Positions 1-64,000 of a DNA stretch of 64,000 nucleotides are shown here, one piece after another. The notes beneath the pieces were generated by a model that saw only the letters and a list, made by a program, of their open reading frames with translations, was not told the origin of the DNA and did no database searches. Position 1 is the stretch's first letter. Each line of letters starts with the position of its first letter. The position numbers were made by a program, and so were the translations under genes. The stretch covers positions 157,140-221,139 of the forward strand of contig JAKBMB010000020.1 of assembly GCA_021831785.1 (NCBI GenBank), given 5' to 3'. The stretch is from Deltaproteobacteria bacterium. Lineage in GTDB: Bacteria > Desulfobacterota > Binatia > Binatales > Binataceae.

Positions 1-2
1 TC

Positions 3-566
3 GGCGAGGTTGAGGTGCGCAAGATGCCTTGGCCGGAGAACGACCGCGCGGCCGGCGTTGCGATCACGCCGCTCATTGACGGCGCAGTGATCGAAGCCGA
101 CGGCGCGGCGCTAAGCGCGCTTCACACGCCCGGCCACGCGCCGGACCATCTGTGCTACTACCTCAAAGCGGAGCGGGCGCTGTTCAGCGGTGACGTCGTG
201 CTCGGCGCCGGGACCACCGTCATCCCCGACGACTCCGGCGACCTGGCACAGTATATGGATTCGCTGCGCAAGCTGCTCGCGTTGGACCTCGACGTGATCT
301 ACCCGGGACACGGGCCGCCAATCCGCAACCCTCAGCACAAGATTCACCAGTACATAGAGCATCGCGAGCTGCGCGAGAGGCAGATACTGCAAGCGCTCAA
401 GGACGGTGCGCGCGCGGTGCCGGAGATCGTGAGGTTGATTTACACCGACGTACCTGAAAGCCTCCACCCGGCGGCGGCGAACTCGGTGCGCGCGCATTTA
501 AAGAAGCTCAAGCATGAGCGGGTGGCAGTGGAACAAGAAGATGACGGGCGGTGGAGTCTGCGCTAG
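3..566 (+). CDS. Metallo-beta-lactamase-fold hydrolase, LACTB2-like (5' end outside window)
   Basis: The reading frame is already open at the left edge, so the N-terminus, including the HxHxDH metal motif, lies outside. What remains shows the later metal ligands of the fold: HTPGHAPDH, then FSGDVVLG with the bridging Asp, then YPGHGPPI with the last His. The C-terminal ~70 residues form a small helical, winged-helix-like domain (EIVRLIYTD, then NSVRAHLKKL), which is the arrangement of LACTB2 and related endoribonuclease-like hydrolases. The substrate cannot be told from sequence; members act on RNA or thioesters. The visible 187 codons would be about two thirds of a ~290-residue protein. The PDZ gene starts inside its 3' end. 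Confidence 0.8.
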   Translation, partial: GEVEVRKMPWPENDRAAGVAITPLIDGAVIEADGAALSALHTPGHAPDHLCYYLKAERALFSGDVVLGAGTTVIPDDSGDLAQYMDSLRKLLALDLDVIYPGHGPPIRNPQHKIHQYIEHRELRERQILQALKDGARAVPEIVRLIYTDVPESLHPAAANSVRAHLKKLKHERVAVEQEDDGRWSLR

Positions 567-1368
567 GCGCGCGCTAAGTCAACGCTATCGCGCTCGATCG
601 GTCGCGCTCACGGCTGTCCTAGCCGTACTGTGCGAGCAGAGCCCCGCTCTGGCTGCGGCGTCGAGATGCGCCGATTTGCGCGTCGAGAACAGCGTAACCG
701 AGTGCCTAAGTCCTGAGGGACGCGAGGTCTTCACTTCGGACGGCGCCAGACTGGCTTTTGAGAGCGCGCCGGCCGCGCCGTCACCCGATCCATCGGCGGC
801 GATCGAAATTCCGCAAGCGAGTTTGCCGCCCTCGCCCTCGCCGCCGGTCGAGCCGGCGCCGCAGAACCCCGCCGAGCAGCAGCCGGAAGAGTTAGCGCCG
901 GTTAACTTGCCTCCGGTGGCCACGCTGAACGAGTTCCTGATGAACGGCGATTACACTTCACTGATAGGCGTGCAGGTGCGCGAGGCCAGCTCTCAGCTCA
1001 AGGGCGGGGGCGAAGTCGAAGGTCTCGCGGTTGAAGCGGTGATGCCGGACAGTCCGGCAGCGCGCGCGGGAATTCAGCCATACCGAGCGACTACGCATTA
1101 CGTGATCGATGGGGTTTTCGCGGCGGCGTCGTTCGTGTTTCCCCCAGCCATGCTTTTGCTGGTAGTTGCCGACCAAAGCCGGGTCGGAACCTCCTTCGAC
1201 TTAATCATCGGGGTGGACGGCGTGCGGGTGACGAACATCTTGGAGTTCGACGACCAAGTGCGAAACAGCAAGCCCGGGGACATCGTGTACCTCAACGTCG
1301 TGCGCAAAGGAAGACGGCTGCAGATACCGGTCGAGATGCCGCGTTCGACGCTGGCCGCGAGCAAGTAA
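541..1368 (+). CDS. Secreted or membrane-anchored PDZ-domain protein with proline-rich linker
   Basis: About 275 residues. The N-terminus has a basic stretch and a hydrophobic segment ending in Ala-rich residues (VALTAVLAVL, then SPALAAA), consistent with a Sec signal peptide. Next comes a Pro/Glu/Ala-rich linker of roughly 60 residues, then a PDZ domain. The PDZ core is recognisable from SLIGVQV near its start, GLAVEAVMPDSPAARAGIQP, and IIGVDGVRVTNILEFDDQV. It carries an unusual hydrophobic insertion of about 25 residues (FAAASFVFPPAMLLLVV) between strands. No protease domain is present, so a scaffold or envelope adaptor role is inferred. An earlier ATG at 514 is possible. I chose 541 because it shortens the overlap with the upstream gene and still precedes the signal peptide. 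Confidence 0.6.
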   Translation: MTGGGVCARRALSQRYRARSVALTAVLAVLCEQSPALAAASRCADLRVENSVTECLSPEGREVFTSDGARLAFESAPAAPSPDPSAAIEIPQASLPPSPSPPVEPAPQNPAEQQPEELAPVNLPPVATLNEFLMNGDYTSLIGVQVREASSQLKGGGEVEGLAVEAVMPDSPAARAGIQPYRATTHYVIDGVFAAASFVFPPAMLLLVVADQSRVGTSFDLIIGVDGVRVTNILEFDDQVRNSKPGDIVYLNVVRKGRRLQIPVEMPRSTLAASK

Positions 1369-1385
1369 CAAGTCCGCTATTGCGC

Positions 1386-1415
1386 TTTACTCCTCGGTAC
1401 AGCCTCGATTAGACT
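1386..1415 (+). promoter_or_regulatory. Weak candidate sigma-70 promoter for the panB leader
   Basis: TTTACT at 1386-1391 and TAGACT at 1410-1415 are separated by 18 bp and lie about 230 bp upstream of panB, before the folded leader. Both boxes match consensus only partly, so this is a suggestion. Confidence 0.25.
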
Positions 1416-1467
1416 GCGATTAGGGCCGCAAGCCTAGAATGATGGTTCGGGCGAATGCGGCCGAGAG

Positions 1468-1509
1468 GTTGGTAGGCGGGCTTTGCTGAAATGCCCGCGA
1501 GAAACTAAC
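1468..1509 (+). promoter_or_regulatory. Structured 5' leader hairpin upstream of panB
   Basis: A two-part hairpin. The outer arms GTTGGT (1468-1473) and ACTAAC (1504-1509) pair with one G-U. An asymmetric internal loop follows, then the inner arms GCGGGC (1476-1481) and GCCCGC (1493-1498) close an 11-nt loop. With the terminator-like hairpin downstream, this looks like an RNA regulatory leader. A 'pan' RNA motif is known upstream of pantothenate genes in several phyla, but I cannot assign this sequence to that class by eye. Confidence 0.45.
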
Positions 1510-1591
1510 GAGGGTAGGCTGCCTGGATCCGGCCGGACCGGGACCGCCAACCGATGTACGCGCGGATTTGCGCGCGGTTGCGGTTTTCCGA

Positions 1592-1628
1592 CGGGGCTGC
1601 CGGCATCAGGGCAGTCCCGTTTTCTTTT
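1592..1628 (+). terminator. Intrinsic terminator or attenuator just upstream of panB
   Basis: Arms CGGGGCTGCC (1592-1601) and GGCAGTCCCG (1610-1619) form a 10-bp stem with one G-U pair and an 8-nt loop. TTTTCTTTT follows at 1620-1628. It ends 14 bp before the panB ATG and more than 220 bp after the preceding stop codon. That position suits an attenuator inside the panB leader better than a simple terminator of the upstream gene. Confidence 0.7.
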
Positions 1629-1642
1629 CGACGGAGACCGCG

Positions 1643-2461
1643 ATGACAGATAAGATTCGCGTGCCGGACTTGCTCCGGATGAAGGCCGAAGGGCGGCGGA
1701 TTACGATGCTGACGGCGTACGATTATCCTTTTGCGCGCATCTTCGACGCCGCCGGAGTCGACGCTCTGCTGGTCGGCGATAGCCTGGGAATGACCGTGCA
1801 GGGACAGCAGAGCACGCTGCCGGTCACCGTCGATCAGGTGATCTATCATGTGCAGATGGTGGCGCGCGGGCGCCGGCGCGCCCTGGTCATCGCCGACATG
1901 CCGTTTTTGTCGTATCAGGCCAGTATTGAGCAAGCCTTGCTCAACGCCGGCCGGCTCATCAAGGAGGGTGGCGCCGAGGCGGTGAAACTTGAAGGCGGCG
2001 CGACGATCGCCCCGACGGTGCGTCGTTTGTCCGAGATCGACGTGCCCGTGATGGGTCATATCGGCCTCACCCCCCAGTCGGTGCATCGAATGGGCGGGTT
2101 TCGCGTACAAGGGCGCGCCGCAAGGCCCGGTGTAAGGCCGCCGGAGATGCTGCTCAAGGACGCTGCGGCGCTGGAAGAAGCCGGGGTCTTTGCCATCGTG
2201 CTCGAGGCAATCCCGGCGCCGGTCGCGGCCGAGATAACCGCGCAGGTGCGCGTGCCGACGATAGGAATCGGCGCCGGCCCGGCGTGCGACGGCCAAGTTC
2301 TGGTGATGCACGATTTGCTGGGGTTAACCGCGTGCGACCCTCCCAGGTTCGCTAAGGTCTACGCCGCGCTGTGGCGCGAAGCGGGCGAGGCCGCCGGCCG
2401 TTACCTCGCCGACGTGCGCGAAGGTCGCTTTCCCGGCCCGGAGAATTCCTACCAGGACTGA
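1643..2461 (+). CDS. panB: 3-methyl-2-oxobutanoate hydroxymethyltransferase (ketopantoate hydroxymethyltransferase)
   Basis: Transfers a hydroxymethyl group from 5,10-methylene-tetrahydrofolate to alpha-ketoisovalerate to make ketopantoate, the first committed step of pantothenate and CoA synthesis; cytosolic. The 272-residue length is normal. Family blocks are clear: MLTAYDYPFA, LLVGDSLGMTVQG (Mg-binding Asp), EGGAEAVKLEGG, PVMGHIGLTPQS, and IGIGAGPACDGQVLVMHDLLG. The ATG at 1643 follows a GGAG box and fits the family N-terminus. The frame is open upstream to 1568, but those codons lie in the terminator stem and are unlikely to be translated. panC follows 66 bp downstream, probably as an operon. 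panD is not nearby. Confidence 0.95.
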   Translation: MTDKIRVPDLLRMKAEGRRITMLTAYDYPFARIFDAAGVDALLVGDSLGMTVQGQQSTLPVTVDQVIYHVQMVARGRRRALVIADMPFLSYQASIEQALLNAGRLIKEGGAEAVKLEGGATIAPTVRRLSEIDVPVMGHIGLTPQSVHRMGGFRVQGRAARPGVRPPEMLLKDAAALEEAGVFAIVLEAIPAPVAAEITAQVRVPTIGIGAGPACDGQVLVMHDLLGLTACDPPRFAKVYAALWREAGEAAGRYLADVREGRFPGPENSYQD

Positions 2462-2527
2462 GCGGCGAGCCGGCCGCGCGGCGCAATCTACGAGCGGGCG
2501 GCGAGCGCGCAGCAAGAGTAAGTGCAT

Positions 2528-3391
2528 ATGGAAATAATCCGCGAGGCGGGCCAGATGCAGCGATGGGCCGAAACCGCCCGCTTGGCCGGAGAGAAAATCG
2601 CCTGTGTGCCGACCATGGGTTATCTGCACGAGGGTCATCTGAGCCTCATGCGCGAGGGGCGCCGGCGCGCGAGTAGGTTGGTCGTATCGGTTTTCGTCAA
2701 TCCGACGCAATTCGGCCCGAGCGAGGACCTGAACTCCTATCCGCGGGATTTTGACCGCGACTGCGCGCTGATGGAGGCTATACCGGTCGACACGGTTTTC
2801 GCTCCGCAGCCGGCCGACCTGTACCCGCCCGGTTTCCAGACCTGGGTCGAAGCGGCCGAGATCACCCGGGGCCTTTGCGGCGCTTATCGCCCGGGCCATT
2901 TTCGCGCGGTCGCGACCGTCGTGGCCAAGCTCTTCAATATCATCAAGCCGCATGTGGCGCTTTTCGGCGAAAAAGATTACCAGCAGCTTCGCACGATTGA
3001 ACAAATGGTGCGCGACCTCAACTTCGACGTGGAGATTGTCGCGATGCCGATCGTGCGCGAGGCGGACGGGCTGGCAATGAGCTCGCGCAACGCCTACCTG
3101 TCGCCCGAGCAGCGCGCCTCGGCGCTGGCGATCAGCCGCGCGCTTCGGGCGGCCGGCCAGAAGCTAGCGCAAGGTGTCAGGCGGGCGCAGGAACTCCGCG
3201 AAGCGGCCCGCGTCGTGCTCGATGCGGCCGGCGAGCTCAACGTCCAGTATCTGGAGGTGGTCGACGCGCAAACGCTTGAGCCCATCGGCCTAATCGAGGC
3301 GCCGGTTCTGGTCGCGATCGCGGCCTGGGCGGGCCGCACGCGCCTCATCGACAACTGCGTGCTCGTCCCGCCGCCCGCGCCCACTCCCTGA
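2528..3391 (+). CDS. panC: Pantothenate synthetase (pantoate-beta-alanine ligase)
   Basis: Condenses pantoate and beta-alanine with ATP, through pantoyl-adenylate, to give pantothenate. Signature elements of this nucleotidyltransferase-fold ligase are present: PTMGYLHEGHLSLM (HIGH-like HxGH), VSVFVNPTQFGPSEDL, LFGEKDYQQL (KDYQQ), and GLAMSSRNAYLS (KMSKS-equivalent). Length is 287 residues, as usual. ATG 2528 is preferred; an in-frame GTG lies two codons upstream. It follows panB on the same strand with no terminator between them and no further pan gene after it. Confidence 0.95.
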   Translation: MEIIREAGQMQRWAETARLAGEKIACVPTMGYLHEGHLSLMREGRRRASRLVVSVFVNPTQFGPSEDLNSYPRDFDRDCALMEAIPVDTVFAPQPADLYPPGFQTWVEAAEITRGLCGAYRPGHFRAVATVVAKLFNIIKPHVALFGEKDYQQLRTIEQMVRDLNFDVEIVAMPIVREADGLAMSSRNAYLSPEQRASALAISRALRAAGQKLAQGVRRAQELREAARVVLDAAGELNVQYLEVVDAQTLEPIGLIEAPVLVAIAAWAGRTRLIDNCVLVPPPAPTP

Positions 3392-3566
3392 GCCCGGCTC
3401 GGTCGAGACGCGTGCGCGTACTACCTTGCCGCAGCCCTGGCGCGCGCAGTCTGCCGCTGTTCCCGGGTAAGCGGCACGGCAACGCGGCGACGCTATAATC
3501 CCCCAAAATATGTTATTTCAGAGACGCGGCGCGGGGAGTCATCGGCACTCTACCTAATATAGCGCT

Positions 3567-3584
3567 CACAACCTTGTAGTTGTG
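3567..3584. promoter_or_regulatory. Palindromic candidate operator of the vapBC pair
   Basis: CACAAC (3567-3572) and GTTGTG (3579-3584) form a perfect inverted repeat with a 6-bp spacer, 26 bp upstream of the antitoxin start. Ribbon-helix-helix antitoxins usually autorepress through such sites. Function here is inferred. Confidence 0.4.
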
Positions 3585-3610
3585 TTACATAGCGTGATAC
3601 AAATTCAACC

Positions 3611-3910
3611 GTGAGCGCTTTGAATGTCAGGGTCGACCCGGAAACCGCCGCCTTCCTTGAGCGCCTCGTACGCCAGACCGGCCGCACCAGGTCCGACCTC
3701 GTGCGCCAGGCGCTCGAAAGCCTGCACAAGCGCGCCTTTCAGCCGCGCGTTCCTGCGCCCGCCGAAACGATGACCCACCTGATCGGATGCTGGGACAGTG
3801 GCGGAATGCGCTTGTCCGAGCGTACCGGCGAGCGCTTCGCTCGACTGCTGCAAGAGAGAAAGCATGACCAACGTCCTGGTCGACGCCGGCCCGCTCGTCG
3901 CGCTTATTGA
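3611..3910 (+). CDS. vapB: Ribbon-helix-helix antitoxin, VapB-like
   Basis: A 99-residue protein with GTG start. The N-terminal ~45 residues (LNVRVDPETAAFLERL, then GRTRSDLVRQALESL) read as a ribbon-helix-helix DNA-binding domain of the CopG/Arc type. The basic, Arg-rich C-terminus would wrap the toxin. The gene overlaps the PIN-domain gene by 47 bp, the usual antitoxin-first layout. It is inferred to neutralise the downstream toxin and repress its own promoter through the palindrome just upstream. Confidence 0.75.
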   Translation: MSALNVRVDPETAAFLERLVRQTGRTRSDLVRQALESLHKRAFQPRVPAPAETMTHLIGCWDSGGMRLSERTGERFARLLQERKHDQRPGRRRPARRAY

Positions 3911-4274
3911 CCGCAGCGACCCCTATCACCAGGTCTGCCGCGAGGCGCTTAGCACCATCAGTGACCCGTTGGGTACCGTTTGGCCTGCCTATACCGAAGC
4001 AATGTACTTGCTTAGGTCGTCCGCAAAGGCCCAGCGCGCATTGTGGGACATGATAAACGTCGGTGGTTTGCACCTTGTAGAGCTCGGGAACGAAGACTGT
4101 CCCCGTATGCGCGAGCTCATGTGGAAGTATCGGGACCTGCCGATGGATCTGGCGGATGCCGCCTTGGTCCGGATTGCCGAGCGCGAGAGAATCAGGCGCA
4201 TCTTCACTATCGACCGCCACGACTTCGAGGTTTATCGACCGCAGCGATTGGGACGATTTGACATCCTGCCGTAA
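3864..4274 (+). CDS. vapC: PIN-domain ribonuclease toxin, VapC-like
   Basis: A 136-residue PIN domain. The acidic active-site residues are in place: NVLVDAGPLVALID near the N-terminus (first Asp), the conserved Glu in WPAYTEAMYLL, LPMDLADAALVRIAE (third Asp), and IFTIDRHDFEVYR (last Asp). VapC toxins cleave tRNA or rRNA when released from VapB. ATG 3864 follows an AAGAGAGAAAG ribosome-binding region inside the antitoxin gene and gives a full-length PIN fold. A longer frame from 3798 has no such site. Confidence 0.85.
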   Translation: MTNVLVDAGPLVALIDRSDPYHQVCREALSTISDPLGTVWPAYTEAMYLLRSSAKAQRALWDMINVGGLHLVELGNEDCPRMRELMWKYRDLPMDLADAALVRIAERERIRRIFTIDRHDFEVYRPQRLGRFDILP

Positions 4275-4527
4275 GGCCATTGGCGGCTCCTATTTACGTA
4301 TCATAAAGGACGTCATCAAAGATTAAACGGGTGGGCGGGGTCAGAGAAATGGGGCGTCGGAAAATGCTCCGCCGCGTTACCGCTAAGGCCGGCGCTTGAG
4401 CTTGAGCGCGAAGAGCGGAGCCGCGTCTCGCTTCACGGCTTCGAGCCGCTAAGGCCGCCGATTGCGCGGTCGCGAGATTAGTCGAGGCTCGCGTTACGAG
4501 GAGGTGACTCGGGCCGTAGTGTCGGGT

Positions 4528-6642
4528 TCACAGCGCCGGTGGCGCGAGGGCGGGCGGGTCGGTAGATGGGTGAAGATCCGGGGCCGGGGAAGCGTAGTAG
4601 CTCTGTTCCTCGCGGTCGAGGACGGCGGCCAAACCGTCGAGCTCCTGACGTATCTTGGCCGCGAGCTCCGAGTTGATTCCTTTGACTTGCGCCAGTTGCT
4701 CGGCCGTCGCCTCGCGGATGCGCTTTAAGCTGCCGAAATGGCGCAACAGCGCTTGCCGGCGGCGCGGGCCGACACCCTCGATATCGTCCAGCACCGAGCG
4801 CATCCGGGCCCGTCGGCGCAGGTCGCGATTATAGGAGATGGCGGAGCGATGGGCCTCGTCGCGCAGCCGCATCAGAAGAAAGAGCGCGTTGGAATTGCGC
4901 TTGAGCACGATCGGGTCCTTGCGCTGCGGCAAAAAGACCCGTTCTTCGGACTTTTCGACCCAGGCGTCGCGCGGGCTGTTGAGCACGTGCTGCTTGGCCA
5001 GCGCGATCGCGTCGATCCGGTCGCGCAGCTCAAGTTCGCGCAAAACCTCGAGCGCGACGTTGAGCTGGCCCTTACCGCCGTCGATCACGAGCAGGTCGGG
5101 AAATTCGCCCTCGGCTACGGCGCGCTCCAGACGGCGGCGCAAAACCTCGTACATGCTGGCGAAATCGTCCTGCCCCTGCACGCCGCGGATCCGATAGCGG
5201 CGGTAGAGGTCTTTGCGCGGCTCGCCTTCGTCGAAGACCACCTGCGAGGCGACGACCATCGCGCCCTGCAAGTTAGAGATGTCGTAGCACTCGATGCGCT
5301 TGGGCGTGTTGCGCAGGTGAAGCTTAAGCCTAAGCTCCTCGAGCATCCGCTCGCGCGTGCGCTCGTTGTCGCGACGCGCGGCAAAACTCTGGTGCGCGTT
5401 CTCCTGGGCCATTTCGACTAGCCGCAGCCGTTCGCCGCGCTGCGGCAGTATGAACTCGACTTTTTTGCGGCCGCGCTCGAACATCAGCTCGGCGCGCGCC
5501 TGGGCGTCCTCCAGCGGCGCGGGGAGGATGACCTCGTCCGGCAATTGGCGATCGGCAGCATAAAAGCGCGAGAGCAACTGCGCGAAAACCTCGTCATCGC
5601 CGAACTCGAGGTCCTGAAAGCTCCAGGACTGGGTCGAGGTGAGCTTGCCGGAGCGCACGAGCAGTACGATCGCCTCGATGAAGCCGCCCTCGCGATAAAG
5701 CCCGAAGACGTCCTGGTCGCAGCCCATATGATGGACAACCGTCTGGCGCTCAACGGTTTTCTCGATCGCGCGAATCTGATCACGAATCCGTGCCGCGTTC
5801 TCGAACTCCAGGCGCTCGGCGCAAAAGCGCATGCGCTCGCGCATCTCGCGCAGCAGCTCCAGGCCCTTCCCCTCCAGCAGCATCGAGGCCGCCCGCAAAT
5901 GATGCTCGTACTCGGCGCGATCGACGGCCAAGCAGCACGGGCCAAGGCATCGCTTGATCTGGTACTCAAGGCACGGGCGCGCGCGGTTTTTGAACACCGT
6001 GTCCGAACAGGTGCGCAGCGGGAAAAGCTTGCGGATAACATCGATCGTGGCGCGCAAGCCGTCGGCCGAGGCGAACGGTCCGAAGTAGCGGCTGCCGTCG
6101 CGGACGATCTTGCGCGTCACCATGATGCGCGGCCAGGAGTGATTGGTGATCTTCGCGCTGAGGTACGATTTATCGTCCTTGAGCCGAATGTTGTAGCGAG
6201 GCTTGTACTGCTTGATGAGGTTGTTTTCGAGGATCAGCGCTTCTTTTTCGCTCGCCGTGACCAGGATTTCGAAATCGTGGACACGCGAGATCAGAAACCG
6301 AACCTGAACGCGGTTGTCCCCGCGCTCGCGAAAGTAAGCGCGAACGCGCGCGCGCAGCGACTTTGCTTTGCCGACGTAGATGACCTTCCCGTTGCAATCT
6401 TTGAGTAGATAGACGCCGGGGTCGGTGGGCACGCAGTCAAGCTTCCCGCTCAACTGCGCGTCAAGTTTAGGCGCCGCGGCGTCGGCCGGCGCAAAGACAG
6501 GCCGATCGCCGCCGGCGGCTTGAGCCGGGTTGTCCGCGGGCTCGGCGGGTATCATCGCCGCGCTCTCCGGCGCCGGGTTTTGCGAATCGGCGGCGTCCTG
6601 CCGATCGAGCCCTTGCGGTTCGGCTGTGAGTTTGTCGCTCAT
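4528..6642 (-). CDS. uvrC: UvrABC system protein C (excinuclease subunit C)
   Basis: Makes both incisions around a lesion once recruited by UvrB. Domain order in the 704 residues: a ~60-residue low-complexity N-terminal extension (Ala/Pro/Asp-rich) not usual for the family; the GIY-YIG nuclease (GVYLLKDCNGKVIYVGKAK, then RVRAYF); a Cys-containing block (CLEYQIKRCLGPC); a UVR UvrB-binding motif (EFENAARIRDQI); the RNase H-like 5' nuclease domain (IECYDISNLQG, then LVIDGGKGQL); and a C-terminal helix-hairpin-helix (IEGVGPRRRQALLRHFGS). The extension and a Pro-rich tail make it ~90 residues longer than typical. It lies 86 bp downstream of uvrB on the same strand, probably co-transcribed. Confidence 0.95.
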   Translation of the reverse strand: MSDKLTAEPQGLDRQDAADSQNPAPESAAMIPAEPADNPAQAAGGDRPVFAPADAAAPKLDAQLSGKLDCVPTDPGVYLLKDCNGKVIYVGKAKSLRARVRAYFRERGDNRVQVRFLISRVHDFEILVTASEKEALILENNLIKQYKPRYNIRLKDDKSYLSAKITNHSWPRIMVTRKIVRDGSRYFGPFASADGLRATIDVIRKLFPLRTCSDTVFKNRARPCLEYQIKRCLGPCCLAVDRAEYEHHLRAASMLLEGKGLELLREMRERMRFCAERLEFENAARIRDQIRAIEKTVERQTVVHHMGCDQDVFGLYREGGFIEAIVLLVRSGKLTSTQSWSFQDLEFGDDEVFAQLLSRFYAADRQLPDEVILPAPLEDAQARAELMFERGRKKVEFILPQRGERLRLVEMAQENAHQSFAARRDNERTRERMLEELRLKLHLRNTPKRIECYDISNLQGAMVVASQVVFDEGEPRKDLYRRYRIRGVQGQDDFASMYEVLRRRLERAVAEGEFPDLLVIDGGKGQLNVALEVLRELELRDRIDAIALAKQHVLNSPRDAWVEKSEERVFLPQRKDPIVLKRNSNALFLLMRLRDEAHRSAISYNRDLRRRARMRSVLDDIEGVGPRRRQALLRHFGSLKRIREATAEQLAQVKGINSELAAKIRQELDGLAAVLDREEQSYYASPAPDLHPSTDPPALAPPAL

Positions 6643-6728
6643 CGCCCCAATCGCCTACTTTAGCATCAGGGCCCAGCGCGAGAGACGGGCCCCTGCGGCT
6701 CGCCGGTCCCGCGCGGGGCGCGCGCGGC

Positions 6729-8894
<2,166 letters not shown>

Positions 8895-8993
8895 ATTATG
8901 CTTCAAAACCTTCCGCGCGCCGCCTGCCGTGGCGCGTGGAGCGCCGGCCAAGACGGCTGCGCGAAGCTATGCTCCGGCGGGCCGGCGGCCCGG

Positions 8994-10205
<1,212 letters not shown>

Positions 10206-10251
10206 AAGCCGGTCCTTTGCTGCCGCCTCGAGCGCCGCCGCGCCGGGCGTC

Positions 10252-11379
10252 TCAGACGATCGCTAACCCCTCGAAGGCACTGAAGCCGCGCGCGTTGCGC
10301 AGCCACATTTCGACCGGATGTTCGCGGATATAGCCGTGACCGCCGAGAATTTGCAGCGCGTTGTCGGTCGTCTTGAGCGCGACGCCGGCGGCGTAATGCT
10401 TTGCGCGCGAGCTCTCTTTGAGCGCGTTCAGTCCTTTGTCCAGCATGGTCGCCGCTTCCCAAGCGAGTAGGCGCGCGGCATCGATCTCGATCGCCATCTC
10501 GGCCAGCATGAAGGCGATCGCCTGTTTGGTTGCTATCGGCGCGCCGAAGGCGCGGCGCTCTTTGGCATAGTCGCGCGCGTATTCGAACGCTCCGCGAGAC
10601 ACTCCCACCGCCATGGCAGCCAGGGCGACGCGCGACTGCGCCACAAGGCGCGCCGCGTCGGCCGGTTGCTCACCGCCCAGACGCGCGTCGGGCGCGAGCC
10701 TTACGCCGTCGAGCTTGAGTTCGTAGGTCGCCAGCGCCTTGAGGCCCATGTTTTTTTCGCGCTCGACCACGGTTAGGCCGGGCGTGTCTCGCGCAACGAT
10801 AAAGACCTGCGTCCCTTGCAAATCTCCGGCGCGCGCGCCGCCCGACTTATCTTCGCCGCGAGCGTAAACCAAAAACGCTTGGGCTTGCTCGCCCAACGGC
10901 ACGCAGCATTTGTCGCCGCGCAGTGTGAAGCCGGAATGGTTGGGCGAGGCCACCGTGGCCAGGGCGCTTAGGTCGAAGTCGTAGCGCGGCTCCATCGCCG
11001 CCGCGGTAACGGCGGCGAAGCGCTCGGTGGCCACCAGAGGCAAAAAGCGCCGGCGTTGCTCTTCGGTCCCCATTTCCAGGAGCGGAAAGGCGAATAGCGC
11101 CGGCGCGGTGACGTGCAACGCTATCGCCAGATCGCCCCAGGCGAGCTCCTCCGCGACCAGAGTTCCGGTCAGGACCGAGCGTCGATCGCCGAATCCGCCG
11201 AGGGTCTCCGGAATGGGTCCGCGAGCCAGGCCAAGCTCCCAGGCCAGCTTCACCAGCTCCGGTGGTATCGCGCCGCTCTCGTCGGCCGAACGGGCCGCGG
11301 GCCGAACCTGGTCGCGGGCAAAGGCGCCGACCGTTTCACGCACCATCTTTTGCTCGCCGCTGAGCTCGAAGTCGATCAT
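10252..11379 (-). CDS. Acyl-CoA dehydrogenase family protein with altered FAD/substrate loop
   Basis: A 375-residue ACAD-fold protein sharing the MIDFEL start with its neighbour. The terminal catalytic-Glu region is present (GFSAFEGLAIV), as is GGHGYIREHPVEMWLRNARG. The usual TEPxxGSD motif, which contacts FAD and substrate, is replaced by MEPRYDFDLSAL, and the following NGxK block reads FTLRGDKCCVP. Such degenerate copies are often the non-catalytic half of a heteromeric ACAD. That role is inferred from the tandem arrangement with the canonical ACAD 46 bp downstream. Confidence 0.85.
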   Translation of the reverse strand: MIDFELSGEQKMVRETVGAFARDQVRPAARSADESGAIPPELVKLAWELGLARGPIPETLGGFGDRRSVLTGTLVAEELAWGDLAIALHVTAPALFAFPLLEMGTEEQRRRFLPLVATERFAAVTAAAMEPRYDFDLSALATVASPNHSGFTLRGDKCCVPLGEQAQAFLVYARGEDKSGGARAGDLQGTQVFIVARDTPGLTVVEREKNMGLKALATYELKLDGVRLAPDARLGGEQPADAARLVAQSRVALAAMAVGVSRGAFEYARDYAKERRAFGAPIATKQAIAFMLAEMAIEIDAARLLAWEAATMLDKGLNALKESSRAKHYAAGVALKTTDNALQILGGHGYIREHPVEMWLRNARGFSAFEGLAIV

Positions 11380-11535
11380 CTTTTCCTTGTTCTATCCTTG
11401 TCCCTTATCTCTATCTCGGGGCGCGGCCCGCGCGCCGGTTTAAAGCCCGGCCTAACAAATTTTCGCCGGCTCGGGCGCCGCGCGGCGAAAAGCGGCTTGC
11501 GTCGAGCCGGCCGCCTTGCGGTGCGGATGCGCCGC

Positions 11536-12351
11536 TCACGACGGCATCGCGATCACGCTTGCCTGGAGGCCGGTTGGCCCCCCGCGCGCGGCGCGCCGCG
11601 AGAAGTATCGGTCGCTCGCGCATCTGGTGCAAGGTCCGATATCCATTATTGCATGCGGCGAGAGGCCAGCTTCAACCAGTTGATCGCGAAGCAGGCCTTT
11701 GAGGTCGAGGCGCGCCTTGCCCGCGCGGCCGGCTTCGAGATGGGACGAGGCGCTCGGCATCCGTGCGGCGAAGCGGTCGGCAAGCTCCTGATCAATCTCG
11801 AAGCAGCACTTGCCGATGGCCGGCCCGAGCGCAGCCTTGATACCGAGCGGCTGCGCGCCCAGCGCGGTGATCGCTCGCACGCCCTCGCGCGCGATATTGG
11901 CCAGCGCGCCGCGCCATCCGGCGTGCAGGGCGCCGACCGCAGGGCGCAGCGGGTCGTAAAGCAAAATCGGGACGCAATCGGCGGTGAGGACGGCCAGGGC
12001 CAGGTTCGCCTGCGCCGTCACTAAGCCATCGCCGGTCAGCTCGCGCGCTTGGTCGCCGTTCGGCGCCGCGATTGCCGCGCCCGGTCCGATGCGATGGACT
12101 TGATTGCCGTGAACCTGGCGCAGCTTGACCACGCCGGAGGATGGGCGCAGAAATTCGCCCAGGCGCTGCCAGTTGGCGGCTACGGCTTGCGAGCTGTCGC
12201 CGCAATTGGAGGCGAAATTGAGGCTCCGGTACGGCCCCAGACTGACGCCGCCGGCGCGGCCCAAAAAAGCGGCGCGCACGCCCGCCTCGGCCCAGGGAAT
12301 GAGGGCCGCCGCGGCGAGCGGCGGTTTGCTGTTCTCTTCGCACCGGTTCAC
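11536..12351 (-). CDS. pgeF: Peptidoglycan editing factor PgeF / polyphenol oxidase (YfiH, DUF152) family
   Basis: A 271-residue member of the laccase-domain YfiH family. These enzymes edit muropeptide precursors (removing L-Ser from UDP-MurNAc) or act as purine nucleoside phosphorylase/adenosine deaminase. Family motifs are complete: VVKLRQVHGNQVH, ALAVLTADCVPILLYD (metal-binding Cys and neighbours), GALHAGWRGALANI (metal-binding His), and ALGPAIGKCCFE. It is divergent from the small gene and uvrA that begin 85 bp away, and upstream of the ACAD genes on its own strand with a 156-bp gap. Confidence 0.9.
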   Translation of the reverse strand: MNRCEENSKPPLAAAALIPWAEAGVRAAFLGRAGGVSLGPYRSLNFASNCGDSSQAVAANWQRLGEFLRPSSGVVKLRQVHGNQVHRIGPGAAIAAPNGDQARELTGDGLVTAQANLALAVLTADCVPILLYDPLRPAVGALHAGWRGALANIAREGVRAITALGAQPLGIKAALGPAIGKCCFEIDQELADRFAARMPSASSHLEAGRAGKARLDLKGLLRDQLVEAGLSPHAIMDIGPCTRCASDRYFSRRAARGGPTGLQASVIAMPS

Positions 12352-12436
12352 TTTGCCCCGTCTCCGTGGATAATCTAAGTAAGAATCTTATACCATGCCG
12401 ACACGTTCCGGACGCCGGCTTTGAGGAGCCGCCTGT

Positions 12437-12658
12437 ATGAACGGCTATCGCTATTTGATCGAGCGCAACCGCTTGTTTTATGAGCTGGAGGACAAGCTAC
12501 GGAAAATCGAACATCTGGCAGCGTCTGAAAGACTTCAGCGCAAAGCCGAGTTAGAGGCGGCGTTTGATCGTAAGGTCGCCAAGCTTTATGCCCAAGTCTC
12601 GGACGAGTACCCGGGTGAGCGGCGAAAAAACGCTCGGGCGCTTGCCGATCCGCATTAG
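12437..12658 (+). CDS. Small charged alpha-helical protein, unknown function
   Basis: 73 residues, predicted helical and rich in Lys, Arg and Glu ([15 protein letters not shown], then [17 protein letters not shown]), with a basic tail. I recognise no family. It starts at ATG 12437 with GAGGAG-like sequence upstream and ends with TAG nine bases before the uvrA TTG, in the same reading frame as uvrA. The tight spacing suggests translational coupling with uvrA. Readthrough is possible but unsupported. Confidence 0.5.
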
Positions 12659-12667
12659 TCCACCCGG

Positions 12668-15565
12668 TTGAACGGCTGCATCAGCATCCGCGGCGCGCGC
12701 ACGCATAATCTCAAGAACGTCTCGACCGAGATTCCGCGCGGCAAGCTGACTGTCGTGACCGGCGTTTCGGGGTCGGGCAAATCGAGCCTGGTCTTCGACA
12801 CGCTCTACGCCGAAGGCCAGCGTCGCTACGTCCAAAGCCTGTCGACCTACGCGCGGCTGTTCCTGGAGCAGGTCTCGCGTCCCGAGGTGGACGAGATCAG
12901 CGCGCTGCCCGCGGCGCTCGCGCTGCGTCAGAAGAACAGCATCAGGAACGCCCGCTCGACGGTCGGCACGGTGACCGAGATTGCCGACTACCTGCGCCTG
13001 CTCTACGCGGTGGTGGGCCGCACCTTCTGTCCGCAATGCGCAAGCGAGGTAAGGCGCGACACCCCTGAGAGCGCCGCCGCGGAGATTCTGGCAAGCCCGG
13101 GCCTATGGCTCTTTACCGCGCCTTTTGCCGACGGCGGACGCGCGCCGGACCAGAGCCTCGCCTATCTGATTCAGAACGGCTACCACCGGCTGTGGCTGGA
13201 CGACGCCGTCGCCGAGGCTCAGGCGGTGCTTGAAGCCGGGCGCGCGCTGCCCAGGCCGCTGCCGGTGCTCGTGGACCGCGTCCGCGTGAGCGGCGAAGGC
13301 GATGGGGTACGCGTGCGCGAGGCGCTGGAGAGGGCCTTCTACCTAGGCGGCGGACGCGCGCAGGCAATTGGCGCGCAGGCGCCAAAGGACGCGCTTTCGG
13401 CCGCGGCGCGCCTATCTTTCGACCGCTCGTTCAACTGTTCCCGATGCAGGACGTATTTTCCCGAGCCGAGTCCGGCGCTGTTTTCGCCCAACAGCCCGCT
13501 CGGAGCATGCCCGGCATGCCAAGGATTCGGGCGCACGGTCGAAATCGACGCCGAGAAGGTAGTGCCGGATCGGGCGCTGTCGCTACGCCGGGGCGCGGTG
13601 GCGCCTTGGCGCACGCCGGCATACCGGGAAATGGGCGAATGGATGGCCGAATGCGCGGAGGAGGCCGGCGTTCGCTTGGATGTCCCATACGCGGAGCTGG
13701 ACTGGCGCGAGCGCTCCTGGCTTTGGGACGGGACGCGCACGGCCGGCACCGGCGGGCCTGACACATGGTTCGGGATCCGCGGGTTTTTTCGCGGGCTCGC
13801 GCGCAGGCGCTATAAGCCTCACGTGCGAATCCTGCTGGCTAAATACCGGAAATTCGATACGTGTACGGCGTGCGCCGGCGCGCGCCTTAAGGCGCAGGCG
13901 CTGAACGTCCGCGTCAGCGGCAAAACGATCGCCGAAGTCGCCCGCATGTCGATCGACGAGCTGGTCCGGTGGCTGGACGGTCTTGCGGCCGCGGTCGAGG
14001 TCCAGGCGCGCGCGCGCGCCGTCTTGCGCGAGCTAAAAAACCGCGTCGGCTGCCTCGGCGATATCGGCCTGGGGTACCTCACACTGGAGCGCCAGGCGCG
14101 CACGCTCTCGGGCGGAGAGACGCAGCGCATTCACCTGGCAAGCGCGCTTGGCGGTGGGCTCACCGACGTGCTCTACGCGCTCGACGAGCCGACGATCGGT
14201 CTTCATGCGCGCGACGTTCGCCTCCTGCTCAAGACGCTCTATCGGCTGCGTGATCTGGGCAACACGGTGGTGATTGTAGAGCACGATCCGGCCGTGATCG
14301 CGGGCGCGGACCATTTTCTCGAGCTCGGTCCGGGCGCCGGCCGACACGGCGGATGCTTGATCGGCGCGGGAGCCGCGGCCAAGAGGCCTCGGCGGCTTAC
14401 GTCGCACTCGCCGCCGCGGGTCTTGCTGATGCGCGCGCTGTCGCGCGAGCGAGCGCTTGAGCCGGAGCGCAAGAGCCTTAAGATTTTCGGCGCGCGGGAG
14501 CATAACCTTAAGCACATCGACGTTGCGATTCCGCTTGGCTGCCTGGTATGCGTGACCGGAGTTTCCGGCTCCGGCAAATCCACGCTGGTCGATAACGTGC
14601 TCTACCGAGGCTATGTGCGCGCCCGCGGCGGGTCGATCGACGACGTGGGGCAATGCGATCGCATCGAAGGGTTCGACCAGGTAAGCGAAATTTCCCACTT
14701 AAGCCAGGACCTCGGGTTTCGCTCGAGCAGGTCTAATCCGGCAACTTATCTGAAAATCTACGACGAGATGCGCAAGCTATACGCCGTCACAGAGCAAGCG
14801 CGCCGGCTTGGTCTCACGGCCAAATCGTTCTCCTTCAATTTACCCGGTGGCCGTTGTGAGCGCTGCGAGGGCATGGGCGTAATCCCGGTTGAGATGTACT
14901 TTATCGGCGACTTCCAGATGACCTGCGAGGTTTGCGGCGGCCGGCGCTTTAAGGAGCATGTGCTAAGCGTCAAATACGACGGACGCAGTATCGACGAGGC
15001 GCTCAAGCTGACCGCCGAGGAGGCGCTTTCGGTTTTCGCGGATAATCCGCGCTCGGTCCAGGGACTCAAAGCGCTCTCGGCGGTCGGGCTCGGCTATATG
15101 GAGCTCGGGCAGCCCACTTCCACATTGTCGGGCGGCGAGGCGCAAAGGCTTAAGCTGGCGGGCTTTCTCTTGAGCAGCGGCTTCGGAGGACCGAGTCCGA
15201 CGGCGAGCGCTCGTAAAGGACGGCTCTTTATACTTGACGAACCGACCAACGGGCTCAGCTCCTCGGATATAACGGTCCTGCTTCGCGTGCTGCGCCAGTT
15301 GGTATCTGCAGCCAACTCGCTGCTCATAATCGAGCACAATCTCGAGCTTATCGCGCAGGCGGACTACGTGATTGATCTGGGCCCGCAGGCGGGGGAGGCG
15401 GGCGGTGCGGTGGTCGCGACCGGTCCCCCGCTGGCGATCGCCGCGTGCGGGAATTCCTACACCGGCCTTGAGCTGCGGCGATTTCTGGCGCTGCCTGACG
15501 CTGACTCTGTGGGCGCTAAACCGGCGTCGGAAAGACGTGCAAGCAAAACCGCCGTGCAGCGGTAG
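12668..15565 (+). CDS. uvrA: Excinuclease ABC subunit A, divergent (UvrA-like damage-sensing ATPase)
   Basis: A 965-residue double ABC-type ATPase. Start is TTG 12668, since the conserved [11 protein letters not shown] block begins five residues in and no ATG precedes it. First half: Walker [11 protein letters not shown], the UvrB-binding insertion, a zinc module (FNCSRC, then [10 protein letters not shown]), signature [15 protein letters not shown], and Walker [16 protein letters not shown]. Second half: [17 protein letters not shown], a second zinc module ([11 protein letters not shown], then CEVCGG), [11 protein letters not shown], and ILDEPTNGL. Unusual points are LSSSD in place of LHFxD after the second Walker B, an altered block before RSNPATY, and a Gly/Ser-rich insertion between the second signature and Walker B. 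It may be a UvrA2-like paralogue, but proximity to uvrB and uvrC favours a repair role. Confidence 0.88.
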
Positions 15566-15753
15566 CCGGGTGTAACCGGGCCACGCAAAAGCAAGGCATG
15601 CGAATTGGGGGGGCATCCGCGTGAAATAAAGAAAACGTTGCCGCATCACCCACGCGCCGGCCCACGCCAAGCGCTTCCCACCGGTCGGCCGCTTTTGCTA
15701 GATTCGAGATCGCCAGTTTTCAGCCGCATTGGTAAGCCGCAAACCGGGTGATT

Positions 15754-16323
15754 ATGCCGGCCAAAAGGGTGCCAGCGAAACGCCTTAAGGGCTTCTTTCT
15801 TAACCTGACCGAACGCAGCTTCGGCCAGCTCGGACTGGGCGAGCGCCAGATAGTAGACTATGTCGCTTCGGTCCTAACCGAGTTCGCTCATTCGGACCGA
15901 TGGATGATGCTGCGGGATGCCGAGGGCCGCCGGCTAGGGAGTGTGGTCGAGATGCTGCTCTCGGCCACGGCGTTCGACGACCAGGTACGCGCGGGCAGCG
16001 AGCGCGCTTTGCGCAAGTACGTCGGCGACTACACGCTATTTATGTCGGGTTTATTTCGCAGCTATGTCGAGCGCGGCGGTTACCTGTCCTATTACTTCGA
16101 AGAGGGAAGCCGTTCCTACCATCTGGTCTCGCAACTGGACCTCGCCCGGTGCCGGCCGGGCTTTTTACTGTTCGACGAACTGGGACGCCGTTTCGAGTAT
16201 TATTCCGGGGCGCTCGACTATATGCGCCGGTGCTTCTTCCCGCCCGCGCCCGATCGTAACCCCTTCGCCGGCTTCCTGGAGCAAGTTCAAGGCTGGGTCA
16301 AAGCCGGCCGGCCGGAAAACTGA
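15754..16323 (+). CDS. Conserved hypothetical protein
   Basis: About 189 residues from ATG 15754; a GTG two codons upstream is also possible. I do not recognise the family. The start is basic (KRVPAKRLKGFFLNLTE), and the rest looks like one soluble alpha/beta domain rich in aromatic residues (GGYLSYYFEEG, then RRFEYYSGALDYMRRCFFP). No signal peptide, membrane segment or nucleotide-binding motif is seen. It is followed after 7 bp by a pseudouridine synthase gene and is likely co-transcribed with it. Confidence 0.6.
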   Translation: MPAKRVPAKRLKGFFLNLTERSFGQLGLGERQIVDYVASVLTEFAHSDRWMMLRDAEGRRLGSVVEMLLSATAFDDQVRAGSERALRKYVGDYTLFMSGLFRSYVERGGYLSYYFEEGSRSYHLVSQLDLARCRPGFLLFDELGRRFEYYSGALDYMRRCFFPPAPDRNPFAGFLEQVQGWVKAGRPEN

Positions 16324-16330
16324 ATCTCGG

Positions 16331-17299
16331 ATGGCGGCTCGCTCTCCGCTCGGCCAAGGCAGCAAGCGGCTGGATCGGGCTCTGCTCGACCTGGGCTTAG
16401 GCCTCACTCGACGCAGCGCGCGCGAGCTTATCGCCGCCGGCTACGTGCGCGTAAACGGCCGCGCTTTGAGAAAAGGCGATCTCGTGGCCGCAGGAGACCG
16501 CGTGGAGGTCGCGGCGCCGGCCATGGCGCGCCAACTCCTGGCCAACGCGGCGCTGGCGCCGGCGGTGCTGTACCAAGACGCGGCGGCCGTAATCGTGGCC
16601 AAGCCGGGTCTTTTGCCGTGCCATCCGCTGCGGTTGTCCGACGCCGACACGCTGATGAACGGCGTCGTCACGCTGTTTCCGGAGACAGCCGGTGCCGGGG
16701 ACAAACCGCTTGAAGGCGGCCTGGTGCATCGGCTTGACAACGGCGCCTCCGGCGCGGTGATTGTCGCGCGCAGCCCGCTCGCGCTGAAGCTGCTGCGCGA
16801 AGCGCTGCGCAGCAATCGGATCGCGCGCCGGTATGAGGCGCTGGCATTGGGCGAGCTGACGAGACCCCTCGAAATAGACCTCCCGATCGCTCATCACGCG
16901 AAGGACCCGAAAAGGATGACGCTTGCGCCCGCGGGAACCAGACGCGCGCTGCGCGGCCGCCCGCGCCCGGCGTTCACCCGGGTCGAGCCCTTGCTTAGGC
17001 TTGACGGGATGACGCTGCTTCGCGTGACGCCGCACACCGGAGTGCGCCATCAGATCCGCTTACATCTGGCCGCGGCGAAGCTGCCGCTGGTCGGCGATGT
17101 GCTCTACGGTGCTCCGCCTGCCGCCGCGCTCGCACCCGGGCGCTTTTTCCTGCACTTGCGCCGGCTTCGGTTCGACTCTCCGGCGGGCGCGCTGGTGGAC
17201 GTACAAGCTCCCCTGCCCGCCGACCTCGCGGGTATGCTTGACGCGCTTGAAGCTGCCCGCCGTCAAACGCGGCGCAACTCTGAATACCCGCCGTGGTAG
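16331..17299 (+). CDS. RluA-family RNA pseudouridine synthase with S4 domain
   Basis: Isomerises uridine to pseudouridine in rRNA or tRNA. The 322 residues start at ATG 16331, just after the upstream stop. An N-terminal S4 RNA-binding domain (KRLDRALLDLGLGLTRRSARELI, described here in part: RRSARELIAAGYVRVNG) precedes the catalytic domain. The catalytic Asp is in GGLVHRLDNGASGAVIVAR, a variant of the usual HRLDxxTSG in which Ala replaces Thr. RRYEALALGEL and HTGVRHQIRLHLA are also typical. The target nucleotide cannot be predicted. A stable hairpin lies 12 bp after the stop. Confidence 0.85.
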   Translation: MAARSPLGQGSKRLDRALLDLGLGLTRRSARELIAAGYVRVNGRALRKGDLVAAGDRVEVAAPAMARQLLANAALAPAVLYQDAAAVIVAKPGLLPCHPLRLSDADTLMNGVVTLFPETAGAGDKPLEGGLVHRLDNGASGAVIVARSPLALKLLREALRSNRIARRYEALALGELTRPLEIDLPIAHHAKDPKRMTLAPAGTRRALRGRPRPAFTRVEPLLRLDGMTLLRVTPHTGVRHQIRLHLAAAKLPLVGDVLYGAPPAAALAPGRFFLHLRRLRFDSPAGALVDVQAPLPADLAGMLDALEAARRQTRRNSEYPPW

Positions 17300-17310
17300 C
17301 GGAGTCCGGG

Positions 17311-17344
17311 ATTCCTCGCGCGCGCCGGACACGCGCGCGGGAAT
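17311..17344 (+). terminator. GC-rich hairpin after the pseudouridine synthase gene
   Basis: Arms 17311-17324 (starting ATTCC) and 17332-17344 (ending GGAAT) pair over 13 bp with one bulged T and a 7-nt loop. There is no T-tract, so termination efficiency is uncertain. It may only be a 3'-protecting stem. Confidence 0.35.
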
Positions 17345-17637
17345 GACACAAAGAGCCGCGGTGGAGCGGGACCCTTGTCACTATCTTGTGCAGTATCCAA
17401 TAGAGTGCGCCGATAATCCTCCGAGAGTTCCGCCGCAACCGGCGGTTGAAGAGCGGCAAAACTCCACTCGCTCGGCAAAGCCGCGCGACAAAGCCAAGAT
17501 TCCGCAGGCGAATGACAGAGTCCGTGCCTGGGCACACGGTGAGCGGAGGTCCCTCTCGTGCTTCCCCTTCAGAGCCCCGACCACGACGCTGAGATAACGC
17601 ACGGTGGCCCTCCGGCACCTAAACTCGGAGGACGGAG

Positions 17638-17677
17638 TTTCAGATGATAATTGCGGGTGACTTTCAGATGATTATTG
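17638..17677 (+). repeat. 16-bp direct repeat pair, candidate operator
   Basis: TTTCAGATGATAATTG (17638-17653) and TTTCAGATGATTATTG (17662-17677) match at 15 of 16 positions with a 24-bp period. The second copy runs into TTGACA (17675-17680), a perfect -35-like hexamer. Position suggests a regulator site at the promoter of the OsmC-like gene. Confidence 0.5.
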
Positions 17678-17730
17678 ACACCAAACAAAAATTGCCACCA
17701 ACACTTGCTTCGTGAGGTCGGTCTCTATTT

Positions 17731-17777
17731 AATAAGTTTTCAGCAAGCGTCAAATAAGTTTATTGGAAAGCGTCAAA
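17731..17777 (+). repeat. Second direct-repeat pair (AATAAGTTT...AGCGTCAA)
   Basis: AATAAGTTT occurs at 17731-17739 and 17753-17761, and AAGCGTCAAA at 17745-17754 and 17768-17777. The two form tandem imperfect units of 22-23 bp, about two helical turns, as for side-by-side binding of one regulator. They end 43 bp before the OsmC-like start codon. Confidence 0.5.
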
Positions 17778-17820
17778 ACGGGGTTCCGGTTCAAGAGTAA
17801 AACACTAACAAGGGGGGAAC

Positions 17821-18420
17821 ATGAATAAGGGGACGCTCGGAATGGCGGAACGGCTGGATTCCAATGAAAAAGACGCGCGGGTGCCCACTAGGGCCGATGC
17901 TGTCAAAGCCGCTCTACAGCAGACCATCGCCCGCTTTCAGCGAAACGCGAACGCGGCGCGGCTGGTGTTTCGCGCGGAGACGGAATTGAACGAAGGAGTC
18001 TGCTGCGTAGGAAAAGTGCGAAACTTCGCGCCGCTGACGATCGATGAGCCACCGGACCTTGGAGGCGGGAATGCGGGCATGTGTCCGGTCGAACTAATTC
18101 TAGTAGCATTGGGGACCTGCCAGGAGGTCATGTATGCCGCCTACGCCTCTGTAATGGGGATACGGTTGGACCGGGTGGCAGTCAAGGTGAAAGGACATCT
18201 TGATGCGCGTGGACTGCTGAGCCTCGATGGCTCAACGCCGATGGGATTTCAGAAGATCACTTACGAAACCAAGCTGGAGAGCCCTGCCGATCCACTCACC
18301 CTCCGGCAACTTGTCCAGACCGTCGAAACTCATTGCCCTGTGCTGGACACGTTGGTAAGAGCAATCGAAGTGAGCGGCAAGGTGTCGATCAACGGTATCG
18401 AGATGGAAAACGCCGCCTAG
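17821..18420 (+). CDS. OsmC/Ohr family peroxiredoxin-like protein
   Basis: Likely thiol-dependent peroxidase or redox protein of the OsmC fold; cytosolic. The 199 residues carry both redox-active cysteines of the family, in ALGTCQEVMYAAY and in VETHCPVLDTL, and the GNAGMCPVELILVALG helix start. A ~45-residue N-terminal extension with a helical stretch (ADAVKAALQQTIARFQ) precedes the domain. AAGGGGGGAAC directly before ATG 17821 is a strong ribosome-binding site. Two sets of direct repeats upstream suggest specific regulation. A rhodanese gene follows on the same strand after a ~200-bp gap that contains a GC stem (18435-18463). Confidence 0.85.
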   Translation: MNKGTLGMAERLDSNEKDARVPTRADAVKAALQQTIARFQRNANAARLVFRAETELNEGVCCVGKVRNFAPLTIDEPPDLGGGNAGMCPVELILVALGTCQEVMYAAYASVMGIRLDRVAVKVKGHLDARGLLSLDGSTPMGFQKITYETKLESPADPLTLRQLVQTVETHCPVLDTLVRAIEVSGKVSINGIEMENAA

Positions 18421-18618
18421 CGACAGTCTCTTGCGGCGCAAGCGCGGATACCGCCGCTGCGCCTTGACTAAGGAACCAAAGCCCATGTATTCATAGGAGC
18501 ATGTGGACGGAGCAGCTTTACTGTAGACGCTAGATCCTCGGTTACTCGCCAATCTTTGCTGCCACGCTCCGGCAGGCAGAGCATAGTTTTTCCCTAGTTC
18601 GCGGTGAGGAGGCTCCCG

Positions 18619-19470
18619 ATGAGTGATTACGCAAACCCCGGCGTCTTGGTCTCGACCCAGTGGGTCGAGGAACACAAGCATGATCCGAACGTCAGAGTGG
18701 TCGAAGTGGACGTGGATACCGCCGCCTACGGCCACGGTCATATACCCGGAGCACTCGGATGGAACTGGCAAAGCCAACTGTGCGACACGGTTAGAAGAGA
18801 CATCATTCCCAAAAAGGAATTCGAGAACCTGATGTCGGCATCCGGCATCGGCCAGGACACTACCGTGGTGCTTTACGGCGACAACAACAATTGGTTTGCT
18901 GCTTGGGCCTTCTGGCAGCTTAAGATTTACGGCCATCAGTCGCTCAAGCTGATGAACGGCGGGCGCAAAAAATGGCTGGCCGAAGGACGGGAGTTGACCA
19001 AGGAAGTGCCGAAGTATCCGCGCGCCAACTACCGTGCCTCGGCGCCGGATTTTAGCCTTCGCGCTATGATGCAGCCGGTGTACAAGGCGATGGAGAACAG
19101 GTCGGCGGTCTTGATCGATGTCCGCAGCCCGGCGGAGTTCACCGGCGAAATCCTCGCGCCGCCCGGATTGCCCGAGACCTGCCAGCGCGGCGGGCATATA
19201 CCCGGAGCAAAGGGGATTCCGTGGAGCGTTGCGTGCAATGAAGACGGCACCTTTAAGTCGGCGGACGAACTGAAGAAAATATACGGCGACAAGGGCGTCA
19301 ACGGCGACCAGCCGGTTATCGCGTATTGCCGCATCGGCGAGCGCTCGAGCCTGACCTGGTTCGTGCTCAAGTATCTCCTCGGTTATCAGGACGTGCGCAA
19401 CTACGACGGAAGCTGGACCGAATGGGGCAATCTCGTCGGAGCCCCGGTAGAGCGCGGCGCGGGTTCCTAA
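18619..19470 (+). CDS. Thiosulfate/3-mercaptopyruvate sulfurtransferase (tandem rhodanese)
   Basis: Transfers sulfane sulfur from thiosulfate or mercaptopyruvate to an acceptor. Two rhodanese domains in 283 residues: an N-terminal inactive one (VRVVEVDVDTAAYGHGHIPGA) and a C-terminal catalytic one (AVLIDVRSPAEF, then GGHIPGAKGIPW) with the active-site loop YCRIGERSS. The CRxGxRS loop favours thiosulfate over mercaptopyruvate, a family-level inference. ATG 18619 is preceded by GAGGAGG. It sits in a cluster with OsmC-like, SBP56 and membrane genes, consistent with volatile sulfur or thiol metabolism. Confidence 0.9.
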   Translation: MSDYANPGVLVSTQWVEEHKHDPNVRVVEVDVDTAAYGHGHIPGALGWNWQSQLCDTVRRDIIPKKEFENLMSASGIGQDTTVVLYGDNNNWFAAWAFWQLKIYGHQSLKLMNGGRKKWLAEGRELTKEVPKYPRANYRASAPDFSLRAMMQPVYKAMENRSAVLIDVRSPAEFTGEILAPPGLPETCQRGGHIPGAKGIPWSVACNEDGTFKSADELKKIYGDKGVNGDQPVIAYCRIGERSSLTWFVLKYLLGYQDVRNYDGSWTEWGNLVGAPVERGAGS

Positions 19471-19511
19471 GATTTGCGCCCGACAGAGCTATAAGTTGAC
19501 GGTCGTTTCAT

Positions 19512-19733
19512 ATGAAAGCGGAAGAGCACCAGGAGCGCAATGAGCAGTTCGGTCGCTGGCAGATTCATATCGTGAGCTACAAATTCGACGAGAAATGGAT
19601 CTGTACGGTCGACAACGTTTCGCCTGGTGCCAATGTGTCCAGCGCCACCGGCGCGACCCGCGAAGAGGCGGAGAAAAAGGCGCTTGAGCGCGCCAAGGAA
19701 CGCCTGGCTGCGACCCGCGTGACACCAGTCTAG
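19512..19733 (+). CDS. Small conserved-looking protein, unknown function
   Basis: 73 residues with a pattern of beta strands then a charged helix (WQIHIVSYKFDEKWICTVDN, then REEAEKKALERAKERLA). No family recognised. It lies 41 bp after the rhodanese gene and 211 bp before the SBP56 gene on the same strand. The helix and strand periodicity and the isolated coding frame make a real gene likely. Confidence 0.55.
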   Translation: MKAEEHQERNEQFGRWQIHIVSYKFDEKWICTVDNVSPGANVSSATGATREEAEKKALERAKERLAATRVTPV

Positions 19734-19944
19734 CCGGTCTGCCGGCCGAGCAACGGGCATCAATCGGCGTGGCATGAGCCGGCAAAGCTCCGCCTGACGC
19801 CGGATTTGCGCAGCCTTCGCGGGGGCAGGATGGTTGTGTGCGGCTCGGCCTATAAGGCCGGCAATGAGCAGAGCGAGGTGACAAAGCGCGCAGCTTGGCG
19901 CATCAAAGTTAGGAGATTTTATTTGCCAATTGGGGGGAAATTCG

Positions 19945-21354
19945 ATGGATCTTTGGAAGCCTGACCAAACGTTTTATCCGTCGCCGACGATGGCGATGCG
20001 CGCGCCGCGTGAGCGCTTGGGCTACGTCGTCGCGTTCGATCCGGAGACCGCCGGCCATCGCGCCAACGGCAATGGGCGTCATGACGCCGTATGCGTGCTT
20101 GACCTCGACCCGAACTCGCCGAGCTTCAGCCGGGTCGTAGGACGAGTCGAGATGCCAGGCGTCGGCGATGAGCTGCATCACTTCGGCTGGAACGCATGCA
20201 GCGCCGCGCTCTGCCCTTACGCGCCCCATCCGCATGTCGAGCGGCGCTACCTGCTGGTTCCGGGACTGCGCTCCTCGCGCATCCACGTGATCGACACCAA
20301 GCCCGACCCGCGCAACCCGCGGATCGTCAAGGTGATTTCGGCCGAAGAGATTGCCGAGCGCACCGGGTACAGCCGCCCGCACACGATTCACTGCGGGCCC
20401 GACGCGATCTACGTCAGCGCGCTTGGCGCGCCCAACGGCGACGGGCCGGGCGGAATATTCCTGCTCGACCACGACAGCTTCGACGTGCTCGGCCGCTTCG
20501 AGGTCGAGCGCGGCCCGCAGTTTCTGGCCTATGATTTCTGGTGGCATCTGGGCTACGACGTTGGAATCACCAGTGAATGGGGAACGCCGAAGATGATCGA
20601 GGATGGCTTGAATCCCGACTTGCTGCTGAAAAACCAGTACGGCCACGCCATCCACGTCTGGGATTTGCGCAAGCGCAAGCATTTGCAAAGGCTCGAGCTC
20701 GGCCCCGAGCATCAGATGACGCTCGAACTGCGGCCGGCGCACGATCCGACCAAGGCCTACGGATTTCTCGGCGTGGTGGTGTCAACCAAGGACCTGTCGG
20801 GGTCAATTTGGACTTGGCACCTCGACCAGGGAAAATGGGCGGTGCGCAAGGTTATCGAGATACCGGCCGAAGCGGCAGATCCCGACCTGTTGCCGCCCGC
20901 GCTAAAGCCGTTTAAGGCCGTCCCGCCCCTGGTCACCGACATTGTCTTGAGCCTGGATGACAAGTTCCTTTACGTCGCCTGCTGGGGCACCGGAGAAGTG
21001 CGCCAATACGACGTCAGCGACCCGTTCAAGGCCCGGCTCACCGGCTCGGTGCGTCTGGGCGGAATTGTCGCTCACACGCCGCATCCGAAAGGCGGACCGG
21101 TCAACGGGGCGATGCAGATGGTCGAGCTTAGTCGCGACGGCCGGCGCCTTTACGCCAGCAACTCGCTCTACTCGAGCTGGGATAAGCAGTTCTATCCGGA
21201 GGGGATTAACGGCTGGGTGGCGAAGCTGGATGCCGACCCCGCAGGCGGGCTCGCGGTCGATCCCAACTTGTTCGTCCCGTTTAAGGGAGAACGGCCGCAT
21301 CAGATACATCTCGAAGGCGGCGACTGCTCCTCTGATTCATACTGCTTTCCGTGA
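19945..21354 (+). CDS. SBP56 family protein, probable methanethiol oxidase
   Basis: Selenium-binding-protein-56 family. Characterised bacterial members are copper-dependent methanethiol oxidases (CH3SH to formaldehyde, H2S and H2O2). The 469 residues fit the family's WD40-like beta-propeller. Conserved His-rich stretches are present: DELHHFGWNACS, GYSRPHTIHCGPDAIYVSA, AYDFWWHLGYD, YGHAIHVWDLRKR, and a C-terminal HQIHLEGGDCSSD. No signal peptide is seen, unlike the periplasmic Hyphomicrobium enzyme, so this copy is predicted cytosolic. ATG 19945 is chosen for the TTGGGGGGAAATTCG ribosome-binding region. The stop overlaps the GTG of the next gene. SBP56 proteins bind selenium but do not contain selenocysteine here. 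Confidence 0.9.
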   Translation: MDLWKPDQTFYPSPTMAMRAPRERLGYVVAFDPETAGHRANGNGRHDAVCVLDLDPNSPSFSRVVGRVEMPGVGDELHHFGWNACSAALCPYAPHPHVERRYLLVPGLRSSRIHVIDTKPDPRNPRIVKVISAEEIAERTGYSRPHTIHCGPDAIYVSALGAPNGDGPGGIFLLDHDSFDVLGRFEVERGPQFLAYDFWWHLGYDVGITSEWGTPKMIEDGLNPDLLLKNQYGHAIHVWDLRKRKHLQRLELGPEHQMTLELRPAHDPTKAYGFLGVVVSTKDLSGSIWTWHLDQGKWAVRKVIEIPAEAADPDLLPPALKPFKAVPPLVTDIVLSLDDKFLYVACWGTGEVRQYDVSDPFKARLTGSVRLGGIVAHTPHPKGGPVNGAMQMVELSRDGRRLYASNSLYSSWDKQFYPEGINGWVAKLDADPAGGLAVDPNLFVPFKGERPHQIHLEGGDCSSDSYCFP

Positions 21355-22019
21355 GGTATGCTGCCTGGCCCTGGGTAGCGGCGGCGCTGCTCGGCGGGTA
21401 TCACGGGCTTGACCCGTCGATGGGCTGGCTGTTCGCGGTCGCCCTGGGGCTGCAGGAGCGCCGGCGAACCAGGGTGTTGAGCGCCCTGGTGCCGATCGGC
21501 GCGGGTCATCTTATCGCTATTGCCGCGGCCGCGCTCCTGATCGCGGCCGCGCGAATCACCGTGGCCGCCTCGGTCGTGCGTAACGTCGGCGCCGCCGTTC
21601 TTGTTCTGTTCGGGGTGTTTCGGCTGTGGCGGCCGCGGGCGCATCCGCGTTTGGGCGGGATGCGCGTCAATTCCTGGGAGCTTGCGCTGTGGTCGTTCGT
21701 GATGGCGACCGCGCATGGGGCCGGCCTGATGCTGGTCCCGGTGCTGCTGGGAATGCCGGCGTCGGCTCGCGTGCCCGGTGTGCATGCCCATATGGCTGGC
21801 GTCGCGTCAGCACTCAACGGTGGCCGTGCCCTGGTAATTACGCAAAGCGCCGGGATTGTTCTGGTGCATACCGCGGCGATGCTCGCGGTGATGAGCGCGC
21901 TGGCGCTGGTGGTCTATAACTGGGTCGGGCTCGCCATTCTGCGCCAAGCCTGGATAAACCTTGACCTGATATGGGCTGGCGCGCTGATTATGGCCGGCGT
22001 GCTCGCCGCGGTTATCTGA
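21351..22019 (+). CDS. Polytopic membrane protein coupled to the SBP56 gene
   Basis: 222 residues with about six or seven hydrophobic segments. Start GTG 21351 overlaps the SBP56 stop (GTGA), implying translational coupling. The motifs GGYHGLDPSMGW in the first segment, GAGHLIAIAAAALL, and ATAHGAGLMLVP in the middle resemble the His-containing helices of nickel/cobalt and UreH/TauE-like transporters. Metal or sulfite/thiol transport is therefore possible but unproven. In known methanethiol-oxidase operons the neighbours are SCO1/SenC and MauG-like genes; neither is present here. Confidence 0.75.
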   Translation: MRYAAWPWVAAALLGGYHGLDPSMGWLFAVALGLQERRRTRVLSALVPIGAGHLIAIAAAALLIAAARITVAASVVRNVGAAVLVLFGVFRLWRPRAHPRLGGMRVNSWELALWSFVMATAHGAGLMLVPVLLGMPASARVPGVHAHMAGVASALNGGRALVITQSAGIVLVHTAAMLAVMSALALVVYNWVGLAILRQAWINLDLIWAGALIMAGVLAAVI

Positions 22020-22121
22020 GCGCTGCGGCGCCGGTCGTTGAAGCGCCGCCCCATGCCGTAACGCCGCGCGTACGCCGCTGCGGCGCCGGGCAGGCGCGCT
22101 GAACATTTGCTGCTTGTCCGG

Positions 22122-22511
22122 TCAGCGATCGGTCACGACTTTGCGGCTTTCAAAAAGCCATCTGCTACCCACTTTGCGTAAGCGATCCTCGTAGGTGCCG
22201 ACGCCGATCATTTCGGTTTTGCCGTTCTTGGTGAGGTACAAGTTGAGGTAGCAGGCGCCGTTTGCAACGTCGCCGGCGACCTCGACGTTGAAGTTGCTGA
22301 GCACATGGCGAGTCTGGCCGCCCTCGCGCGCGCGTTCGTAGGTCTCGGTGAACCGGCGCAACTGTTCGCGCCCTTCGAAGCGCCCCAGACGCGAGCTGTC
22401 AAAGACGCCGCCGTCGGTGAAGTAGCCGATCCACTCTTCGTAGCGGCGCGCGTCGATTGCAAAGGCGTAGCGAACGTAAAGCTCGTATATCTGTTCGCGG
22501 TCGCTCATCAT
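22122..22511 (-). CDS. SnoaL-like / NTF2-like fold protein
   Basis: 129 residues of the NTF2-like cone fold: N-terminal helix MSDREQIYELYVRYAFAID, RRYEEWIGYFTDGGVFD, RFTETYERARE, TRHVLSNFNVEV, and a last strand WLFESRKVVTD. The Asp/His pattern is like SnoaL_4 and steroid- or aromatic-processing isomerase and dehydratase proteins. Substrate unknown. It lies downstream of a CoA-transferase gene on the same strand, a setting that suggests acyl-CoA or xenobiotic catabolism. Confidence 0.75.
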   Translation of the reverse strand: MMSDREQIYELYVRYAFAIDARRYEEWIGYFTDGGVFDSSRLGRFEGREQLRRFTETYERAREGGQTRHVLSNFNVEVAGDVANGACYLNLYLTKNGKTEMIGVGTYEDRLRKVGSRWLFESRKVVTDR

Positions 22512-22649
22512 GGCTCCCCCTCACACGTTGGTCTTGACGCCTCGCGGACCCGGAATAGGCCGCGCCGGCTGAACTCGATGGCGCGTGCCGCCTCGCCGCT
22601 TGGCAAACCATCCGGAGGAGGGACGCAAGGCACCGAGAATGGTTTGCGT

Positions 22650-23864
22650 CTAGATAACCTGCCGCTCTCTCAGTTGGTGGATTTCCTCCCAACTGTAGCC
22701 CAGCAGCCCGGCCAGAACTTCCTCCGTATGCTCGCCCAGTTCAGGCGCTCTTCCGCGCGGATTGCCGGGGGTTTCGCTGAACTTTAGCGGCAGGCCGACG
22801 ATTTTGGTCGGACCGATCTTCGGATGGTTGTAATCGACGATATACCCGTTGGCCACCACCTGGGGATCATCGGGCAGGTCATCAATGGTGTTGACGACCG
22901 TGGCGACGAAATCGCCTTCCTCGCGCAGTTTTCTCAGCCACTCGCTGCGCGGCTTTGCGGCAAACACGCCGTCGAGTATCTCGATCAGAGCCTCCGCATT
23001 TGCGCCCCGCGCCGCGATCGTGGCAAAGCGCGGATCAGCGGCAAGCTCGTCGAGGCCCGCCATGCGGCAAAAATCCTTCCAGTAGCGATCGGCCTGCAGC
23101 ATTCCCAGGCAAAGCCACTTGCCGTCGGCGCATCGATAATGATTCCACAGCGGGTTGAAGGCACTGCGGCGGGAGCGCGGCGTCATCTGGGTTCCCATCA
23201 TAGCGCGGCAGGCGACGTTCAGTCCTTGCAGCGCGATCATCGAACCCAAATGCGAGGCGTGAATCTCCTGGCCGACGCCCAAACGCTCGCGCGCGAACAG
23301 CGCCACGACAATTCCGTGCGCGAGCATTATCGCCCCCATCTGGTCGGCGACCCCGCCGAAGATATAGCTGGGCTTTGCGTCGTCGGTGCCGATGGCCATC
23401 ATGATGCCCGAGCGCGCCTCGCCGAGGTAATCGAACGAAGGTTCGCCGCTCTCCGGTCCTTCGGGTCCGTAGCCGGTGGCGTTGGCGTAAATCAGGCGCG
23501 GATTGCATGCGCGCAGGCGCGGGTAGTCGAGTTCCAGGCGCTCGGCCACGCCCTGGCGGAAGTTTTGCAAAAAAACGTCGCTCTTGGCGGCCAACCGATA
23601 GATGATTTCGCGTCCTTCGGGCTTCTTCAGGTTAACGGCCAGGCTTTTTTTATGGCGATTGTTGGCCTCGTGGTAGAAGTTGGGCAGCCCGTTATTCACG
23701 GGAATGCCCGCGACTGCCATCACGCCGCGCCCGGGGTCGCCGCGCTCACGCTCTTCAATCTTGATGACCTCCGCGCCGAGGTCGGCAAGCATCACCGAAG
23801 CAACCGGACCTTGCTGCCAGATCGTCCAGTCGATTACCCTGATGCCTTCGAGCGGTCCACCCAT
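22650..23864 (-). CDS. Class III (CaiB/BaiF, formyl-CoA-transferase-like) CoA-transferase
   Basis: Moves CoA between a carboxylic acid and an acyl-CoA through an aspartyl-CoA thioester. The 404 residues from ATG 23864 begin GGPLEGIRVIDWTIWQQGP, the normal family start. Further blocks are MLADLGAEVIKIEERERGD, NRHKKSLAVNLKKPEGR, DVFLQNFRQGVAERL, LIYANATGYGPEGP, and PSFDYLGEARSGIM, where the Asp is the expected catalytic residue. The frame is open further upstream to 24179, but that stretch overlaps divergent comF and has no homology. Start codons of this gene and comF are 88 bp apart. Confidence 0.92.
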   Translation of the reverse strand: MGGPLEGIRVIDWTIWQQGPVASVMLADLGAEVIKIEERERGDPGRGVMAVAGIPVNNGLPNFYHEANNRHKKSLAVNLKKPEGREIIYRLAAKSDVFLQNFRQGVAERLELDYPRLRACNPRLIYANATGYGPEGPESGEPSFDYLGEARSGIMMAIGTDDAKPSYIFGGVADQMGAIMLAHGIVVALFARERLGVGQEIHASHLGSMIALQGLNVACRAMMGTQMTPRSRRSAFNPLWNHYRCADGKWLCLGMLQADRYWKDFCRMAGLDELAADPRFATIAARGANAEALIEILDGVFAAKPRSEWLRKLREEGDFVATVVNTIDDLPDDPQVVANGYIVDYNHPKIGPTKIVGLPLKFSETPGNPRGRAPELGEHTEEVLAGLLGYSWEEIHQLRERQVI

Positions 23865-23952
23865 AGCAAGCCCGATTTTATCCGTCCGGGAACCCGGAGC
23901 AAAGCGCCGCACGGGCTTGAGTTTGCCTGAAATAAGACCGAACAATGTAAGC

Positions 23953-24693
23953 GTGTCGACGCTCGGCTTGGTGCTCGGGTTTTTTTTCCCGCCGGCCTGC
24001 GCGGCATGTTCGGCCGCGCTTGCGCCGGCGTCTGACAACCGCCTGTGCGGGCGGTGCCGCGCGATGATCGAGGTGCTGTGCGAGCCCTGGTGCGCTCGCT
24101 GCGGGGCGCCGATCGCGGGAGTGGTCGCGAGCGGAGCGGTGTGCGGACGCTGCCGCGAGTCGGCGCCCAAGTTCGGCAAGGCACGCGCCGTAGCGCGCTA
24201 TGGTGCCTCGGATGACGCAAGCGCCGATCCGCTGGGCGCGATCCTGCGCCGGCATAAGTACGGCCTGGACCAGTCGCTGGGGCGCGCGCTGGCCGAATGT
24301 CTAGGCGAACGGCTGGCGGTGGACGCGCGCGACTATGACGTAATCGTTCCGGTGCCGCTGCATTGGCGCCGGCTTTACTGGCGCGGCTTCAACCAGGCGG
24401 CTTTGCTGGCCCGCGTGCTCGCGCGTAGAATGGCTCTGCCGGTGGACGTGGACAGCCTCGCGCGGATTAGAGCCACGGTCTCCCAGACGGCGCAATCGTC
24501 GAAGGAAAGGCGGCGCAACGTCAGAGGCGCGTTCGCCGTGCGCCGGCCCGAGCGCGTGGCCGGCAAAAGGGTCTTGCTGGTCGATGACGTGATAACTACC
24601 GGGGCTACTGCGGACGAATGCGCCCGTGTGCTCAAGGCTTCCGGAGCGCTCGCAGTTGACGTCTTCGCTCTGGCGCGCCGGATATGGTCATAG
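23953..24693 (+). CDS. comF: ComF family protein (phosphoribosyltransferase-fold)
   Basis: About 246 residues. The N-terminal zinc-binding part has four CxxC pairs (CAAC, CGRC, CARC, CGRC). A type I phosphoribosyltransferase domain follows, with the PRPP-binding loop VLLVDDVITTGATADEC and VIVPVPLHWRRLYWRGFNQA, both typical of ComF. ComF is needed for DNA uptake in competent species, but homologues occur widely and the role here is unknown. I chose GTG 23953 because it places the protein start before the first zinc pair; GTG 23971 is an alternative. It overlaps the next gene by 10 bp. Confidence 0.85.
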   Translation: MSTLGLVLGFFFPPACAACSAALAPASDNRLCGRCRAMIEVLCEPWCARCGAPIAGVVASGAVCGRCRESAPKFGKARAVARYGASDDASADPLGAILRRHKYGLDQSLGRALAECLGERLAVDARDYDVIVPVPLHWRRLYWRGFNQAALLARVLARRMALPVDVDSLARIRATVSQTAQSSKERRRNVRGAFAVRRPERVAGKRVLLVDDVITTGATADECARVLKASGALAVDVFALARRIWS

Positions 24694-25274
24694 CCGCTGA
24701 GCACGGCCTTGGGCCGCCGACACCCGAGCTTGCGCATCGGGCCGATTTGGGCCTGGCGCAGTCGGAGCCGTTTGTGATCGAGATGCTGCCGCGCTTGCCG
24801 CGCGTGGGGGTCGCGCTCGACGTTGCGGCCGGCAGCGGCCGGCACAGCATCCTGCTGGCCGGCGTCGGGCTACGAGTGGTCGCGGTCGATAATTCTATAG
24901 CGACGCTGGGGGCGCTGGTTGGCACCGCGCGCGAACAAAAACTACAAATTTCTGCTCTCGCGGCGGATCTGAGCAGCTTTCCCCTGCCCACTGCTGTCTT
25001 TGACCTGATCGTCAACGTAAACTTTCTCGACCGCGAACTGGTGCCCGGACTCAAGCAGGCGCTTAAGGTGGGCGGATTTTTGCTGTTCGACACGTTTTTG
25101 GCCGATCAGGCGAAACTGGGGAAGCCGCGCAATCCGGCTTACTTGTTGAAGCACTGGGAATTGCGCGAGCTGTTGTCCGGGTTGGACTTGCTGGAGTATC
25201 GCGAAGGCCTGGCGGGCCGCTACGACGCCCGGCGCGCTTGGCGCGCGAGCGCGCTGGCGGTGAGGCGGAGCTGA
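24684..25274 (+). CDS. Class I SAM-dependent methyltransferase
   Basis: 196 residues. SAM-binding motif I is GVALDVAAGSGRHSILLA, followed by RVVAVDNSIATL (motif II acidic residue) and FDLIVNVNFLDREL (motif IV region), as in TehB-like methyltransferases. Substrate unknown. It overlaps comF by 10 bp at its start and ends 2 bp before the purM ATG, so it sits inside a comF-methyltransferase-purM-purN run. Confidence 0.82.
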   Translation: MVIAAEHGLGPPTPELAHRADLGLAQSEPFVIEMLPRLPRVGVALDVAAGSGRHSILLAGVGLRVVAVDNSIATLGALVGTAREQKLQISALAADLSSFPLPTAVFDLIVNVNFLDRELVPGLKQALKVGGFLLFDTFLADQAKLGKPRNPAYLLKHWELRELLSGLDLLEYREGLAGRYDARRAWRASALAVRRS

Positions 25275-25276
25275 CG

Positions 25277-26350
25277 ATGGCGAGCGGCGCCGCCAAGCTA
25301 ACGCGCGCGGGCCGCGCGCCCGGGCTTACCTACAAGGAGGCGGGCGTTGACGCCAGCGCCGCGCAGAGCCTCGTACCTCGGTTTCGCCGGCTCGCGCGGC
25401 GCACGATCGGCGCGCACGTGCTCGAGGGTATCGGCGGGTTCGGCTGCGCAGTGCGCCTGCCCGGCGGGCGCCGGATGCGCGCGCCGGTGATCGTCGCCGG
25501 CACCGACGGCGTGGGGACCAAGCTTAAGCTTGCGTTCGCCACCGGCCGGCACGACACGGTCGGGATCGACTGCGTGGCGATGTGCGTCAACGACGTTATC
25601 TGCTCCGGCGCCAGGCCGCTCTTTTTCCTCGACTATATCGGCGTGGGGAAACTCGACGAAAAGGTGGTGCTCGACATTGTCGCGGGCGTTGCGCGCGGAT
25701 GCGAGATGGCGGGAGTAAGCCTGGTCGGCGGAGAAACCGCCGAGATGCCCGGGCTGTATGCCGACGGCGAGTACGACTTGGTGGGCTTCGCGGTCGGAGT
25801 TGCCGACCGCGGCCAGCTTCTGTCGCCCAACCGGATGCGCGCCGGCGACGCGCTGATCGGCCTTGCTTCAAGCGGGCTTCACTCCAACGGCTTTGCCCTT
25901 GCGCGCCAGGCGCTGCTGCAACGGGCCGGTCTTAAGCTCGATGCCGTGATACCCGAACTTGGCTGCCCTTTGGGCGACGAGATGATGCGGCCGACGACGG
26001 TCTATGCGCGCGCAATCGAAGGTTTGCGCCGTCGCTTCCCGGTCAAGGGCCTGGCGCATATCACCGGCGGCGGGATCGCAGAGAACCTGCCGCGCGTGCT
26101 GCCGCCCGGTCTGCGCGCCCGGCTCAGACGGGGCTCGTGGCCGACGCCGCCGATTTTCTCGCTTATCGCCCGTGCGGGCGCGGTGAGCGCCGAGGAGATG
26201 GACCGCACATTCAACAACGGCGTCGGCATGGTGGCCGTGATGAACAAGGGGTACGCGCAGACGGCGCTCGAATTTTTGCGCCGGCAACGACAGCCGGCTT
26301 ACCTGATCGGACGCTTGGAACGCGGACCGCGGGGCGTGATATTCGAGTAA
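25277..26350 (+). CDS. purM: Phosphoribosylformylglycinamidine cyclo-ligase (AIR synthetase)
   Basis: Closes the imidazole ring in purine synthesis (FGAM + ATP to AIR). The 357 residues from ATG 25277 show LTYKEAGVD, GIGGFGCAV, VAGTDGVGTKLKLA, CVAMCVNDVICSGARPLFFLDY, SLVGGETAEMPG, LASSGLHSNGF, and LAHITGGGIAENLPRVLP. All are typical of PurM. It is followed after 119 bp by purN on the same strand, a common pairing. Confidence 0.95.
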   Translation: MASGAAKLTRAGRAPGLTYKEAGVDASAAQSLVPRFRRLARRTIGAHVLEGIGGFGCAVRLPGGRRMRAPVIVAGTDGVGTKLKLAFATGRHDTVGIDCVAMCVNDVICSGARPLFFLDYIGVGKLDEKVVLDIVAGVARGCEMAGVSLVGGETAEMPGLYADGEYDLVGFAVGVADRGQLLSPNRMRAGDALIGLASSGLHSNGFALARQALLQRAGLKLDAVIPELGCPLGDEMMRPTTVYARAIEGLRRRFPVKGLAHITGGGIAENLPRVLPPGLRARLRRGSWPTPPIFSLIARAGAVSAEEMDRTFNNGVGMVAVMNKGYAQTALEFLRRQRQPAYLIGRLERGPRGVIFE

Positions 26351-26469
26351 GCCGGCGCGGCATCCGCCGGCAAAGCCGCTGTGGCCTTGAGATTTTTGGA
26401 ATCCTAGCCGAGGCAGATTCACGGCGCGGTCTGCAGGCGAACGGCCGGCAGCAGGGCGGGAGAATGGCG

Positions 26470-27141
26470 ATGGCATCGAGAGCCGCGCTTAGACTTGGCG
26501 TGCTGATTTCCGGTTCCGGCACCAATCTGCAGGCGATCATCGATGCGATCGAGCGCGGGGAGGTCAACGCTCAAATCGCCGTCGTGGTCTCGAACCGCCC
26601 CGGCGCGCCCGGCCTGGAACGCGCGCGTCGAGGCGGCTTCCCCACGAGCGTCATCGACCATCGGCGCTTTTCCTCGCGCGAGGAGTTCGACCGCGCGCTG
26701 GCCGCGGAACTGAAGGCGCGACAAGTCGCCTTGGTCGTGTGCGCCGGCTTCATGCGCGTTCTGACGGCGGTGATGGTGAGGGAGTTCCCGAACCGGATCA
26801 TGAATATACACCCTTCGCTGCTGCCCGCCTTTCGCGGCTTAGACGCGCAAAAGGCGGCGCTCGATTACGGCGTGCGCCTGGCCGGATGCACGGTGCATTT
26901 CGTCGACGAAGGCGTAGACGAAGGTCCGATAATCATTCAAGCGGCGGTACCCGTTTATCCGGCCGACACCGACGACGATCTGCGCCGGCGCATCCTGGAA
27001 CAGGAGCATCGAATCTACCCGCGCGCGATCGGGCTTTTCGAGCAGGGACGCCTCACGGTCGCCGGCCGGCGCGTGCTGATCGGCGATCTTCCCGGACCGC
27101 GGCCGGGCCGGTACCTAATCAGCCCGCCCCTGGACGGGTGA
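26470..27141 (+). CDS. purN: Phosphoribosylglycinamide formyltransferase
   Basis: Transfers a formyl group from 10-formyl-THF to GAR. The 223 residues show LGVLISGSGTNLQAIIDAI (GAR-binding loop), VVVSNRPGAPGLERA, VVCAGFMRVLT, NIHPSLLPAFRGLDAQ with the catalytic Asn-His pair, and GCTVHFVDEGVDEGPII with the catalytic Asp. ATG 26470 is preferred to ATG 26464 because GGGAG then sits 7 bp upstream. Confidence 0.95.
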   Translation: MASRAALRLGVLISGSGTNLQAIIDAIERGEVNAQIAVVVSNRPGAPGLERARRGGFPTSVIDHRRFSSREEFDRALAAELKARQVALVVCAGFMRVLTAVMVREFPNRIMNIHPSLLPAFRGLDAQKAALDYGVRLAGCTVHFVDEGVDEGPIIIQAAVPVYPADTDDDLRRRILEQEHRIYPRAIGLFEQGRLTVAGRRVLIGDLPGPRPGRYLISPPLDG

Positions 27142-27192
27142 GCGATGCGGGAGCGGACCGCGGCTTAACGGACGCGTTCGGCGGCTTTTGAC

Positions 27193-27873
27193 ATGAAGCT
27201 CTCGGTCGTGGTGCCGATGCTCAACGAGAGCAAAGCGATCGCCGAGACCTTGCGCGCCTTGCGCGCCGGCGCGCCTTCGGCCGAGATAATCGTAGTTGAC
27301 GGCGGCAGTGAGGACGGCAGTCGCGCGCTGGCGCTCGGGGCCTGCGATCGGCTTTTGACCGCGCCGCGCGGGCGCGGATGCCAGATGAACCGCGGCGCGG
27401 CGGCGGCGAACGGCGACGTACTCGCATTCGTCCATGCCGACACACACGTGCCGCCCACGTTCGCCGAGGACATCGACGCCGCCCTGCGCGATCCGGCGGC
27501 CGTAGGCGGGCGTTTCGACGTGGAACTCGACGAGCCCGCGCCGCTCTATCGCGCGCTCGGCCGTCTAATCAGCCTGCGTTCGCGGCTAAGCCGAGTCGGC
27601 ACCGGAGATCAAGCGATCTTCGTGCGCAAGAGGGTGTTCGAGGAGCTCAAAGGCTTTAAGGAAATTGAGCTCTGCGAAGACTTGGACTTCGCGCGCAGGC
27701 TCAAGCGCGCCGGATGCGTGGCCTGTTTGCGCTCGCGCGTGATCACCTCCGCGCGCCGATGGCGCTCGCAGGGGGTGTTGCAAACTGTCCTCCGGATGTG
27801 GTTCATAAAGATTATGTTCTTACTCGGGTTTCCCCCTAGCTGGCTCAAGCGCCGTTATTCAGACGCCCGCTGA
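27193..27873 (+). CDS. Glycosyltransferase family 2, TIGR04283 type
   Basis: 226 residues. GT-A fold motifs: LSVVVPMLNESKAIAETL, EIIVVDGGSEDGS, APRGRGCQMNRGAA, VLAFVHADTHVP (DxD-equivalent), RVGTGDQAIFVRK, and ELCEDLDFARRLKRAG. A hydrophobic C-terminal stretch (WFIKIMFLLGFPPSWL) may contact the membrane. TIGR04283 proteins are linked to arsenosugar biosynthesis, but no arsS or arsM partner is seen here, so the product is uncertain. ATG 27193 is 51 bp after purN. Confidence 0.85.
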   Translation: MKLSVVVPMLNESKAIAETLRALRAGAPSAEIIVVDGGSEDGSRALALGACDRLLTAPRGRGCQMNRGAAAANGDVLAFVHADTHVPPTFAEDIDAALRDPAAVGGRFDVELDEPAPLYRALGRLISLRSRLSRVGTGDQAIFVRKRVFEELKGFKEIELCEDLDFARRLKRAGCVACLRSRVITSARRWRSQGVLQTVLRMWFIKIMFLLGFPPSWLKRRYSDAR

Positions 27874-27933
27874 GCCGGTCCCCGGTCGGGTCAGTCTTAC
27901 TTCTGCAATACGCCGATCAAGGAAAGCGCCACT

Positions 27934-28197
27934 GTGCCAAGGGTTGAAATCTACACCACCAGCTATTGTCCCTTTTGCGACCGCGCAAAGGCCCTGCTGC
28001 GGCGCAAGAACGTGAAGTTCGAGGAAATCGATATTACCGACGAACCGGAGTTGCGCGAGGAGATGGTCGAGCGCGCGGGCGGACGACGCACGGTCCCGGA
28101 GGTGTTTATCGAAGGCAAGATTATCGGTGGCTACGAAGAGCTTAAGGCGCTTGACGAAGCCAATCAACTCGACGCGCTCCTGACCGCTTGCGACTAA
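27934..28197 (+). CDS. grxC: Glutaredoxin 3 (dithiol)
   Basis: 87 residues, GTG start preceded by AAGGAAAG. The thioredoxin-fold redox site CPFC is in TTSYCPFCDRAKALL; the cis-Pro loop RRTVPEVFIEGKIIGGYEE binds glutathione. It reduces protein or glutathione mixed disulfides in the cytosol. The glutamate-cysteine ligase gene 2 kb away fits a glutathione-using cell. Confidence 0.93.
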   Translation: MPRVEIYTTSYCPFCDRAKALLRRKNVKFEEIDITDEPELREEMVERAGGRRTVPEVFIEGKIIGGYEELKALDEANQLDALLTACD

Positions 28198-28667
28198 AGA
28201 GCGTCGGCGCCACCCGCGCCCCATCGGCAAAGTATCCGGCATGCGCAAGCTCAGCGTACCCGTTGAGTTCGGTGGCCGGCGCGTGCGACTCCTGCCACGA
28301 TAACCCTGGCCAGCCCGCCTAGTGTTGCCGGCGGCGAGGGCCGGCAAATCGGTGGAGTAACATGCGCCCAGCGGGTCTTTCCAGCGCGTCTCGCCCTGGA
28401 CTACTTAGAGAAAGCGGCCCGGGTCAGCCATTTGCGGCGCAAAACGCCGCGCTTAACCCTGAAGCGAAAATAACTTCATCGATGAAGACTCGGAAGTCCG
28501 CGCCCTATGCCTGCGGCATACGCCAAAGGCAGAGGACCGGCTTGCGGGTTTTTGGTGCGTTGGAGGTTGCCCGGTCCGCGGGCCTCGGTGGCGCGGGCGG
28601 CCCTGCCGGTGCGGGGCACGGGCGGGCACGGCGGCCCGCCCCACTAAGATTTATTTTCGCTTCAGGG
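28198..28667. other. 470-bp region without a gene, mostly a MITE-like element
   Basis: No reading frame here looks coding. The right half is the inverted-repeat element described separately. The left 255 bp show no feature I can name. Confidence 0.5.
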
Positions 28668-28671
28668 TTAA
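28453..28671. mobile_element. 219-bp MITE-like element with perfect 21-bp terminal inverted repeats
   Basis: The 21 bp at 28453-28473 (starting TTAACCCTGAAGCG) recur exactly, inverted, at 28651-28671. Both ends read TTAA at the outside. The interior 177 bp code for nothing obvious and contain a strong GC hairpin (28621-28640, GGCGGGC...GCCCGCC). Size and perfect terminal repeats resemble a non-autonomous miniature transposon. The right repeat supplies the stop codon of the neighbouring OmpA-like gene. An alternative is a duplicated 3'-end or terminator sequence. Confidence 0.5.
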
Positions 28672-29333
28672 CTGCTCGTGCCGGCGCGAATGGTGAACTC
28701 CACCTTGGATGGCGTTGGCCTGGCCCAGTCAGCACCCGGCCGGTCGCTTCTTTCATCAGCGCCGAAGACCGGACTGGTCATCAGCTCGCGCGGCACACCG
28801 AGCTCGTGAAGCTCTTCGCGCAGAGCCTCAGCGCGCCGCCGGTTGAGTTTGAGGTCCTCGTCGTACGCTCCCATTCGGCCGGAAGCGCTTTCGACAACGA
28901 TCTTCATATTCTTACGTTGTCTAAATTTTCTTAGCACAAGCTGACATCTGCCAGTGCCGACGTCCGTAAGCCGATCCGAGTGAGGAACAAAGCTCATCCC
29001 GCCGAAGACAATTTTTACCGGGTTGCTCGCCTCACGCGTCGAAGCTGAGCCCTGGGCGATCAGGTTTAACCCGGCCTGCAATCGCTGAGCACCGAAGCTG
29101 GCGTGGCCAAAGAAGTTCGAGCGCATAAGGTGGAAGTTTCCACTCTCGCTAAAACCTTGAGCCAGCGCGCAACGGAGCGCCGGTACGGCGGGGCTGGGTC
29201 GGTCCGATGCGCAGACCTCGGCCGGCGAAGCGCTGGCCATGCTCCGCCGGCCGGCGTTGGCCGGCGCGATTGTAAACGACGAAAAAAGCAGGGAGGATAC
29301 GATTGGGTAAGCTATAACGCTCTTGAGGGGCAA
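28668..29333 (-). CDS. OmpA-like domain lipidless envelope protein
   Basis: 221 residues with an N-terminal Sec signal (VSSLLFSSFTIAPANA). The C-terminal half resembles an OmpA/MotB peptidoglycan-binding domain: IVFGGMSFVPHSDRLT, then MKIVVESASGRMGAYDEDLKLNRRRAEALREEL, quoted here as DEDLKLNRRRAEAL. The usual GHTDxxG loop is replaced by ESASGRMGA, so it is divergent. Expected in the periplasm, bound to peptidoglycan. Its stop codon lies inside the terminal repeat of the MITE-like element, so the original C-terminus may have been altered. Confidence 0.65.
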   Translation of the reverse strand: MPLKSVIAYPIVSSLLFSSFTIAPANAGRRSMASASPAEVCASDRPSPAVPALRCALAQGFSESGNFHLMRSNFFGHASFGAQRLQAGLNLIAQGSASTREASNPVKIVFGGMSFVPHSDRLTDVGTGRCQLVLRKFRQRKNMKIVVESASGRMGAYDEDLKLNRRRAEALREELHELGVPRELMTSPVFGADERSDRPGADWARPTPSKVEFTIRAGTSS

Positions 29334-29540
29334 CGGACGATCTCTCGTCTTGGCGGGCGCGGCAAAGCGCGCCGGCTTTCAAAGCACAGATACCCGCTTG
29401 AAGAACGATAGGTTATCATTTAGTTAACGCGAGTGGCAAGTCGCGCAAAAACAACGCCAGTGGCGGCACGGGTGACGACCACGGGCTGACGGCATTAAGG
29501 CTTTCTTCGGTCAGTGACCCACGGCAGGCTAGAATTTGTC

Positions 29541-29873
29541 ATGAGCCAGAGCCGACAGAACTTTGATCCCGGCGATAACGGGGTCATACGGGATTCAAGC
29601 GGCGGCGCTGATTGCGCCGCCGAAGTCGCGCCCGCTTTCTACCGTGGCGTAATCGCAAAGCTCGACCGCGCCAAGGGTTGGGGCGTTATTCGGTCGCCCA
29701 GTGGCCGCGAGCTAATATTTCAATTTCCCCTGGTTACGGTGATCGGGGCGCGGCCAGGAAGCAGGATGCCCGGCATCGAGCTGCTTGCGGAGGGCGAGGA
29801 GGTGGGATTCGACGTAACGCGCACCGCAAACGGCACGCGCGTGACGACGATTAAGCCCGCGCGCCGCTACTGA
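29541..29873 (+). CDS. Cold-shock-like OB-fold protein
   Basis: About 110 residues from ATG 29541 (GTG 29514 is an upstream alternative). The C-terminal ~70 residues follow the cold-shock-domain pattern: RGVIAKLDRAKGWGVIRS (cf. KGFGFI), GRELIFQFPLV (cf. VFVH), and LAEGEEVGFDVTRTANGTRV. The aromatic RNA-binding positions are only partly kept. A nucleic-acid-binding role is inferred. A ~25-residue disordered N-terminus precedes the domain. Confidence 0.65.
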   Translation: MSQSRQNFDPGDNGVIRDSSGGADCAAEVAPAFYRGVIAKLDRAKGWGVIRSPSGRELIFQFPLVTVIGARPGSRMPGIELLAEGEEVGFDVTRTANGTRVTTIKPARRY

Positions 29874-30169
29874 GCCCGTCACCCAAGGGCTTGCACGGGG
29901 CTCCTTTCCTACGCTTGGCGCAGGCAGCCGAAGCGATGTGCAGCGGCTGCGGCACGATTGCTCGGCGCGAGTAAGCATTCCATCGGCAGCGCCGCTGTGC
30001 CCTTGGATAGAGCGCCGCGCGCGCCGGCGGGCCGTGGGCGCCGAAGAGACAAATTGGCGCAGCACCGGTTGCTTCAGGTAATGTTTGCGTTGCATGCTCT
30101 TGACGACGCTCGCAGGCGCGGCCGAAACCGGAACTTGCTAGTCCGACGACAAACGAGGAGTCGACGGAG

Positions 30170-31528
30170 TTGGAAATCGGGGGCAAAGAGGATCTGATCC
30201 GGTACTTCGCGGACGGGGCCAAGCCGCGCTCGGACTGGCGGGTTGGAACCGAGTACGAAAGTATCGCGGTTTCGAGCAGCACCGGCGCCGCGCTTCCCTA
30301 TTCGGCAGCCGGCGGGGTCGAGCATATGCTTCGCGCGCTTGCCGAGCGCTTCGGTTACGAAGCCGAGGAGGAAGATGGGAGAGCCCTGGCGCTAATCGGT
30401 CCGCGTTCCTCGATCACGCTGGAGCCCGGCGCGCAGATCGAGCTTTCCGGCGAACAGTGCGACACGATTCATTGCGCTCAGCGCGAGTTTGCGGACCACG
30501 TGCAGCGTCTGATCGAGGCCGGTCGGAAATTTGACGTCGCGCTGCTCGGTTTGGGAATGCAACCGGTGAGTAAGCTCGACGAAATCGAGCTGATCCCCAA
30601 GGCGCGCTATCGCATAATGTTTCCTTACATGTCGCGCAAAGGACGCCTCGGGCAACGGATGATGAAGCAGACGGCCGGCGTGCAGGCCAACCTTGATTAC
30701 AGCGACGAGGCGGACGCGATGCGCAAGCTCAGGCTCAGCGCCGGGCTAGTGCCGCTGCTCTACGCGATTTTCGCCAACTCGCCGCTCAGCGACGGTGGAC
30801 TCAACGGCTATCAGAGCTTGCGCGGCCATATCTGGCTCGACACCGACCCGGACCGCTGCGGGGTACCCGAATTTCTCTTCCGCGACGACGCCGGGTTCGA
30901 GGACTACGCCGACTACGCGCTCGACGTGCCGATGTATTTTCTTGTCCGCGACCATCGCTACATTGATCTGACTCAGCCTCCGGGCTTAACCTTTCGCCGG
31001 TTCCTGCGCGCCGGATGGAACGGCGAGCGTGCTACGCTGGACGACTGGGCCGCCCATCTGACGACGATTTTTACCGAGGTGCGGCTCAAGCGTTACATCG
31101 AGGTGCGATGCGCAGACAGCCAGCCGCCCGAACTGATTCTGTCGCTTCCGGCGTTGCTCAAGGGCGTTCTCTGCGATTCGGACGCGATGGAGAGCGCGTG
31201 GGATTTGGTCAAGCGCTGGAGCTTCGAGGAGCGGCTGCGGCTCACCGATATGGCGCACAAGCTCGGGCTGGAGGCGCGCGCGGGCAGGACTCGCCTGCAG
31301 GAGCTCGCGCTGGAATTGCTGGAAATCGCCGCTGCCGGATTGACGCGCGCGCGCTGTCTCAACGGCCGAGGCGAAGACGAAAGCATCTACCTTTATCGGA
31401 TGCTCGACCTGGTGCGCAGCGGCCGCAATCAAGCGACGTTGACGATAGAACGCTGGAAGGGGCGCTGGAATTATCAGGTACACCGCATGCTCAAGGAGTG
31501 CTCCTACGAGGCCGACGGCCTTTCGTGA
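30170..31528 (+). CDS. gshA: Glutamate-cysteine ligase, plant/proteobacterial type
   Basis: First step of glutathione synthesis (Glu + Cys + ATP). The 452 residues match the GCL type found in plants and alphaproteobacteria: WRVGTEYESIAV, ITLEPGAQIELSG, GMQPVSKLDEIELIPKARYRIM (quoted in part: LIPKARYRIMFPYM), QTAGVQANLDYSDEADAMRK, and IEVRCADSQPPEL. The start is TTG 30170 after an ACGAGGAGTCGACGGAG region. The gspC ATG begins immediately after its stop. gshB is not in the window. Confidence 0.92.
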   Translation: MEIGGKEDLIRYFADGAKPRSDWRVGTEYESIAVSSSTGAALPYSAAGGVEHMLRALAERFGYEAEEEDGRALALIGPRSSITLEPGAQIELSGEQCDTIHCAQREFADHVQRLIEAGRKFDVALLGLGMQPVSKLDEIELIPKARYRIMFPYMSRKGRLGQRMMKQTAGVQANLDYSDEADAMRKLRLSAGLVPLLYAIFANSPLSDGGLNGYQSLRGHIWLDTDPDRCGVPEFLFRDDAGFEDYADYALDVPMYFLVRDHRYIDLTQPPGLTFRRFLRAGWNGERATLDDWAAHLTTIFTEVRLKRYIEVRCADSQPPELILSLPALLKGVLCDSDAMESAWDLVKRWSFEERLRLTDMAHKLGLEARAGRTRLQELALELLEIAAAGLTRARCLNGRGEDESIYLYRMLDLVRSGRNQATLTIERWKGRWNYQVHRMLKECSYEADGLS

Positions 31529-32398
31529 ATGCGTCCTAGGCTTACGGAAAACCATATAATCGCGCTTAACTTCCTGCTTATCGCGGGCATCGCCTTCGTC
31601 TTGGCGCTGGCGGTAAACGACTTTGTCCGCTGGCGCCTGGCGTGGCTGGACCGCGGCGCGGTTTTTTTGGGCCCACAACTCGGAGCTCATATGCCGCGTT
31701 CACGCTCGCGCGCCGACTATGAGATGATTGTCCGGCGCGACGTTTTCAATGCCGCCAGACCGGTACGAGGCCCGGTCATCGCCGCCCCGGTTAATTTGCA
31801 TCTAAGGCTGCTCGGCACCTCCCAGATGAGCCAGTCGCGTCCTTACGCGGTGATCGAGGACGAAAGCTCGCGCAGGCAGTCGCTCTACCGGCTTAGAGAC
31901 GAGATTCCAGGCGGGGGACGGCTAGTGCTGATCGAGAAGAACCGCGTGATCGTCGAACGCAATGGGCAAAACGTCGCGCTCGAGATACCGCTCAATCCCG
32001 CCTTCGCTCAATCCTCGTCGGCTGCTCAGCCGGCGAGGCGAACCAAGGCGCCCAGCGCCGGAGTGCGGCGCGTGGCGCCGAACCGATGGCAGCTTAGCCG
32101 CGCGACCGTCGACCGAAGCATGCAAAACCTGGGGCAGTTGCTGATGCAGGCCCGCGCGACGCCCAATCTTAAGGGCGGAAAAATCGAAGGCTTTAGGCTC
32201 TCGGAAATCCAACCCGATTCGCTGTTCGGCGAGCTGGGGCTGCAAAACGGCGACATCATCACCCAGGTAAACGGACAGCAGATAAACGACCCCGCGCGGG
32301 CGATGCAGCTTCTCGAGCTGCTGCGCAATCAGCAATCGATTTCGCTGGATGTGATTCGCAACGGCCAGCCGACCGAGCTCGACTTCGACATCCACTGA
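31529..32398 (+). CDS. gspC: Type II secretion GspC-like inner-membrane protein with PDZ domain
   Basis: 289 residues: a short cytoplasmic N-terminus, one transmembrane helix (IIALNFLLIAGIAFVLALAV), a periplasmic homology region (VNLHLRLLGTSQMSQSRPYAVI), and a C-terminal PDZ domain (GKIEGFRLSEIQPDSLFGEL, then GLQNGDIITQVNGQQI). This is the domain order of GspC, which couples the inner-membrane platform to the GspD secretin. No gspD-gspM genes are adjacent, so it is an orphan here and may work with a system encoded elsewhere. Confidence 0.82.
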   Translation: MRPRLTENHIIALNFLLIAGIAFVLALAVNDFVRWRLAWLDRGAVFLGPQLGAHMPRSRSRADYEMIVRRDVFNAARPVRGPVIAAPVNLHLRLLGTSQMSQSRPYAVIEDESSRRQSLYRLRDEIPGGGRLVLIEKNRVIVERNGQNVALEIPLNPAFAQSSSAAQPARRTKAPSAGVRRVAPNRWQLSRATVDRSMQNLGQLLMQARATPNLKGGKIEGFRLSEIQPDSLFGELGLQNGDIITQVNGQQINDPARAMQLLELLRNQQSISLDVIRNGQPTELDFDIH

Positions 32399-32401
32399 AC
32401 G

Positions 32402-33115
32402 ATGGAGCTACGCGCCGCCCATGCCGCGGAGCGGGATGAAGTGCTCGATCTGCTCGCCCTATGGTACGGCGATCGGGGCTTCTTCGCCCGCTATAACCTG
32501 AACGACCCTCGCTTTTGCGACGAGCTATGTCTGGTCGCGCGCGAAGGCGGCCGGCTCATCGCCACGGCGCAAATCTTCGACCGGCGCATAAGGCTCGACG
32601 GACACGCGGTTGCGGCCGGCGCGCTGGGTTCGGTGTTTACCCATCCCGACTACCGCGGCCGAGGCGTCGGCTCGGCGCTTATCTCGCTGGCGCTCGCGAC
32701 GATGGAGCGCGAAGGCTTCGAGGTCTCCCTGCTGTTCAGCGACCGGCTTAATTTTTACGGCCGCTTCGGCTGGCGTAGCGTGCCCCGCATCATCAGTATC
32801 GTCAGCCCTTTGCCGCGCGGCCGGCTCGCAAGCTCGTTAGCGCTCAGGCGTTTTGAGCGCGGGCGGGACCTCGCGCAAGTGAGCCAAATTTACGACCAGT
32901 ACAGCGGCCGCTTTAATACCGCAGTGGTGCGCGAACCTTCTTATTGGCTCGGCAATCTCGCTTTCGCCGGCAATCCGGACGAATTCTTCGTCGTCGCGGC
33001 GAACGAGAAAAGCCCAACCGCGCGGCTTGGATGGGGAGACGCGGAGGTCACGCAAAACCTCTTCTCGCTTATATCATCGAAGGATGCGATGTTTTGGACT
33101 GCGGACCGCTTCTGA
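32402..33115 (+). CDS. GNAT family N-acetyltransferase, short form
   Basis: 237 residues. The acetyl-CoA loop is seen in GSVFTHPDYRGRGVGSALI, preceded by AAGALG and followed by FYGRFGWRSVPRI, as in the N-terminal GNAT domain of Eis-like enzymes. Those proteins are usually near 400 residues; here ~160 residues of the middle and C-terminal part seem missing, while the ending MFWTADRF resembles the family C-terminus. An internal deletion is possible. Substrate unknown. It starts 3 bp after gspC. Confidence 0.75.
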   Translation: MELRAAHAAERDEVLDLLALWYGDRGFFARYNLNDPRFCDELCLVAREGGRLIATAQIFDRRIRLDGHAVAAGALGSVFTHPDYRGRGVGSALISLALATMEREGFEVSLLFSDRLNFYGRFGWRSVPRIISIVSPLPRGRLASSLALRRFERGRDLAQVSQIYDQYSGRFNTAVVREPSYWLGNLAFAGNPDEFFVVAANEKSPTARLGWGDAEVTQNLFSLISSKDAMFWTADRF

Positions 33116-33250
33116 CAGGATGGGAAAGAACGGGCCTTCGCTGGCGCCTCGGTGTGCTTATGTGCCGGCCGGCGTCTTATGGAGAGGCAAGACGAAAGCC
33201 GCTATGAGAAGTATTTTGCGCGCCGCCGGCCTTGCCCGAGGGATTCGGCG

Positions 33251-34162
33251 ATGATCAAGAAGCTTGGCATCTGGCTCCTCGTTGGGGCGGTGACATTGGG
33301 GGCGATCAACCTGGCGCTGCACTTCGGACAAAAGTACCACGACCGGCTGCCGTATGACATCGATAAGGCGTTCCCTGTCGGCCGGCCGTTCGTGCCCGGC
33401 GAAATTTACGCGACGACGCTTGCCGAGATAGTCGACCATGAGCTGCACAGCGGCTTTGGATGGCGGCCGAACGACCTGTTTATCTGGGGGCCGTTCCTGA
33501 TGGCCGACAACAACTCCGATCGCCAGCTCGGAATAATCATGGCCGTGCGCGAAACGTGCCGGGTCTTCAAAGATCACCTGACCAAGATTTCTTCCAACGA
33601 TTACGACACCAACTTGGTAATCGCCGATACGGACTTTCGCAATGACGCCTTGCGCTGGTGGCTTCCTTCGGCGGAGACCAAGTACAACGACGGCATATAT
33701 CATCTGCGCGCTTACGTGAGCGGTTTGCGCGCCAAACCACCGAGCTCGCGTCCGCTCAACCAGCGCAACATCGAACTCATCCGGCTGTTCCAGGCCTGGA
33801 GCGATCTACTCGGCGACGCGCACGCCAATCTCTACCGTTCGCGCAAAGACAATGGCGATCCGGTCTACCCGTGGGACGTCGACGACTACTTCTACCACGC
33901 TCAAGGGTACGCCCACGTCATGTACTACATGATGCAGGCGGTGAAGCAGGAATATCCGAACCCGCTGAAAGTCAAACCGGTGCTGGCGACCCTGTTTGAC
34001 GAAACCATCCAGCCTTTGGGGAAAGCTGCGACGATGAAGCCGCTGATCGTGCTTGACGGCTCTCCGGAAGGACTGCTCGCCAACCACCGGCGAAACCTCG
34101 ACGCTTATATCACCGAGGCACGCCAAAAGATGTACTCGATTCGCGAAGAGCTCGAGCGCTAG
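33251..34162 (+). CDS. DUF2333 family protein
   Basis: 303 residues starting at ATG 33251. One N-terminal membrane anchor (LGIWLLVGAVTLGAINLAL) is followed by a soluble domain with the family's aromatic motifs (DHELHSGFGWRPNDLFIWGP, DNNSDRQLGIIMAVRETC). DUF2333 proteins are of unknown function, and the domain would face the periplasm. Coding could begin earlier at 33152, but those codons do not match the family. Confidence 0.85.
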   Translation: MIKKLGIWLLVGAVTLGAINLALHFGQKYHDRLPYDIDKAFPVGRPFVPGEIYATTLAEIVDHELHSGFGWRPNDLFIWGPFLMADNNSDRQLGIIMAVRETCRVFKDHLTKISSNDYDTNLVIADTDFRNDALRWWLPSAETKYNDGIYHLRAYVSGLRAKPPSSRPLNQRNIELIRLFQAWSDLLGDAHANLYRSRKDNGDPVYPWDVDDYFYHAQGYAHVMYYMMQAVKQEYPNPLKVKPVLATLFDETIQPLGKAATMKPLIVLDGSPEGLLANHRRNLDAYITEARQKMYSIREELER

Positions 34163-34390
34163 CCTCGGCGGCGCATGCCAGCACTCGCTGGGAAACGCGT
34201 GAGTTCGGTTCGCTCGCCGCTCCATTTTCTCCTGTCCTGGGTGCGCTCTCTGAACACGGTTGCTGTTAGGAACCGGCTTGTGTCCCATAAAAACCTTCAT
34301 GGGACTTGCGCGACCTTCGCTATTCCAAGAAGTTTTGAAAGATATGGGAAACTCCACGGCCGCTCTCGCAAACGAGGGAAGATAGGCGTC

Positions 34391-36739
34391 ATGATCATCG
34401 ACCGCCCGGTATCTCCGGCTGAGTTCCGGCCTCGAGGGTTGAGCGCTGAAGAGGCGCGCAGACGCCTCGTCGAATACGGCCCCAACGCCGTCGCCGAGGA
34501 AAGGCCGCATCTTATCCGCGCCTTTTTCGGCAAGTTCTGGGCCCCGGTGCCCTGGATGCTCGAGGTCACCATCGTGCTCGAGCTTGCCCTCGGCAAGCGT
34601 TTGGAGGGCGCCGTGATCGCGACGCTGCTGATCTTCAACGTCTCGTTGGGTCTTTTCCAGGAAACCCGGGCGCGCAGCGCTCTTAAGCTGTTGCAGAAGC
34701 GGCTGGCCGTAAGGGCGAGGGTTCTGCGTGACGCGGCATGGAGTCTCATTGCGGCAGAGGAGCTGGTGCCGGGTGATTTCGTTCACCTGCAAATCGGCGA
34801 CCTCGTGCCTGCCGACCTTAGGGTCCGCGAGGGCCAGGTCTTGATCGATCAGTCGGCACTCACCGGTGAGTCGGCGCCGGTCGAGGCGGACCAGGGCAAG
34901 ACGGTTTACGCCGGTTCACTGGTCAAGCGCGGCGAGGCCAGCGGCGAGGTTACCGCAACCGGCAAGCGAACCTATTTCGGAAAGACCGCCGAACTGCTGC
35001 GGTCGGCCAAGACGGCCAGCCACTTGCAGCGCATCATCTTCACTATCGTAAAGTACCTCGTGGCCATTGACGCCGTCTTGGCGGGCGCGGTTTTCCTGTA
35101 CGCCGGGCTCGTCGGAATGCCTCCGGCCGAAACCGTTTCATTTGTGCTGATTCTCCTGGTGGCTTCGGTTCCGGCTGCGCTGCCGGCCACCTTCACGTTG
35201 GCCACCGCTCTCGGCGCGATGGAATTGGCCAAGCGCGGGGTGCTGGTGACACGGTTGTCGGCGATCGAAGAAGCGGCGGCGATGGATTTGTTGTGCAGCG
35301 ACAAGACCGGAACGATAACTCAAAATCAGCTATCGCTGGCCGACCTGCACCCCTATCCGCCCTTCGCAGAGCGCGAGCTGCTGCGCCTTGCAGCGTATGC
35401 CAGCGATGATGCGGGTCAGGATCCGATCGACCTCGCCGTGCTTTCCCGCGCCAACGCCGAGGGCGTTGTCCCGACGCCGGCTCAGCGCCTCAAGTTCATT
35501 CCGTTTGAGCCGGCGACCAAGCTTGCCGAAGCCACAGTCGCTCGCGACGGCAAGGAATTGCGCGTGCTGAAGGGCGCACCGCAGGCGATTGCCGCCCGGG
35601 TCGGCCGCACGGCCGACATGGACGCCGACGTGGAGCGGCTCGCGGCGAGGGGTTACCGCGTGCTCGCTGTCGCCGGCGGACCCGAGGGCGCCGTCCGTAT
35701 GGTTGGACTCCTGGCGCTTCAGGATCCGCCTCGGGCCGATTCCAAGTCTCTGGTGAAGAGCTTGAACGATTTGGGTGTCCGCGTTGCGATGGTTACCGGA
35801 GACGGCCTCGCGACCGCTCGTGCAGTGGCCACGCAGGTTGGCATAGAGGGTCGCGCCTGTTCGGCGCAGGACCTGTGTGAGCATCTCGATGAAGCGCTCG
35901 ATTGCGCGGTCTTCGCCGGTGTCTTTCCTCAAGACAAGTTTCATCTTGTCGAAGCCTTACAGCGGGCAGGCCACGTAGTCGGCATGACCGGAGACGGAGT
36001 CAACGATGCTCCAGCTTTGAAACAGGCGGAAGTCGGCATCGCGGTCGCTAGCGCCACCGACGTGGCAAAGGCGTCGGCAAGCCTGGTGCTCACCAACCCG
36101 GGGCTCACCGACACGCTGGCTGCGGTCGAAACCAGCCGGCGAATTTATCAGCGCATGCTGACCTACACCCTCAACAAGATCATCAAGACCGTCGAGATCG
36201 CGCTATTCCTCAGCATCGGTGTGATTCTTACGCACACTTTCATCATCACGCCGCTGCTGATCATAATGTTGTTGTTCACCAACGACTTTGTGACCATGTC
36301 GATTGCGACGGATCACGTGTTCGCTTCGCCAACGCCGGATCGTTGGCACATCCGGACCTTGATGCTGGCTGGGATGGGCCTCGGCAGTCTCATCCTGCTG
36401 CTGTCCTTCGGACTGTTTTTCTATGGGCGCGATTTGCTTCACCTGCCGCTTGCTCAGTTGCAGACCCTGGTCTTCGTGACGCTCGTGTTCACCGGTCAGG
36501 GGATGATCTATATGGTGCGCGAGCGCCGTCACTTTTGGAGTTCTGCTCCGAGCCGATGGATGATTCTTAGTTCCATTGGGGATGTAAGCGCGGTCTACGT
36601 CTTGTCAACCCATGGAATTCTGATGGCGCCGCTCCCGCAGGCCGTGGTTATTTCAGTGATTTTGGCATGCGTGCTCTACCTGATCGCATTGGACTTCCTC
36701 AAGGTTCCAATTCTGCGGCGCCTAATGTATACGTCGTAA
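34391..36739 (+). CDS. P3A-type (plasma-membrane H+-ATPase-like) cation-transporting ATPase
   Basis: ATP-driven cation export, most likely H+. The 782 residues carry the P-type hallmarks: actuator LTGES (TGE at ~159-161), TM4 ASVPAALPATFTLATALG, the phosphorylated Asp in CSDKTGTIT (~304), MVTGDGLATA, and GMTGDGVNDAPALKQAE. About ten membrane helices are predicted. The TM4 pattern and short nucleotide-binding domain fit group IIIA of archaea, plants and some bacteria. No autoinhibitory C-terminal tail is present. ATG 34391 fits the cytoplasmic N-terminus (GLSAEEARRRLVEYGPNAV). A universal stress protein gene follows 63 bp downstream, suggesting acid or ion stress. Confidence 0.92.
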   Translation: MIIDRPVSPAEFRPRGLSAEEARRRLVEYGPNAVAEERPHLIRAFFGKFWAPVPWMLEVTIVLELALGKRLEGAVIATLLIFNVSLGLFQETRARSALKLLQKRLAVRARVLRDAAWSLIAAEELVPGDFVHLQIGDLVPADLRVREGQVLIDQSALTGESAPVEADQGKTVYAGSLVKRGEASGEVTATGKRTYFGKTAELLRSAKTASHLQRIIFTIVKYLVAIDAVLAGAVFLYAGLVGMPPAETVSFVLILLVASVPAALPATFTLATALGAMELAKRGVLVTRLSAIEEAAAMDLLCSDKTGTITQNQLSLADLHPYPPFAERELLRLAAYASDDAGQDPIDLAVLSRANAEGVVPTPAQRLKFIPFEPATKLAEATVARDGKELRVLKGAPQAIAARVGRTADMDADVERLAARGYRVLAVAGGPEGAVRMVGLLALQDPPRADSKSLVKSLNDLGVRVAMVTGDGLATARAVATQVGIEGRACSAQDLCEHLDEALDCAVFAGVFPQDKFHLVEALQRAGHVVGMTGDGVNDAPALKQAEVGIAVASATDVAKASASLVLTNPGLTDTLAAVETSRRIYQRMLTYTLNKIIKTVEIALFLSIGVILTHTFIITPLLIIMLLFTNDFVTMSIATDHVFASPTPDRWHIRTLMLAGMGLGSLILLLSFGLFFYGRDLLHLPLAQLQTLVFVTLVFTGQGMIYMVRERRHFWSSAPSRWMILSSIGDVSAVYVLSTHGILMAPLPQAVVISVILACVLYLIALDFLKVPILRRLMYTS

Positions 36740-36802
36740 GGTTCATCAGAAGCCCGAGCGTTCACTCGAATCCGATTGGTGGTGCTTGCTAAGAGGAGCC
36801 AG

Positions 36803-37273
36803 ATGCCTCAATTCAAAAAAATTCTTTGTCCGGTCGACTTCGACCAAAACTCGCTCAGGGCGCTGCGGCTTGCCTCCGAACTGGCGCAAGAGGGCAAAGC
36901 GGTTCTGTACGTGGTCCACGTAGTTGCGATGCCCCCCGGACCCGAGGTAGCGCTGCCCTTCGGCAGGATGGAAGCCGCTGCGAGAACCAAACTCGAGGAG
37001 ATGATTCGCCGGAAAGTCAATGTTAAAGCCCGCTGCGAAATTAAAGTCCTGATGGGTGATCCAAGCGTTGAGATCCTTCAAGTGGCGAAGCGACTGGACG
37101 CTAAGCTGATCGTGATGGCCACTCACGGCCGCAAGGGGCTGCGTCGTCTCGTCCTCGGAAGTGTGGCCGAACAGGTCGTTCGAGAAGCGCCGTGTCCGGT
37201 CCTGACGGTCGGTCCGAGGATGACGCGCGTCAAGGGCTCGCAAACCGTATCGCCCGGAAAGCAGCGCGCTTAA
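36803..37273 (+). CDS. Universal stress protein, UspA family
   Basis: 156 residues from ATG 36803, preceded by AAGAGGAGCC. The fold is clear from FKKILCPVDFDQNSLRALR, the conserved acidic residues, LIVMATHGRKGLRRLVLGS (nucleotide-binding GxxGxxxxxGS pattern) and VVREAPCPVLTVG. The ATP-binding version of the loop seems kept. Probably co-expressed with the P-type ATPase. Confidence 0.92.
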   Translation: MPQFKKILCPVDFDQNSLRALRLASELAQEGKAVLYVVHVVAMPPGPEVALPFGRMEAAARTKLEEMIRRKVNVKARCEIKVLMGDPSVEILQVAKRLDAKLIVMATHGRKGLRRLVLGSVAEQVVREAPCPVLTVGPRMTRVKGSQTVSPGKQRA

Positions 37274-37736
37274 AAGAGCCTTCTCGTACAAGCGCAGGCA
37301 GCCATAAACTGCTGCCGCACCGTGTATAAAGTCCCTCCCGCCGCCGGCGGCGATCTGCCGGTCGCGCTTGCGGCGACCAAATCAGCGTAACGCTCGTCCC
37401 ATTCTCGCCGCGCTTTGAGATAGGCGCTGCCTTCCATGCCGACGCCTCATAGCCAGCGGTCGAGCACGTGTTCTGAAATTCGCGCTCGCTGGACTCTGAC
37501 GGTGAGCAGATTGTGTGCCAGTTATCGGGCGCTCCCTGCCGTCTTATGGTTTGCCGCAGCGAATGGCACTGAATGTCAGCGACTGTGGTGAAAACAATTG
37601 GCGAAGCGGAAAACAGCCGCCGCCCGCTCGCTTCTATGTTTCTGAGGTCGTGACCGTATAATTGCGCTAGCGGGCAAAGGGCAGGAAAAGAGAAGAATTG
37701 GGCAGCGGTCAAAACCTGCAGGTGGAGAATTCAGCA
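37274..37736. other. 463-bp intergenic region
   Basis: No gene seen. A GGTCGC/GCGACC stem occurs in the first 120 bp. TATAAT at 37657-37662 lies 75 bp before the next gene without a clear -35, so it is only a possible promoter. Confidence 0.4.
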
Positions 37737-38156
37737 ATGCGTTATGGCTTCACCGATGACGAGTGGCGGATGATTGAGCGGTTGGTGCGAGAGATTTTGG
37801 TCGAGAGGGTTCGCCCGGAGGTTCGGCCGATTCCTTACTCCGAGCTGACCGAGGTTGCAGTTGCTAGACTCCGTGACCGACCGGCGCTGGCTGAGAAGAC
37901 TCGTGAAATTCTGAGACCGGACTCTTACGCGCTGGCGAATATGCTAGGGGAAATTTCGACCGAGTCGTGCAATGGTGCTCCCGATCGCGGAATGCTGTCT
38001 GTAGTGGTCGTGCACAAGGACGGAGACATGCGCCCCGGCAAGGGTTTCTTTGAATGCGCTGTGACCCTCGGGCGTCTGCGGTCGAATGCATCGGATGAAG
38101 AGAAGGAGGCGCTCTGGATCAGAGAGCTGGATCTCGTGAGCCGCAGCTACGCTTAG
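37737..38156 (+). CDS. Hypothetical protein next to the island junction
   Basis: 139 residues. ATG 37737 is preceded by GGTGGAG. The N-terminal part is helical and charged (DDEWRMIERLVREILVER); the C-terminal part has MLSVVVVHKDGDMRPGKGFFECAVTLGR, a pattern I associate with a recurring but uncharacterised protein. No catalytic motif is seen. It is the last gene before the tRNA fragment. Confidence 0.6.
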   Translation: MRYGFTDDEWRMIERLVREILVERVRPEVRPIPYSELTEVAVARLRDRPALAEKTREILRPDSYALANMLGEISTESCNGAPDRGMLSVVVVHKDGDMRPGKGFFECAVTLGRLRSNASDEEKEALWIRELDLVSRSYA

Positions 38157-38281
38157 ATCCTCAGAGCCACAAAGCCATGGACATGGTTCTTCGATTTGTG
38201 GACACGGTGTGGGCACGAAACTACGACGGTCTATCTTCCCGATGGCCCATCGTCAGAACTACTTGATTTTATTGATTTTTT

Positions 38282-38333
38282 TGGAGCCACCCGTCGGAGT
38301 CGAACCGACGACCTGCTGATTACGAATCAGCTC
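38282..38333 (-). tRNA. 3' fragment of tRNA-Thr(CGU), left attachment site of the island
   Basis: On the minus strand 38316-38330 gives the anticodon arm CTGATTCGTAATCAG (anticodon CGU), 38293-38309 the T-arm GTCGGTTCGACTCCGAC, and 38282-38284 the 3' CCA. The D-arm and 5' acceptor half are absent: sequence upstream of the anticodon arm matches only GAG of the D-stem. The 3' end points away from the integrase. This is the expected remnant when an element integrates into a tRNA-Thr 3' end. The restored full tRNA should lie to the right, outside the window. Confidence 0.85.
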
Positions 38334-38345
38334 TAATCCTTAAAA

Positions 38346-38367
38346 TACGGACACAGTACGGACACAG
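38346..38367 (+). repeat. Tandem 11-bp repeats, candidate integrase arm sites
   Basis: TACGGACACAG occurs twice in perfect tandem (38346-38356 and 38357-38367), 13 bp beyond the tRNA fragment. Similar GGACACGG words occur just left of the fragment (38198-38207), so arm-type sites may flank the core. Confidence 0.55.
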
Positions 38368-38465
38368 ATCGACGCTCTGTGGATAGAAGTGCCTGTCAGA
38401 GAAGGACATTCATTGACAGCCTGCTGATTTTCGATGATCATCAATGTCATCGAAATCCGTTCTCA

Positions 38466-38542
38466 TACGGACACGGCACGGACACAGAAGTCCCGATGGG
38501 AAGCGGGTTTTGCTTAAGAAGTGCGTTCTTGTACGGACATGG
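38466..38542 (+). repeat. Further 11-bp repeat copies reaching the integrase ribosome-binding site
   Basis: TACGGACACGG and CACGGACACAG are again in tandem (38466-38487). A fifth copy, TACGGACATGG (38532-38542), touches the GGAGGAGG ribosome-binding site of the integrase. The second doublet is 120 bp from the first. Binding by the integrase and autoregulation are inferred. Confidence 0.5.
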
Positions 38543-38551
38543 AGGAGGACG

Positions 38552-39748
38552 ATGGGGCAGCGGATTACTGAGCGATTTATCAAGTCTCTGGAGCCGCCAG
38601 AGGCAGGAAATCGGGTCTATTACGACACCGATATCGTCGGTTTCGGGGCTCGGATCACGGTGGCTGGCGTTGTGTCTTTCGTACTCAATTACTACGCGCG
38701 AGGACGCGAGCGCCGCTACACGATCGGTCGGTATCCGGAACTGAACGCGACCGCCGCTCGCGAAGAAGCCCTGGCGCTTCGCGAGATTATCAGGCAGGGC
38801 GGCGACCCCATGGAGCGCAAGCAGAACGACCGCGCCGCGCCGACAATCGCCGATCTGTACAACGACTACATCGAGCGTCACGCGAAGATTCATCTCAGGC
38901 CGAACACGATCCGTTCGGCCGAGGGCATGGCCACCAAGCATATCTTGCCGAAGATCGGTCACATAAAAGTCGCGGACCTGACACGGCGGGATGTCGAAGA
39001 GCTCCACAATTCTGTCAAGGATGCGCCATATCAGGCCAACCGAGTGCGAGCGCTGCTCAGCAAGATGATGAACCTGGCAAAGGCGTGGGAGTGGCGCGAC
39101 GATAATCCGTGCGAGGGAGTTCCGAAGTTCCGCGAAGAGAAGCGCGAGCGTTGGCTGTCCACGCAAGAGATCGAGCGGCTCTGCGACGCGCTCGACAAGT
39201 ACGCGAACCAATTGGTCGCCAACGCGATCAGGTTGATGCTGCTGACCGGTGCGCGAAAGAGCGAAGCGCTTACTGCGCGATGGGAAGACTTCAATATCGA
39301 GCTCGGCGTTTGGACGAAGCCGAGTCATCACACGAAGCAGAAGCGGACGGAGCACGTGCCGCTGAGCGCGCCTGCCGTTCAGCTCCTGGCCTCGATGAAA
39401 GAAAGGGCCGACGGTAACGCCCACCTTTTCCCTGGCGATGTGGCAGAAGAACCCCTCAACGAGATCAAGTGGGCTTGGGCGAAGCTCTGCAAGCAGGCGA
39501 AGATCGAGAACGTGCGAATCCATGATCTGCGGCACACCTACGCGAGCCACCTGGTCTCGTCGGGGATGTCACTGCCGATCGTCGGTCGCCTGCTCGGACA
39601 CACGCAGCCGCAGACCACGGCGCGTTACGCGCACTTGGCCGACGATCCACTGCGTCAGGCGACGAATCGCTTCGCTTCAATTGTCGCTGCCGCTCGATCC
39701 CGGAAGCGGGCCGAAGTCGTTCCGCTCCGTAGCGATCGTGAGGCGTGA
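38552..39748 (+). CDS. Tyrosine recombinase, island integrase (phage P4 type)
   Basis: 398 residues from ATG 38552 after GGAGGAGG. N-terminal DUF4102-like arm-binding domain (YYDTDIVGFGARITVAG), central SAM-like domain, and C-terminal catalytic domain with Arg in LTGARKSEAL (~235), HDLRHTYAS (H324, R327), LLGHTQ (H350) and the nucleophile in ARYAHL (Y359). It catalyses integration and excision at the tRNA-Thr site 220 bp upstream. The set is complete, so it is probably active. Its 3' end overlaps a convergent HTH gene by 72 bp. Confidence 0.93.
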   Translation: MGQRITERFIKSLEPPEAGNRVYYDTDIVGFGARITVAGVVSFVLNYYARGRERRYTIGRYPELNATAAREEALALREIIRQGGDPMERKQNDRAAPTIADLYNDYIERHAKIHLRPNTIRSAEGMATKHILPKIGHIKVADLTRRDVEELHNSVKDAPYQANRVRALLSKMMNLAKAWEWRDDNPCEGVPKFREEKRERWLSTQEIERLCDALDKYANQLVANAIRLMLLTGARKSEALTARWEDFNIELGVWTKPSHHTKQKRTEHVPLSAPAVQLLASMKERADGNAHLFPGDVAEEPLNEIKWAWAKLCKQAKIENVRIHDLRHTYASHLVSSGMSLPIVGRLLGHTQPQTTARYAHLADDPLRQATNRFASIVAAARSRKRAEVVPLRSDREA

Positions 39749-40021
39749 CGAGTCCATTGCGCGAGGTCGGGATCGCCGCGCGCGGGCGGCGCGCGGCTCG
39801 GGACGCTCACAGGAAGCTATCCATGCGATCACAGATTCCTTGCGGTAATAGACCTTCCGCCCGATCTCGACGCGCGGCGGGCCTTCCCGAAAGTGATGCC
39901 AGCGCGCGATCGTGCGCTCGGAAACCTCCAGCGCCTTAGCGAGGTCTTTCGGTTTAAGGTAGCCGGCGAGCAGCAAGGTCTCCTCGGCCTGGTTGGTTTC
40001 GGAATTCTGGAGCTCGGACAT
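39677..40021 (-). CDS. Excisionase-like MerR/AlpA HTH protein
   Basis: 114 residues with a winged HTH_17-type domain (LKPKDLAKALEVSERTIARW, then VEIGRKVYYRKESVIAWI), the fold of excisionase and AlpA. A basic tail follows. Convergent with the integrase and overlapping its 3' end. Likely controls excision or integrase expression. Confidence 0.75.
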   Translation of the reverse strand: MSELQNSETNQAEETLLLAGYLKPKDLAKALEVSERTIARWHHFREGPPRVEIGRKVYYRKESVIAWIASCERPEPRAARARRSRPRAMDSSRLTIATERNDFGPLPGSSGSDN

Positions 40022-40329
40022 TCGAACGACGCCTCCTCATCGAGATGAAGGAACCGCCCGCGCCCCACCACCGCACCTGTTTTTCCGGGCGGATGAATGT
40101 GCAACGCGAGTGCCATTCGGCGTCTTCGGATGTCTGCGGAGAGCCAAATGCCCGGTTGCCGGCCAGAAGGCCGAAACGGCAGTCAAGTGTGCATGTGCAA
40201 AATTGGCACGCACAATTTCGAAATTCAGCGTCTTTGGCCGACGTAGACGGCCACTTTGCCGCGTCGAATTGGTCTGCCGTTGCTTGCCGCCTTCGCAATC
40301 AGGTTCGCAGATTTTTCGACTGGCGGCTT
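40022..40329. other. 308-bp region without a recognised gene
   Basis: Several open frames exist on both strands, but none resembles a protein family or has a ribosome-binding site. Probably promoter for the HTH gene plus decayed sequence. Confidence 0.4.
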
Positions 40330-40694
40330 TCAACTGTCGGAAGGAGCATCAATCCACGGACGCAGCCTTCCGTCGTCGAAAACCTCAAAAAGCTTTTCAC
40401 TCCAGTCGCGGGAGAAGTACTCGCGGATGGCTTTGAGCCACGTGTCCAGCCGGACCGCAAGGGGAAGGCTCTGGGTTACACGGAAATTATGACTGCGGAG
40501 CGTGTCAACGGAAGACCGATGAACTCTTGATCACTTGTGAGGAAGACAAGCTCTTCAGAATTGAGCCGCGCGATGATGGACGAATCAGGCGTCCCGCATA
40601 AGCCGAGCAGAATGATGTGTTCGACCTCCCGCCCTTCTTCGCGTAGCTTTCGAACCAGGGCGAGCGGAAAGTTCTCATCGAGAAGGATTTTCAT
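40330..40694 (-). pseudogene. DUF5615 PIN-like toxin, frameshifted
   Basis: The N-terminal frame (40694 to 40476) reads MKILLDENFPLALVRKLREE, quoted at its limit, then VFLTSDQEFIGLP, typical of DUF5615 PIN-like proteins, and stops early after AVIISV. In another frame the rest of the family follows without a stop: QSLPLAVRLDTWLKAIREYF, then LFEVFDDGRLRPW, ending with TGA at 40330-40332. One missing base near 40476-40485 explains this. The full product would be ~121 residues. The start overlaps the DUF433 gene by 20 bp. Confidence 0.8.
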
Positions 40695-40920
40695 CCGAGC
40701 TGCCGACGGCGGGAGGTAAATGCGCTGCTACGTGCGCCGCATATCGGAGAGCTGCGGAGATTTGCTCGCGGGTCACCTGATACTCGGAGATGAGATCCTC
40801 GACAGATTCTCCGGAAGCCAGTGCTCCGAGAACGGTCGCAACGTCGATGCGTGTCCCAGCGATACAAGGCTTCCCGAACCGGATTTTGGGGTCCATCGAA
40901 ATGCCCGGAAACACTTCCAT
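40675..40920 (-). CDS. DUF433 protein, candidate antitoxin
   Basis: 81 residues from ATG 40920. The DUF433 pattern is clear: DPKIRFGKPCIAGTRIDVAT, ESVEDLISEYQVTREQISAAL and RYAAHVAAHL, an HTH-containing domain. DUF433 genes pair with DUF5615 toxins in a known toxin-antitoxin arrangement. Here the toxin is frameshifted, so the antitoxin may be orphaned. Confidence 0.8.
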   Translation of the reverse strand: MEVFPGISMDPKIRFGKPCIAGTRIDVATVLGALASGESVEDLISEYQVTREQISAALRYAAHVAAHLPPAVGSSDENPSR

Positions 40921-41057
40921 GTTCGTGCCTCTCGGAATGGAGCGTAGCATACGATTGGCCTTGTGTCGCTGCAGACTGGAAGCATTACCGGACCTCGTAT
41001 CCGAACAATCGCGTGACCGGTGTCTTCGAGGGTCGCTTTCGTACCTTTGGGGGGAGG

Positions 41058-41573
41058 TTAACCATCGGCGCGGCTCCGTCGATAGTGCGCGGCGACGCGC
41101 ATACGATTGCCGCAGCGGCGACTGCACCAGCGGCCGTTGTGATTCTTCGAGGTGTCGTAGAAGAACGCGCGGCAGGTCGGATTCGCGCATCGCTTCACGA
41201 GCGTGGGTTCTCCACGGCAGAGCAGGTCGCTCGCTGACTGCGCGATCGGCACCATCAAACGATCCGGCTGTCGCAAGTCCAGGTGCGTCGTTTCCTCGAA
41301 GTGTCCCGACCAGCGGGCGAGCAGCACGCAACCGGAGCGCATCCGGATCGTTCTGTTGATCGCGTCGATCGATCGACGCGGAGCGGGCTGGCGATTCGCG
41401 AGTCGCTCGGCCATCATGCGCAACTCCTTCCGTAAAGCGATGGCGTGTCGAAAGACACGGGTCGCTGCTTCACCCCTACCCACGATTTCATAGCGTGCTG
41501 CGCTTGTTTCGGATCGATCAGTCGGAGTCTGTCGAAGCCGTTCGATCACGTCCGCGAGGTCGCGGAGCGCATA
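41058..41573 (-). pseudogene. Truncated CGNR zinc-finger (ABATE-type) paralogue
   Basis: The C-terminal CGNR zinc finger is intact (RCANPTCRAFFYDTSKNHNG, then WCSRRCGNRMR). It is closely similar to the protein at 43078-43716. The N-terminal ~45 residues are missing: homology starts at ALRDLADVIERL near 41570, inside the 3' end of the decarboxylase gene. One extra base and one missing base about 45 bp apart, relative to the intact copy, garble the stretch between IERLRQ and GRGEAATRVF. A GTG at 41549 could still start a shortened protein. Confidence 0.75.
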
Positions 41574-43027
41574 AATTCTCTCTTATTCTCTGTTCTCTTG
41601 ATCAAGGTTTTGGCGATGGACTCGATTCTGCCAAGAGTCGCGTAGATATCGGCGAGGCTCGTGCGTGGATTCATCACCGAGAGACGGAGAACCCGGCGAC
41701 CATCGAGAACCGCGGAGCTAATGTAAGCGAAACCGCTTTCGTTCAGTGTTTCCTTGATCGTCCAATGTAGGCGATCGTAGGCGACAGCGCTACCGCGGCG
41801 GCGAAGTCGAAAACAGAAAATATTCGATTGTGATTCGTGCGCGGGCTCCAATACGTCTGACTGTGAGCAGTACCGAAACGCCGCATGGCAAGCGTCGCAC
41901 ACGCGCGTGGTCAGTGCATCCCACACCTGCGGACCGTAAGCTCGCCAGACGAGCCAGACCTTCAGCGCGTCGAAGCGCTGCGAACACCCGATCGTGAACT
42001 GCCCGATGTCAGGCCACGCGCGCTTAGACCCAAAGAGATATGGCGCCTGCTCTTTTAGTGGTGTCGCGAGATGCGCGCCATCGCGCACCAACACCCCGCC
42101 CGCGCTGAGCGGCATGAACATCATCTTGTGCGGATCGAAGGTAATCGAGTGCGCCAATCCTATGCCTTTGAGTCTCCATCGCTGGAGGCTGCTAAAGGCG
42201 AGGCCACCTCCGTGAGCGGCATCGACATGAAACCAAGCTCCCTCCTTGGTCGCGGCATCGCGAAGCGCCACTAAGTCGTCGAAACTGCCCGTGGGCGTAG
42301 AACCCGCCGTGCCGACCAATATGAACTTGCGGAATCCGGCTCCGCGTGCGGCAGTGAAAACCTCAGGCACGCGCGTCACGTCGGTAGAAAAGTCTCGATC
42401 CAAAGGAACGGGGAAAACCGCGTCTGTTCCTAACCCCAAAATCCCAGCTGCTCTACTCAGTGAATAATGAGTCTGGAATCCGACAATCACCGCGATACGG
42501 GCTTTGCCGGTTTTCGATGCCCCGGCGCAGAGCGCGTCCCGTGCAGCGAGCAGAGCGGTAAGATTCGCAAAGGCACCACCTGGAACCAAAGAGCCGTTAG
42601 CATCTCGCGGGTAGCCGAAGGCCTTCTTAAATCGGGCCATTAGGTCGCGATCGATGGGCGTCGCTATTGGCGACATCTCCCAAACCGCCAGGCTCTGATT
42701 CAGTGCGGCGACAACCGACTCAACCAAAGCTGCCGCAGGAATGGGCGCGGCTACCTGCTGGGCGATATATCTTGGATGCGAGAGATGAAGGCTCGCCTTC
42801 TGAACAGCGCGGACAAGAGTGGGAAGGCTCCTGCCGTCCTTCCGCAAGATTCGCCGCGCGATTTGATCGGACCCTGGCGGCCGTACTAGGCCGCCCGTTT
42901 GCTCCGTCAACGCATCGCAGCTGATCGTGGCTAGGTCACTTGCCAATTTTTGGATTGACCGCGGGTTCCACAACCTCTGAACGACGCGTTCGTGGGCATG
43001 GGTCCGAGTCGTCGTTTTCTTGCGCAT
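41546..43027 (-). CDS. PLP-dependent group II amino acid decarboxylase
   Basis: 493 residues of the pyridoxal-dependent decarboxylase family (aromatic amino acid, glutamate or cysteine-sulfinate type). Motifs: GSLVPGGAFANLTALLAAR, FHVDAAHGGGLAF, and SITFDPHKMMFMPLSAGG, with the PLP Lys in DPHK. FVPVP-like VFPVPLDRDFSTD is also present. Substrate cannot be fixed by eye. The last ~10 residues (REFMRSATSRT) come from DNA that in another frame encodes the start of the CGNR paralogue, so the C-terminus looks like a recombination join. Product if active would be an amine. Confidence 0.85.
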   Translation of the reverse strand: MRKKTTTRTHAHERVVQRLWNPRSIQKLASDLATISCDALTEQTGGLVRPPGSDQIARRILRKDGRSLPTLVRAVQKASLHLSHPRYIAQQVAAPIPAAALVESVVAALNQSLAVWEMSPIATPIDRDLMARFKKAFGYPRDANGSLVPGGAFANLTALLAARDALCAGASKTGKARIAVIVGFQTHYSLSRAAGILGLGTDAVFPVPLDRDFSTDVTRVPEVFTAARGAGFRKFILVGTAGSTPTGSFDDLVALRDAATKEGAWFHVDAAHGGGLAFSSLQRWRLKGIGLAHSITFDPHKMMFMPLSAGGVLVRDGAHLATPLKEQAPYLFGSKRAWPDIGQFTIGCSQRFDALKVWLVWRAYGPQVWDALTTRVCDACHAAFRYCSQSDVLEPAHESQSNIFCFRLRRRGSAVAYDRLHWTIKETLNESGFAYISSAVLDGRRVLRLSVMNPRTSLADIYATLGRIESIAKTLIKRTENKREFMRSATSRT

Positions 43028-43077
43028 AGGAAGCGCATAGCAGATCAGAGCGATTTCGCGCAGCCCGCGGTACTCGT

Positions 43078-43716
43078 CTAAGTCCCTGCGCGTTGAGCGT
43101 CTGTCCGTGTCCGTCTGTAGTGTGCTGCCACCCTCGCGCGGTTACCGCATTCTTTGCTGCACCAGCGCCCGTTATGATTCTTCGAGGTATCGTGAAAGAA
43201 CGCGCCACAAGCGGGATTCGCGCATCGCTTCACAAGCGCAAGGTTTCCGTGACAGAGCAAATCGCTCGCTGATTGGGCGATGGGCACCAGCAAGTGATCG
43301 GGCTGCCGCAAGTCGAGGCGCGTTCTTTCTTCAAAGTGTCCTGACCGCCGCGCGAGCAGCACACAGCCGGGGCGCTTCCGAATTGTCGTGTTGACCGCGT
43401 CAATCGATCGCCGTGGAGCGGGCCGACGATTGGCGAGTCGTTCCGCCATCACGCGGAGCTCCTTCCGTACAGCGACGGCGTCTCGAAAGACGCGGCTCGC
43501 TACTTCACCCCTACCCCACGACTTCATGGCTTGGCGCGCCTGATTTCGATCGATCAGGTGCGCTTGGACAAGCCACTCGATCAGATCGGCAAGATCGTGC
43601 AGCGCGTCACCGGAGCCATCGATTTTCGTGAATTCCGTGTTAACGAAGTCGAGCCAGCTATACTGACCTACGAATTCAAATTTTCTGCCACGAGCCATTT
43701 CTCTTGCTTCAGCCAT
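43078..43716 (-). CDS. CGNR zinc-finger / ABATE-domain transcriptional regulator
   Basis: 212 residues. The N-terminal ABATE-like domain has FVGQYSWLDFVNTEF and ALHDLADLIEWL. The C-terminal CGNR zinc finger has RCANPACGAFFHDTSKNHNG and WCSKECGNRARVAAHYRR. The family is thought to bind DNA as stress-related regulators. It lies 50 bp upstream of the decarboxylase on the same strand and may control it. A 30-bp inverted repeat lies just upstream of its start. Confidence 0.85.
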   Translation of the reverse strand: MAEAREMARGRKFEFVGQYSWLDFVNTEFTKIDGSGDALHDLADLIEWLVQAHLIDRNQARQAMKSWGRGEVASRVFRDAVAVRKELRVMAERLANRRPAPRRSIDAVNTTIRKRPGCVLLARRSGHFEERTRLDLRQPDHLLVPIAQSASDLLCHGNLALVKRCANPACGAFFHDTSKNHNGRWCSKECGNRARVAAHYRRTRTDAQRAGT

Positions 43717-43732
43717 CGCCGCGTCTCGCGTT

Positions 43733-43762
43733 CTAATACATCAAATTCCGTTGACGCATTAG
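43733..43762. promoter_or_regulatory. Inverted repeat between divergent CGNR and sigma-54-activator genes
   Basis: CTAATACATCAA (43733-43744) and TTGACGCATTAG (43751-43762) are inverted repeats with 10 of 12 matches and a 6-bp spacer. They begin 16 bp upstream of the CGNR start codon. A dimeric regulator, possibly the CGNR protein, is inferred. Confidence 0.45.
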
Positions 43763-43843
43763 GACTGGACGAACTACTTATCCACAGGGAGGTGCAGGAT
43801 GCTGGCGTGGTAGCGGCCTGAAACCTCAACATAGGAGTTCTTC

Positions 43844-44782
43844 ATGATTGGCCAATCTTCTCCGATGCGCCGGATCATGAGCCGGATCGAACGCATCGCC
43901 CCTTCCGACGTGCCAGTGCTGATATCCGGAGAGAGTGGGACCGGTAAAGAAGGCACTGCCAGACTTATTCACAAGCTCTCGCGGCGTAAGGACGGTCCGT
44001 TCCTTCCCATCAACTGTTCCGCGATGCCCGCCGCGCTGATCGAGAGCATGCTGTTCGGTCACGAGAAGGGGGCGTTCACCGGAGCGGACCGCCGACAGGC
44101 AGGGCTGTTCGAGAGCGCTAATGACGGGACGCTTCTCCTTGACGAATTCACCGAGATGCCCTGCGAAACGCAGGCCAAGCTGCTCCGGGTGCTTGAAGAC
44201 GGCAAGGTCCTGCCAGTCGGAGGTACAAAAGAGGTTGCGACGAACGTCAGAATCCTGGCGGCGTCGAACCGGCAGATTGAGCGAGAGGTTCGTGCGCGAC
44301 GGTTACGCGAAGACTTGTTCCATCGTCTGAACATCTGCCCGATTCATCTCCCGCCGCTTAGAGAGCGAATCGACGACCTGCCGCTCCTCATCGATGAGTT
44401 TATTCGCGAGACGAACGAGAACCTCGGCAGGCAGATCAGCGGCGTCAATGACGAGTGCCTCACGGCGATGGCGCGCTATCGGTGGCCCGGCAACATCCGA
44501 GAGCTGAGGCACGTCATTGAGGGCGCGGCGCTCCTCAGCGACTCGGCGACATTGACGGTCACCGATCTGCCACCGCACATAGGGGTCGTGGCCGGCCCGG
44601 ACAGTTCGTTCGTCGTTCAAGTCGGTGACCGCGTGGATGACGTCGTGGACGAATTGGTCTGGCGGACTGTTGAGAGCGTCGGAAACAAGACGCGCGCCGC
44701 GAAGGTTCTCGGCATCGGCCGCCGCACGGTTTACAAGCGCCTTGAACGCTACGACGGTGATCCCACGAATGGCCGCTCGTAA
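43844..44782 (+). CDS. Sigma-54-dependent transcriptional activator without sensor domain
   Basis: 312 residues that begin directly with the AAA+ domain: Walker A GESGTGKE (~29-36), the sigma-54-contacting loop GAFTGA (~76-81), Walker B GTLLLDEF, and RWPGNIRELRHVIEGAALL. A Fis-type HTH ends the protein (NKTRAAKVLGIGRRTVYKRL). With no receiver, GAF or PAS domain, it resembles PspF in being controlled in trans. It is followed by a phosphatase and a HEPN-like gene on the same strand. I found no convincing -24/-12 promoter in the gaps. Confidence 0.9.
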   Translation: MIGQSSPMRRIMSRIERIAPSDVPVLISGESGTGKEGTARLIHKLSRRKDGPFLPINCSAMPAALIESMLFGHEKGAFTGADRRQAGLFESANDGTLLLDEFTEMPCETQAKLLRVLEDGKVLPVGGTKEVATNVRILAASNRQIEREVRARRLREDLFHRLNICPIHLPPLRERIDDLPLLIDEFIRETNENLGRQISGVNDECLTAMARYRWPGNIRELRHVIEGAALLSDSATLTVTDLPPHIGVVAGPDSSFVVQVGDRVDDVVDELVWRTVESVGNKTRAAKVLGIGRRTVYKRLERYDGDPTNGRS

Positions 44783-44879
44783 ACTTTGTCCGATAAATGG
44801 CTGGCCTGTACGATTTCCGCTATCTTGTTGCATCGCGAATTTCGGAAATAAGAGGCGCAACGCGGAGTGCCAAGACACG

Positions 44880-45332
44880 ATGTCGGTGAAATTCGAGAAA
44901 AAGATTTCTATCCTATTTGTCTGTGGCGGCAATACCTGCCGAAGTCCGATTGCTGCGGCCCTTACGGCAAGAGCGGCCGGCAATCGCCCGATCAAGGTCG
45001 AGAGTGTCGGGATCGATGCAGATACCGGTTCCCCTGCTTCAGAAGAGGCGATTACGGTGCTGAACACGTTGGGTATGGATGCCCGCCTACACCGTTCACG
45101 GAACATAAGCGAGTTTGACCTGCGACGGTATGACTACATCGTTGCCATGAAGGTGCGTATCGCTGATGAAATCAGGAGTTCAATTCCGAAAGAGACGACT
45201 CGTTTGATCACTTGGGACGTGTCGGATCCTTGGGGGCACGGAATCGACGCCTGTCGCCAGTCGGCGCAGCAAATTCAAGGACTTGTCGAAGAACTGCTCA
45301 AAATGATTCCTTCTCGGGAGCGAGCGTCTTGA
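44880..45332 (+). CDS. Low-molecular-weight protein-tyrosine phosphatase family protein
   Basis: 150 residues from ATG 44880. The P-loop CxxxxxR is in LFVCGGNTCRSPIAAALTA (C15, R21), and the general-acid Asp in WDVSDPWGHG (D117). These define LMW phosphatases; arsenate reductases share the fold. GGNTC instead of xGNIC is a small change. The stop overlaps the next gene's TTG (TTGA), so the two are translationally coupled. Confidence 0.88.
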   Translation: MSVKFEKKISILFVCGGNTCRSPIAAALTARAAGNRPIKVESVGIDADTGSPASEEAITVLNTLGMDARLHRSRNISEFDLRRYDYIVAMKVRIADEIRSSIPKETTRLITWDVSDPWGHGIDACRQSAQQIQGLVEELLKMIPSRERAS

Positions 45333-45814
45333 GCTCGATTGTTGCCCGCGCGCGTGAACTTGGGCGTTATTTGGATGACAGGGAGCCTCTCATACGCGAC
45401 GGAGAGATAACCGGCTCCCATCTGCTTGGTGTTTCCAAGAAAGCGGGTCAGATGTTCGAGGCTCTGCTGAGCGCGACCCTGCTGGAAATCATCCGCAAGT
45501 CAGGTTTCAGCTATGAAGCAGACCTGAAACCAAAGCTCAGAAACCAGAAACCCTACGACAGACTGACACTTGGCGAGCGAGTCGAGTGCTTTTCGATGAT
45601 CATGGATCGAGGAGGAGCCAAGGGTATCTCGGACCCGTCACTGAAACTGACGAATGTGTTACGGAAAATCAGCCGCTTGCGCAGCGATATCGAACACAAA
45701 CCTTCGGAGCAATCGCTTCGCGATAGGACACTCGAAATGATGGAACTACTTCGCGTGGCCATCGGCGACAGTCTCTTCCACGCGGATACGAGCACGCGGT
45801 CAAGTAACAGCTGA
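45329..45814 (+). CDS. Helical protein with a HEPN-like RxxxxH motif
   Basis: 161 residues from TTG 45329, overlapping the phosphatase stop; no ATG or GTG start fits nearby. Predicted all-helical. RLRSDIEHKPSE contains R118-x4-H123, the catalytic pattern of HEPN ribonucleases, near the end of a helix, with upstream helices GQMFEALLSATLLEIIRKSG and LTNVLRKI as in HEPN folds. This motif is short, so the family is an inference. A toxin or RNase effector under the phosphatase or activator is possible. Confidence 0.6.
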   Translation: MSSIVARARELGRYLDDREPLIRDGEITGSHLLGVSKKAGQMFEALLSATLLEIIRKSGFSYEADLKPKLRNQKPYDRLTLGERVECFSMIMDRGGAKGISDPSLKLTNVLRKISRLRSDIEHKPSEQSLRDRTLEMMELLRVAIGDSLFHADTSTRSSNS

Positions 45815-45900
45815 TTCCCTGAGGCGGTGGCTCAGGCGCTTCGCCGGAATGGCCGCTCGTGAGTGCGGAGGCTCTATTCCAGCGCGAGCTCCGCTAACTG

Positions 45901-46239
45901 GTGATTGAGAAGTACGGTTCGCTCGACCGCTTCTATCTTGAAACCGATTTTTCCAAGGGCCACCCGTCACAAATCCTGCGCGGCAAGCGCAGCCCGTCTC
46001 TGGCCACGATCGTGAAGCTGGCCAAGGCGCTCGACATTCCGGTGGCCGACTTCTTAACGGTGCAGACAAAGAGCAGACCGACCGCGCGAATCGGAGTCGC
46101 TCACGTTCAACTCGCCGCGTTCTTCAAGTCGCTGTGCACGGCGATGGGGCGCGAGTACGAGACCTCGGGGACTAGCTCCGCTGGCGGACTAGGAAGACGG
46201 ACGAAAGCCTGCGCATCGCAAACCGCTGAGGTTTGCTGA
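45901..46239 (+). CDS. XRE-type HTH protein, probably truncated
   Basis: 112 residues from GTG 45901. GSLDRFYLETDFSKG and ILRGKRSPSLATIVKLAKAL are an XRE-like HTH. Upstream the frame continues as plausible family sequence (ALFQRELR) but is broken by TAA directly before CTG-GTG, so a nonsense mutation may have removed the true start. The last ~30 residues (GRRTKACASQTAEVC) look non-native and overlap the opposite gene. Confidence 0.5.
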   Translation: MIEKYGSLDRFYLETDFSKGHPSQILRGKRSPSLATIVKLAKALDIPVADFLTVQTKSRPTARIGVAHVQLAAFFKSLCTAMGREYETSGTSSAGGLGRRTKACASQTAEVC

Positions 46240-46495
46240 GCGACTTTCTTCGTTCGAGGCGACCAACGTAGCCTCCGAGTTCCGTCAGGCTGAACACGCG
46301 CTTAATCTCGGCGAGGAAGTGCGGCAGTTCGCGTTTGAAGTCCGAATGCATCTCGCTTGCATCGACAAAATGAAGGAGCTTCTCGCCGACCAGGTATTCG
46401 AGCGCGCTGACAAGCCCGAAGCGCCGCCGTATGCTGCGCGCCGCGTCGCATTGCGCAACCCATTGCCGATGAAAGTCTCTTGCTGAGGATTTCAT
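46172..46495 (-). CDS. Conserved-looking hypothetical protein
   Basis: 107 residues. FGLVSALEYLVGEKLLHFVD and FKRELPHFLAEIKRVF give a consistent helical protein of a type I have seen on mobile elements, function unknown. No catalytic motif. The 3' end overlaps the convergent XRE gene by 68 bp. Confidence 0.6.
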   Translation of the reverse strand: MKSSARDFHRQWVAQCDAARSIRRRFGLVSALEYLVGEKLLHFVDASEMHSDFKRELPHFLAEIKRVFSLTELGGYVGRLERRKSLSKPQRFAMRRLSSVFLVRQRS

Positions 46496-46507
46496 TCTCG
46501 ATGCCCG

Positions 46508-47260
46508 CTACGTGAGCATCCCACGCGTTCCCACACAAGCCAAGACGCGGCACTGGGAGCTATGATTCTTCGACGAGAGGTAATGGAGGAATTCCGTCTG
46601 AATATCAGCGTACTCCGATCCCAGAAATTGCTGAAATCCGCCCATCCGCGCGAGGCGCGCCTGCCACGCCTGCAATACTTCCGGCAAGGCCGGGCCTAAG
46701 AATGCAAGTTCGTTATCTCTGAGAGCACACTCGCGCACTTCGAAGCCCCGCGCCCTAACCGCCGAGGAGAGCTTCCGCCCTGACCTGAAGTCGTACCGTC
46801 CGTGCGCGAATGCGTCTTCGTAAAACGCTTCGATCTTGGTACGTGTCGCCGCTCGCAACGGCTCGTGCCCCAACAGATCATCCATGTCAATTACGCACAC
46901 CCATGCCGTCGGCTTCAAGAGCGCTGCCCACCGACTCCACATGCGAGCGAAGTCCACGAAGTACGCCGCCGTAAAGCTGCACCACAACCCGTCGAAGCCG
47001 GACGGCGAGATATTCAATCGACGCAAGTCCTGCTGCTCGAATCGGCACTGTGGATAGCGCTCGCGCGCCGCCGCGAGCAGCTCCGCATTAGCATCCACGC
47101 CGGTAACTATCAGTCCGCGTGCCGCCAGAAGCCCCGACACATCTCCGGCCGCGCATCCAAGATCGAGCACCGCCTGCCCTGGGACCAGCGGGCACAACGA
47201 CAGCGCGCGATCCCAGTCTCGCCACGCAAATTGCTTACGATATTCCTCGACGAGCGACAT
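46508..47260 (-). CDS. Class I SAM-dependent methyltransferase
   Basis: 250 residues. SAM motif I AVLDLGCAAGDVSGLLAARG, then VTGVDANAELLAAARERYP, FEQQDLRRLN and GLWCSFTAAYFVDF. The fold is that of UbiE/biotin-synthesis-type methyltransferases; the substrate is unknown. It sits 12 bp upstream of the hypothetical gene on the same strand. Confidence 0.82.
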   Translation of the reverse strand: MSLVEEYRKQFAWRDWDRALSLCPLVPGQAVLDLGCAAGDVSGLLAARGLIVTGVDANAELLAAARERYPQCRFEQQDLRRLNISPSGFDGLWCSFTAAYFVDFARMWSRWAALLKPTAWVCVIDMDDLLGHEPLRAATRTKIEAFYEDAFAHGRYDFRSGRKLSSAVRARGFEVRECALRDNELAFLGPALPEVLQAWQARLARMGGFQQFLGSEYADIQTEFLHYLSSKNHSSQCRVLACVGTRGMLT

Positions 47261-47481
47261 CAGTGAGCGGTGGCGCGGGTAGTTCGGAACAGAGAGTCCA
47301 GGCGCAGAAGTGGACCACCCTGTTCAGCTTGTTAAATCGTAACACCCGGCGCGACGACGCCTCCGCATGGGGCTGCCCAAAATCAAACGCTCAAGAGCCT
47401 AGCCTTGCAAGCGCATGCTGCAGATCGTTGGACCAGGGTCCGAAGAGCGCGCGTTTCCGCCGGAATCGCTGCGGAGATACA

Positions 47482-47985
47482 GTGCACGTCAAGATGGTAG
47501 TCCTGCGCTGCACGCGCCAGCTCCTGATGCGTTTGAAGTATCCGGACGAAGATCCGTCAGCGGAATCAATGACGCGGCTCGGCGGCTGGTACGGAACACT
47601 GATCCGCTTCGGACATTGGCACGTCCTGCTGTTCATCAGCGAGCGTTCTCGACTCCCCGTCCTGCTACCGGCACGTGATGCGGATCGGCTCGCGCTAGCC
47701 CTTCCGAGAGCGGTTTCCGAAACGCTAATGAGCCTCGGCGTGCCTACGGCTTCCGTCGAGCAAGAACGCTCATCGATGTCGCAGATCACCTTCGGTCCTA
47801 CTCGCAGCCATAGTCTGCTCGGCTCGCTGAATGAGTTTGCGTTCCTTGCGCGAGCGGATTTCGTCACGAGACGCGACCGGACGCTTGACGCTGTCGCGCG
47901 CGAGCTTGCGGAAGTGCCCTTGATTTCGCCGTTCAAGGGTGAGTGCGCGAGCGTTGTAACCCGAAGGCTATTCGACGTTGGGTGA
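47482..47985 (+). CDS. DUF6933-like protein
   Basis: About 167 residues from GTG 47482 (GGAG six bases upstream); ATG 47494 would give 163. The start VVLRCTRQLLMRLKYP, then TRLGGWYGTL, HWHVLLFISERSRLPVLLPA, FGPTRSHSLLGSLNEFAF and LAEVPLISPFKG fit a short recurrent protein family that I identify as DUF6933 from memory. Function unknown; such proteins occur in variable regions. Divergent from the methyltransferase. Confidence 0.65.
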   Translation: MHVKMVVLRCTRQLLMRLKYPDEDPSAESMTRLGGWYGTLIRFGHWHVLLFISERSRLPVLLPARDADRLALALPRAVSETLMSLGVPTASVEQERSSMSQITFGPTRSHSLLGSLNEFAFLARADFVTRRDRTLDAVARELAEVPLISPFKGECASVVTRRLFDVG

Positions 47986-48005
47986 CGCTGGACACAAACC
48001 CGCGC

Positions 48006-49022
48006 TCACTCGCCCTTCAGCTTGAATTTCCGCCGTGACACCCCTTCGGCAGGAGCGCGGCCAGTCGTGCTTGTACGCCGTCCAGTCGTGTGCCTGATCG
48101 CCGCGAGGACATTGCCCTGCGCCACTCGGTCAAGCTGTGGAAACCATGTCCAGAAGCGCTCCCGCCCGATCGCCGAGCGTTCTTCAGGCCGCAATCCGAC
48201 CCACCACGAGCGCGCCCACCCCTTCTTGAGTGTCGTCGCAATTAGCCGGCGCCGAGATGCGCCGCGTAGTCTGCTCCAGCGCCGGCGCTGCGCGGCGCTA
48301 CGGTTTTCGGCGGCACGCCTCTGCTCCTCTTTCTGCGCAGCTTTGAGGAGCGATTTGCGGGAGCCGAGATCGAGCGTCGGCGGAATGACGCGGCGGCCCA
48401 TTTCCCAGTCTTTCAGGGTATCGAGACCAACGTCCAAGACGGTCGCGAGTGCGCGCTGCGAGACGCCTAACCGGAGACGCGCGCGACGGAGTCTCTGACC
48501 CTCGCGGCGCCGCGCCGCCGCGCGTTGGTCGTTGAGCCGGCGTCTCCGTGCCCGAAGGCGCTCAGAGCGCCGCCGCCATTCCGCAAGTGAAGCCTCGATC
48601 TTCTTACGGAGAATTGTCAGGTTGAGCCCTAAGGGCGGGCGGTTCTGGCCCCTTTCCCAAGCGCAAACCGTGGATGTGCCGACGCCAAGGGCACGTGCAA
48701 GGTCTGGCTGGCTTGCGCCCAGGACCCGCCGTATCGATCTGATCTGCCGCCGCGTGACTCGCTTCGCGATCATTGAATAGGCAGGTGTTATGGATCTCAT
48801 CTCAGGGAGCCGCTCTGCCGCCAGACGGAATTGCCGAGCGGCAACTAACCGGTTTAGCCGGTCCCGCACATGGTGGAGATTCAGCGTCGATGACACTGGG
48901 CGACGGCCTTTCTCCCAACCGCTGACCGTCGATTGAGTCGCCCCGACGACCGAACCGAACTCGGCTTGGGTGGCGCCGCATATCAGACGGAAACGGCGCA
49001 ATTTTTCTCCCGCGATCGGCAT
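48006..49022 (-). CDS. Regulator with three XRE-type helix-turn-helix repeats
   Basis: 338 residues from ATG 49022. Three HTH segments of the same kind are visible: ~7-46 (ATQAEFGSVVGATQSTVSGW), ~92-130 (ASQPDLARALGVGTSTVCAW) and ~175-215 (VSQRALATVLDVGLDTLKDW). Each ends in W-E-x-G and is followed by a similar Pro-containing linker. A very basic region (RRRWSRLRGASRRR) follows and a WxxFPQLDRVA segment ends it. It may bind DNA cooperatively. It lies 19 bp after the Fic gene on the same strand, so it could be that gene's partner regulator. ATG 49076 is an alternative start. Confidence 0.75.
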   Translation of the reverse strand: MPIAGEKLRRFRLICGATQAEFGSVVGATQSTVSGWEKGRRPVSSTLNLHHVRDRLNRLVAARQFRLAAERLPEMRSITPAYSMIAKRVTRRQIRSIRRVLGASQPDLARALGVGTSTVCAWERGQNRPPLGLNLTILRKKIEASLAEWRRRSERLRARRRRLNDQRAAARRREGQRLRRARLRLGVSQRALATVLDVGLDTLKDWEMGRRVIPPTLDLGSRKSLLKAAQKEEQRRAAENRSAAQRRRWSRLRGASRRRLIATTLKKGWARSWWVGLRPEERSAIGRERFWTWFPQLDRVAQGNVLAAIRHTTGRRTSTTGRAPAEGVSRRKFKLKGE

Positions 49023-49041
49023 GGTGTCAACGGTCAGCGGA

Positions 49042-50232
49042 TCACGGTTCCATTTCTTCGTCGAAGAGCCGCACATACGGATCGTAACGGAAGCGACGAT
49101 TACGGGCCTGGCCCGTGATTTCGTTTAAGATCTTTAAGGCCACAAGCCGCTGCACGATCTGGTTGGCGCCGACAAACGTGGTTCCGAGCAACTTCCGCAC
49201 CTCGGCGACGCTCGTGATCGGCCGCTCGTAAAGGCGCTCAAGCACCCGATGGCCGTTGCCCGCGGCGCGGCCTAGGTGCTCGGTGATGCTCTTGCGGTGC
49301 TGTTCGCGCAACTCGAGAATTCTGCGAGCGGTCTCGGCAGCTTCGATGCTCACCTCGGCGACGCCCCGCAGAAAGAAGGCGAGCCAGCCTTCCCAGTCGC
49401 CGCGATCACGCACAGCTTGGAGCTTTTCGTAGTAGTCCTGCCGGTGGCGTTTGAAGAAATGCGACAAATAAAGGACCGGCTTGTGGAGCGCGCCGCGCTC
49501 GCAGAGCAGGAACGTGATTAGCAGGCGGCCCACGCGACCGTTACCGTCGAGGAACGGATGAATGGACTCGAATTGCGCATGGGCAAGTCCGATCTTGACG
49601 AGAAGCGGGATGTCATCGTTATCGTGCATAAACTTTTCAAGCGCGCCGAGAGCGGCGGGAACTTCGGCGGGCGGGGGCGGCACAAACGTCGCCTCGGCCA
49701 GAGTGCATCCTGCCGGACCGATCCAGTTTTGGCTTCGTCGAAGCTCGCCGGGCGTCAGATGGGAACCGCGAACGCCTTTTAGCAGTTCGGTGTGGATCTC
49801 GCGGATCAGCCGGACCGAAACGGGGAGCTTCGATAGTCGCGCGAGTCCGTGATTCATTGCACGCACGTAGTTCACAACCTCGTCCACGTCGCGAGGAAGG
49901 CGATCTCCGAGGATGTGAGCCTCGGCGGCGAGCAGATCCTGCAGCGAGCTTTGCGTCCCCTCGATCTGACTGGAAAGCACGGCTTCCTTGCGCACGTACA
50001 TGAAGACAAAGAGGTCCGGGTTGGGCAAGGTCAACACAGAGCCATCCAGGCGACCCAACGCACGGTCCGCCTCCGAGAGCAGGCGCTGAAGATCGCCGGC
50101 GATCCGCGTCGGCGGCTTGGGAGGGAGAGGTGCGGGTATGAACGCACGGAACCCGCCCGGTTGAGAGATATAACGTCCCGCCCGAGTGGAAGGCTCTGAG
50201 CTCCGGTTCTTATGATGCTTTGCGTTTACCAT
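49042..50232 (-). CDS. Fic family protein (AMPylase fold) with C-terminal winged helix
   Basis: 396 residues. Fic motif HPFLDGNGRVGRLLI (catalytic His first), flap region GCTLAEATFVPPPP, and an N-terminal self-inhibitory motif SSQIEGTQSS (class II Fic, S/TxxxEG). The C-terminus has an HTH-like segment (ERPITSVAEVRKLLG), so it may both modify proteins and bind DNA. The substrate is unknown. The start codon lies inside a palindromic array, suggesting tight autoregulation. Confidence 0.9.
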   Translation of the reverse strand: MVNAKHHKNRSSEPSTRAGRYISQPGGFRAFIPAPLPPKPPTRIAGDLQRLLSEADRALGRLDGSVLTLPNPDLFVFMYVRKEAVLSSQIEGTQSSLQDLLAAEAHILGDRLPRDVDEVVNYVRAMNHGLARLSKLPVSVRLIREIHTELLKGVRGSHLTPGELRRSQNWIGPAGCTLAEATFVPPPPAEVPAALGALEKFMHDNDDIPLLVKIGLAHAQFESIHPFLDGNGRVGRLLITFLLCERGALHKPVLYLSHFFKRHRQDYYEKLQAVRDRGDWEGWLAFFLRGVAEVSIEAAETARRILELREQHRKSITEHLGRAAGNGHRVLERLYERPITSVAEVRKLLGTTFVGANQIVQRLVALKILNEITGQARNRRFRYDPYVRLFDEEMEP

Positions 50233-50310
50233 GGAACGCGTTAGCTTCCATGATAAACGCTGCGCTTAATATGGGCCAGTCCTGGTTGCATATTAAACGC
50301 AGCGTTTAAC
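50222..50310. promoter_or_regulatory. Palindromic operator array at the Fic promoter
   Basis: TTAAACGC-A-GCGTTTAA (50293-50309) is a perfect palindrome. A near copy, TAAACGC-T-GCGCTTA, is at 50254-50268. The two centres are 40 bp apart, about four turns. A GCGTTTA half-site overlaps the fic start codon (50222-50228). In addition 50252-50273 and 50289-50310 form a 22-bp inverted repeat with two mismatches. Binding by the Fic winged helix or the XRE protein is inferred. Confidence 0.6.
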
Positions 50311-50749
50311 TGACGGCCCTGAAAGGCCGACGTAGAGATTTGTTAACGTGGTTCGCAATAGCGGAGGATATTACGCCATAGAGGAAACCATGCGTGCAGC
50401 CATCACCGCCGAAACCGCTTCGCGCTGCGTGCCTGTGTGCTTCATTACGACACGCAGGAAGGCGATCTTGTTGCGATGATCGACGCCGTTCTCAGAACGG
50501 CAAACCACTCCGGGTTAATGCTCTGCAGATTTTAGATGCGTGCGGGTTCGAATGCTTCGCTTCGGACGGAACTCCGGTCCCATGTCAAACGGAGGGTTTG
50601 GTTATTACCGGACTCGCCGCTTAGGGCTAAGCAACAGGGCTGGGTCTCCAAGTAGTGCATTGCGAAATTAAACTTAGATCCTGTCCAGCGTAAAATACTC
50701 GAGCCGCGCGCACGCGCGCCTTGCGTAGAGCATCCTGGCGAGGTCGCGG
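50311..50749. other. 439-bp intergenic region with coding-like remnants
   Basis: Short frames exist on the plus strand (for example 50390 and 50394 onward), but none is long, homologous or preceded by a good ribosome-binding site. Parts read like decayed protein sequence (LQILDACGFECFASDG). I call no gene. Confidence 0.4.
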
Positions 50750-51187
50750 TCAGTGCAGCGCCCCCTTTGGTGCGAGCAGCGTCACGCTCGCCTTTGCGAC
50801 GAGCCGCGCCTGGTGGTCGGTGACGCGCACGTCAGCAAGCAGCGTCGTCCTGCCGCGATGAACCAACTCGGCGTCGGCTATAAGCGCGCCGCGATCGGTG
50901 TTGCGGATAAGATTCGTCGATACCTGGATGGAGAGTGGAAACAATTCGGGCCGCAAATGTGCTTGCGGGTCGAACTCCCACATCGCCGCCACCGTCGCGG
51001 TCGTATCGGCAAGGCCCATAATCACTCCGGCATGGAACAGCCCCGTCGCCTGCCTGAGCTCGGGCTTGAATTCGATCCGCGCCCGCGCGCGCCCTTCGCC
51101 TGCGAGCAGAATCTCGATGCCCTGATGCTCCATCAGCGTGCCGGCGAACAGCCGGTTGAGTTGTTGCGCAAACTCCTGCGGCGTCAT
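50750..51187 (-). CDS. PaaI-type hotdog-fold acyl-CoA thioesterase
   Basis: 145 residues from ATG 51187, preceded by GGAGAA. Hotdog fold: EHQGIEILLAGEGRARARIE, TGLFHAGVIMGLADTTATVA (catalytic-helix motif HxGxxxxLADxxA), and VHRGRTTLLADVRVTD. Hydrolyses an acyl-CoA, often phenylacetyl- or hydroxybenzoyl-type. First of four minus-strand genes with SnoaL, acyl-CoA dehydrogenase and LLM enzymes, a block suggesting acyl-CoA catabolism. Confidence 0.88.
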   Translation of the reverse strand: MTPQEFAQQLNRLFAGTLMEHQGIEILLAGEGRARARIEFKPELRQATGLFHAGVIMGLADTTATVAAMWEFDPQAHLRPELFPLSIQVSTNLIRNTDRGALIADAELVHRGRTTLLADVRVTDHQARLVAKASVTLLAPKGALH

Positions 51188-51386
51188 GGCGTTCTTCTCC
51201 GTTAAATGCTTGAGCGCCGACATCTCGACGTAATGGAGTCAGGACGGCAGGCGGACGCATTCGCTTGCGCAAGGGAGATCGCGTTCCTTCTCCGCAGGCG
51301 CGCTGTTTTGGAAAGATGTGACCTTGCTGTCCATTATGTACGCGCCGCCTGGCTCCAAGAGCTCGCGCGCGATGTATACTGCCAGC

Positions 51387-51815
51387 CTAACGATTCACCG
51401 GCGTTACGTCCGAGACTCGCCCTGCTGTGACGGCGTTAGTCGTTAACATGGGCATCTTCGCCTTTGCGTAGGTCAGCTTCTGAACAACCTTGTCTCCTAC
51501 GAAACGGAGAATGTCGAGGCCGCGCCATGAGGTCGGCTCGCCCTCGACCGTGAGAGAGCAGTGCCAACTCGCCATTACCTTGCCGGTTTCGGCATCGGCG
51601 AATATGTCCTCGTAGATAAACTGCATCTTTCCGTAGGCACCCTGGAACTGGGGCGTCAAGGCGGCACGGATCGCTGTCTTGCCAGCGCTGCGCTTGCCAT
51701 TGATCTCTTCGTAGAAAGAGCCGTCGGCGAAAAAGCACATCACCGCGTCGAGGTCATTGCGGTTGAAAGCATCCAGAAACTCGCGGGTAAGTTCCATGAG
51801 TTGAGCACGCTCCAT
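51387..51815 (-). CDS. SnoaL-like / NTF2-fold protein
   Basis: 142 residues. Cone-fold pattern LTREFLDAFNRNDLDAVMCF, FADGSFYEEINGKRSAGKTA, and WRGLDILRFVGDKVVQKLTY, typical of nuclear-transport-factor-2-like isomerase or hydrolase proteins. Substrate unknown. It shares the fold but not close sequence with the protein at 22122-22511. Located between the thioesterase and a glutaryl-CoA-dehydrogenase-like gene. Confidence 0.78.
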   Translation of the reverse strand: MERAQLMELTREFLDAFNRNDLDAVMCFFADGSFYEEINGKRSAGKTAIRAALTPQFQGAYGKMQFIYEDIFADAETGKVMASWHCSLTVEGEPTSWRGLDILRFVGDKVVQKLTYAKAKMPMLTTNAVTAGRVSDVTPVNR

Positions 51816-51848
51816 AATCGAACCCCTCCCCAGCTTATTTTGATCTCT

Positions 51849-53060
51849 CTAGTTGAACGCGCCTTCACCTGTAATTTCCCGGCCTAGAATCAGCGTCTGG
51901 ATGTCGTATGTGCCCTCCAAGGTATTCCCCGCTTCTAGGTTCAGCATGTGACGGATGACCGGGTACTCGTTGACGATACCGTTAGCGCCAAGCATGTCGC
52001 GCGCCGTCCGCGCAACTTCGAGCGCTCCGTTCACGTTGCTGCGCTTGGCCAGAGACACGTGCTCCAGGCGCATCTTGCCCGAATCCTTGAGTTGGCCGAG
52101 ACGCAAGCATACCATCTGCCCCTTCGTGACTTCGGTCAGCATATCCACGAGCTTTCGTTGTACAAGCTGATAGCCGGCAAGTGGCCGTGAAAACTGCTTG
52201 CGCGACTTAACGTAGTCGAGAGCGCAATGGTAGCAGCTTCTCGCAGCGCCAATCGCGCCCCATGCGATGTCGTAGCGCGCCTGCGCCAGACATGAGAGCG
52301 CAGCACGCAGCCCGCGCGCCTCAGGCAGATGGTTGTTTTTGTGCAGGCGCACGTCCTCGAACACAAGTTCGGACGTAATCGAAGCGCGCATCGCGAACTT
52401 GCCATGGATATCGCTGGTCGTGAAACCGGGTGTGCCTTTCTCGACGATGAAGCCGGCGATTCCATCTTCGCCCTTAGCCCAAACTATAGCCACGTCGGCA
52501 ATCGAGCCGTTGGTGATCCAACGCTTAGTCCCATTGAGTAGCCAGCCATCGCCATCACGGCGTGCCCGCGTCTCCATCCCACGAGGGTCGGAGCCATGGT
52601 CGGGCTCAGTGAGCCCAAAGCATCCGATGAGCTTGCCCTTGGCCATTTCGGGAATGTAACGGCGCTTCTGTTCTTCGGAGCCAAAGGAGTAAATCGCGTA
52701 CATCACCAGCGCGTTTTGGGCCGAAGCGAATGCGCGCAATCCCGAATCGGCGGCCTCCAATTCTTGCATGATTTGACCGTACGCAACGCCTTTCATCCCA
52801 GCGCAGCCATAGCCTTTGAGATTCGCGCCGAAGATCCCCAGTTCCGCCAACTGCGGAGCCACCTCTAGTGGAAAAGTTTCATTGGCGAAATGGCGTTCGA
52901 CATAGGGGATGATTTCGCGCTGGACAAAATGCCTGATCGCGTCGCGGGTCATCTTTTCCTCCGGACCGATCAGTTCGTCGAGATGATAAAAGTCCAAATC
53001 CCTCAATAAATCCGACACGTTTAGAAACTCCCTGGAAAGGTGCTTGTCGTCACGAGTCAA
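51849..53060 (-). CDS. gcdH: Acyl-CoA dehydrogenase, glutaryl-CoA dehydrogenase-like
   Basis: 403 residues. FAD/substrate motif FGLTEPDHGSDPRGMETRA is the variant of glutaryl-CoA dehydrogenases, as is the C-terminal NTLEGTYDIQTLILGREITG with the catalytic Glu. GcdH oxidises and decarboxylates glutaryl-CoA to crotonyl-CoA in lysine, tryptophan and aromatic breakdown. Assignment to glutaryl-CoA itself is by motif only. It belongs to the minus-strand acyl-CoA block. Confidence 0.82.
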   Translation of the reverse strand: MTRDDKHLSREFLNVSDLLRDLDFYHLDELIGPEEKMTRDAIRHFVQREIIPYVERHFANETFPLEVAPQLAELGIFGANLKGYGCAGMKGVAYGQIMQELEAADSGLRAFASAQNALVMYAIYSFGSEEQKRRYIPEMAKGKLIGCFGLTEPDHGSDPRGMETRARRDGDGWLLNGTKRWITNGSIADVAIVWAKGEDGIAGFIVEKGTPGFTTSDIHGKFAMRASITSELVFEDVRLHKNNHLPEARGLRAALSCLAQARYDIAWGAIGAARSCYHCALDYVKSRKQFSRPLAGYQLVQRKLVDMLTEVTKGQMVCLRLGQLKDSGKMRLEHVSLAKRSNVNGALEVARTARDMLGANGIVNEYPVIRHMLNLEAGNTLEGTYDIQTLILGREITGEGAFN

Positions 53061-53101
53061 AGCAGTGCGACTGCGGCAGATCGTCCGGTCCGGGAAACGT
53101 C

Positions 53102-54103
53102 CTACGCAGACTGAAGCATGGGCTGGAACGTTCTGAGGGTCAGAGCGCAGTCCTCCGGCGTAAGGTTCGGTGGCAGGAGGAGCACCGGGAAATCGGCACC
53201 AGCGTCAAGCCAACAACTAAGCCGCCGTCGCGCCTCAGAGGGCGTCCCGTATACGGTCAACTGCTCGAGTAGTTCGTCCGCATCGGCCGGCACAGCGCCG
53301 GTGAACTTCGGCGCATTCGCGGCGAGGACCGCCTTGACGGCTTCGCTATAGCTCTGTCGGCTGAGCGATTCGCGGTAGAGAGTGCCCATCGTCGTCAGGT
53401 AAAGAGCCACAAACCACGCCGCGCCCTCGCGTGCTTTCGACTCGCTATCGGCTACAACGGTCGGCACGTTGGGATGAATTTCCGGCAGCCGATTCGAATG
53501 GCCACCCCGTGTCGCACCCTCACGGAGCCGTTCGGCGCCACTTTGGAGATGCGATCGCGGATAGAGGAAGGGCATCCACGCGTCCGCCAGTTCACCCGCG
53601 AGCCGCGTCATCGCATCGCCAAGAGCAGCGACCGTGATTGGAGGTGCGGGTAGCGGCGGCAGGTTGAGCTTGAGCGCGCGAGCGTTCGTCGTTACTGCGA
53701 GCGGGATACGTTCGCTGCGGAGCAGCGCCTTGATCTGCGTCAGCATGCGGCGCATGCGTGGCACCGGCGGCTCAAACGGCGTGTCATGCAGGCCTTCTGC
53801 AAGCTGCGGGGTGCTGGCCCCGAGGCCAAGAACGAAGCGTCCATTCGAGATAGCCTGCAGCGTTGCCGCAGCCATCGCCACGCTCGCCGCGCTGCGGTTC
53901 CAGATGCCGATAATTCCAGTCCCGAGCCTGATCCGCGTAGTGCGGGCCGCCGCCTCGGCGAGCAGCACCGTCATGTCGTATGCCCACGTCTCCGGCAAGA
54001 AGAAGCCATCATAGCCGAGGCGATCGCCCTCGGTGGCGAGACCGATGATAGCCTCGCGCCGTGTCTCCAGCGCCATCACGGAAAGTCCGATTCGAGCGTG
54101 CAA
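53102..54103 (-). CDS. LLM-class flavin/F420-dependent oxidoreductase
   Basis: 333 residues. A strong AAGGAGGG ribosome-binding site sits 9 bp before TTG 54103, which fixes the start; the frame is open further upstream but without homology. Luciferase-like TIM barrel: GLSVMALETRREAI, YDGFFLPETWAYD, RIRLGTGIIGIWNRSAASVA, FVLGLGASTPQLAEG. Cofactor FMN or F420 cannot be separated by eye. Substrate unknown. Confidence 0.85.
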   Translation of the reverse strand: MHARIGLSVMALETRREAIIGLATEGDRLGYDGFFLPETWAYDMTVLLAEAAARTTRIRLGTGIIGIWNRSAASVAMAAATLQAISNGRFVLGLGASTPQLAEGLHDTPFEPPVPRMRRMLTQIKALLRSERIPLAVTTNARALKLNLPPLPAPPITVAALGDAMTRLAGELADAWMPFLYPRSHLQSGAERLREGATRGGHSNRLPEIHPNVPTVVADSESKAREGAAWFVALYLTTMGTLYRESLSRQSYSEAVKAVLAANAPKFTGAVPADADELLEQLTVYGTPSEARRRLSCWLDAGADFPVLLLPPNLTPEDCALTLRTFQPMLQSA

Positions 54104-54192
54104 TGCCGTTACCCTCCTTAGAGCGCAGGTCGCAGCAAAATTGCATCGAACTCTGCTGACTCTATGTTTTAAAACCCCGTAACGGCATCGAT

Positions 54193-54613
54193 GTGAGGTC
54201 CGATTCGAAGAGCCACGCGAAATTTCGAGGCGGCCTCGAAATTTCCATCGTTTCGCTGGAGGACATGTACGGCGCGAAGCTGGTTGCGGCGATGGACAGG
54301 CAAGCATCCACGTGATCTGTTCGACATGATGCAGCTCTTTGCGCACGAAGGAATCACGGCCGGACTCCGCCGTGCTTTCGTGGTTTACCTGGCGAGCCAC
54401 AACCGGCCGGTGCATGAGGTTTTGTTTCCGGCACTGCGCGATATCCGAAACGAGTACGAGAACAACTTTCAAGGCATGACCGAAGAACCGGTCGAGCTCG
54501 AAGCGTTGCTCGCCGCGCGCGATCGGATGGTGCGCGAACTCCAAGGGCTCAGCACAGCTGAGCGTCGCTTTCTGCTCTCATTGGCGCCGCAGACCCTGAA
54601 TGCTCGCTGCTGA
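54193..54613 (+). pseudogene. AbiEii/AbiGii nucleotidyltransferase toxin, C-terminal fragment with frameshift
   Basis: The first frame reads GLEISIVSLEDMYGAKLVAAMDRQ and then runs into a stop. The next frame resumes exactly with HPRDLFDMMQLFAHEGITAG and continues to LLSLAPQ. KLVAAMDRQ-HPRDLFD is the usual AbiEii joint, so one extra base near 54302 broke the gene. The N-terminal nucleotidyltransferase active site is absent altogether. Type IV toxin remnant. Confidence 0.78.
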
Positions 54614-54628
54614 GAGTGGAACATATTC

Positions 54629-54730
54629 GATAATTGTTGCCGCCTCCTGCCTCTTAACCGCGACTTGTAGGCTTTCAGATAGCATTAATCGAGTATTGTT
54701 GACATCTCGCGACAATTATCCGAGACTTAT
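54629..54730 (+). promoter_or_regulatory. Candidate promoter with inverted-repeat operator before the AbiEi-Fic gene
   Basis: GATAATTGT (54629-54637) and ACAATTATC (54712-54720) are perfect inverted 9-mers. TTGACA (54699-54704) is a consensus -35 box; the second 9-mer falls between it and a weak -10 (around 54723-54730). The layout suits a repressor site, possibly bound by the AbiEi-like winged helix. Confidence 0.4.
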
Positions 54731-54770
54731 TGCCGAGCGAGAAGCCCCACTATTCGAGAGAAGTTGGCCC

Positions 54771-56528
54771 ATGCCCTACGAATCTGAACTCATCTTTTCG
54801 ACCGCACGGACCGCAAAAGCCATTAAGCGGCAAGAGTGCTCCGGAAGGCTCCGCCGCGTCGCGCGAGGAATCTACACGACCAATTTGGGCGACGACCTTG
54901 GCATGGTGGTGAGGAGAAATGCGGAAGACATTATCGATCACCTTTTTCCGGGAGCGGTGGTGTCTCATCGAAGCGCATTCGAGTTCGGCGATCGCGCGAA
55001 TCGTCCTGAGCACCTCTTTCTAACCCTACCCAAGGCTCCCCGGCTCTTGCGTCTGCCCGGCCTGACGATTCACGTGCTGCGCGGGCCGGGGCCATCCGCC
55101 AACGATCCTCCCTACCGGAAATTTTATCTTTCATCGCGAGAGCGCGCGTTTCTGGAAAACCTGAGTCCCGGACGCGAACGCGGCGGCGCGCGCAAGAATT
55201 TGCCGCGAAAGGAACTCGAACGGCGGCTTGTCGAGGGTAGAGGCCTTGAGACACTCGACACCTACTTGAACGGCATCCGTGATCGCGCCCGTGGTGAGGC
55301 GGAGAAGCTTGGCTTCGATAAGGAATTCACCACGCTGAGCGACATTATCGGAGCGGTCCTGGGATCGGGCGGCGCGAAGGCGGCGCTTTCACCGAGCGAG
55401 ATCGGCCAAGCTCGCGCGATGCCTTACGATGGCGGCCGGTTGCGCCTCTTCGAGGCCCTGGTGCTCGCTCTGCGAAATGTGGAATCCCCATCGTGGATGA
55501 AGCCGCCGCCGATTGCGCAAGTTCAGGCGGTTTTGGCGAACAGCACCTTTTACGAAGCGTATTTCTCCAATTACATCGAAGGCACCAAGTTCGACATCGA
55601 TGTAGCCGAGGCGATGGTCTTCGATAATGTCGAGCCGGCGGCGCGGCCGGAGGATCAACGCGACGTGCGCCATACCTACGCGATGCTTTCCGACCTGCGG
55701 GAGATGCGCCGCGTGCCGTCTAGTCCTGATGAACTGATCGACATCCTGAAAGCGCGCCACAACCTGATCATGAGGCATCGGCCTCAGAATCTGCCTGGCG
55801 AGTTCAAGCGCCAACCAAACCGGGCTGGCGAGACTAAGTTCGTTGAACCGGAACTGGTTGAGGGCACGCTCCGGCAAGCCTTTCGGATTTATGCCGATCG
55901 GCTTGCTACTCCGCTTGCGCGTGCCATCTTCATGAGCGTGGCGATTGCTGAAATTCATCCGTTTACCGACGGCAACGGACGGATTTCACGGGCGATGATG
56001 AACGCCGAGTTGACGTTCGCCAATCAGTGCCGCGTCATCGTTCCAACTGGCGGACGCGATGACTATCTTCTCGCGCTTAGAGCTTTCTCGCGTCAGGAGC
56101 GGTCCGATCCAATCGTCACGGTGCTGGCGCGCTGTCAGGCGCTCACTTCGATGGTGATTTGGGCGCCGCGCCCTTTGGCCAGAGCGATCCTGCGCGAGTT
56201 GGGAACCTTCAATGAACCTCCAGACTCGCATCTGTTCGTGCCGGAGTCGGCCTTGTCGCCGCGGCTACAGGCGGCGGCCAGACGGGCTGAGGCGGCCGGC
56301 GCGGAGTTGGAAGCCAAGTCCTGGGATCCGACAGCACGAGCGCGCGTGTGCGCCGAGTTTTCCGATGCGGCTTCTGAATATGCGGAGTTGATGCCGGACT
56401 TTCCCGGCGCGCGAAGGGCTGTGCTCGCCGGCACGCAAGAACTGATTGATCGCGGGATGAAGGAATTAGCACCGCTGGCCGAAAAGATGAAAACACATCC
56501 GCAGGATGAGCAGCGCGGACCTCGTTGA
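54771..56528 (+). CDS. AbiEi-like antitoxin domain fused to Fic protein
   Basis: 585 residues from ATG 54771. The N-terminal ~190 residues resemble AbiEi type IV antitoxins: winged helix (SGRLRRVARGIYTTNL), then VVSHRSAFEFGDRANRPEHL and LPGLTIHVLRGPG. Next comes a linker, and then a Fic domain with inhibitory motif SNYIEGTKFD and catalytic HPFTDGNGRISRAMM. AMPylation or a related transfer is expected; the fused antitoxin-like domain may regulate transcription or activity. A longer frame from 54600 is not supported by homology. It directly follows a broken AbiEii gene. Confidence 0.85.
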   Translation: MPYESELIFSTARTAKAIKRQECSGRLRRVARGIYTTNLGDDLGMVVRRNAEDIIDHLFPGAVVSHRSAFEFGDRANRPEHLFLTLPKAPRLLRLPGLTIHVLRGPGPSANDPPYRKFYLSSRERAFLENLSPGRERGGARKNLPRKELERRLVEGRGLETLDTYLNGIRDRARGEAEKLGFDKEFTTLSDIIGAVLGSGGAKAALSPSEIGQARAMPYDGGRLRLFEALVLALRNVESPSWMKPPPIAQVQAVLANSTFYEAYFSNYIEGTKFDIDVAEAMVFDNVEPAARPEDQRDVRHTYAMLSDLREMRRVPSSPDELIDILKARHNLIMRHRPQNLPGEFKRQPNRAGETKFVEPELVEGTLRQAFRIYADRLATPLARAIFMSVAIAEIHPFTDGNGRISRAMMNAELTFANQCRVIVPTGGRDDYLLALRAFSRQERSDPIVTVLARCQALTSMVIWAPRPLARAILRELGTFNEPPDSHLFVPESALSPRLQAAARRAEAAGAELEAKSWDPTARARVCAEFSDAASEYAELMPDFPGARRAVLAGTQELIDRGMKELAPLAEKMKTHPQDEQRGPR

Positions 56529-56597
56529 ACGGACTGGCTTCTCGTCGTGGGAAATTCGATTGAAAGCCGGTCAATGTTTGGTGGAGTGAAGGACGGT

Positions 56598-56626
56598 GCG
56601 GCGCCCGCGCATCGCGCGGGCGCCGC
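56598..56626. terminator. Perfect 13-bp GC hairpin between convergent genes
   Basis: GCGGCGCCCGCGC (56598-56610), loop ATC, and its exact complement at 56614-56626. It lies between the ends of the plus-strand Fic fusion and the minus-strand ArdC-like gene, and 5 bp after the latter's stop. It probably acts as a bidirectional transcription block, though no T-tract flanks it. Confidence 0.5.
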
Positions 56627-56631
56627 GACAA

Positions 56632-57522
56632 CTAATCGGAGCAGGGCGTCCGGCTGAGAACGTAATCACACGCCCGTTGCGCCTGAGTGGCGGCGTGAAC
56701 GATGAATTTCCGATCTTCGCGGAGTTTGGTCTTAAGCCATCCGGCGATGTACGCGGCGGAATTGTCGATCGTGCGATTCTCGATGCCCGCGATTCCGCAC
56801 AAATAGGCGGCTGTCATCTCCGCCACAACTTCCTCGGCGCTGTAAACAGGGGAGCCGAACGGCGCCGCTTCCTTCAGCGAATCGCGATTTAGCCGTTTCT
56901 CATGGCCAGTGGCATGCCCACAAGCCTCATGGAACATGGTACACCAGAACTCATGTGCGCTTTCGAATAGTCCCCGTGGCGGCATCGTTACTCGGTCGGT
57001 GGCGGGCGAATAGAAAGCCTTGTCGCCGGCGTAAACGATCTCGGGCGGGTTGGGCATTTCGCAGAGAATCTTCTCGCAAGCCTCGATGGGATCAAGTTGG
57101 CGTTGTTCGGGTAGCGCCAGTTTCTCAGTGACCGATACCGGCAGATCGCATTGCTCTGTGTTGAACGCTGAGTAGTAGCGTAATACAAACCGGCGCTTCT
57201 TCTGCCCTTCGCTGTGCTCCTGGGTTTCGGGCTCGCCCGCTTTCACTTCGACGCCTCCGACGTAGACACGCCAGAAGACCACGGGCGTTGCCTTCTCGCC
57301 TTTGCGGACTGATCCGCCAAGCTCGTTGATCTGCCGAAAGGTCGCCCAATGCGGCGAGGTGTAACCCTGCATGGTGAGCAGCCACACATTGACGCCGCGA
57401 TATAGCTTCGTCGAGACGAGGTTACGTGGTGCGCCAATGCTTCGCCACGGCTTGTGCCACGGAACCGTGCCCGCTTCCAACTTTTCGATGATCCGATCGG
57501 TGATTATCTGGTAAACGTCCAT
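56632..57522 (-). CDS. ArdC-like antirestriction / zincin-domain protein
   Basis: 296 residues. N-terminal ssDNA-binding domain typical of ArdC (VYQIITDRIIEKLEAGTVPW, HKPWRSIGAPRNLVS, YRGVNVWLL, WATFRQINELGGSVRKGEKA). The C-terminal metallopeptidase-like domain has MFHEACGHATGHEKRLNR. The usual motif is HExxH; here a Gly makes it HEACGH. ArdC proteins protect incoming plasmid DNA from restriction. SSB and a small zinc protein lie upstream on the same strand, a conjugative-element type of module. Confidence 0.85.
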   Translation of the reverse strand: MDVYQIITDRIIEKLEAGTVPWHKPWRSIGAPRNLVSTKLYRGVNVWLLTMQGYTSPHWATFRQINELGGSVRKGEKATPVVFWRVYVGGVEVKAGEPETQEHSEGQKKRRFVLRYYSAFNTEQCDLPVSVTEKLALPEQRQLDPIEACEKILCEMPNPPEIVYAGDKAFYSPATDRVTMPPRGLFESAHEFWCTMFHEACGHATGHEKRLNRDSLKEAAPFGSPVYSAEEVVAEMTAAYLCGIAGIENRTIDNSAAYIAGWLKTKLREDRKFIVHAATQAQRACDYVLSRTPCSD

Positions 57523-57558
57523 TTTCGTAATTCCTCAAATGCGCGATGCGGTAATAAG

Positions 57559-57584
57559 GCGAGAGCCGCTTTCGCGGCTCTCGC
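57559..57584 (-). terminator. 11-bp perfect hairpin with GNRA-type loop between ssb and ardC-like genes
   Basis: On the minus strand GCGAGAGCCGC, loop GAAA, then the perfect complement. It starts 14 bp after the ssb stop and precedes the ArdC-like start by 36 bp. Such a stem can terminate, stabilise the ssb 3' end or set the level of the downstream gene. There is no U-tract. Confidence 0.5.
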
Positions 57585-57598
57585 ATAATTGATGGGAG

Positions 57599-57979
57599 CT
57601 AGAATGGAACTTCGTCGCCGGCTTTGGCCTTCGGCGCACTTCCGTTCACGCGGTTTCCGAGCATCCGCAGTTGCAGCGCCACAATTTCGGTCCGGTAGCG
57701 CGGGCCGCTCCCGTCTTTAGCCTGGTATTGGCGGGTGCGGAGTCTACCCTCGACATAGACTTGCCGCCCCTTCGAAAGCAGGCGCTGGCAGTTGTCCGCG
57801 AGCTTCCCGAAGGCGACCACGCGATGCCATTCGGTCCGCTCCTGGCGTTCGCCGTTGCGATCCGTGAATCGCGCCTTGGTTGCCACGCTCAGATTCGCCA
57901 CGCTCTGGCCTGACGGCAGTGCGCGAACCTCGGGATCACGGCCAAGATTTCCGATAACAATTGCCTTGTTGACTGACAT
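57599..57979 (-). CDS. ssb: Single-stranded DNA-binding protein
   Basis: 126 residues, OB fold: NKAIVIGNLGRDPEVRALPS, VANLSVATKARF, EWHRVVAFGKLADNCQRLLSKG (quoted in part: TEWHRVVAFGKLADN), VYVEGRLRTRQYQ. The acidic C-terminal tip DEVPF is present, so it can bind partner proteins. It is short in linker compared with chromosomal SSB, which fits a mobile-element copy. Flanked by the zinc-protein and ArdC-like genes. Confidence 0.93.
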   Translation of the reverse strand: MSVNKAIVIGNLGRDPEVRALPSGQSVANLSVATKARFTDRNGERQERTEWHRVVAFGKLADNCQRLLSKGRQVYVEGRLRTRQYQAKDGSGPRYRTEIVALQLRMLGNRVNGSAPKAKAGDEVPF

Positions 57980-58012
57980 TTTCGTTTACCTCCGATTCCT
58001 TTTCGTTGTTGG

Positions 58013-58222
58013 TTAAAATCCGTCTTCATCGATCCGGTGGGCGTTGAAGTCGCGTTCGGCTTTGTCGCCGTGACCGCAACGATCGCCATAGAGGGCCTTG
58101 TCGCCGGGGTAGTAGAACGCTCGCTCGCCGGGGTTGATTTCCGTCTGGCAGTTCGGCTCCGCGCATCGGGCCGAATACCTGACGGTGGTCCACTTGGGAT
58201 CGCACTTAAAACGTCGTCGCAT
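58013..58222 (-). CDS. Small zinc-binding protein of mobile elements
   Basis: 69 residues from ATG 58222, preceded by AAAGGAG. Cysteines in FKCDPKW, ARCAEPNCQ, and DRCGHGD suggest a small zinc ribbon. Family not known to me. It lies 33 bp upstream of ssb on the same strand and is likely co-transcribed with it. Confidence 0.6.
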   Translation of the reverse strand: MRRRFKCDPKWTTVRYSARCAEPNCQTEINPGERAFYYPGDKALYGDRCGHGDKAERDFNAHRIDEDGF

Positions 58223-58552
58223 CGTGGTTTCTCCTTTCGCCCGCTTCCGCTCCTGCGGCAGGGCGCTTTGGTTCGTAAAACCCGAACCTTTCTTTCCCCC
58301 GTCGCCCTTCACCCTTGTTTGAGGGCGAGGGAGGAAAGAGACCCGATGCGGAGCGCAGCGGAGCTACCAATGAGCGCGGCGCGGCAATTCAAGGCCGCCG
58401 TGACAAGCGCTAGCGGTCCCGATCAGGGATGGCTCGGCGGTCTTGAGCAAAGCCGCGCAAGGTGGGGTGTGGGCGACTGTTTTAGGAGAGGAGAGTGGGG
58501 AGCGTGGTGCTGAGCGAGAGGTGGTGTAGATTAGGCGACGGAAGGAGCGAGG
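58223..58552. other. 330-bp intergenic region between divergent genes
   Basis: No gene seen. It separates the ssb module (minus) from the nuclease-helicase gene (plus) and should hold both promoters. GC-poor tracts or clear -35/-10 pairs are not evident by eye. Confidence 0.4.
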
Positions 58553-60577
58553 GTGGAAGATAAAACGATCAGCCCGGCAGTGCTGGCGGGTGCACCAGTC
58601 AATTCGTTTTATGGAGCGCGAGTCGCCGAGTTCATGGCTGAGGACCCCAGGGCTGTTGTTGGTGCACTCACGACTCGTGCTGCCCTCGAATATCGCGGCA
58701 ACCAGCCGGAACAAGCTCGCGCGTGGCAACGTGAGGTCGAACTCCTAAGTCGCGCGTTCAACGTTTTGACAGGGTCGGGCGAGTGGGGCCTATTGCTTGA
58801 GTATTCCCTGAGACGCTTGGGGCGCCGCCCGGATGCGGTCATTTTAGCCCCTGGCGTGATCATAGTGGTCGAGTTCAAAATCGGTGCAGAGAGACACGCT
58901 GCGCACTATGTGCAACAAGCGGAGGACTATGCGCTCTGCATCCGGGACTTTCACGATGGCTCAGGTCGTTTTGTCTTGGTGCCGATCGTGTGTGCCGAAC
59001 TGGCGCCTGCAGTTATTGCAACACAACCTTCGGTTGTAGAAGCAGTAGCCTCGCCTATACTAGCCAACGCACACGACCTGCCCGATGCGCTTCGAATGGC
59101 AGTCTCGACAGGGACGAGAGAAGCGGAAACCGTGTCATGGCGTGCGTTTGACTCCGGCCCGTACAATCCGACCCCCACGATCGTCGACGCCGCCAGGGCT
59201 GTCTATGCCGGACATTCGGTTGCAGAGATCGGGCGCAGCGATGCGGATGGCATGGCGCTTCAGCGCGCAGCGGAACGGCTGCGCCACTGGGTCCTTGAAG
59301 CGCGACGAAGCGGAGAGCACATAGTGTGCCTCGTGTCGGGGACGCCTGGAGCGGGAAAGTCTCTCTTGGGGCTCAACTTGGTCCTGGCAGACGGGGCGGG
59401 CCGAGTTGCCGGCGAGCCGGCGGTTATGCTCACAGGCAATCGTCCGCTTGTGCAGGTCCTCAGAGGCGCTCTCATCGCAGATTCGCGCGCGCGCGGAGAC
59501 AATGGAGGCGCAAGCAGAGCGGTTGAGGGCGCTCTGCAGACCTTGCTCGGGTACCTCCGACAACACGCCGAAGAATCCTCCGGTACGCCGCCCGAGCATG
59601 TGCTGGTTTTCGATGAGGCGCAGCGCGCTTGGGATGAGGAGACGGGGCAGAAGCTTCTCCAACGCCGCCGCTCTGAGCCGGAGCTATTCTTGGAGATCCT
59701 GCATCGTTTGCCGTGGGCTTGCCTCGTGTGCCTAGTTGGGGAGGGACAGGAAATTAACCGCGGAGAGGGTGGCATGGCTCTCTGGGGAGAAGCGCTCGCG
59801 GTTGAGGATCGCGCGGCCCGCCGATGGCGCGTGGTCGGGTCGCCGCTAGCATCCGCGACCGGCATTTCAATGCAGTTGGATGCCTCCCTGCATCTAGCGA
59901 ATGGAGTAAGGGCGTACCGGAATCCGCGTTTTGGGGAATGGGTGGAGGCGCTCCTGGCGGGCAACATCGAAGGCGCTCGAAGACTGAGTCGGCACATGTC
60001 AAATCCCGCGGCGCAAATCACTCGCGATGTGAAGATGCTGAAGGAGTGGTTGCGGTTGCGACAAAGGGGCGGCAGGCGGGGTGGACTGGTCGTGAGCTCG
60101 GGCGCGACGCGGCTCGTCGCGGAGGGCGTCCCAGCACCTCCGATGTCGAACGATCTAAAGGTAATAGAGAATTGGTTCTTGAAGTCGCGGCCGGATTTTC
60201 GAGGCTCCGATTCGTTGGAAGTGCCGCTGAGCGAGTTTGGTTGCCAAGGACTTGAGCTTGACTACGTGGGCCTCTGCTGGGGAGGCGACCTGATATGGTT
60301 AGCCGAGTCGGCGAAGTGGATGCCGCGGCAAATGAGAGCGCCGTCCTGGCAAGCAGTGCGGCGCCCGGAAAGCGCGCGCTACCGGATAAATGCCTATCGG
60401 GTTCTTCTGACGCGAGCGCGCGAAGGGACTTGCATCTATGTTCCACGCGGTGCCGCAGATGATCCAACGCGGTCGCCTGCAGAGTTGGATGGAATTGCCG
60501 GAGCTCTGTTGCAGGCCGGCTGCATCGATGTGGCGGAGAGCGAAGGACGTGCTGACGTCCGGTTACTCGACGGATAG
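58553..60577 (+). CDS. PD-(D/E)XK nuclease fused to DUF2075 (Schlafen-group-like) helicase
   Basis: 674 residues, GTG start after GGAAGGAG. The N-terminal ~200 residues carry a nuclease core, RRPDAVILAPGVIIVVEFKI: D94, E107 and K109 form D-x12-ExK. A P-loop helicase domain of the DUF2075 kind follows: Walker A SGTPGAGKSLLGLNL (~262-276), HVLVFDEAQRAWD (Walker B ~350-361), and AYRVLLTRAREGTCIYVP near the end (motif VI). DUF2075 helicases occur in defence islands. A role in cutting invading DNA or RNA is inferred. The next gene starts 244 bp downstream in the same orientation. Confidence 0.88.
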   Translation: MEDKTISPAVLAGAPVNSFYGARVAEFMAEDPRAVVGALTTRAALEYRGNQPEQARAWQREVELLSRAFNVLTGSGEWGLLLEYSLRRLGRRPDAVILAPGVIIVVEFKIGAERHAAHYVQQAEDYALCIRDFHDGSGRFVLVPIVCAELAPAVIATQPSVVEAVASPILANAHDLPDALRMAVSTGTREAETVSWRAFDSGPYNPTPTIVDAARAVYAGHSVAEIGRSDADGMALQRAAERLRHWVLEARRSGEHIVCLVSGTPGAGKSLLGLNLVLADGAGRVAGEPAVMLTGNRPLVQVLRGALIADSRARGDNGGASRAVEGALQTLLGYLRQHAEESSGTPPEHVLVFDEAQRAWDEETGQKLLQRRRSEPELFLEILHRLPWACLVCLVGEGQEINRGEGGMALWGEALAVEDRAARRWRVVGSPLASATGISMQLDASLHLANGVRAYRNPRFGEWVEALLAGNIEGARRLSRHMSNPAAQITRDVKMLKEWLRLRQRGGRRGGLVVSSGATRLVAEGVPAPPMSNDLKVIENWFLKSRPDFRGSDSLEVPLSEFGCQGLELDYVGLCWGGDLIWLAESAKWMPRQMRAPSWQAVRRPESARYRINAYRVLLTRAREGTCIYVPRGAADDPTRSPAELDGIAGALLQAGCIDVAESEGRADVRLLDG

Positions 60578-60821
60578 TCGCATGTACTAGGGCGAGCCGA
60601 ACGAAGTTGGACCTGCGATTACGGATTCGTTTGCAGCTGGTGAGGAACTGGCCCCAGCATTCGGAGCCGGAGCCTCAGGGGACTGTGGCACGGTAACGTG
60701 GCGGTAGATAGACTCCGATATGGCCAACCGGGCCCTTGGCCTAGGTCTGGTTAAGATTTCAGTATGCACCGGTCGATCTGGGAACCCGCGGTGGCACCAT
60801 CGAGCGACTGGAGTGGACCTT

Positions 60822-63800
60822 ATGTTCGAATATAGTTGCTTTCTGCATCCACAACACAAAGGCGCTTCTCTGGATTCTCGCTGTCCGGAATGTAACCAGC
60901 CGTATGGATTTCCGTTGGAGGCAGCACACCTTCCTCGCACGATTAACGGAAAACGCGTGGTTGAAGGCCTGAATCGTGGGTTTTATGGTGCAGTATTCAA
61001 GATGCAGCACCCCAGAACCGGCCGGTTCTATGCAGTTAAAGTGATTCCCGTACAGACCTACGCGCCTAAGGAAGAAGGAGGGTATAGTAAATCGTTCGAG
61101 AGGGAGTGGAGGCTCCATCTCGACCTTTCGTCTGCTCCAGTGGTCGCACGATTAGAGGATCAGGGTGAAAATGATATCAATTTCGGACAATGCTCGATCC
61201 CCTGCTACTGGATGGAAATGGAGTTCGTCGATGGAAGCGCCCTATCTCAGGTGATCAAGAGTGGCCCCACGTCTCCGCGACAAGCAGCGCAAATCGCCTG
61301 GGATCTGCTCGACGTGATTGAAGCTCTCCAGCGGCGCGGGCAACATCACAACGACTTCCATGGCGGCAACATTATTGTAACTCGGCTGAGCAGAGCGGAG
61401 TCGCGACTATCTGCAATAGATCCGGAAACAGGAATGAAGGTTCTTGACCTAGGGTCGGCCGCCCAGGAAACGCGATCATCTGACGAGCGACTCGGGGACA
61501 CGCACTGGGTCGCAAAGCACATTCTCGAATTGTTGGAATCGTACGAACGTACAAATATCGGTGCTGACCCTGCTCTCCTACGTACTTGCGCTCAACTAAG
61601 ACGGGTAGCCGAACACTATTATGGTGCGGACAAACAACGCCGGCCTTCACCGAGCGACATGAAGGAGATGGTGCGAGCAGCGTACTATTATGCGCAGAGA
61701 CCGTTTGATGTACCTGTTCGCCTGCCATCTATTTCGACGCATTACAATGCTCGGACTTTGCCTCCCTCTTTTGCACCTGAATTGCTTTACGATCCCAGTG
61801 GAAGGTGGGCAGGGCGGTTGCAAGGACCGGGCCCACAGCTTCTGTTCGGAATGCGCGGCTGCGGGAAAACTATGCTTCTTCGCTCGCTTGAGTGGCCTGC
61901 ACGCCTCAGGGCGCGGAAGACCAGCGGGCCTGCTTACGAAACGCGCCAGGAGGTAGCACAGCGAGTAAGTGGTGAAACCTTCCTGGGAGTTTTTGTCTCT
62001 TGCAGTGCACTGTTGCGAGGGCCGAGACCGGAGTTGATTGACAGGCCCGTTCTGCGGACGTTCCTGGCATTTGCACGCGAGATCGTCAGAGATGTGGAAG
62101 CCTGTGCATTCACCGAAATCGGGAGTGTCAATTACTCGGAACTGCAGGGATTCGCGGAAGTGGTTCATCGGGCTGTACCCTGGTTCGCGGTCCCGTCTAA
62201 CCCTGCTGATGTGTGGGAATTATCCAGAGCAATTGCTCAGGCTCTTAGCCGGGCCTGGGATGGCGACATCAGCAATGATCTGCCGCCGCTATTGGTGTTT
62301 GAAGAACTCTGCCGGTCGACACGGCGACTAGTCGACATCTGGGCAAACAAAGTACTCTTGTTCCTTCTAGACGATGTGTCTACTCGTGTGTTGCCCGTCC
62401 AGAATGTCAGCGAGTTATTGAGCCAGCTCTGCATCCATAGTCCATTATTTGGATTCAAAGTCTCGACTGAAAATCAGACCTTGGAGCTTCGCACCGAGGG
62501 TGGTGAAGTTGCTCGAGAGGGGCGAGATTTCGAACCCTTTGACCTCGGCTTGGAAGTGGTCGCTCATCTTGGTGGGCACGAGGGAGCAAAGTTCATAGCG
62601 AGTATTCTTCAGCGTCGTGCCGCGATCACTGAAGGCGCACCTCGAAACCCAGTCAAGGAGATCCTCGGCTCGCAAAGTCTCGAAACTCTCGCTGGTAATC
62701 TTCGGAGCGGGTTGGCAGATCCCGTGTACTGGGGGTTAGAGAGTCTCGCCGGTATGTGTGTCGGCGACATTGGGGATGTGCTGCAACTCTACGAAACCAT
62801 TTTGCAAAGAGGTGCGGAAAAACCATTCCCAATCTCTTCGGCGATCCAGCACAAAGCCGCGATCGAGATCGCGGAAGTAAAGTTGCGCGCCTTGGCCATT
62901 AGAGAGGAGTGGCTTTATTCACATGCTGTCGCTTTCGCACAAGCGTCCCATCGTGAGTTGAGAAGGAGTTCCAGTCGTCTGAGGCAACACACACGTATTC
63001 ACGTAAACATCACAGAGCAAGATGCGCCGACGCTGTTTCCTCTTCTTCTTAAAATGGTTGACGCAGGGGTGTTTGTTTTCATCGGTGGTCAAAGCCGATC
63101 CAAAGCGGGTGGCGGGCAGTCGCGTTTACAGTTCAAGCTCGCTTATAGAAAGATGTTGGGGCTTCCCTATCGCATGCCGCTTAGCGACCGAGACAGATTT
63201 GAGCCCGAGAACCCGAAGGAGCTCCGTGACTGGATTGAACATCCCGCTGCCGAGAGGCTACGTTGGGGCAAGCTACCTGAGGAAGACCGAGGCTCGGATG
63301 GCCAGACCGAAAACGGTCGACAAAGTCTGTCGCACGAGGCAGAACAGCAGATTATGCAGGACATCCCCAAATCGCCGCAGCCACGAGGTGAGAACGGGGA
63401 GCTGCCAGAGGCGCATACGCTATTTTCCGTCCAGACAATGTTGGCGAGCGAGATCTCGGCGGCCCGTGTTTCGCTGGAGGACAAACACGTAATTGCCGCG
63501 TTCGGATTCGAAGATCGTAGCCCCGGGTCTTGGCGCAATCTACTTGCATTCGGGTGCCCGCGCAGAGCGACGCTTGTGCAGTATCCGAACGAAGGGAAGA
63601 AGAAGGAGATCGAAGCTGTGCTGCGAGATCGAGGCGTGTCGTATGACATAACATTAACAGGGTCTTACGGTCACGGGGATCTTGTCCGTCAACTAATCGG
63701 TAGCTGCGATGCCGCGGAGGCGGTGCTGATAGATACTACGTCCTTGACGAAAGCACTAATTTACGAACTGGTGACATTGGCGCTCGTTGAGCGAGGTGAT

Positions 63801-63890
63801 GTGTGGGTGTTGCACACCTGCGCTGATGAATATTTCCCTCCGGGGGACGAACTTCGACGGGTCGTAGACAAATTATTGATACCTGCATAA
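60822..63890 (+). CDS. Zinc ribbon-protein kinase-ORC/CDC6-like ATPase-CARF-like fusion protein
   Basis: 1022 residues from ATG 60822 (GGAG eight bases upstream). Domains in order: a Cys-rich ribbon (~6-30, RCPECNQPYG); a Ser/Thr-kinase-like domain (~45-290) with glycine loop GLNRGFYGAVF, AVKVIP (K73), catalytic HNDFHGGNIIV (D178, N183) and metal DLG (D209); a P-loop ATPase (~320-700) with Walker A LLFGMRGCGKTMLLRSL (343-350) and Walker B VLLFLLDDVST (511-518), of the ORC/CDC6 type; then a C-terminal Rossmann-like domain (~886-1022) with AAFGFEDRSPGSW and VLIDTTSLTKALIYEL, resembling CARF motifs. All kinase residues needed for catalysis are present. A signalling defence protein is inferred. 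Confidence 0.85.
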   Translation: MFEYSCFLHPQHKGASLDSRCPECNQPYGFPLEAAHLPRTINGKRVVEGLNRGFYGAVFKMQHPRTGRFYAVKVIPVQTYAPKEEGGYSKSFEREWRLHLDLSSAPVVARLEDQGENDINFGQCSIPCYWMEMEFVDGSALSQVIKSGPTSPRQAAQIAWDLLDVIEALQRRGQHHNDFHGGNIIVTRLSRAESRLSAIDPETGMKVLDLGSAAQETRSSDERLGDTHWVAKHILELLESYERTNIGADPALLRTCAQLRRVAEHYYGADKQRRPSPSDMKEMVRAAYYYAQRPFDVPVRLPSISTHYNARTLPPSFAPELLYDPSGRWAGRLQGPGPQLLFGMRGCGKTMLLRSLEWPARLRARKTSGPAYETRQEVAQRVSGETFLGVFVSCSALLRGPRPELIDRPVLRTFLAFAREIVRDVEACAFTEIGSVNYSELQGFAEVVHRAVPWFAVPSNPADVWELSRAIAQALSRAWDGDISNDLPPLLVFEELCRSTRRLVDIWANKVLLFLLDDVSTRVLPVQNVSELLSQLCIHSPLFGFKVSTENQTLELRTEGGEVAREGRDFEPFDLGLEVVAHLGGHEGAKFIASILQRRAAITEGAPRNPVKEILGSQSLETLAGNLRSGLADPVYWGLESLAGMCVGDIGDVLQLYETILQRGAEKPFPISSAIQHKAAIEIAEVKLRALAIREEWLYSHAVAFAQASHRELRRSSSRLRQHTRIHVNITEQDAPTLFPLLLKMVDAGVFVFIGGQSRSKAGGGQSRLQFKLAYRKMLGLPYRMPLSDRDRFEPENPKELRDWIEHPAAERLRWGKLPEEDRGSDGQTENGRQSLSHEAEQQIMQDIPKSPQPRGENGELPEAHTLFSVQTMLASEISAARVSLEDKHVIAAFGFEDRSPGSWRNLLAFGCPRRATLVQYPNEGKKKEIEAVLRDRGVSYDITLTGSYGHGDLVRQLIGSCDAAEAVLIDTTSLTKALIYELVTLALVERGDVWVLHTCADEYFPPGDELRRVVDKLLIPA

Positions 63891-63926
63891 ATAATGTCCT
63901 AAGATTCCAGCCGGCAGAGGTGGAAG

Positions 63927-64000
63927 ATGCGGCCGGTGGGAAGTGGGGAGAGGTTGGAGCAGCGGCGCCAGCGGGCGATCGCGTTGCTCAAGGAAGGGCA
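63927..64000 (+). CDS. Start of IS630-type transposase (cut by window edge)
   Basis: From ATG 63927 the frame reads MRPVGSGERLEQRRQRAIAL and then LKEG to the edge, like the N-terminal HTH of IS630-family transposases (xRPxGxxExLExRRxRA). Only 24 codons are visible, so the assignment is tentative. Confidence 0.45.
   Translation, partial: MRPVGSGERLEQRRQRAIALLKEG

Follow-up and report, generated by a model that had tools for sequence, protein, structure and literature searches.

An insertion-interrupted CARF kinase-ATPase gene and its phosphorylase-like neighbour: a likely defence module linked to cytosine-5 DNA methylation

Introduction

The window analysed here, a stretch of 64,000 nucleotides, ends in a gene that fuses a zinc ribbon, a protein kinase, an ORC/CDC6-like ATPase and a CARF sensor, and this gene is broken by an insertion sequence (IS). 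In its relatives, the most constant immediate neighbour is a gene for a protein resembling pyrimidine-nucleoside phosphorylase (PyNP). In the preferred explanation, to which a probability of roughly 0.55 is given, the fusion (here an interrupted copy) and the phosphorylase-like gene are likely a defence module that pairs signalling with an effector and accompanies systems of cytosine-5 DNA methylation. The two proteins would probably act together against viruses as a two-gene module.

To our knowledge, neither ligand nor target has been established for a CARF sensor coupled to a protein kinase since the arrangement was described in 2014. Here, the CARF-kinase is tied to one conserved relative of a nucleoside enzyme, with an active-site pair missing, and to a recurrent cytosine methyltransferase, which turns the open question into an enzyme assay. 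Because the copy in the window is disrupted, experiments are better done with intact pairs, for example the one from Arthrobacter sp. MA-N2 (L018).

Architecture and Interruption of the Fusion Gene

The plus-strand fusion ORF (60720-63890) encodes 1056 residues. Its true start is likely Met35 at 60822, from which the earlier note counted a protein of 1022 residues; subtracting 34 from the residue numbers used here gives its numbering. The zinc ribbon, kinase and ORC/CDC6-like ATPase that it had read in the protein all hold (Table 1). Among 113 homologues of over 1150 residues, the kinase lysine K107 is kept in 112, and D212, N217 and D243 in every one (K73, D178, N183 and D209 in the earlier numbering). 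Equally invariant are R379, the Walker lysine K383 (formerly K349), T384 and D551 of the ATPase, whose P-loop GMRGCGKT contains R379, as well as E931 and D1005 of the first CARF lobe.

The part encoded in the window matches PADLOC profile PDLC01925 with E 1.5e-200 (model 2-1007 of 1187), the part encoded on another contig of the same genome, C20, matches positions 1016-1185, and the full-length relative P0002 spans positions 2-1185. Judged by these matches, the fusion is a member of the PADLOC family CARF6--CARF_STK_AAA. The earlier note knew of no described system with a kinase-ATPase-CARF order; the CARF6 CARF-STK-AAA architecture had, in fact, been described in 2014 (Makarova 2014, PMC4012209). 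That description also names a wHTH; the models, compared at the C-terminus, show a second CARF-like lobe there.

Table 1. Features of the window and of contig C20 (residues in the 1056 numbering for the fusion).
Feature	Position	Strand	Remark
Native 5' part of CARF6-type Zn-ribbon/kinase/ORC-CDC6 ATPase/CARF gene	60720..63875	+	First 1052 codons, IS-interrupted
Zn-ribbon cysteines C40, C55, C58	60837..60893	+	Kept in 108, 110, 110 of 113 homologues
Ser/Thr protein kinase domain (K107, D212, N217, D243)	60969..61526	+	Pfam E 1.5e-13
ORC/CDC6-like AAA+ ATPase, best-matching stretch only	61734..62015	+	Pfam PF24389 E 2.1e-17
First CARF lobe (GFEDRS, DTTSLTK)	63489..63875	+	Tandem-CARF model of intact relative
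Left end of IS630-type insertion sequence (TA target), interrupts fusion; contig ends here	63876..64000	+	
Second CARF lobe of fusion	C20:86023-86577		Beyond other IS end
PDC-S41 candidate defence gene, PD-(D/E)XK nuclease + SLFN-g3 helicase	58553..60577	+	674 aa ORF
Helicase residues of PDC-S41 gene: Walker K269, D354/E355	within 58553..60577	+	

Intact relatives of the fusion have about 1200 residues. The ORF in the window stops 110 nt before the contig end, inside the IS that begins at 63876, and residues 1053-1056 with the stop codon are IS sequence. The window protein is 72% identical to residues 1-1020 of P0002, and the missing 187 residues (residues 1018-1204 of P0002, 74% identity) are encoded at the end of C20. 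The insertion point is predicted to lie between the two CARF lobes. The earlier picture of two large plus-strand genes on an integrase-bearing island is, thus, right as to both ORFs and the phage-integrase gene (38444-39748), and wrong in taking the fusion as complete; likewise, its CARF-like C-terminal domain has the CARF fold in the model of an intact relative, and is the first of two lobes only. Searches for tRNA and Rfam matches in the 64-kb window found none.

Two further contig ends, where the flanking sequences differ, carry copies of the IS that are 100% identical, and TA is present at all five IS ends seen. In the copy within the fusion, 24 of 28 positions of the terminal inverted repeats pair. 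A relative of the IS with 91% identity continues into two ORFs of different frames, which carry HTH_33 and DDE_3 domains, the contig ending in the second; the assignment to the IS630 type combines TA and repeats from the fusion's own copy with transposase domains from the 91% relative only. Through the insertion, the kinase-ATPase should lack part of its sensor, and the module is therefore likely to be inactive or deregulated in this genome.

The Predicted Tandem CARF Sensor

In models of intact relatives, the sensor is a predicted tandem CARF pair with a fold most like the cOA-activated nuclease Can1; the nearest folds are those of Can1, Can2, Csm6 and Card1, and the modelled sensor has the Rossmann-like CARF fold. 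Only fold comparison found this likeness, as PDB sequences searched with the sensor profile gave no match even at E 10. The two lobes in one chain are predicted to form a Can1-like ligand pocket. For the full-length model, the fold matches listed were kinases, with the middle (about residues 320-860 of P0011) outside their coverage. Structure prediction for intact relatives, a check of the kind that the earlier note had proposed, returned a CARF fold and matches to kinases.

The Phosphorylase-Like Partner

An alignment scan of genome contigs yielded 59 fusion loci; a single-sequence scan of genome contigs found no fusion relative. The sample is not exhaustive, since all 59 loci hold one of two peptide patterns. 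The partner gene was first found by clustering the neighbours of the fusion. By profile search it stands beside the fusion in 43 of the 59 loci, directly upstream on the same strand in 41, and with a gap within 10 nt in 30 of these 41. Where 5 kb or more is available on both sides of the fusion, it is present in 26/39 loci. Sixteen of the 59 loci have no partner, and in 15 of them it is truly absent because 6 kb or more of upstream sequence is present. A fusion copy on a Loktanella plasmid has no annotated phosphorylase nearby, and a related phosphorylase-like gene (262 bits) occurs on a 16.6 kb contig without the fusion.

At the genome level, the partner subfamily scores at least 308 bits in 36 of 50 fusion-bearing genomes, with a single copy per genome (in one case divided between two contigs), a count that arises partly by construction as the same genes built the profile. 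All other matches to the partner profile in the 50 genomes reach 152 bits or less. The remaining 14 genomes, whose fusion loci have no partner neighbour, carry no such copy anywhere. Distances of fusion and partner correlate with r 0.85 over 30 loci, compared with 0.58 for fusion and methyltransferase and 0.47 for partner and methyltransferase (0/2000 permutations in each case), values that still include shared species descent.

The partner profile matches the PyNP structure 1brw with E 9.6e-46. Residues R143/S158/K162, which we take to be the Arg-Ser-Lys base-binding triad of PyNP, are present in 41/41 sequences. The phosphate-site Lys-His (of DKHSTGG) is replaced in all 41, and for this reason the partner is not filed as a phosphorylase. 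Three members scanned against NCBIfam fell far below every cut-off, and two scanned against PADLOC gave no match. A search of viral contigs for the phosphorylase-like gene found none, and a plasmid search returned 22 weak records (20-32% identity) that, where annotated, are ordinary phosphorylases. Among the leading matches in the open-access literature, no thymidine phosphorylase linked to CARF or to this kinase was found, although the 2020 CARF classification may list the partner. Papers that contain both terms did not, in the portions consulted, concern the fusion-partner pair, and "phosphorylase" occurs 0 times in the main text of Makarova 2014 (PMC4012209).

Genomic Context

Genes for cytosine-5 (C5) methyltransferases form a cluster found within the flanks of the fusion in 45 of the 59 loci, and Vsr-like genes occur in 21 (one member of each cluster was checked by Pfam). 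The window's own 3.68 Mb genome has a single PF00145 match; it lies on C20, as does the partner gene, and about 11 kb separate the two. In this genome the partner and the fusion run towards each other, and the partner is the last in a run of Druantia-like genes; it may, therefore, serve those genes here. The C20 genes adjoining it match DruE4, DruL4 and DruK of PADLOC, a combination that assigns them to Druantia type IV. As a general partner, Druantia was rejected: when six C20 proteins were compared by blastp with the ORFs found in the 59 loci, only relatives of the C5 methyltransferase and one 44-residue helicase match came up.

The gene preceding the fusion in the window is as the earlier note had read it. 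Its protein carries a SLFN-g3 (DUF2075-type) helicase (PF09848, E 2.7e-62) and the nuclease residues D94, E107 and K109, identical in 112/112 homologues of over 600 residues. The near full-length match to PADLOC PDC-S41 (E 1.9e-191, residues 18-660, model 4-653 of 657) and the presence of both nuclease and helicase residues place it in that family.

Proposed Mechanism

Infection, or a failed methylation safeguard, would give rise to a nucleotide ligand. Once bound by the CARF pair, this ligand would free the ORC/CDC6 ATPase and switch on the kinase, which would in turn activate the phosphorylase-like partner. Given that the phosphate-site Lys-His is missing, the partner might act as a nucleosidase, depleting pyrimidine nucleosides or nucleotides and halting phage growth. 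The fuller proposal is put forward tentatively: bacteria and archaea would have an immune system of two genes that is linked to methylation. Its tandem-CARF kinase-ATPase, which seems to work mostly without type III CRISPR, would detect a nucleotide signal and then phosphorylate, and so release, a relative of thymidine phosphorylase that no longer carries out phosphorolysis and that would destroy the pyrimidine nucleotide pool.

Alternative Explanations

The break in the fusion coincides with contig ends and with a repeat through which the assembly does not pass, as expected if it were an assembly artefact and the gene intact in the organism. This is very unlikely: both halves stop exactly at TA-flanked IS termini, and the same truncated protein end is found as one sequence in 8 public contigs (possibly re-assemblies of the same data), the longest of which, at 329746 bases, exceeds the window's contig. 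It is even less probable that the nuclease-helicase and the fusion form one two-gene defence system, as the earlier note had modelled. The two genes are adjacent in this genome, 142 bp apart on the same strand, and PADLOC includes both families, but in a neighbourhood check, as the earlier note had suggested, PDC-S41 lies near the fusion in 0/59 loci from other genomes, a count outside which the closest fusion relatives (72% and 63%) fall, being on 5.5 kb public contigs. Among 193 relatives, PDC-S41 is present in nine and the fusion in one, the window's genome being counted in both. PDC-S41 is an independent neighbour of the fusion here, not a conserved partner, and on these samples the joint system is rejected. 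A similarly slight chance is given to the fusion serving type III CRISPR-Cas as an ancillary effector that responds to cyclic oligoadenylate made by Cas10. The sensor folds listed above favour this, and Cas10 palm matches pass the family cut-off in 9/51 fusion-bearing genomes. However, only two of these are strong (E 3.6e-34 and 3.1e-29); the others score 26.8-34.1 bits, and may be other cyclase-type domains because an E. coli control matches at the same level. The Cas10 palm family search found 0 matches in the window's own genome. A SMODS nucleotidyltransferase was also rejected as the ligand source; the search for this family found none in the own genome and matches at E <= 0.001 in 11/51.

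Two other explanations concern what the fusion acts upon. It could be a regulator that uses phosphorylation to control the nuclease or methyltransferase activity of the adjacent restriction-modification genes, and not constitute a module of its own. This is unlikely, since the restriction genes vary between loci and co-variation of the fusion is weaker with the methyltransferase than with the partner. Less improbable, but still doubtful, is that the phosphorylase-like protein produces, trims or removes the CARF ligand, and that the kinase is the only output, acting on a host or phage protein. It would fit that just these two genes are tightly coupled and co-vary, and that the presumably pyrimidine-binding triad is conserved, although such a triad sits poorly with the cyclic oligoadenylate ligands of type III CARF effectors (in the part of PMC9704534 consulted). 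In other conflict systems, base release by phosphorylase-superfamily proteins is predicted to yield a second messenger (parts of Kaur 2020, PMC7159879). Since 16/59 fusions lack the partner, it is not the sole ligand source. The signalling-and-effector module remains the preferred reading.

Comparison with Known Systems

No difference was found between the nuclease-helicase gene and PDC-S41, a PADLOC phage defence candidate. The fusion shares with the CARF6 CARF-STK-AAA family the Zn ribbon, Ser/Thr kinase, AAA+ domain with P-loop arginine, and CARF; it differs in being split by an IS, while models of intact members show two CARF lobes in tandem. Relatives of the Druantia type IV proteins of C20 are limited, in the 59 fusion loci, to the methyltransferase type and the short helicase match. 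Structure 6sce is presumably Can1, a two-CARF nuclease activated by cOA4. The output of Can1 is a nuclease, in contrast to the kinase-ATPase of the fusion, whose own genome is without a match to Cas10. With pyrimidine-nucleoside and thymidine phosphorylases the partner has the profile match and base-site Arg-Ser-Lys in common, but not the phosphate-site Lys-His. Detocs combines signalling with an effector of phosphorylase fold, of a purine-type family and with another sensor and signal. CBASS offers a precedent for such an effector: as far as the consulted part of PMC9122588 goes, its MTA/SAH phosphorylase Cap17 is required for protection, but Cap17 belongs to a purine-type enzyme family and is coupled to a different sensor and signal.

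The fusion gene and its interruption

We are highly confident (about 0.9) that the gene fusing a Zn-ribbon, a protein kinase, an ORC/CDC6-like ATPase and a CARF domain is a CARF gene of known type, broken by an insertion sequence (IS), whose neighbour in relatives is a phosphorylase-like gene. Both plus-strand ORFs of the earlier note are borne out, and so are the kinase catalytic residues of the fusion (K107 in 112/113 homologues; D212, N217 and D243 in 113/113). P-loop residues R379, K383 and T384 and Walker-B D551 are kept in all 113 homologues. Makarova 2014 (PMC4012209) gives an arginine within the P-loop as a trait of this CARF family. A tandem-CARF pocket is predicted within one chain. 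The domain order had been thought undescribed; the architecture is already known. The PADLOC match is limited to model positions 2-1007 of 1187: the large ORF is real but not complete, with 1056 codons versus ~1200 aa in full-length homologues.

Its last four codons and stop are foreign sequence, and the window ends where its contig, C25, ends. At 100% identity, 125 of the last 127 bases recur at two other contig ends with different flanks. The intact relative P0002, searched against the window's own genome, matches C25 with residues 1-1020 (72% identity) and the end of contig C20 with residues 1018-1204 (74%). C20 closes with the opposite end of the recurring sequence, which also opens contig C13. 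The termini are inverted repeats (24/28 positions pairing), and TA flanks all five IS ends seen. A different genome has a sequence 91% identical to the IS end, and there it continues into a pair of ORFs, not in the same frame, that carry HTH_33 and DDE_3, domains of IS630-type transposases. Therefore, an IS630-type element lies inside the fusion gene, and C25 and C20 are neighbours; the assembly does not run through the element. Eight public contigs carry the identical truncated protein, perhaps as re-assemblies of one sample. C13 also holds a degenerate CARF6-type fragment (L014:5589-6245) beside ORFs that we take, by resemblance, to be truncated thyX-like and integrase-like.

The surrounding island

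The integrase reported on the island is present; the nuclease-helicase and fusion genes lie downstream of it and of the ArdC and single-strand binding protein genes, types often found on conjugative elements. C20, which carries the rest of the fusion, also has conjugation genes, making an integrative conjugative element the likely identity of the island. At 54284-56528, an AbiE pair seems to have been rearranged and joined to Fic, and the HhH-GPD glycosylase on C20 perhaps substitutes for Vsr.

Features of the island and its continuation (C20 features by locus handle)
Feature	Position	Strand	Remarks
Integrase	38444-39748		
AbiEii-like fragment	54284-54610	+	overlaps next ORF
642-aa ORF	54600-56528	+	weak AbiEi-like N-terminus, Fic domain
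ArdC-type antirestriction protein	56632-57522	-	
Single-strand binding protein	57599-57979	-	
PDC-S41: PD-(D/E)XK nuclease, SLFN-g3 helicase	58553-60577	+	PADLOC, Pfam
Fusion ORF, CARF6--CARF_STK_AAA	60720-63890	+	PADLOC, E 1.5e-200
AbiEi/AbiEii pair, full-length	L010:2446-4223		C20; adjoins methyltransferase
HhH-GPD glycosylase	L010:5882-6655		C20; directly after C5 methyltransferase
Partner homologue	L010:16793-17989		C20; convergent with fusion tail, 19 nt away
VirD4-, VirB11-, VirB4-like genes	L089:9211-16117		C20

Neighbours of the fusion gene

A profile scan of genome contigs gave 59 fusion-family loci from bacteria and archaea. PDC-S41 is in none of them, which speaks against the two-gene system proposed earlier. 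The nuclease-helicase gene is already known as a PADLOC defence candidate (residues 18-660 of 674, E 1.9e-191; Pfam SLFN-g3, E 2.7e-62), and the nuclease residues noted before, D94, E107 and K109, are identical in 112/112 homologues.

When neighbouring ORFs were clustered, 43 loci shared a ~400-aa gene (the partner), 45 had a member of a C5 cytosine methyltransferase cluster and 21 one of a Vsr-like cluster. In 41 loci the partner immediately precedes the fusion on its strand; in L065 it lies upstream of a split fusion, and in L047 the two genes are convergent. Gaps are within 10 nt in 30 of the 41; overlaps are upper bounds, because each ORF was extended to its earliest possible start. The partner is missing from 16 loci, one of which (L060) starts inside the fusion while the other 15 have >6 kb upstream. 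That these sit on scattered branches of the fusion tree suggests repeated loss or replacement. Look-alike proteins fill the upstream position in two of them (L022:8748-9992 and L034:6728-7981); the former matches putAbiC (E 8.7e-16), making partner swapping possible. Across 30 loci, distances correlate at r 0.85 for fusion and partner, 0.58 for fusion and methyltransferase and 0.47 for partner and methyltransferase (each 0/2000 permutations), figures that include shared species descent.

The phosphorylase-like partner

A profile of 41 partner sequences matches pyrimidine-nucleoside phosphorylases (1brw, E 9.6e-46). All 41 retain Arg-Ser-Lys and replace Lys-His, which we take to be the base and phosphate sites, respectively, of these relatives. 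The subfamily occurs once in each of 36 of 50 fusion-bearing genomes (one copy split over two contigs), partly by construction, as their genes built the profile, and is absent from the other 14, which have no such gene at their fusion loci; remaining matches reach at most 152 bits. Among 193 related genomes, the full-score partner is in the window's own genome only. In one of the others, a copy of intermediate score (262 bits) lies on a 16.6 kb contig that does not hold the fusion; the remaining matches are ≤122 bits. Two members scanned gave no PADLOC match, and the literature searched, which did not extend to Makarova 2020, yielded no paper describing the partner with CARF. In genome G196, a further phosphorylase-like relative without Lys-His lies in a three-gene set (L088:8195-11492), together with an IrrE/M78 peptidase and an unclassified protein resembling a P-loop ATPase; this may be a second defence system built on that enzyme.

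Proposed mechanism

Domain content, residue conservation, the break and the gene neighbourhood are shown directly, whereas the tandem-CARF pocket is a prediction. In the proposed scheme infection would give rise to a nucleotide that this pocket binds, the ATPase-kinase would serve as a switch, and the partner may be an effector acting on pyrimidine nucleosides or nucleotides. As to the source of the ligand, neither Cas10 nor a SMODS cyclase was found when sought in the window's own genome; among 51 fusion-bearing genomes, Cas10 matches strongly in 2 and passes the family cut-off in 9, and SMODS matches in 11. The main rival has the partner making the second messenger instead, and Kaur 2020 (PMC7159879) proposes such production for enzymes of this kind.

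Confidence in the effector step is low; it is drawn by analogy with CBASS Cap17 and Detocs. The latter reportedly uses a phosphorylase-fold enzyme turned nucleosidase. Cap17, an MTA/SAH-type phosphorylase, is required for protection (PMC9122588).
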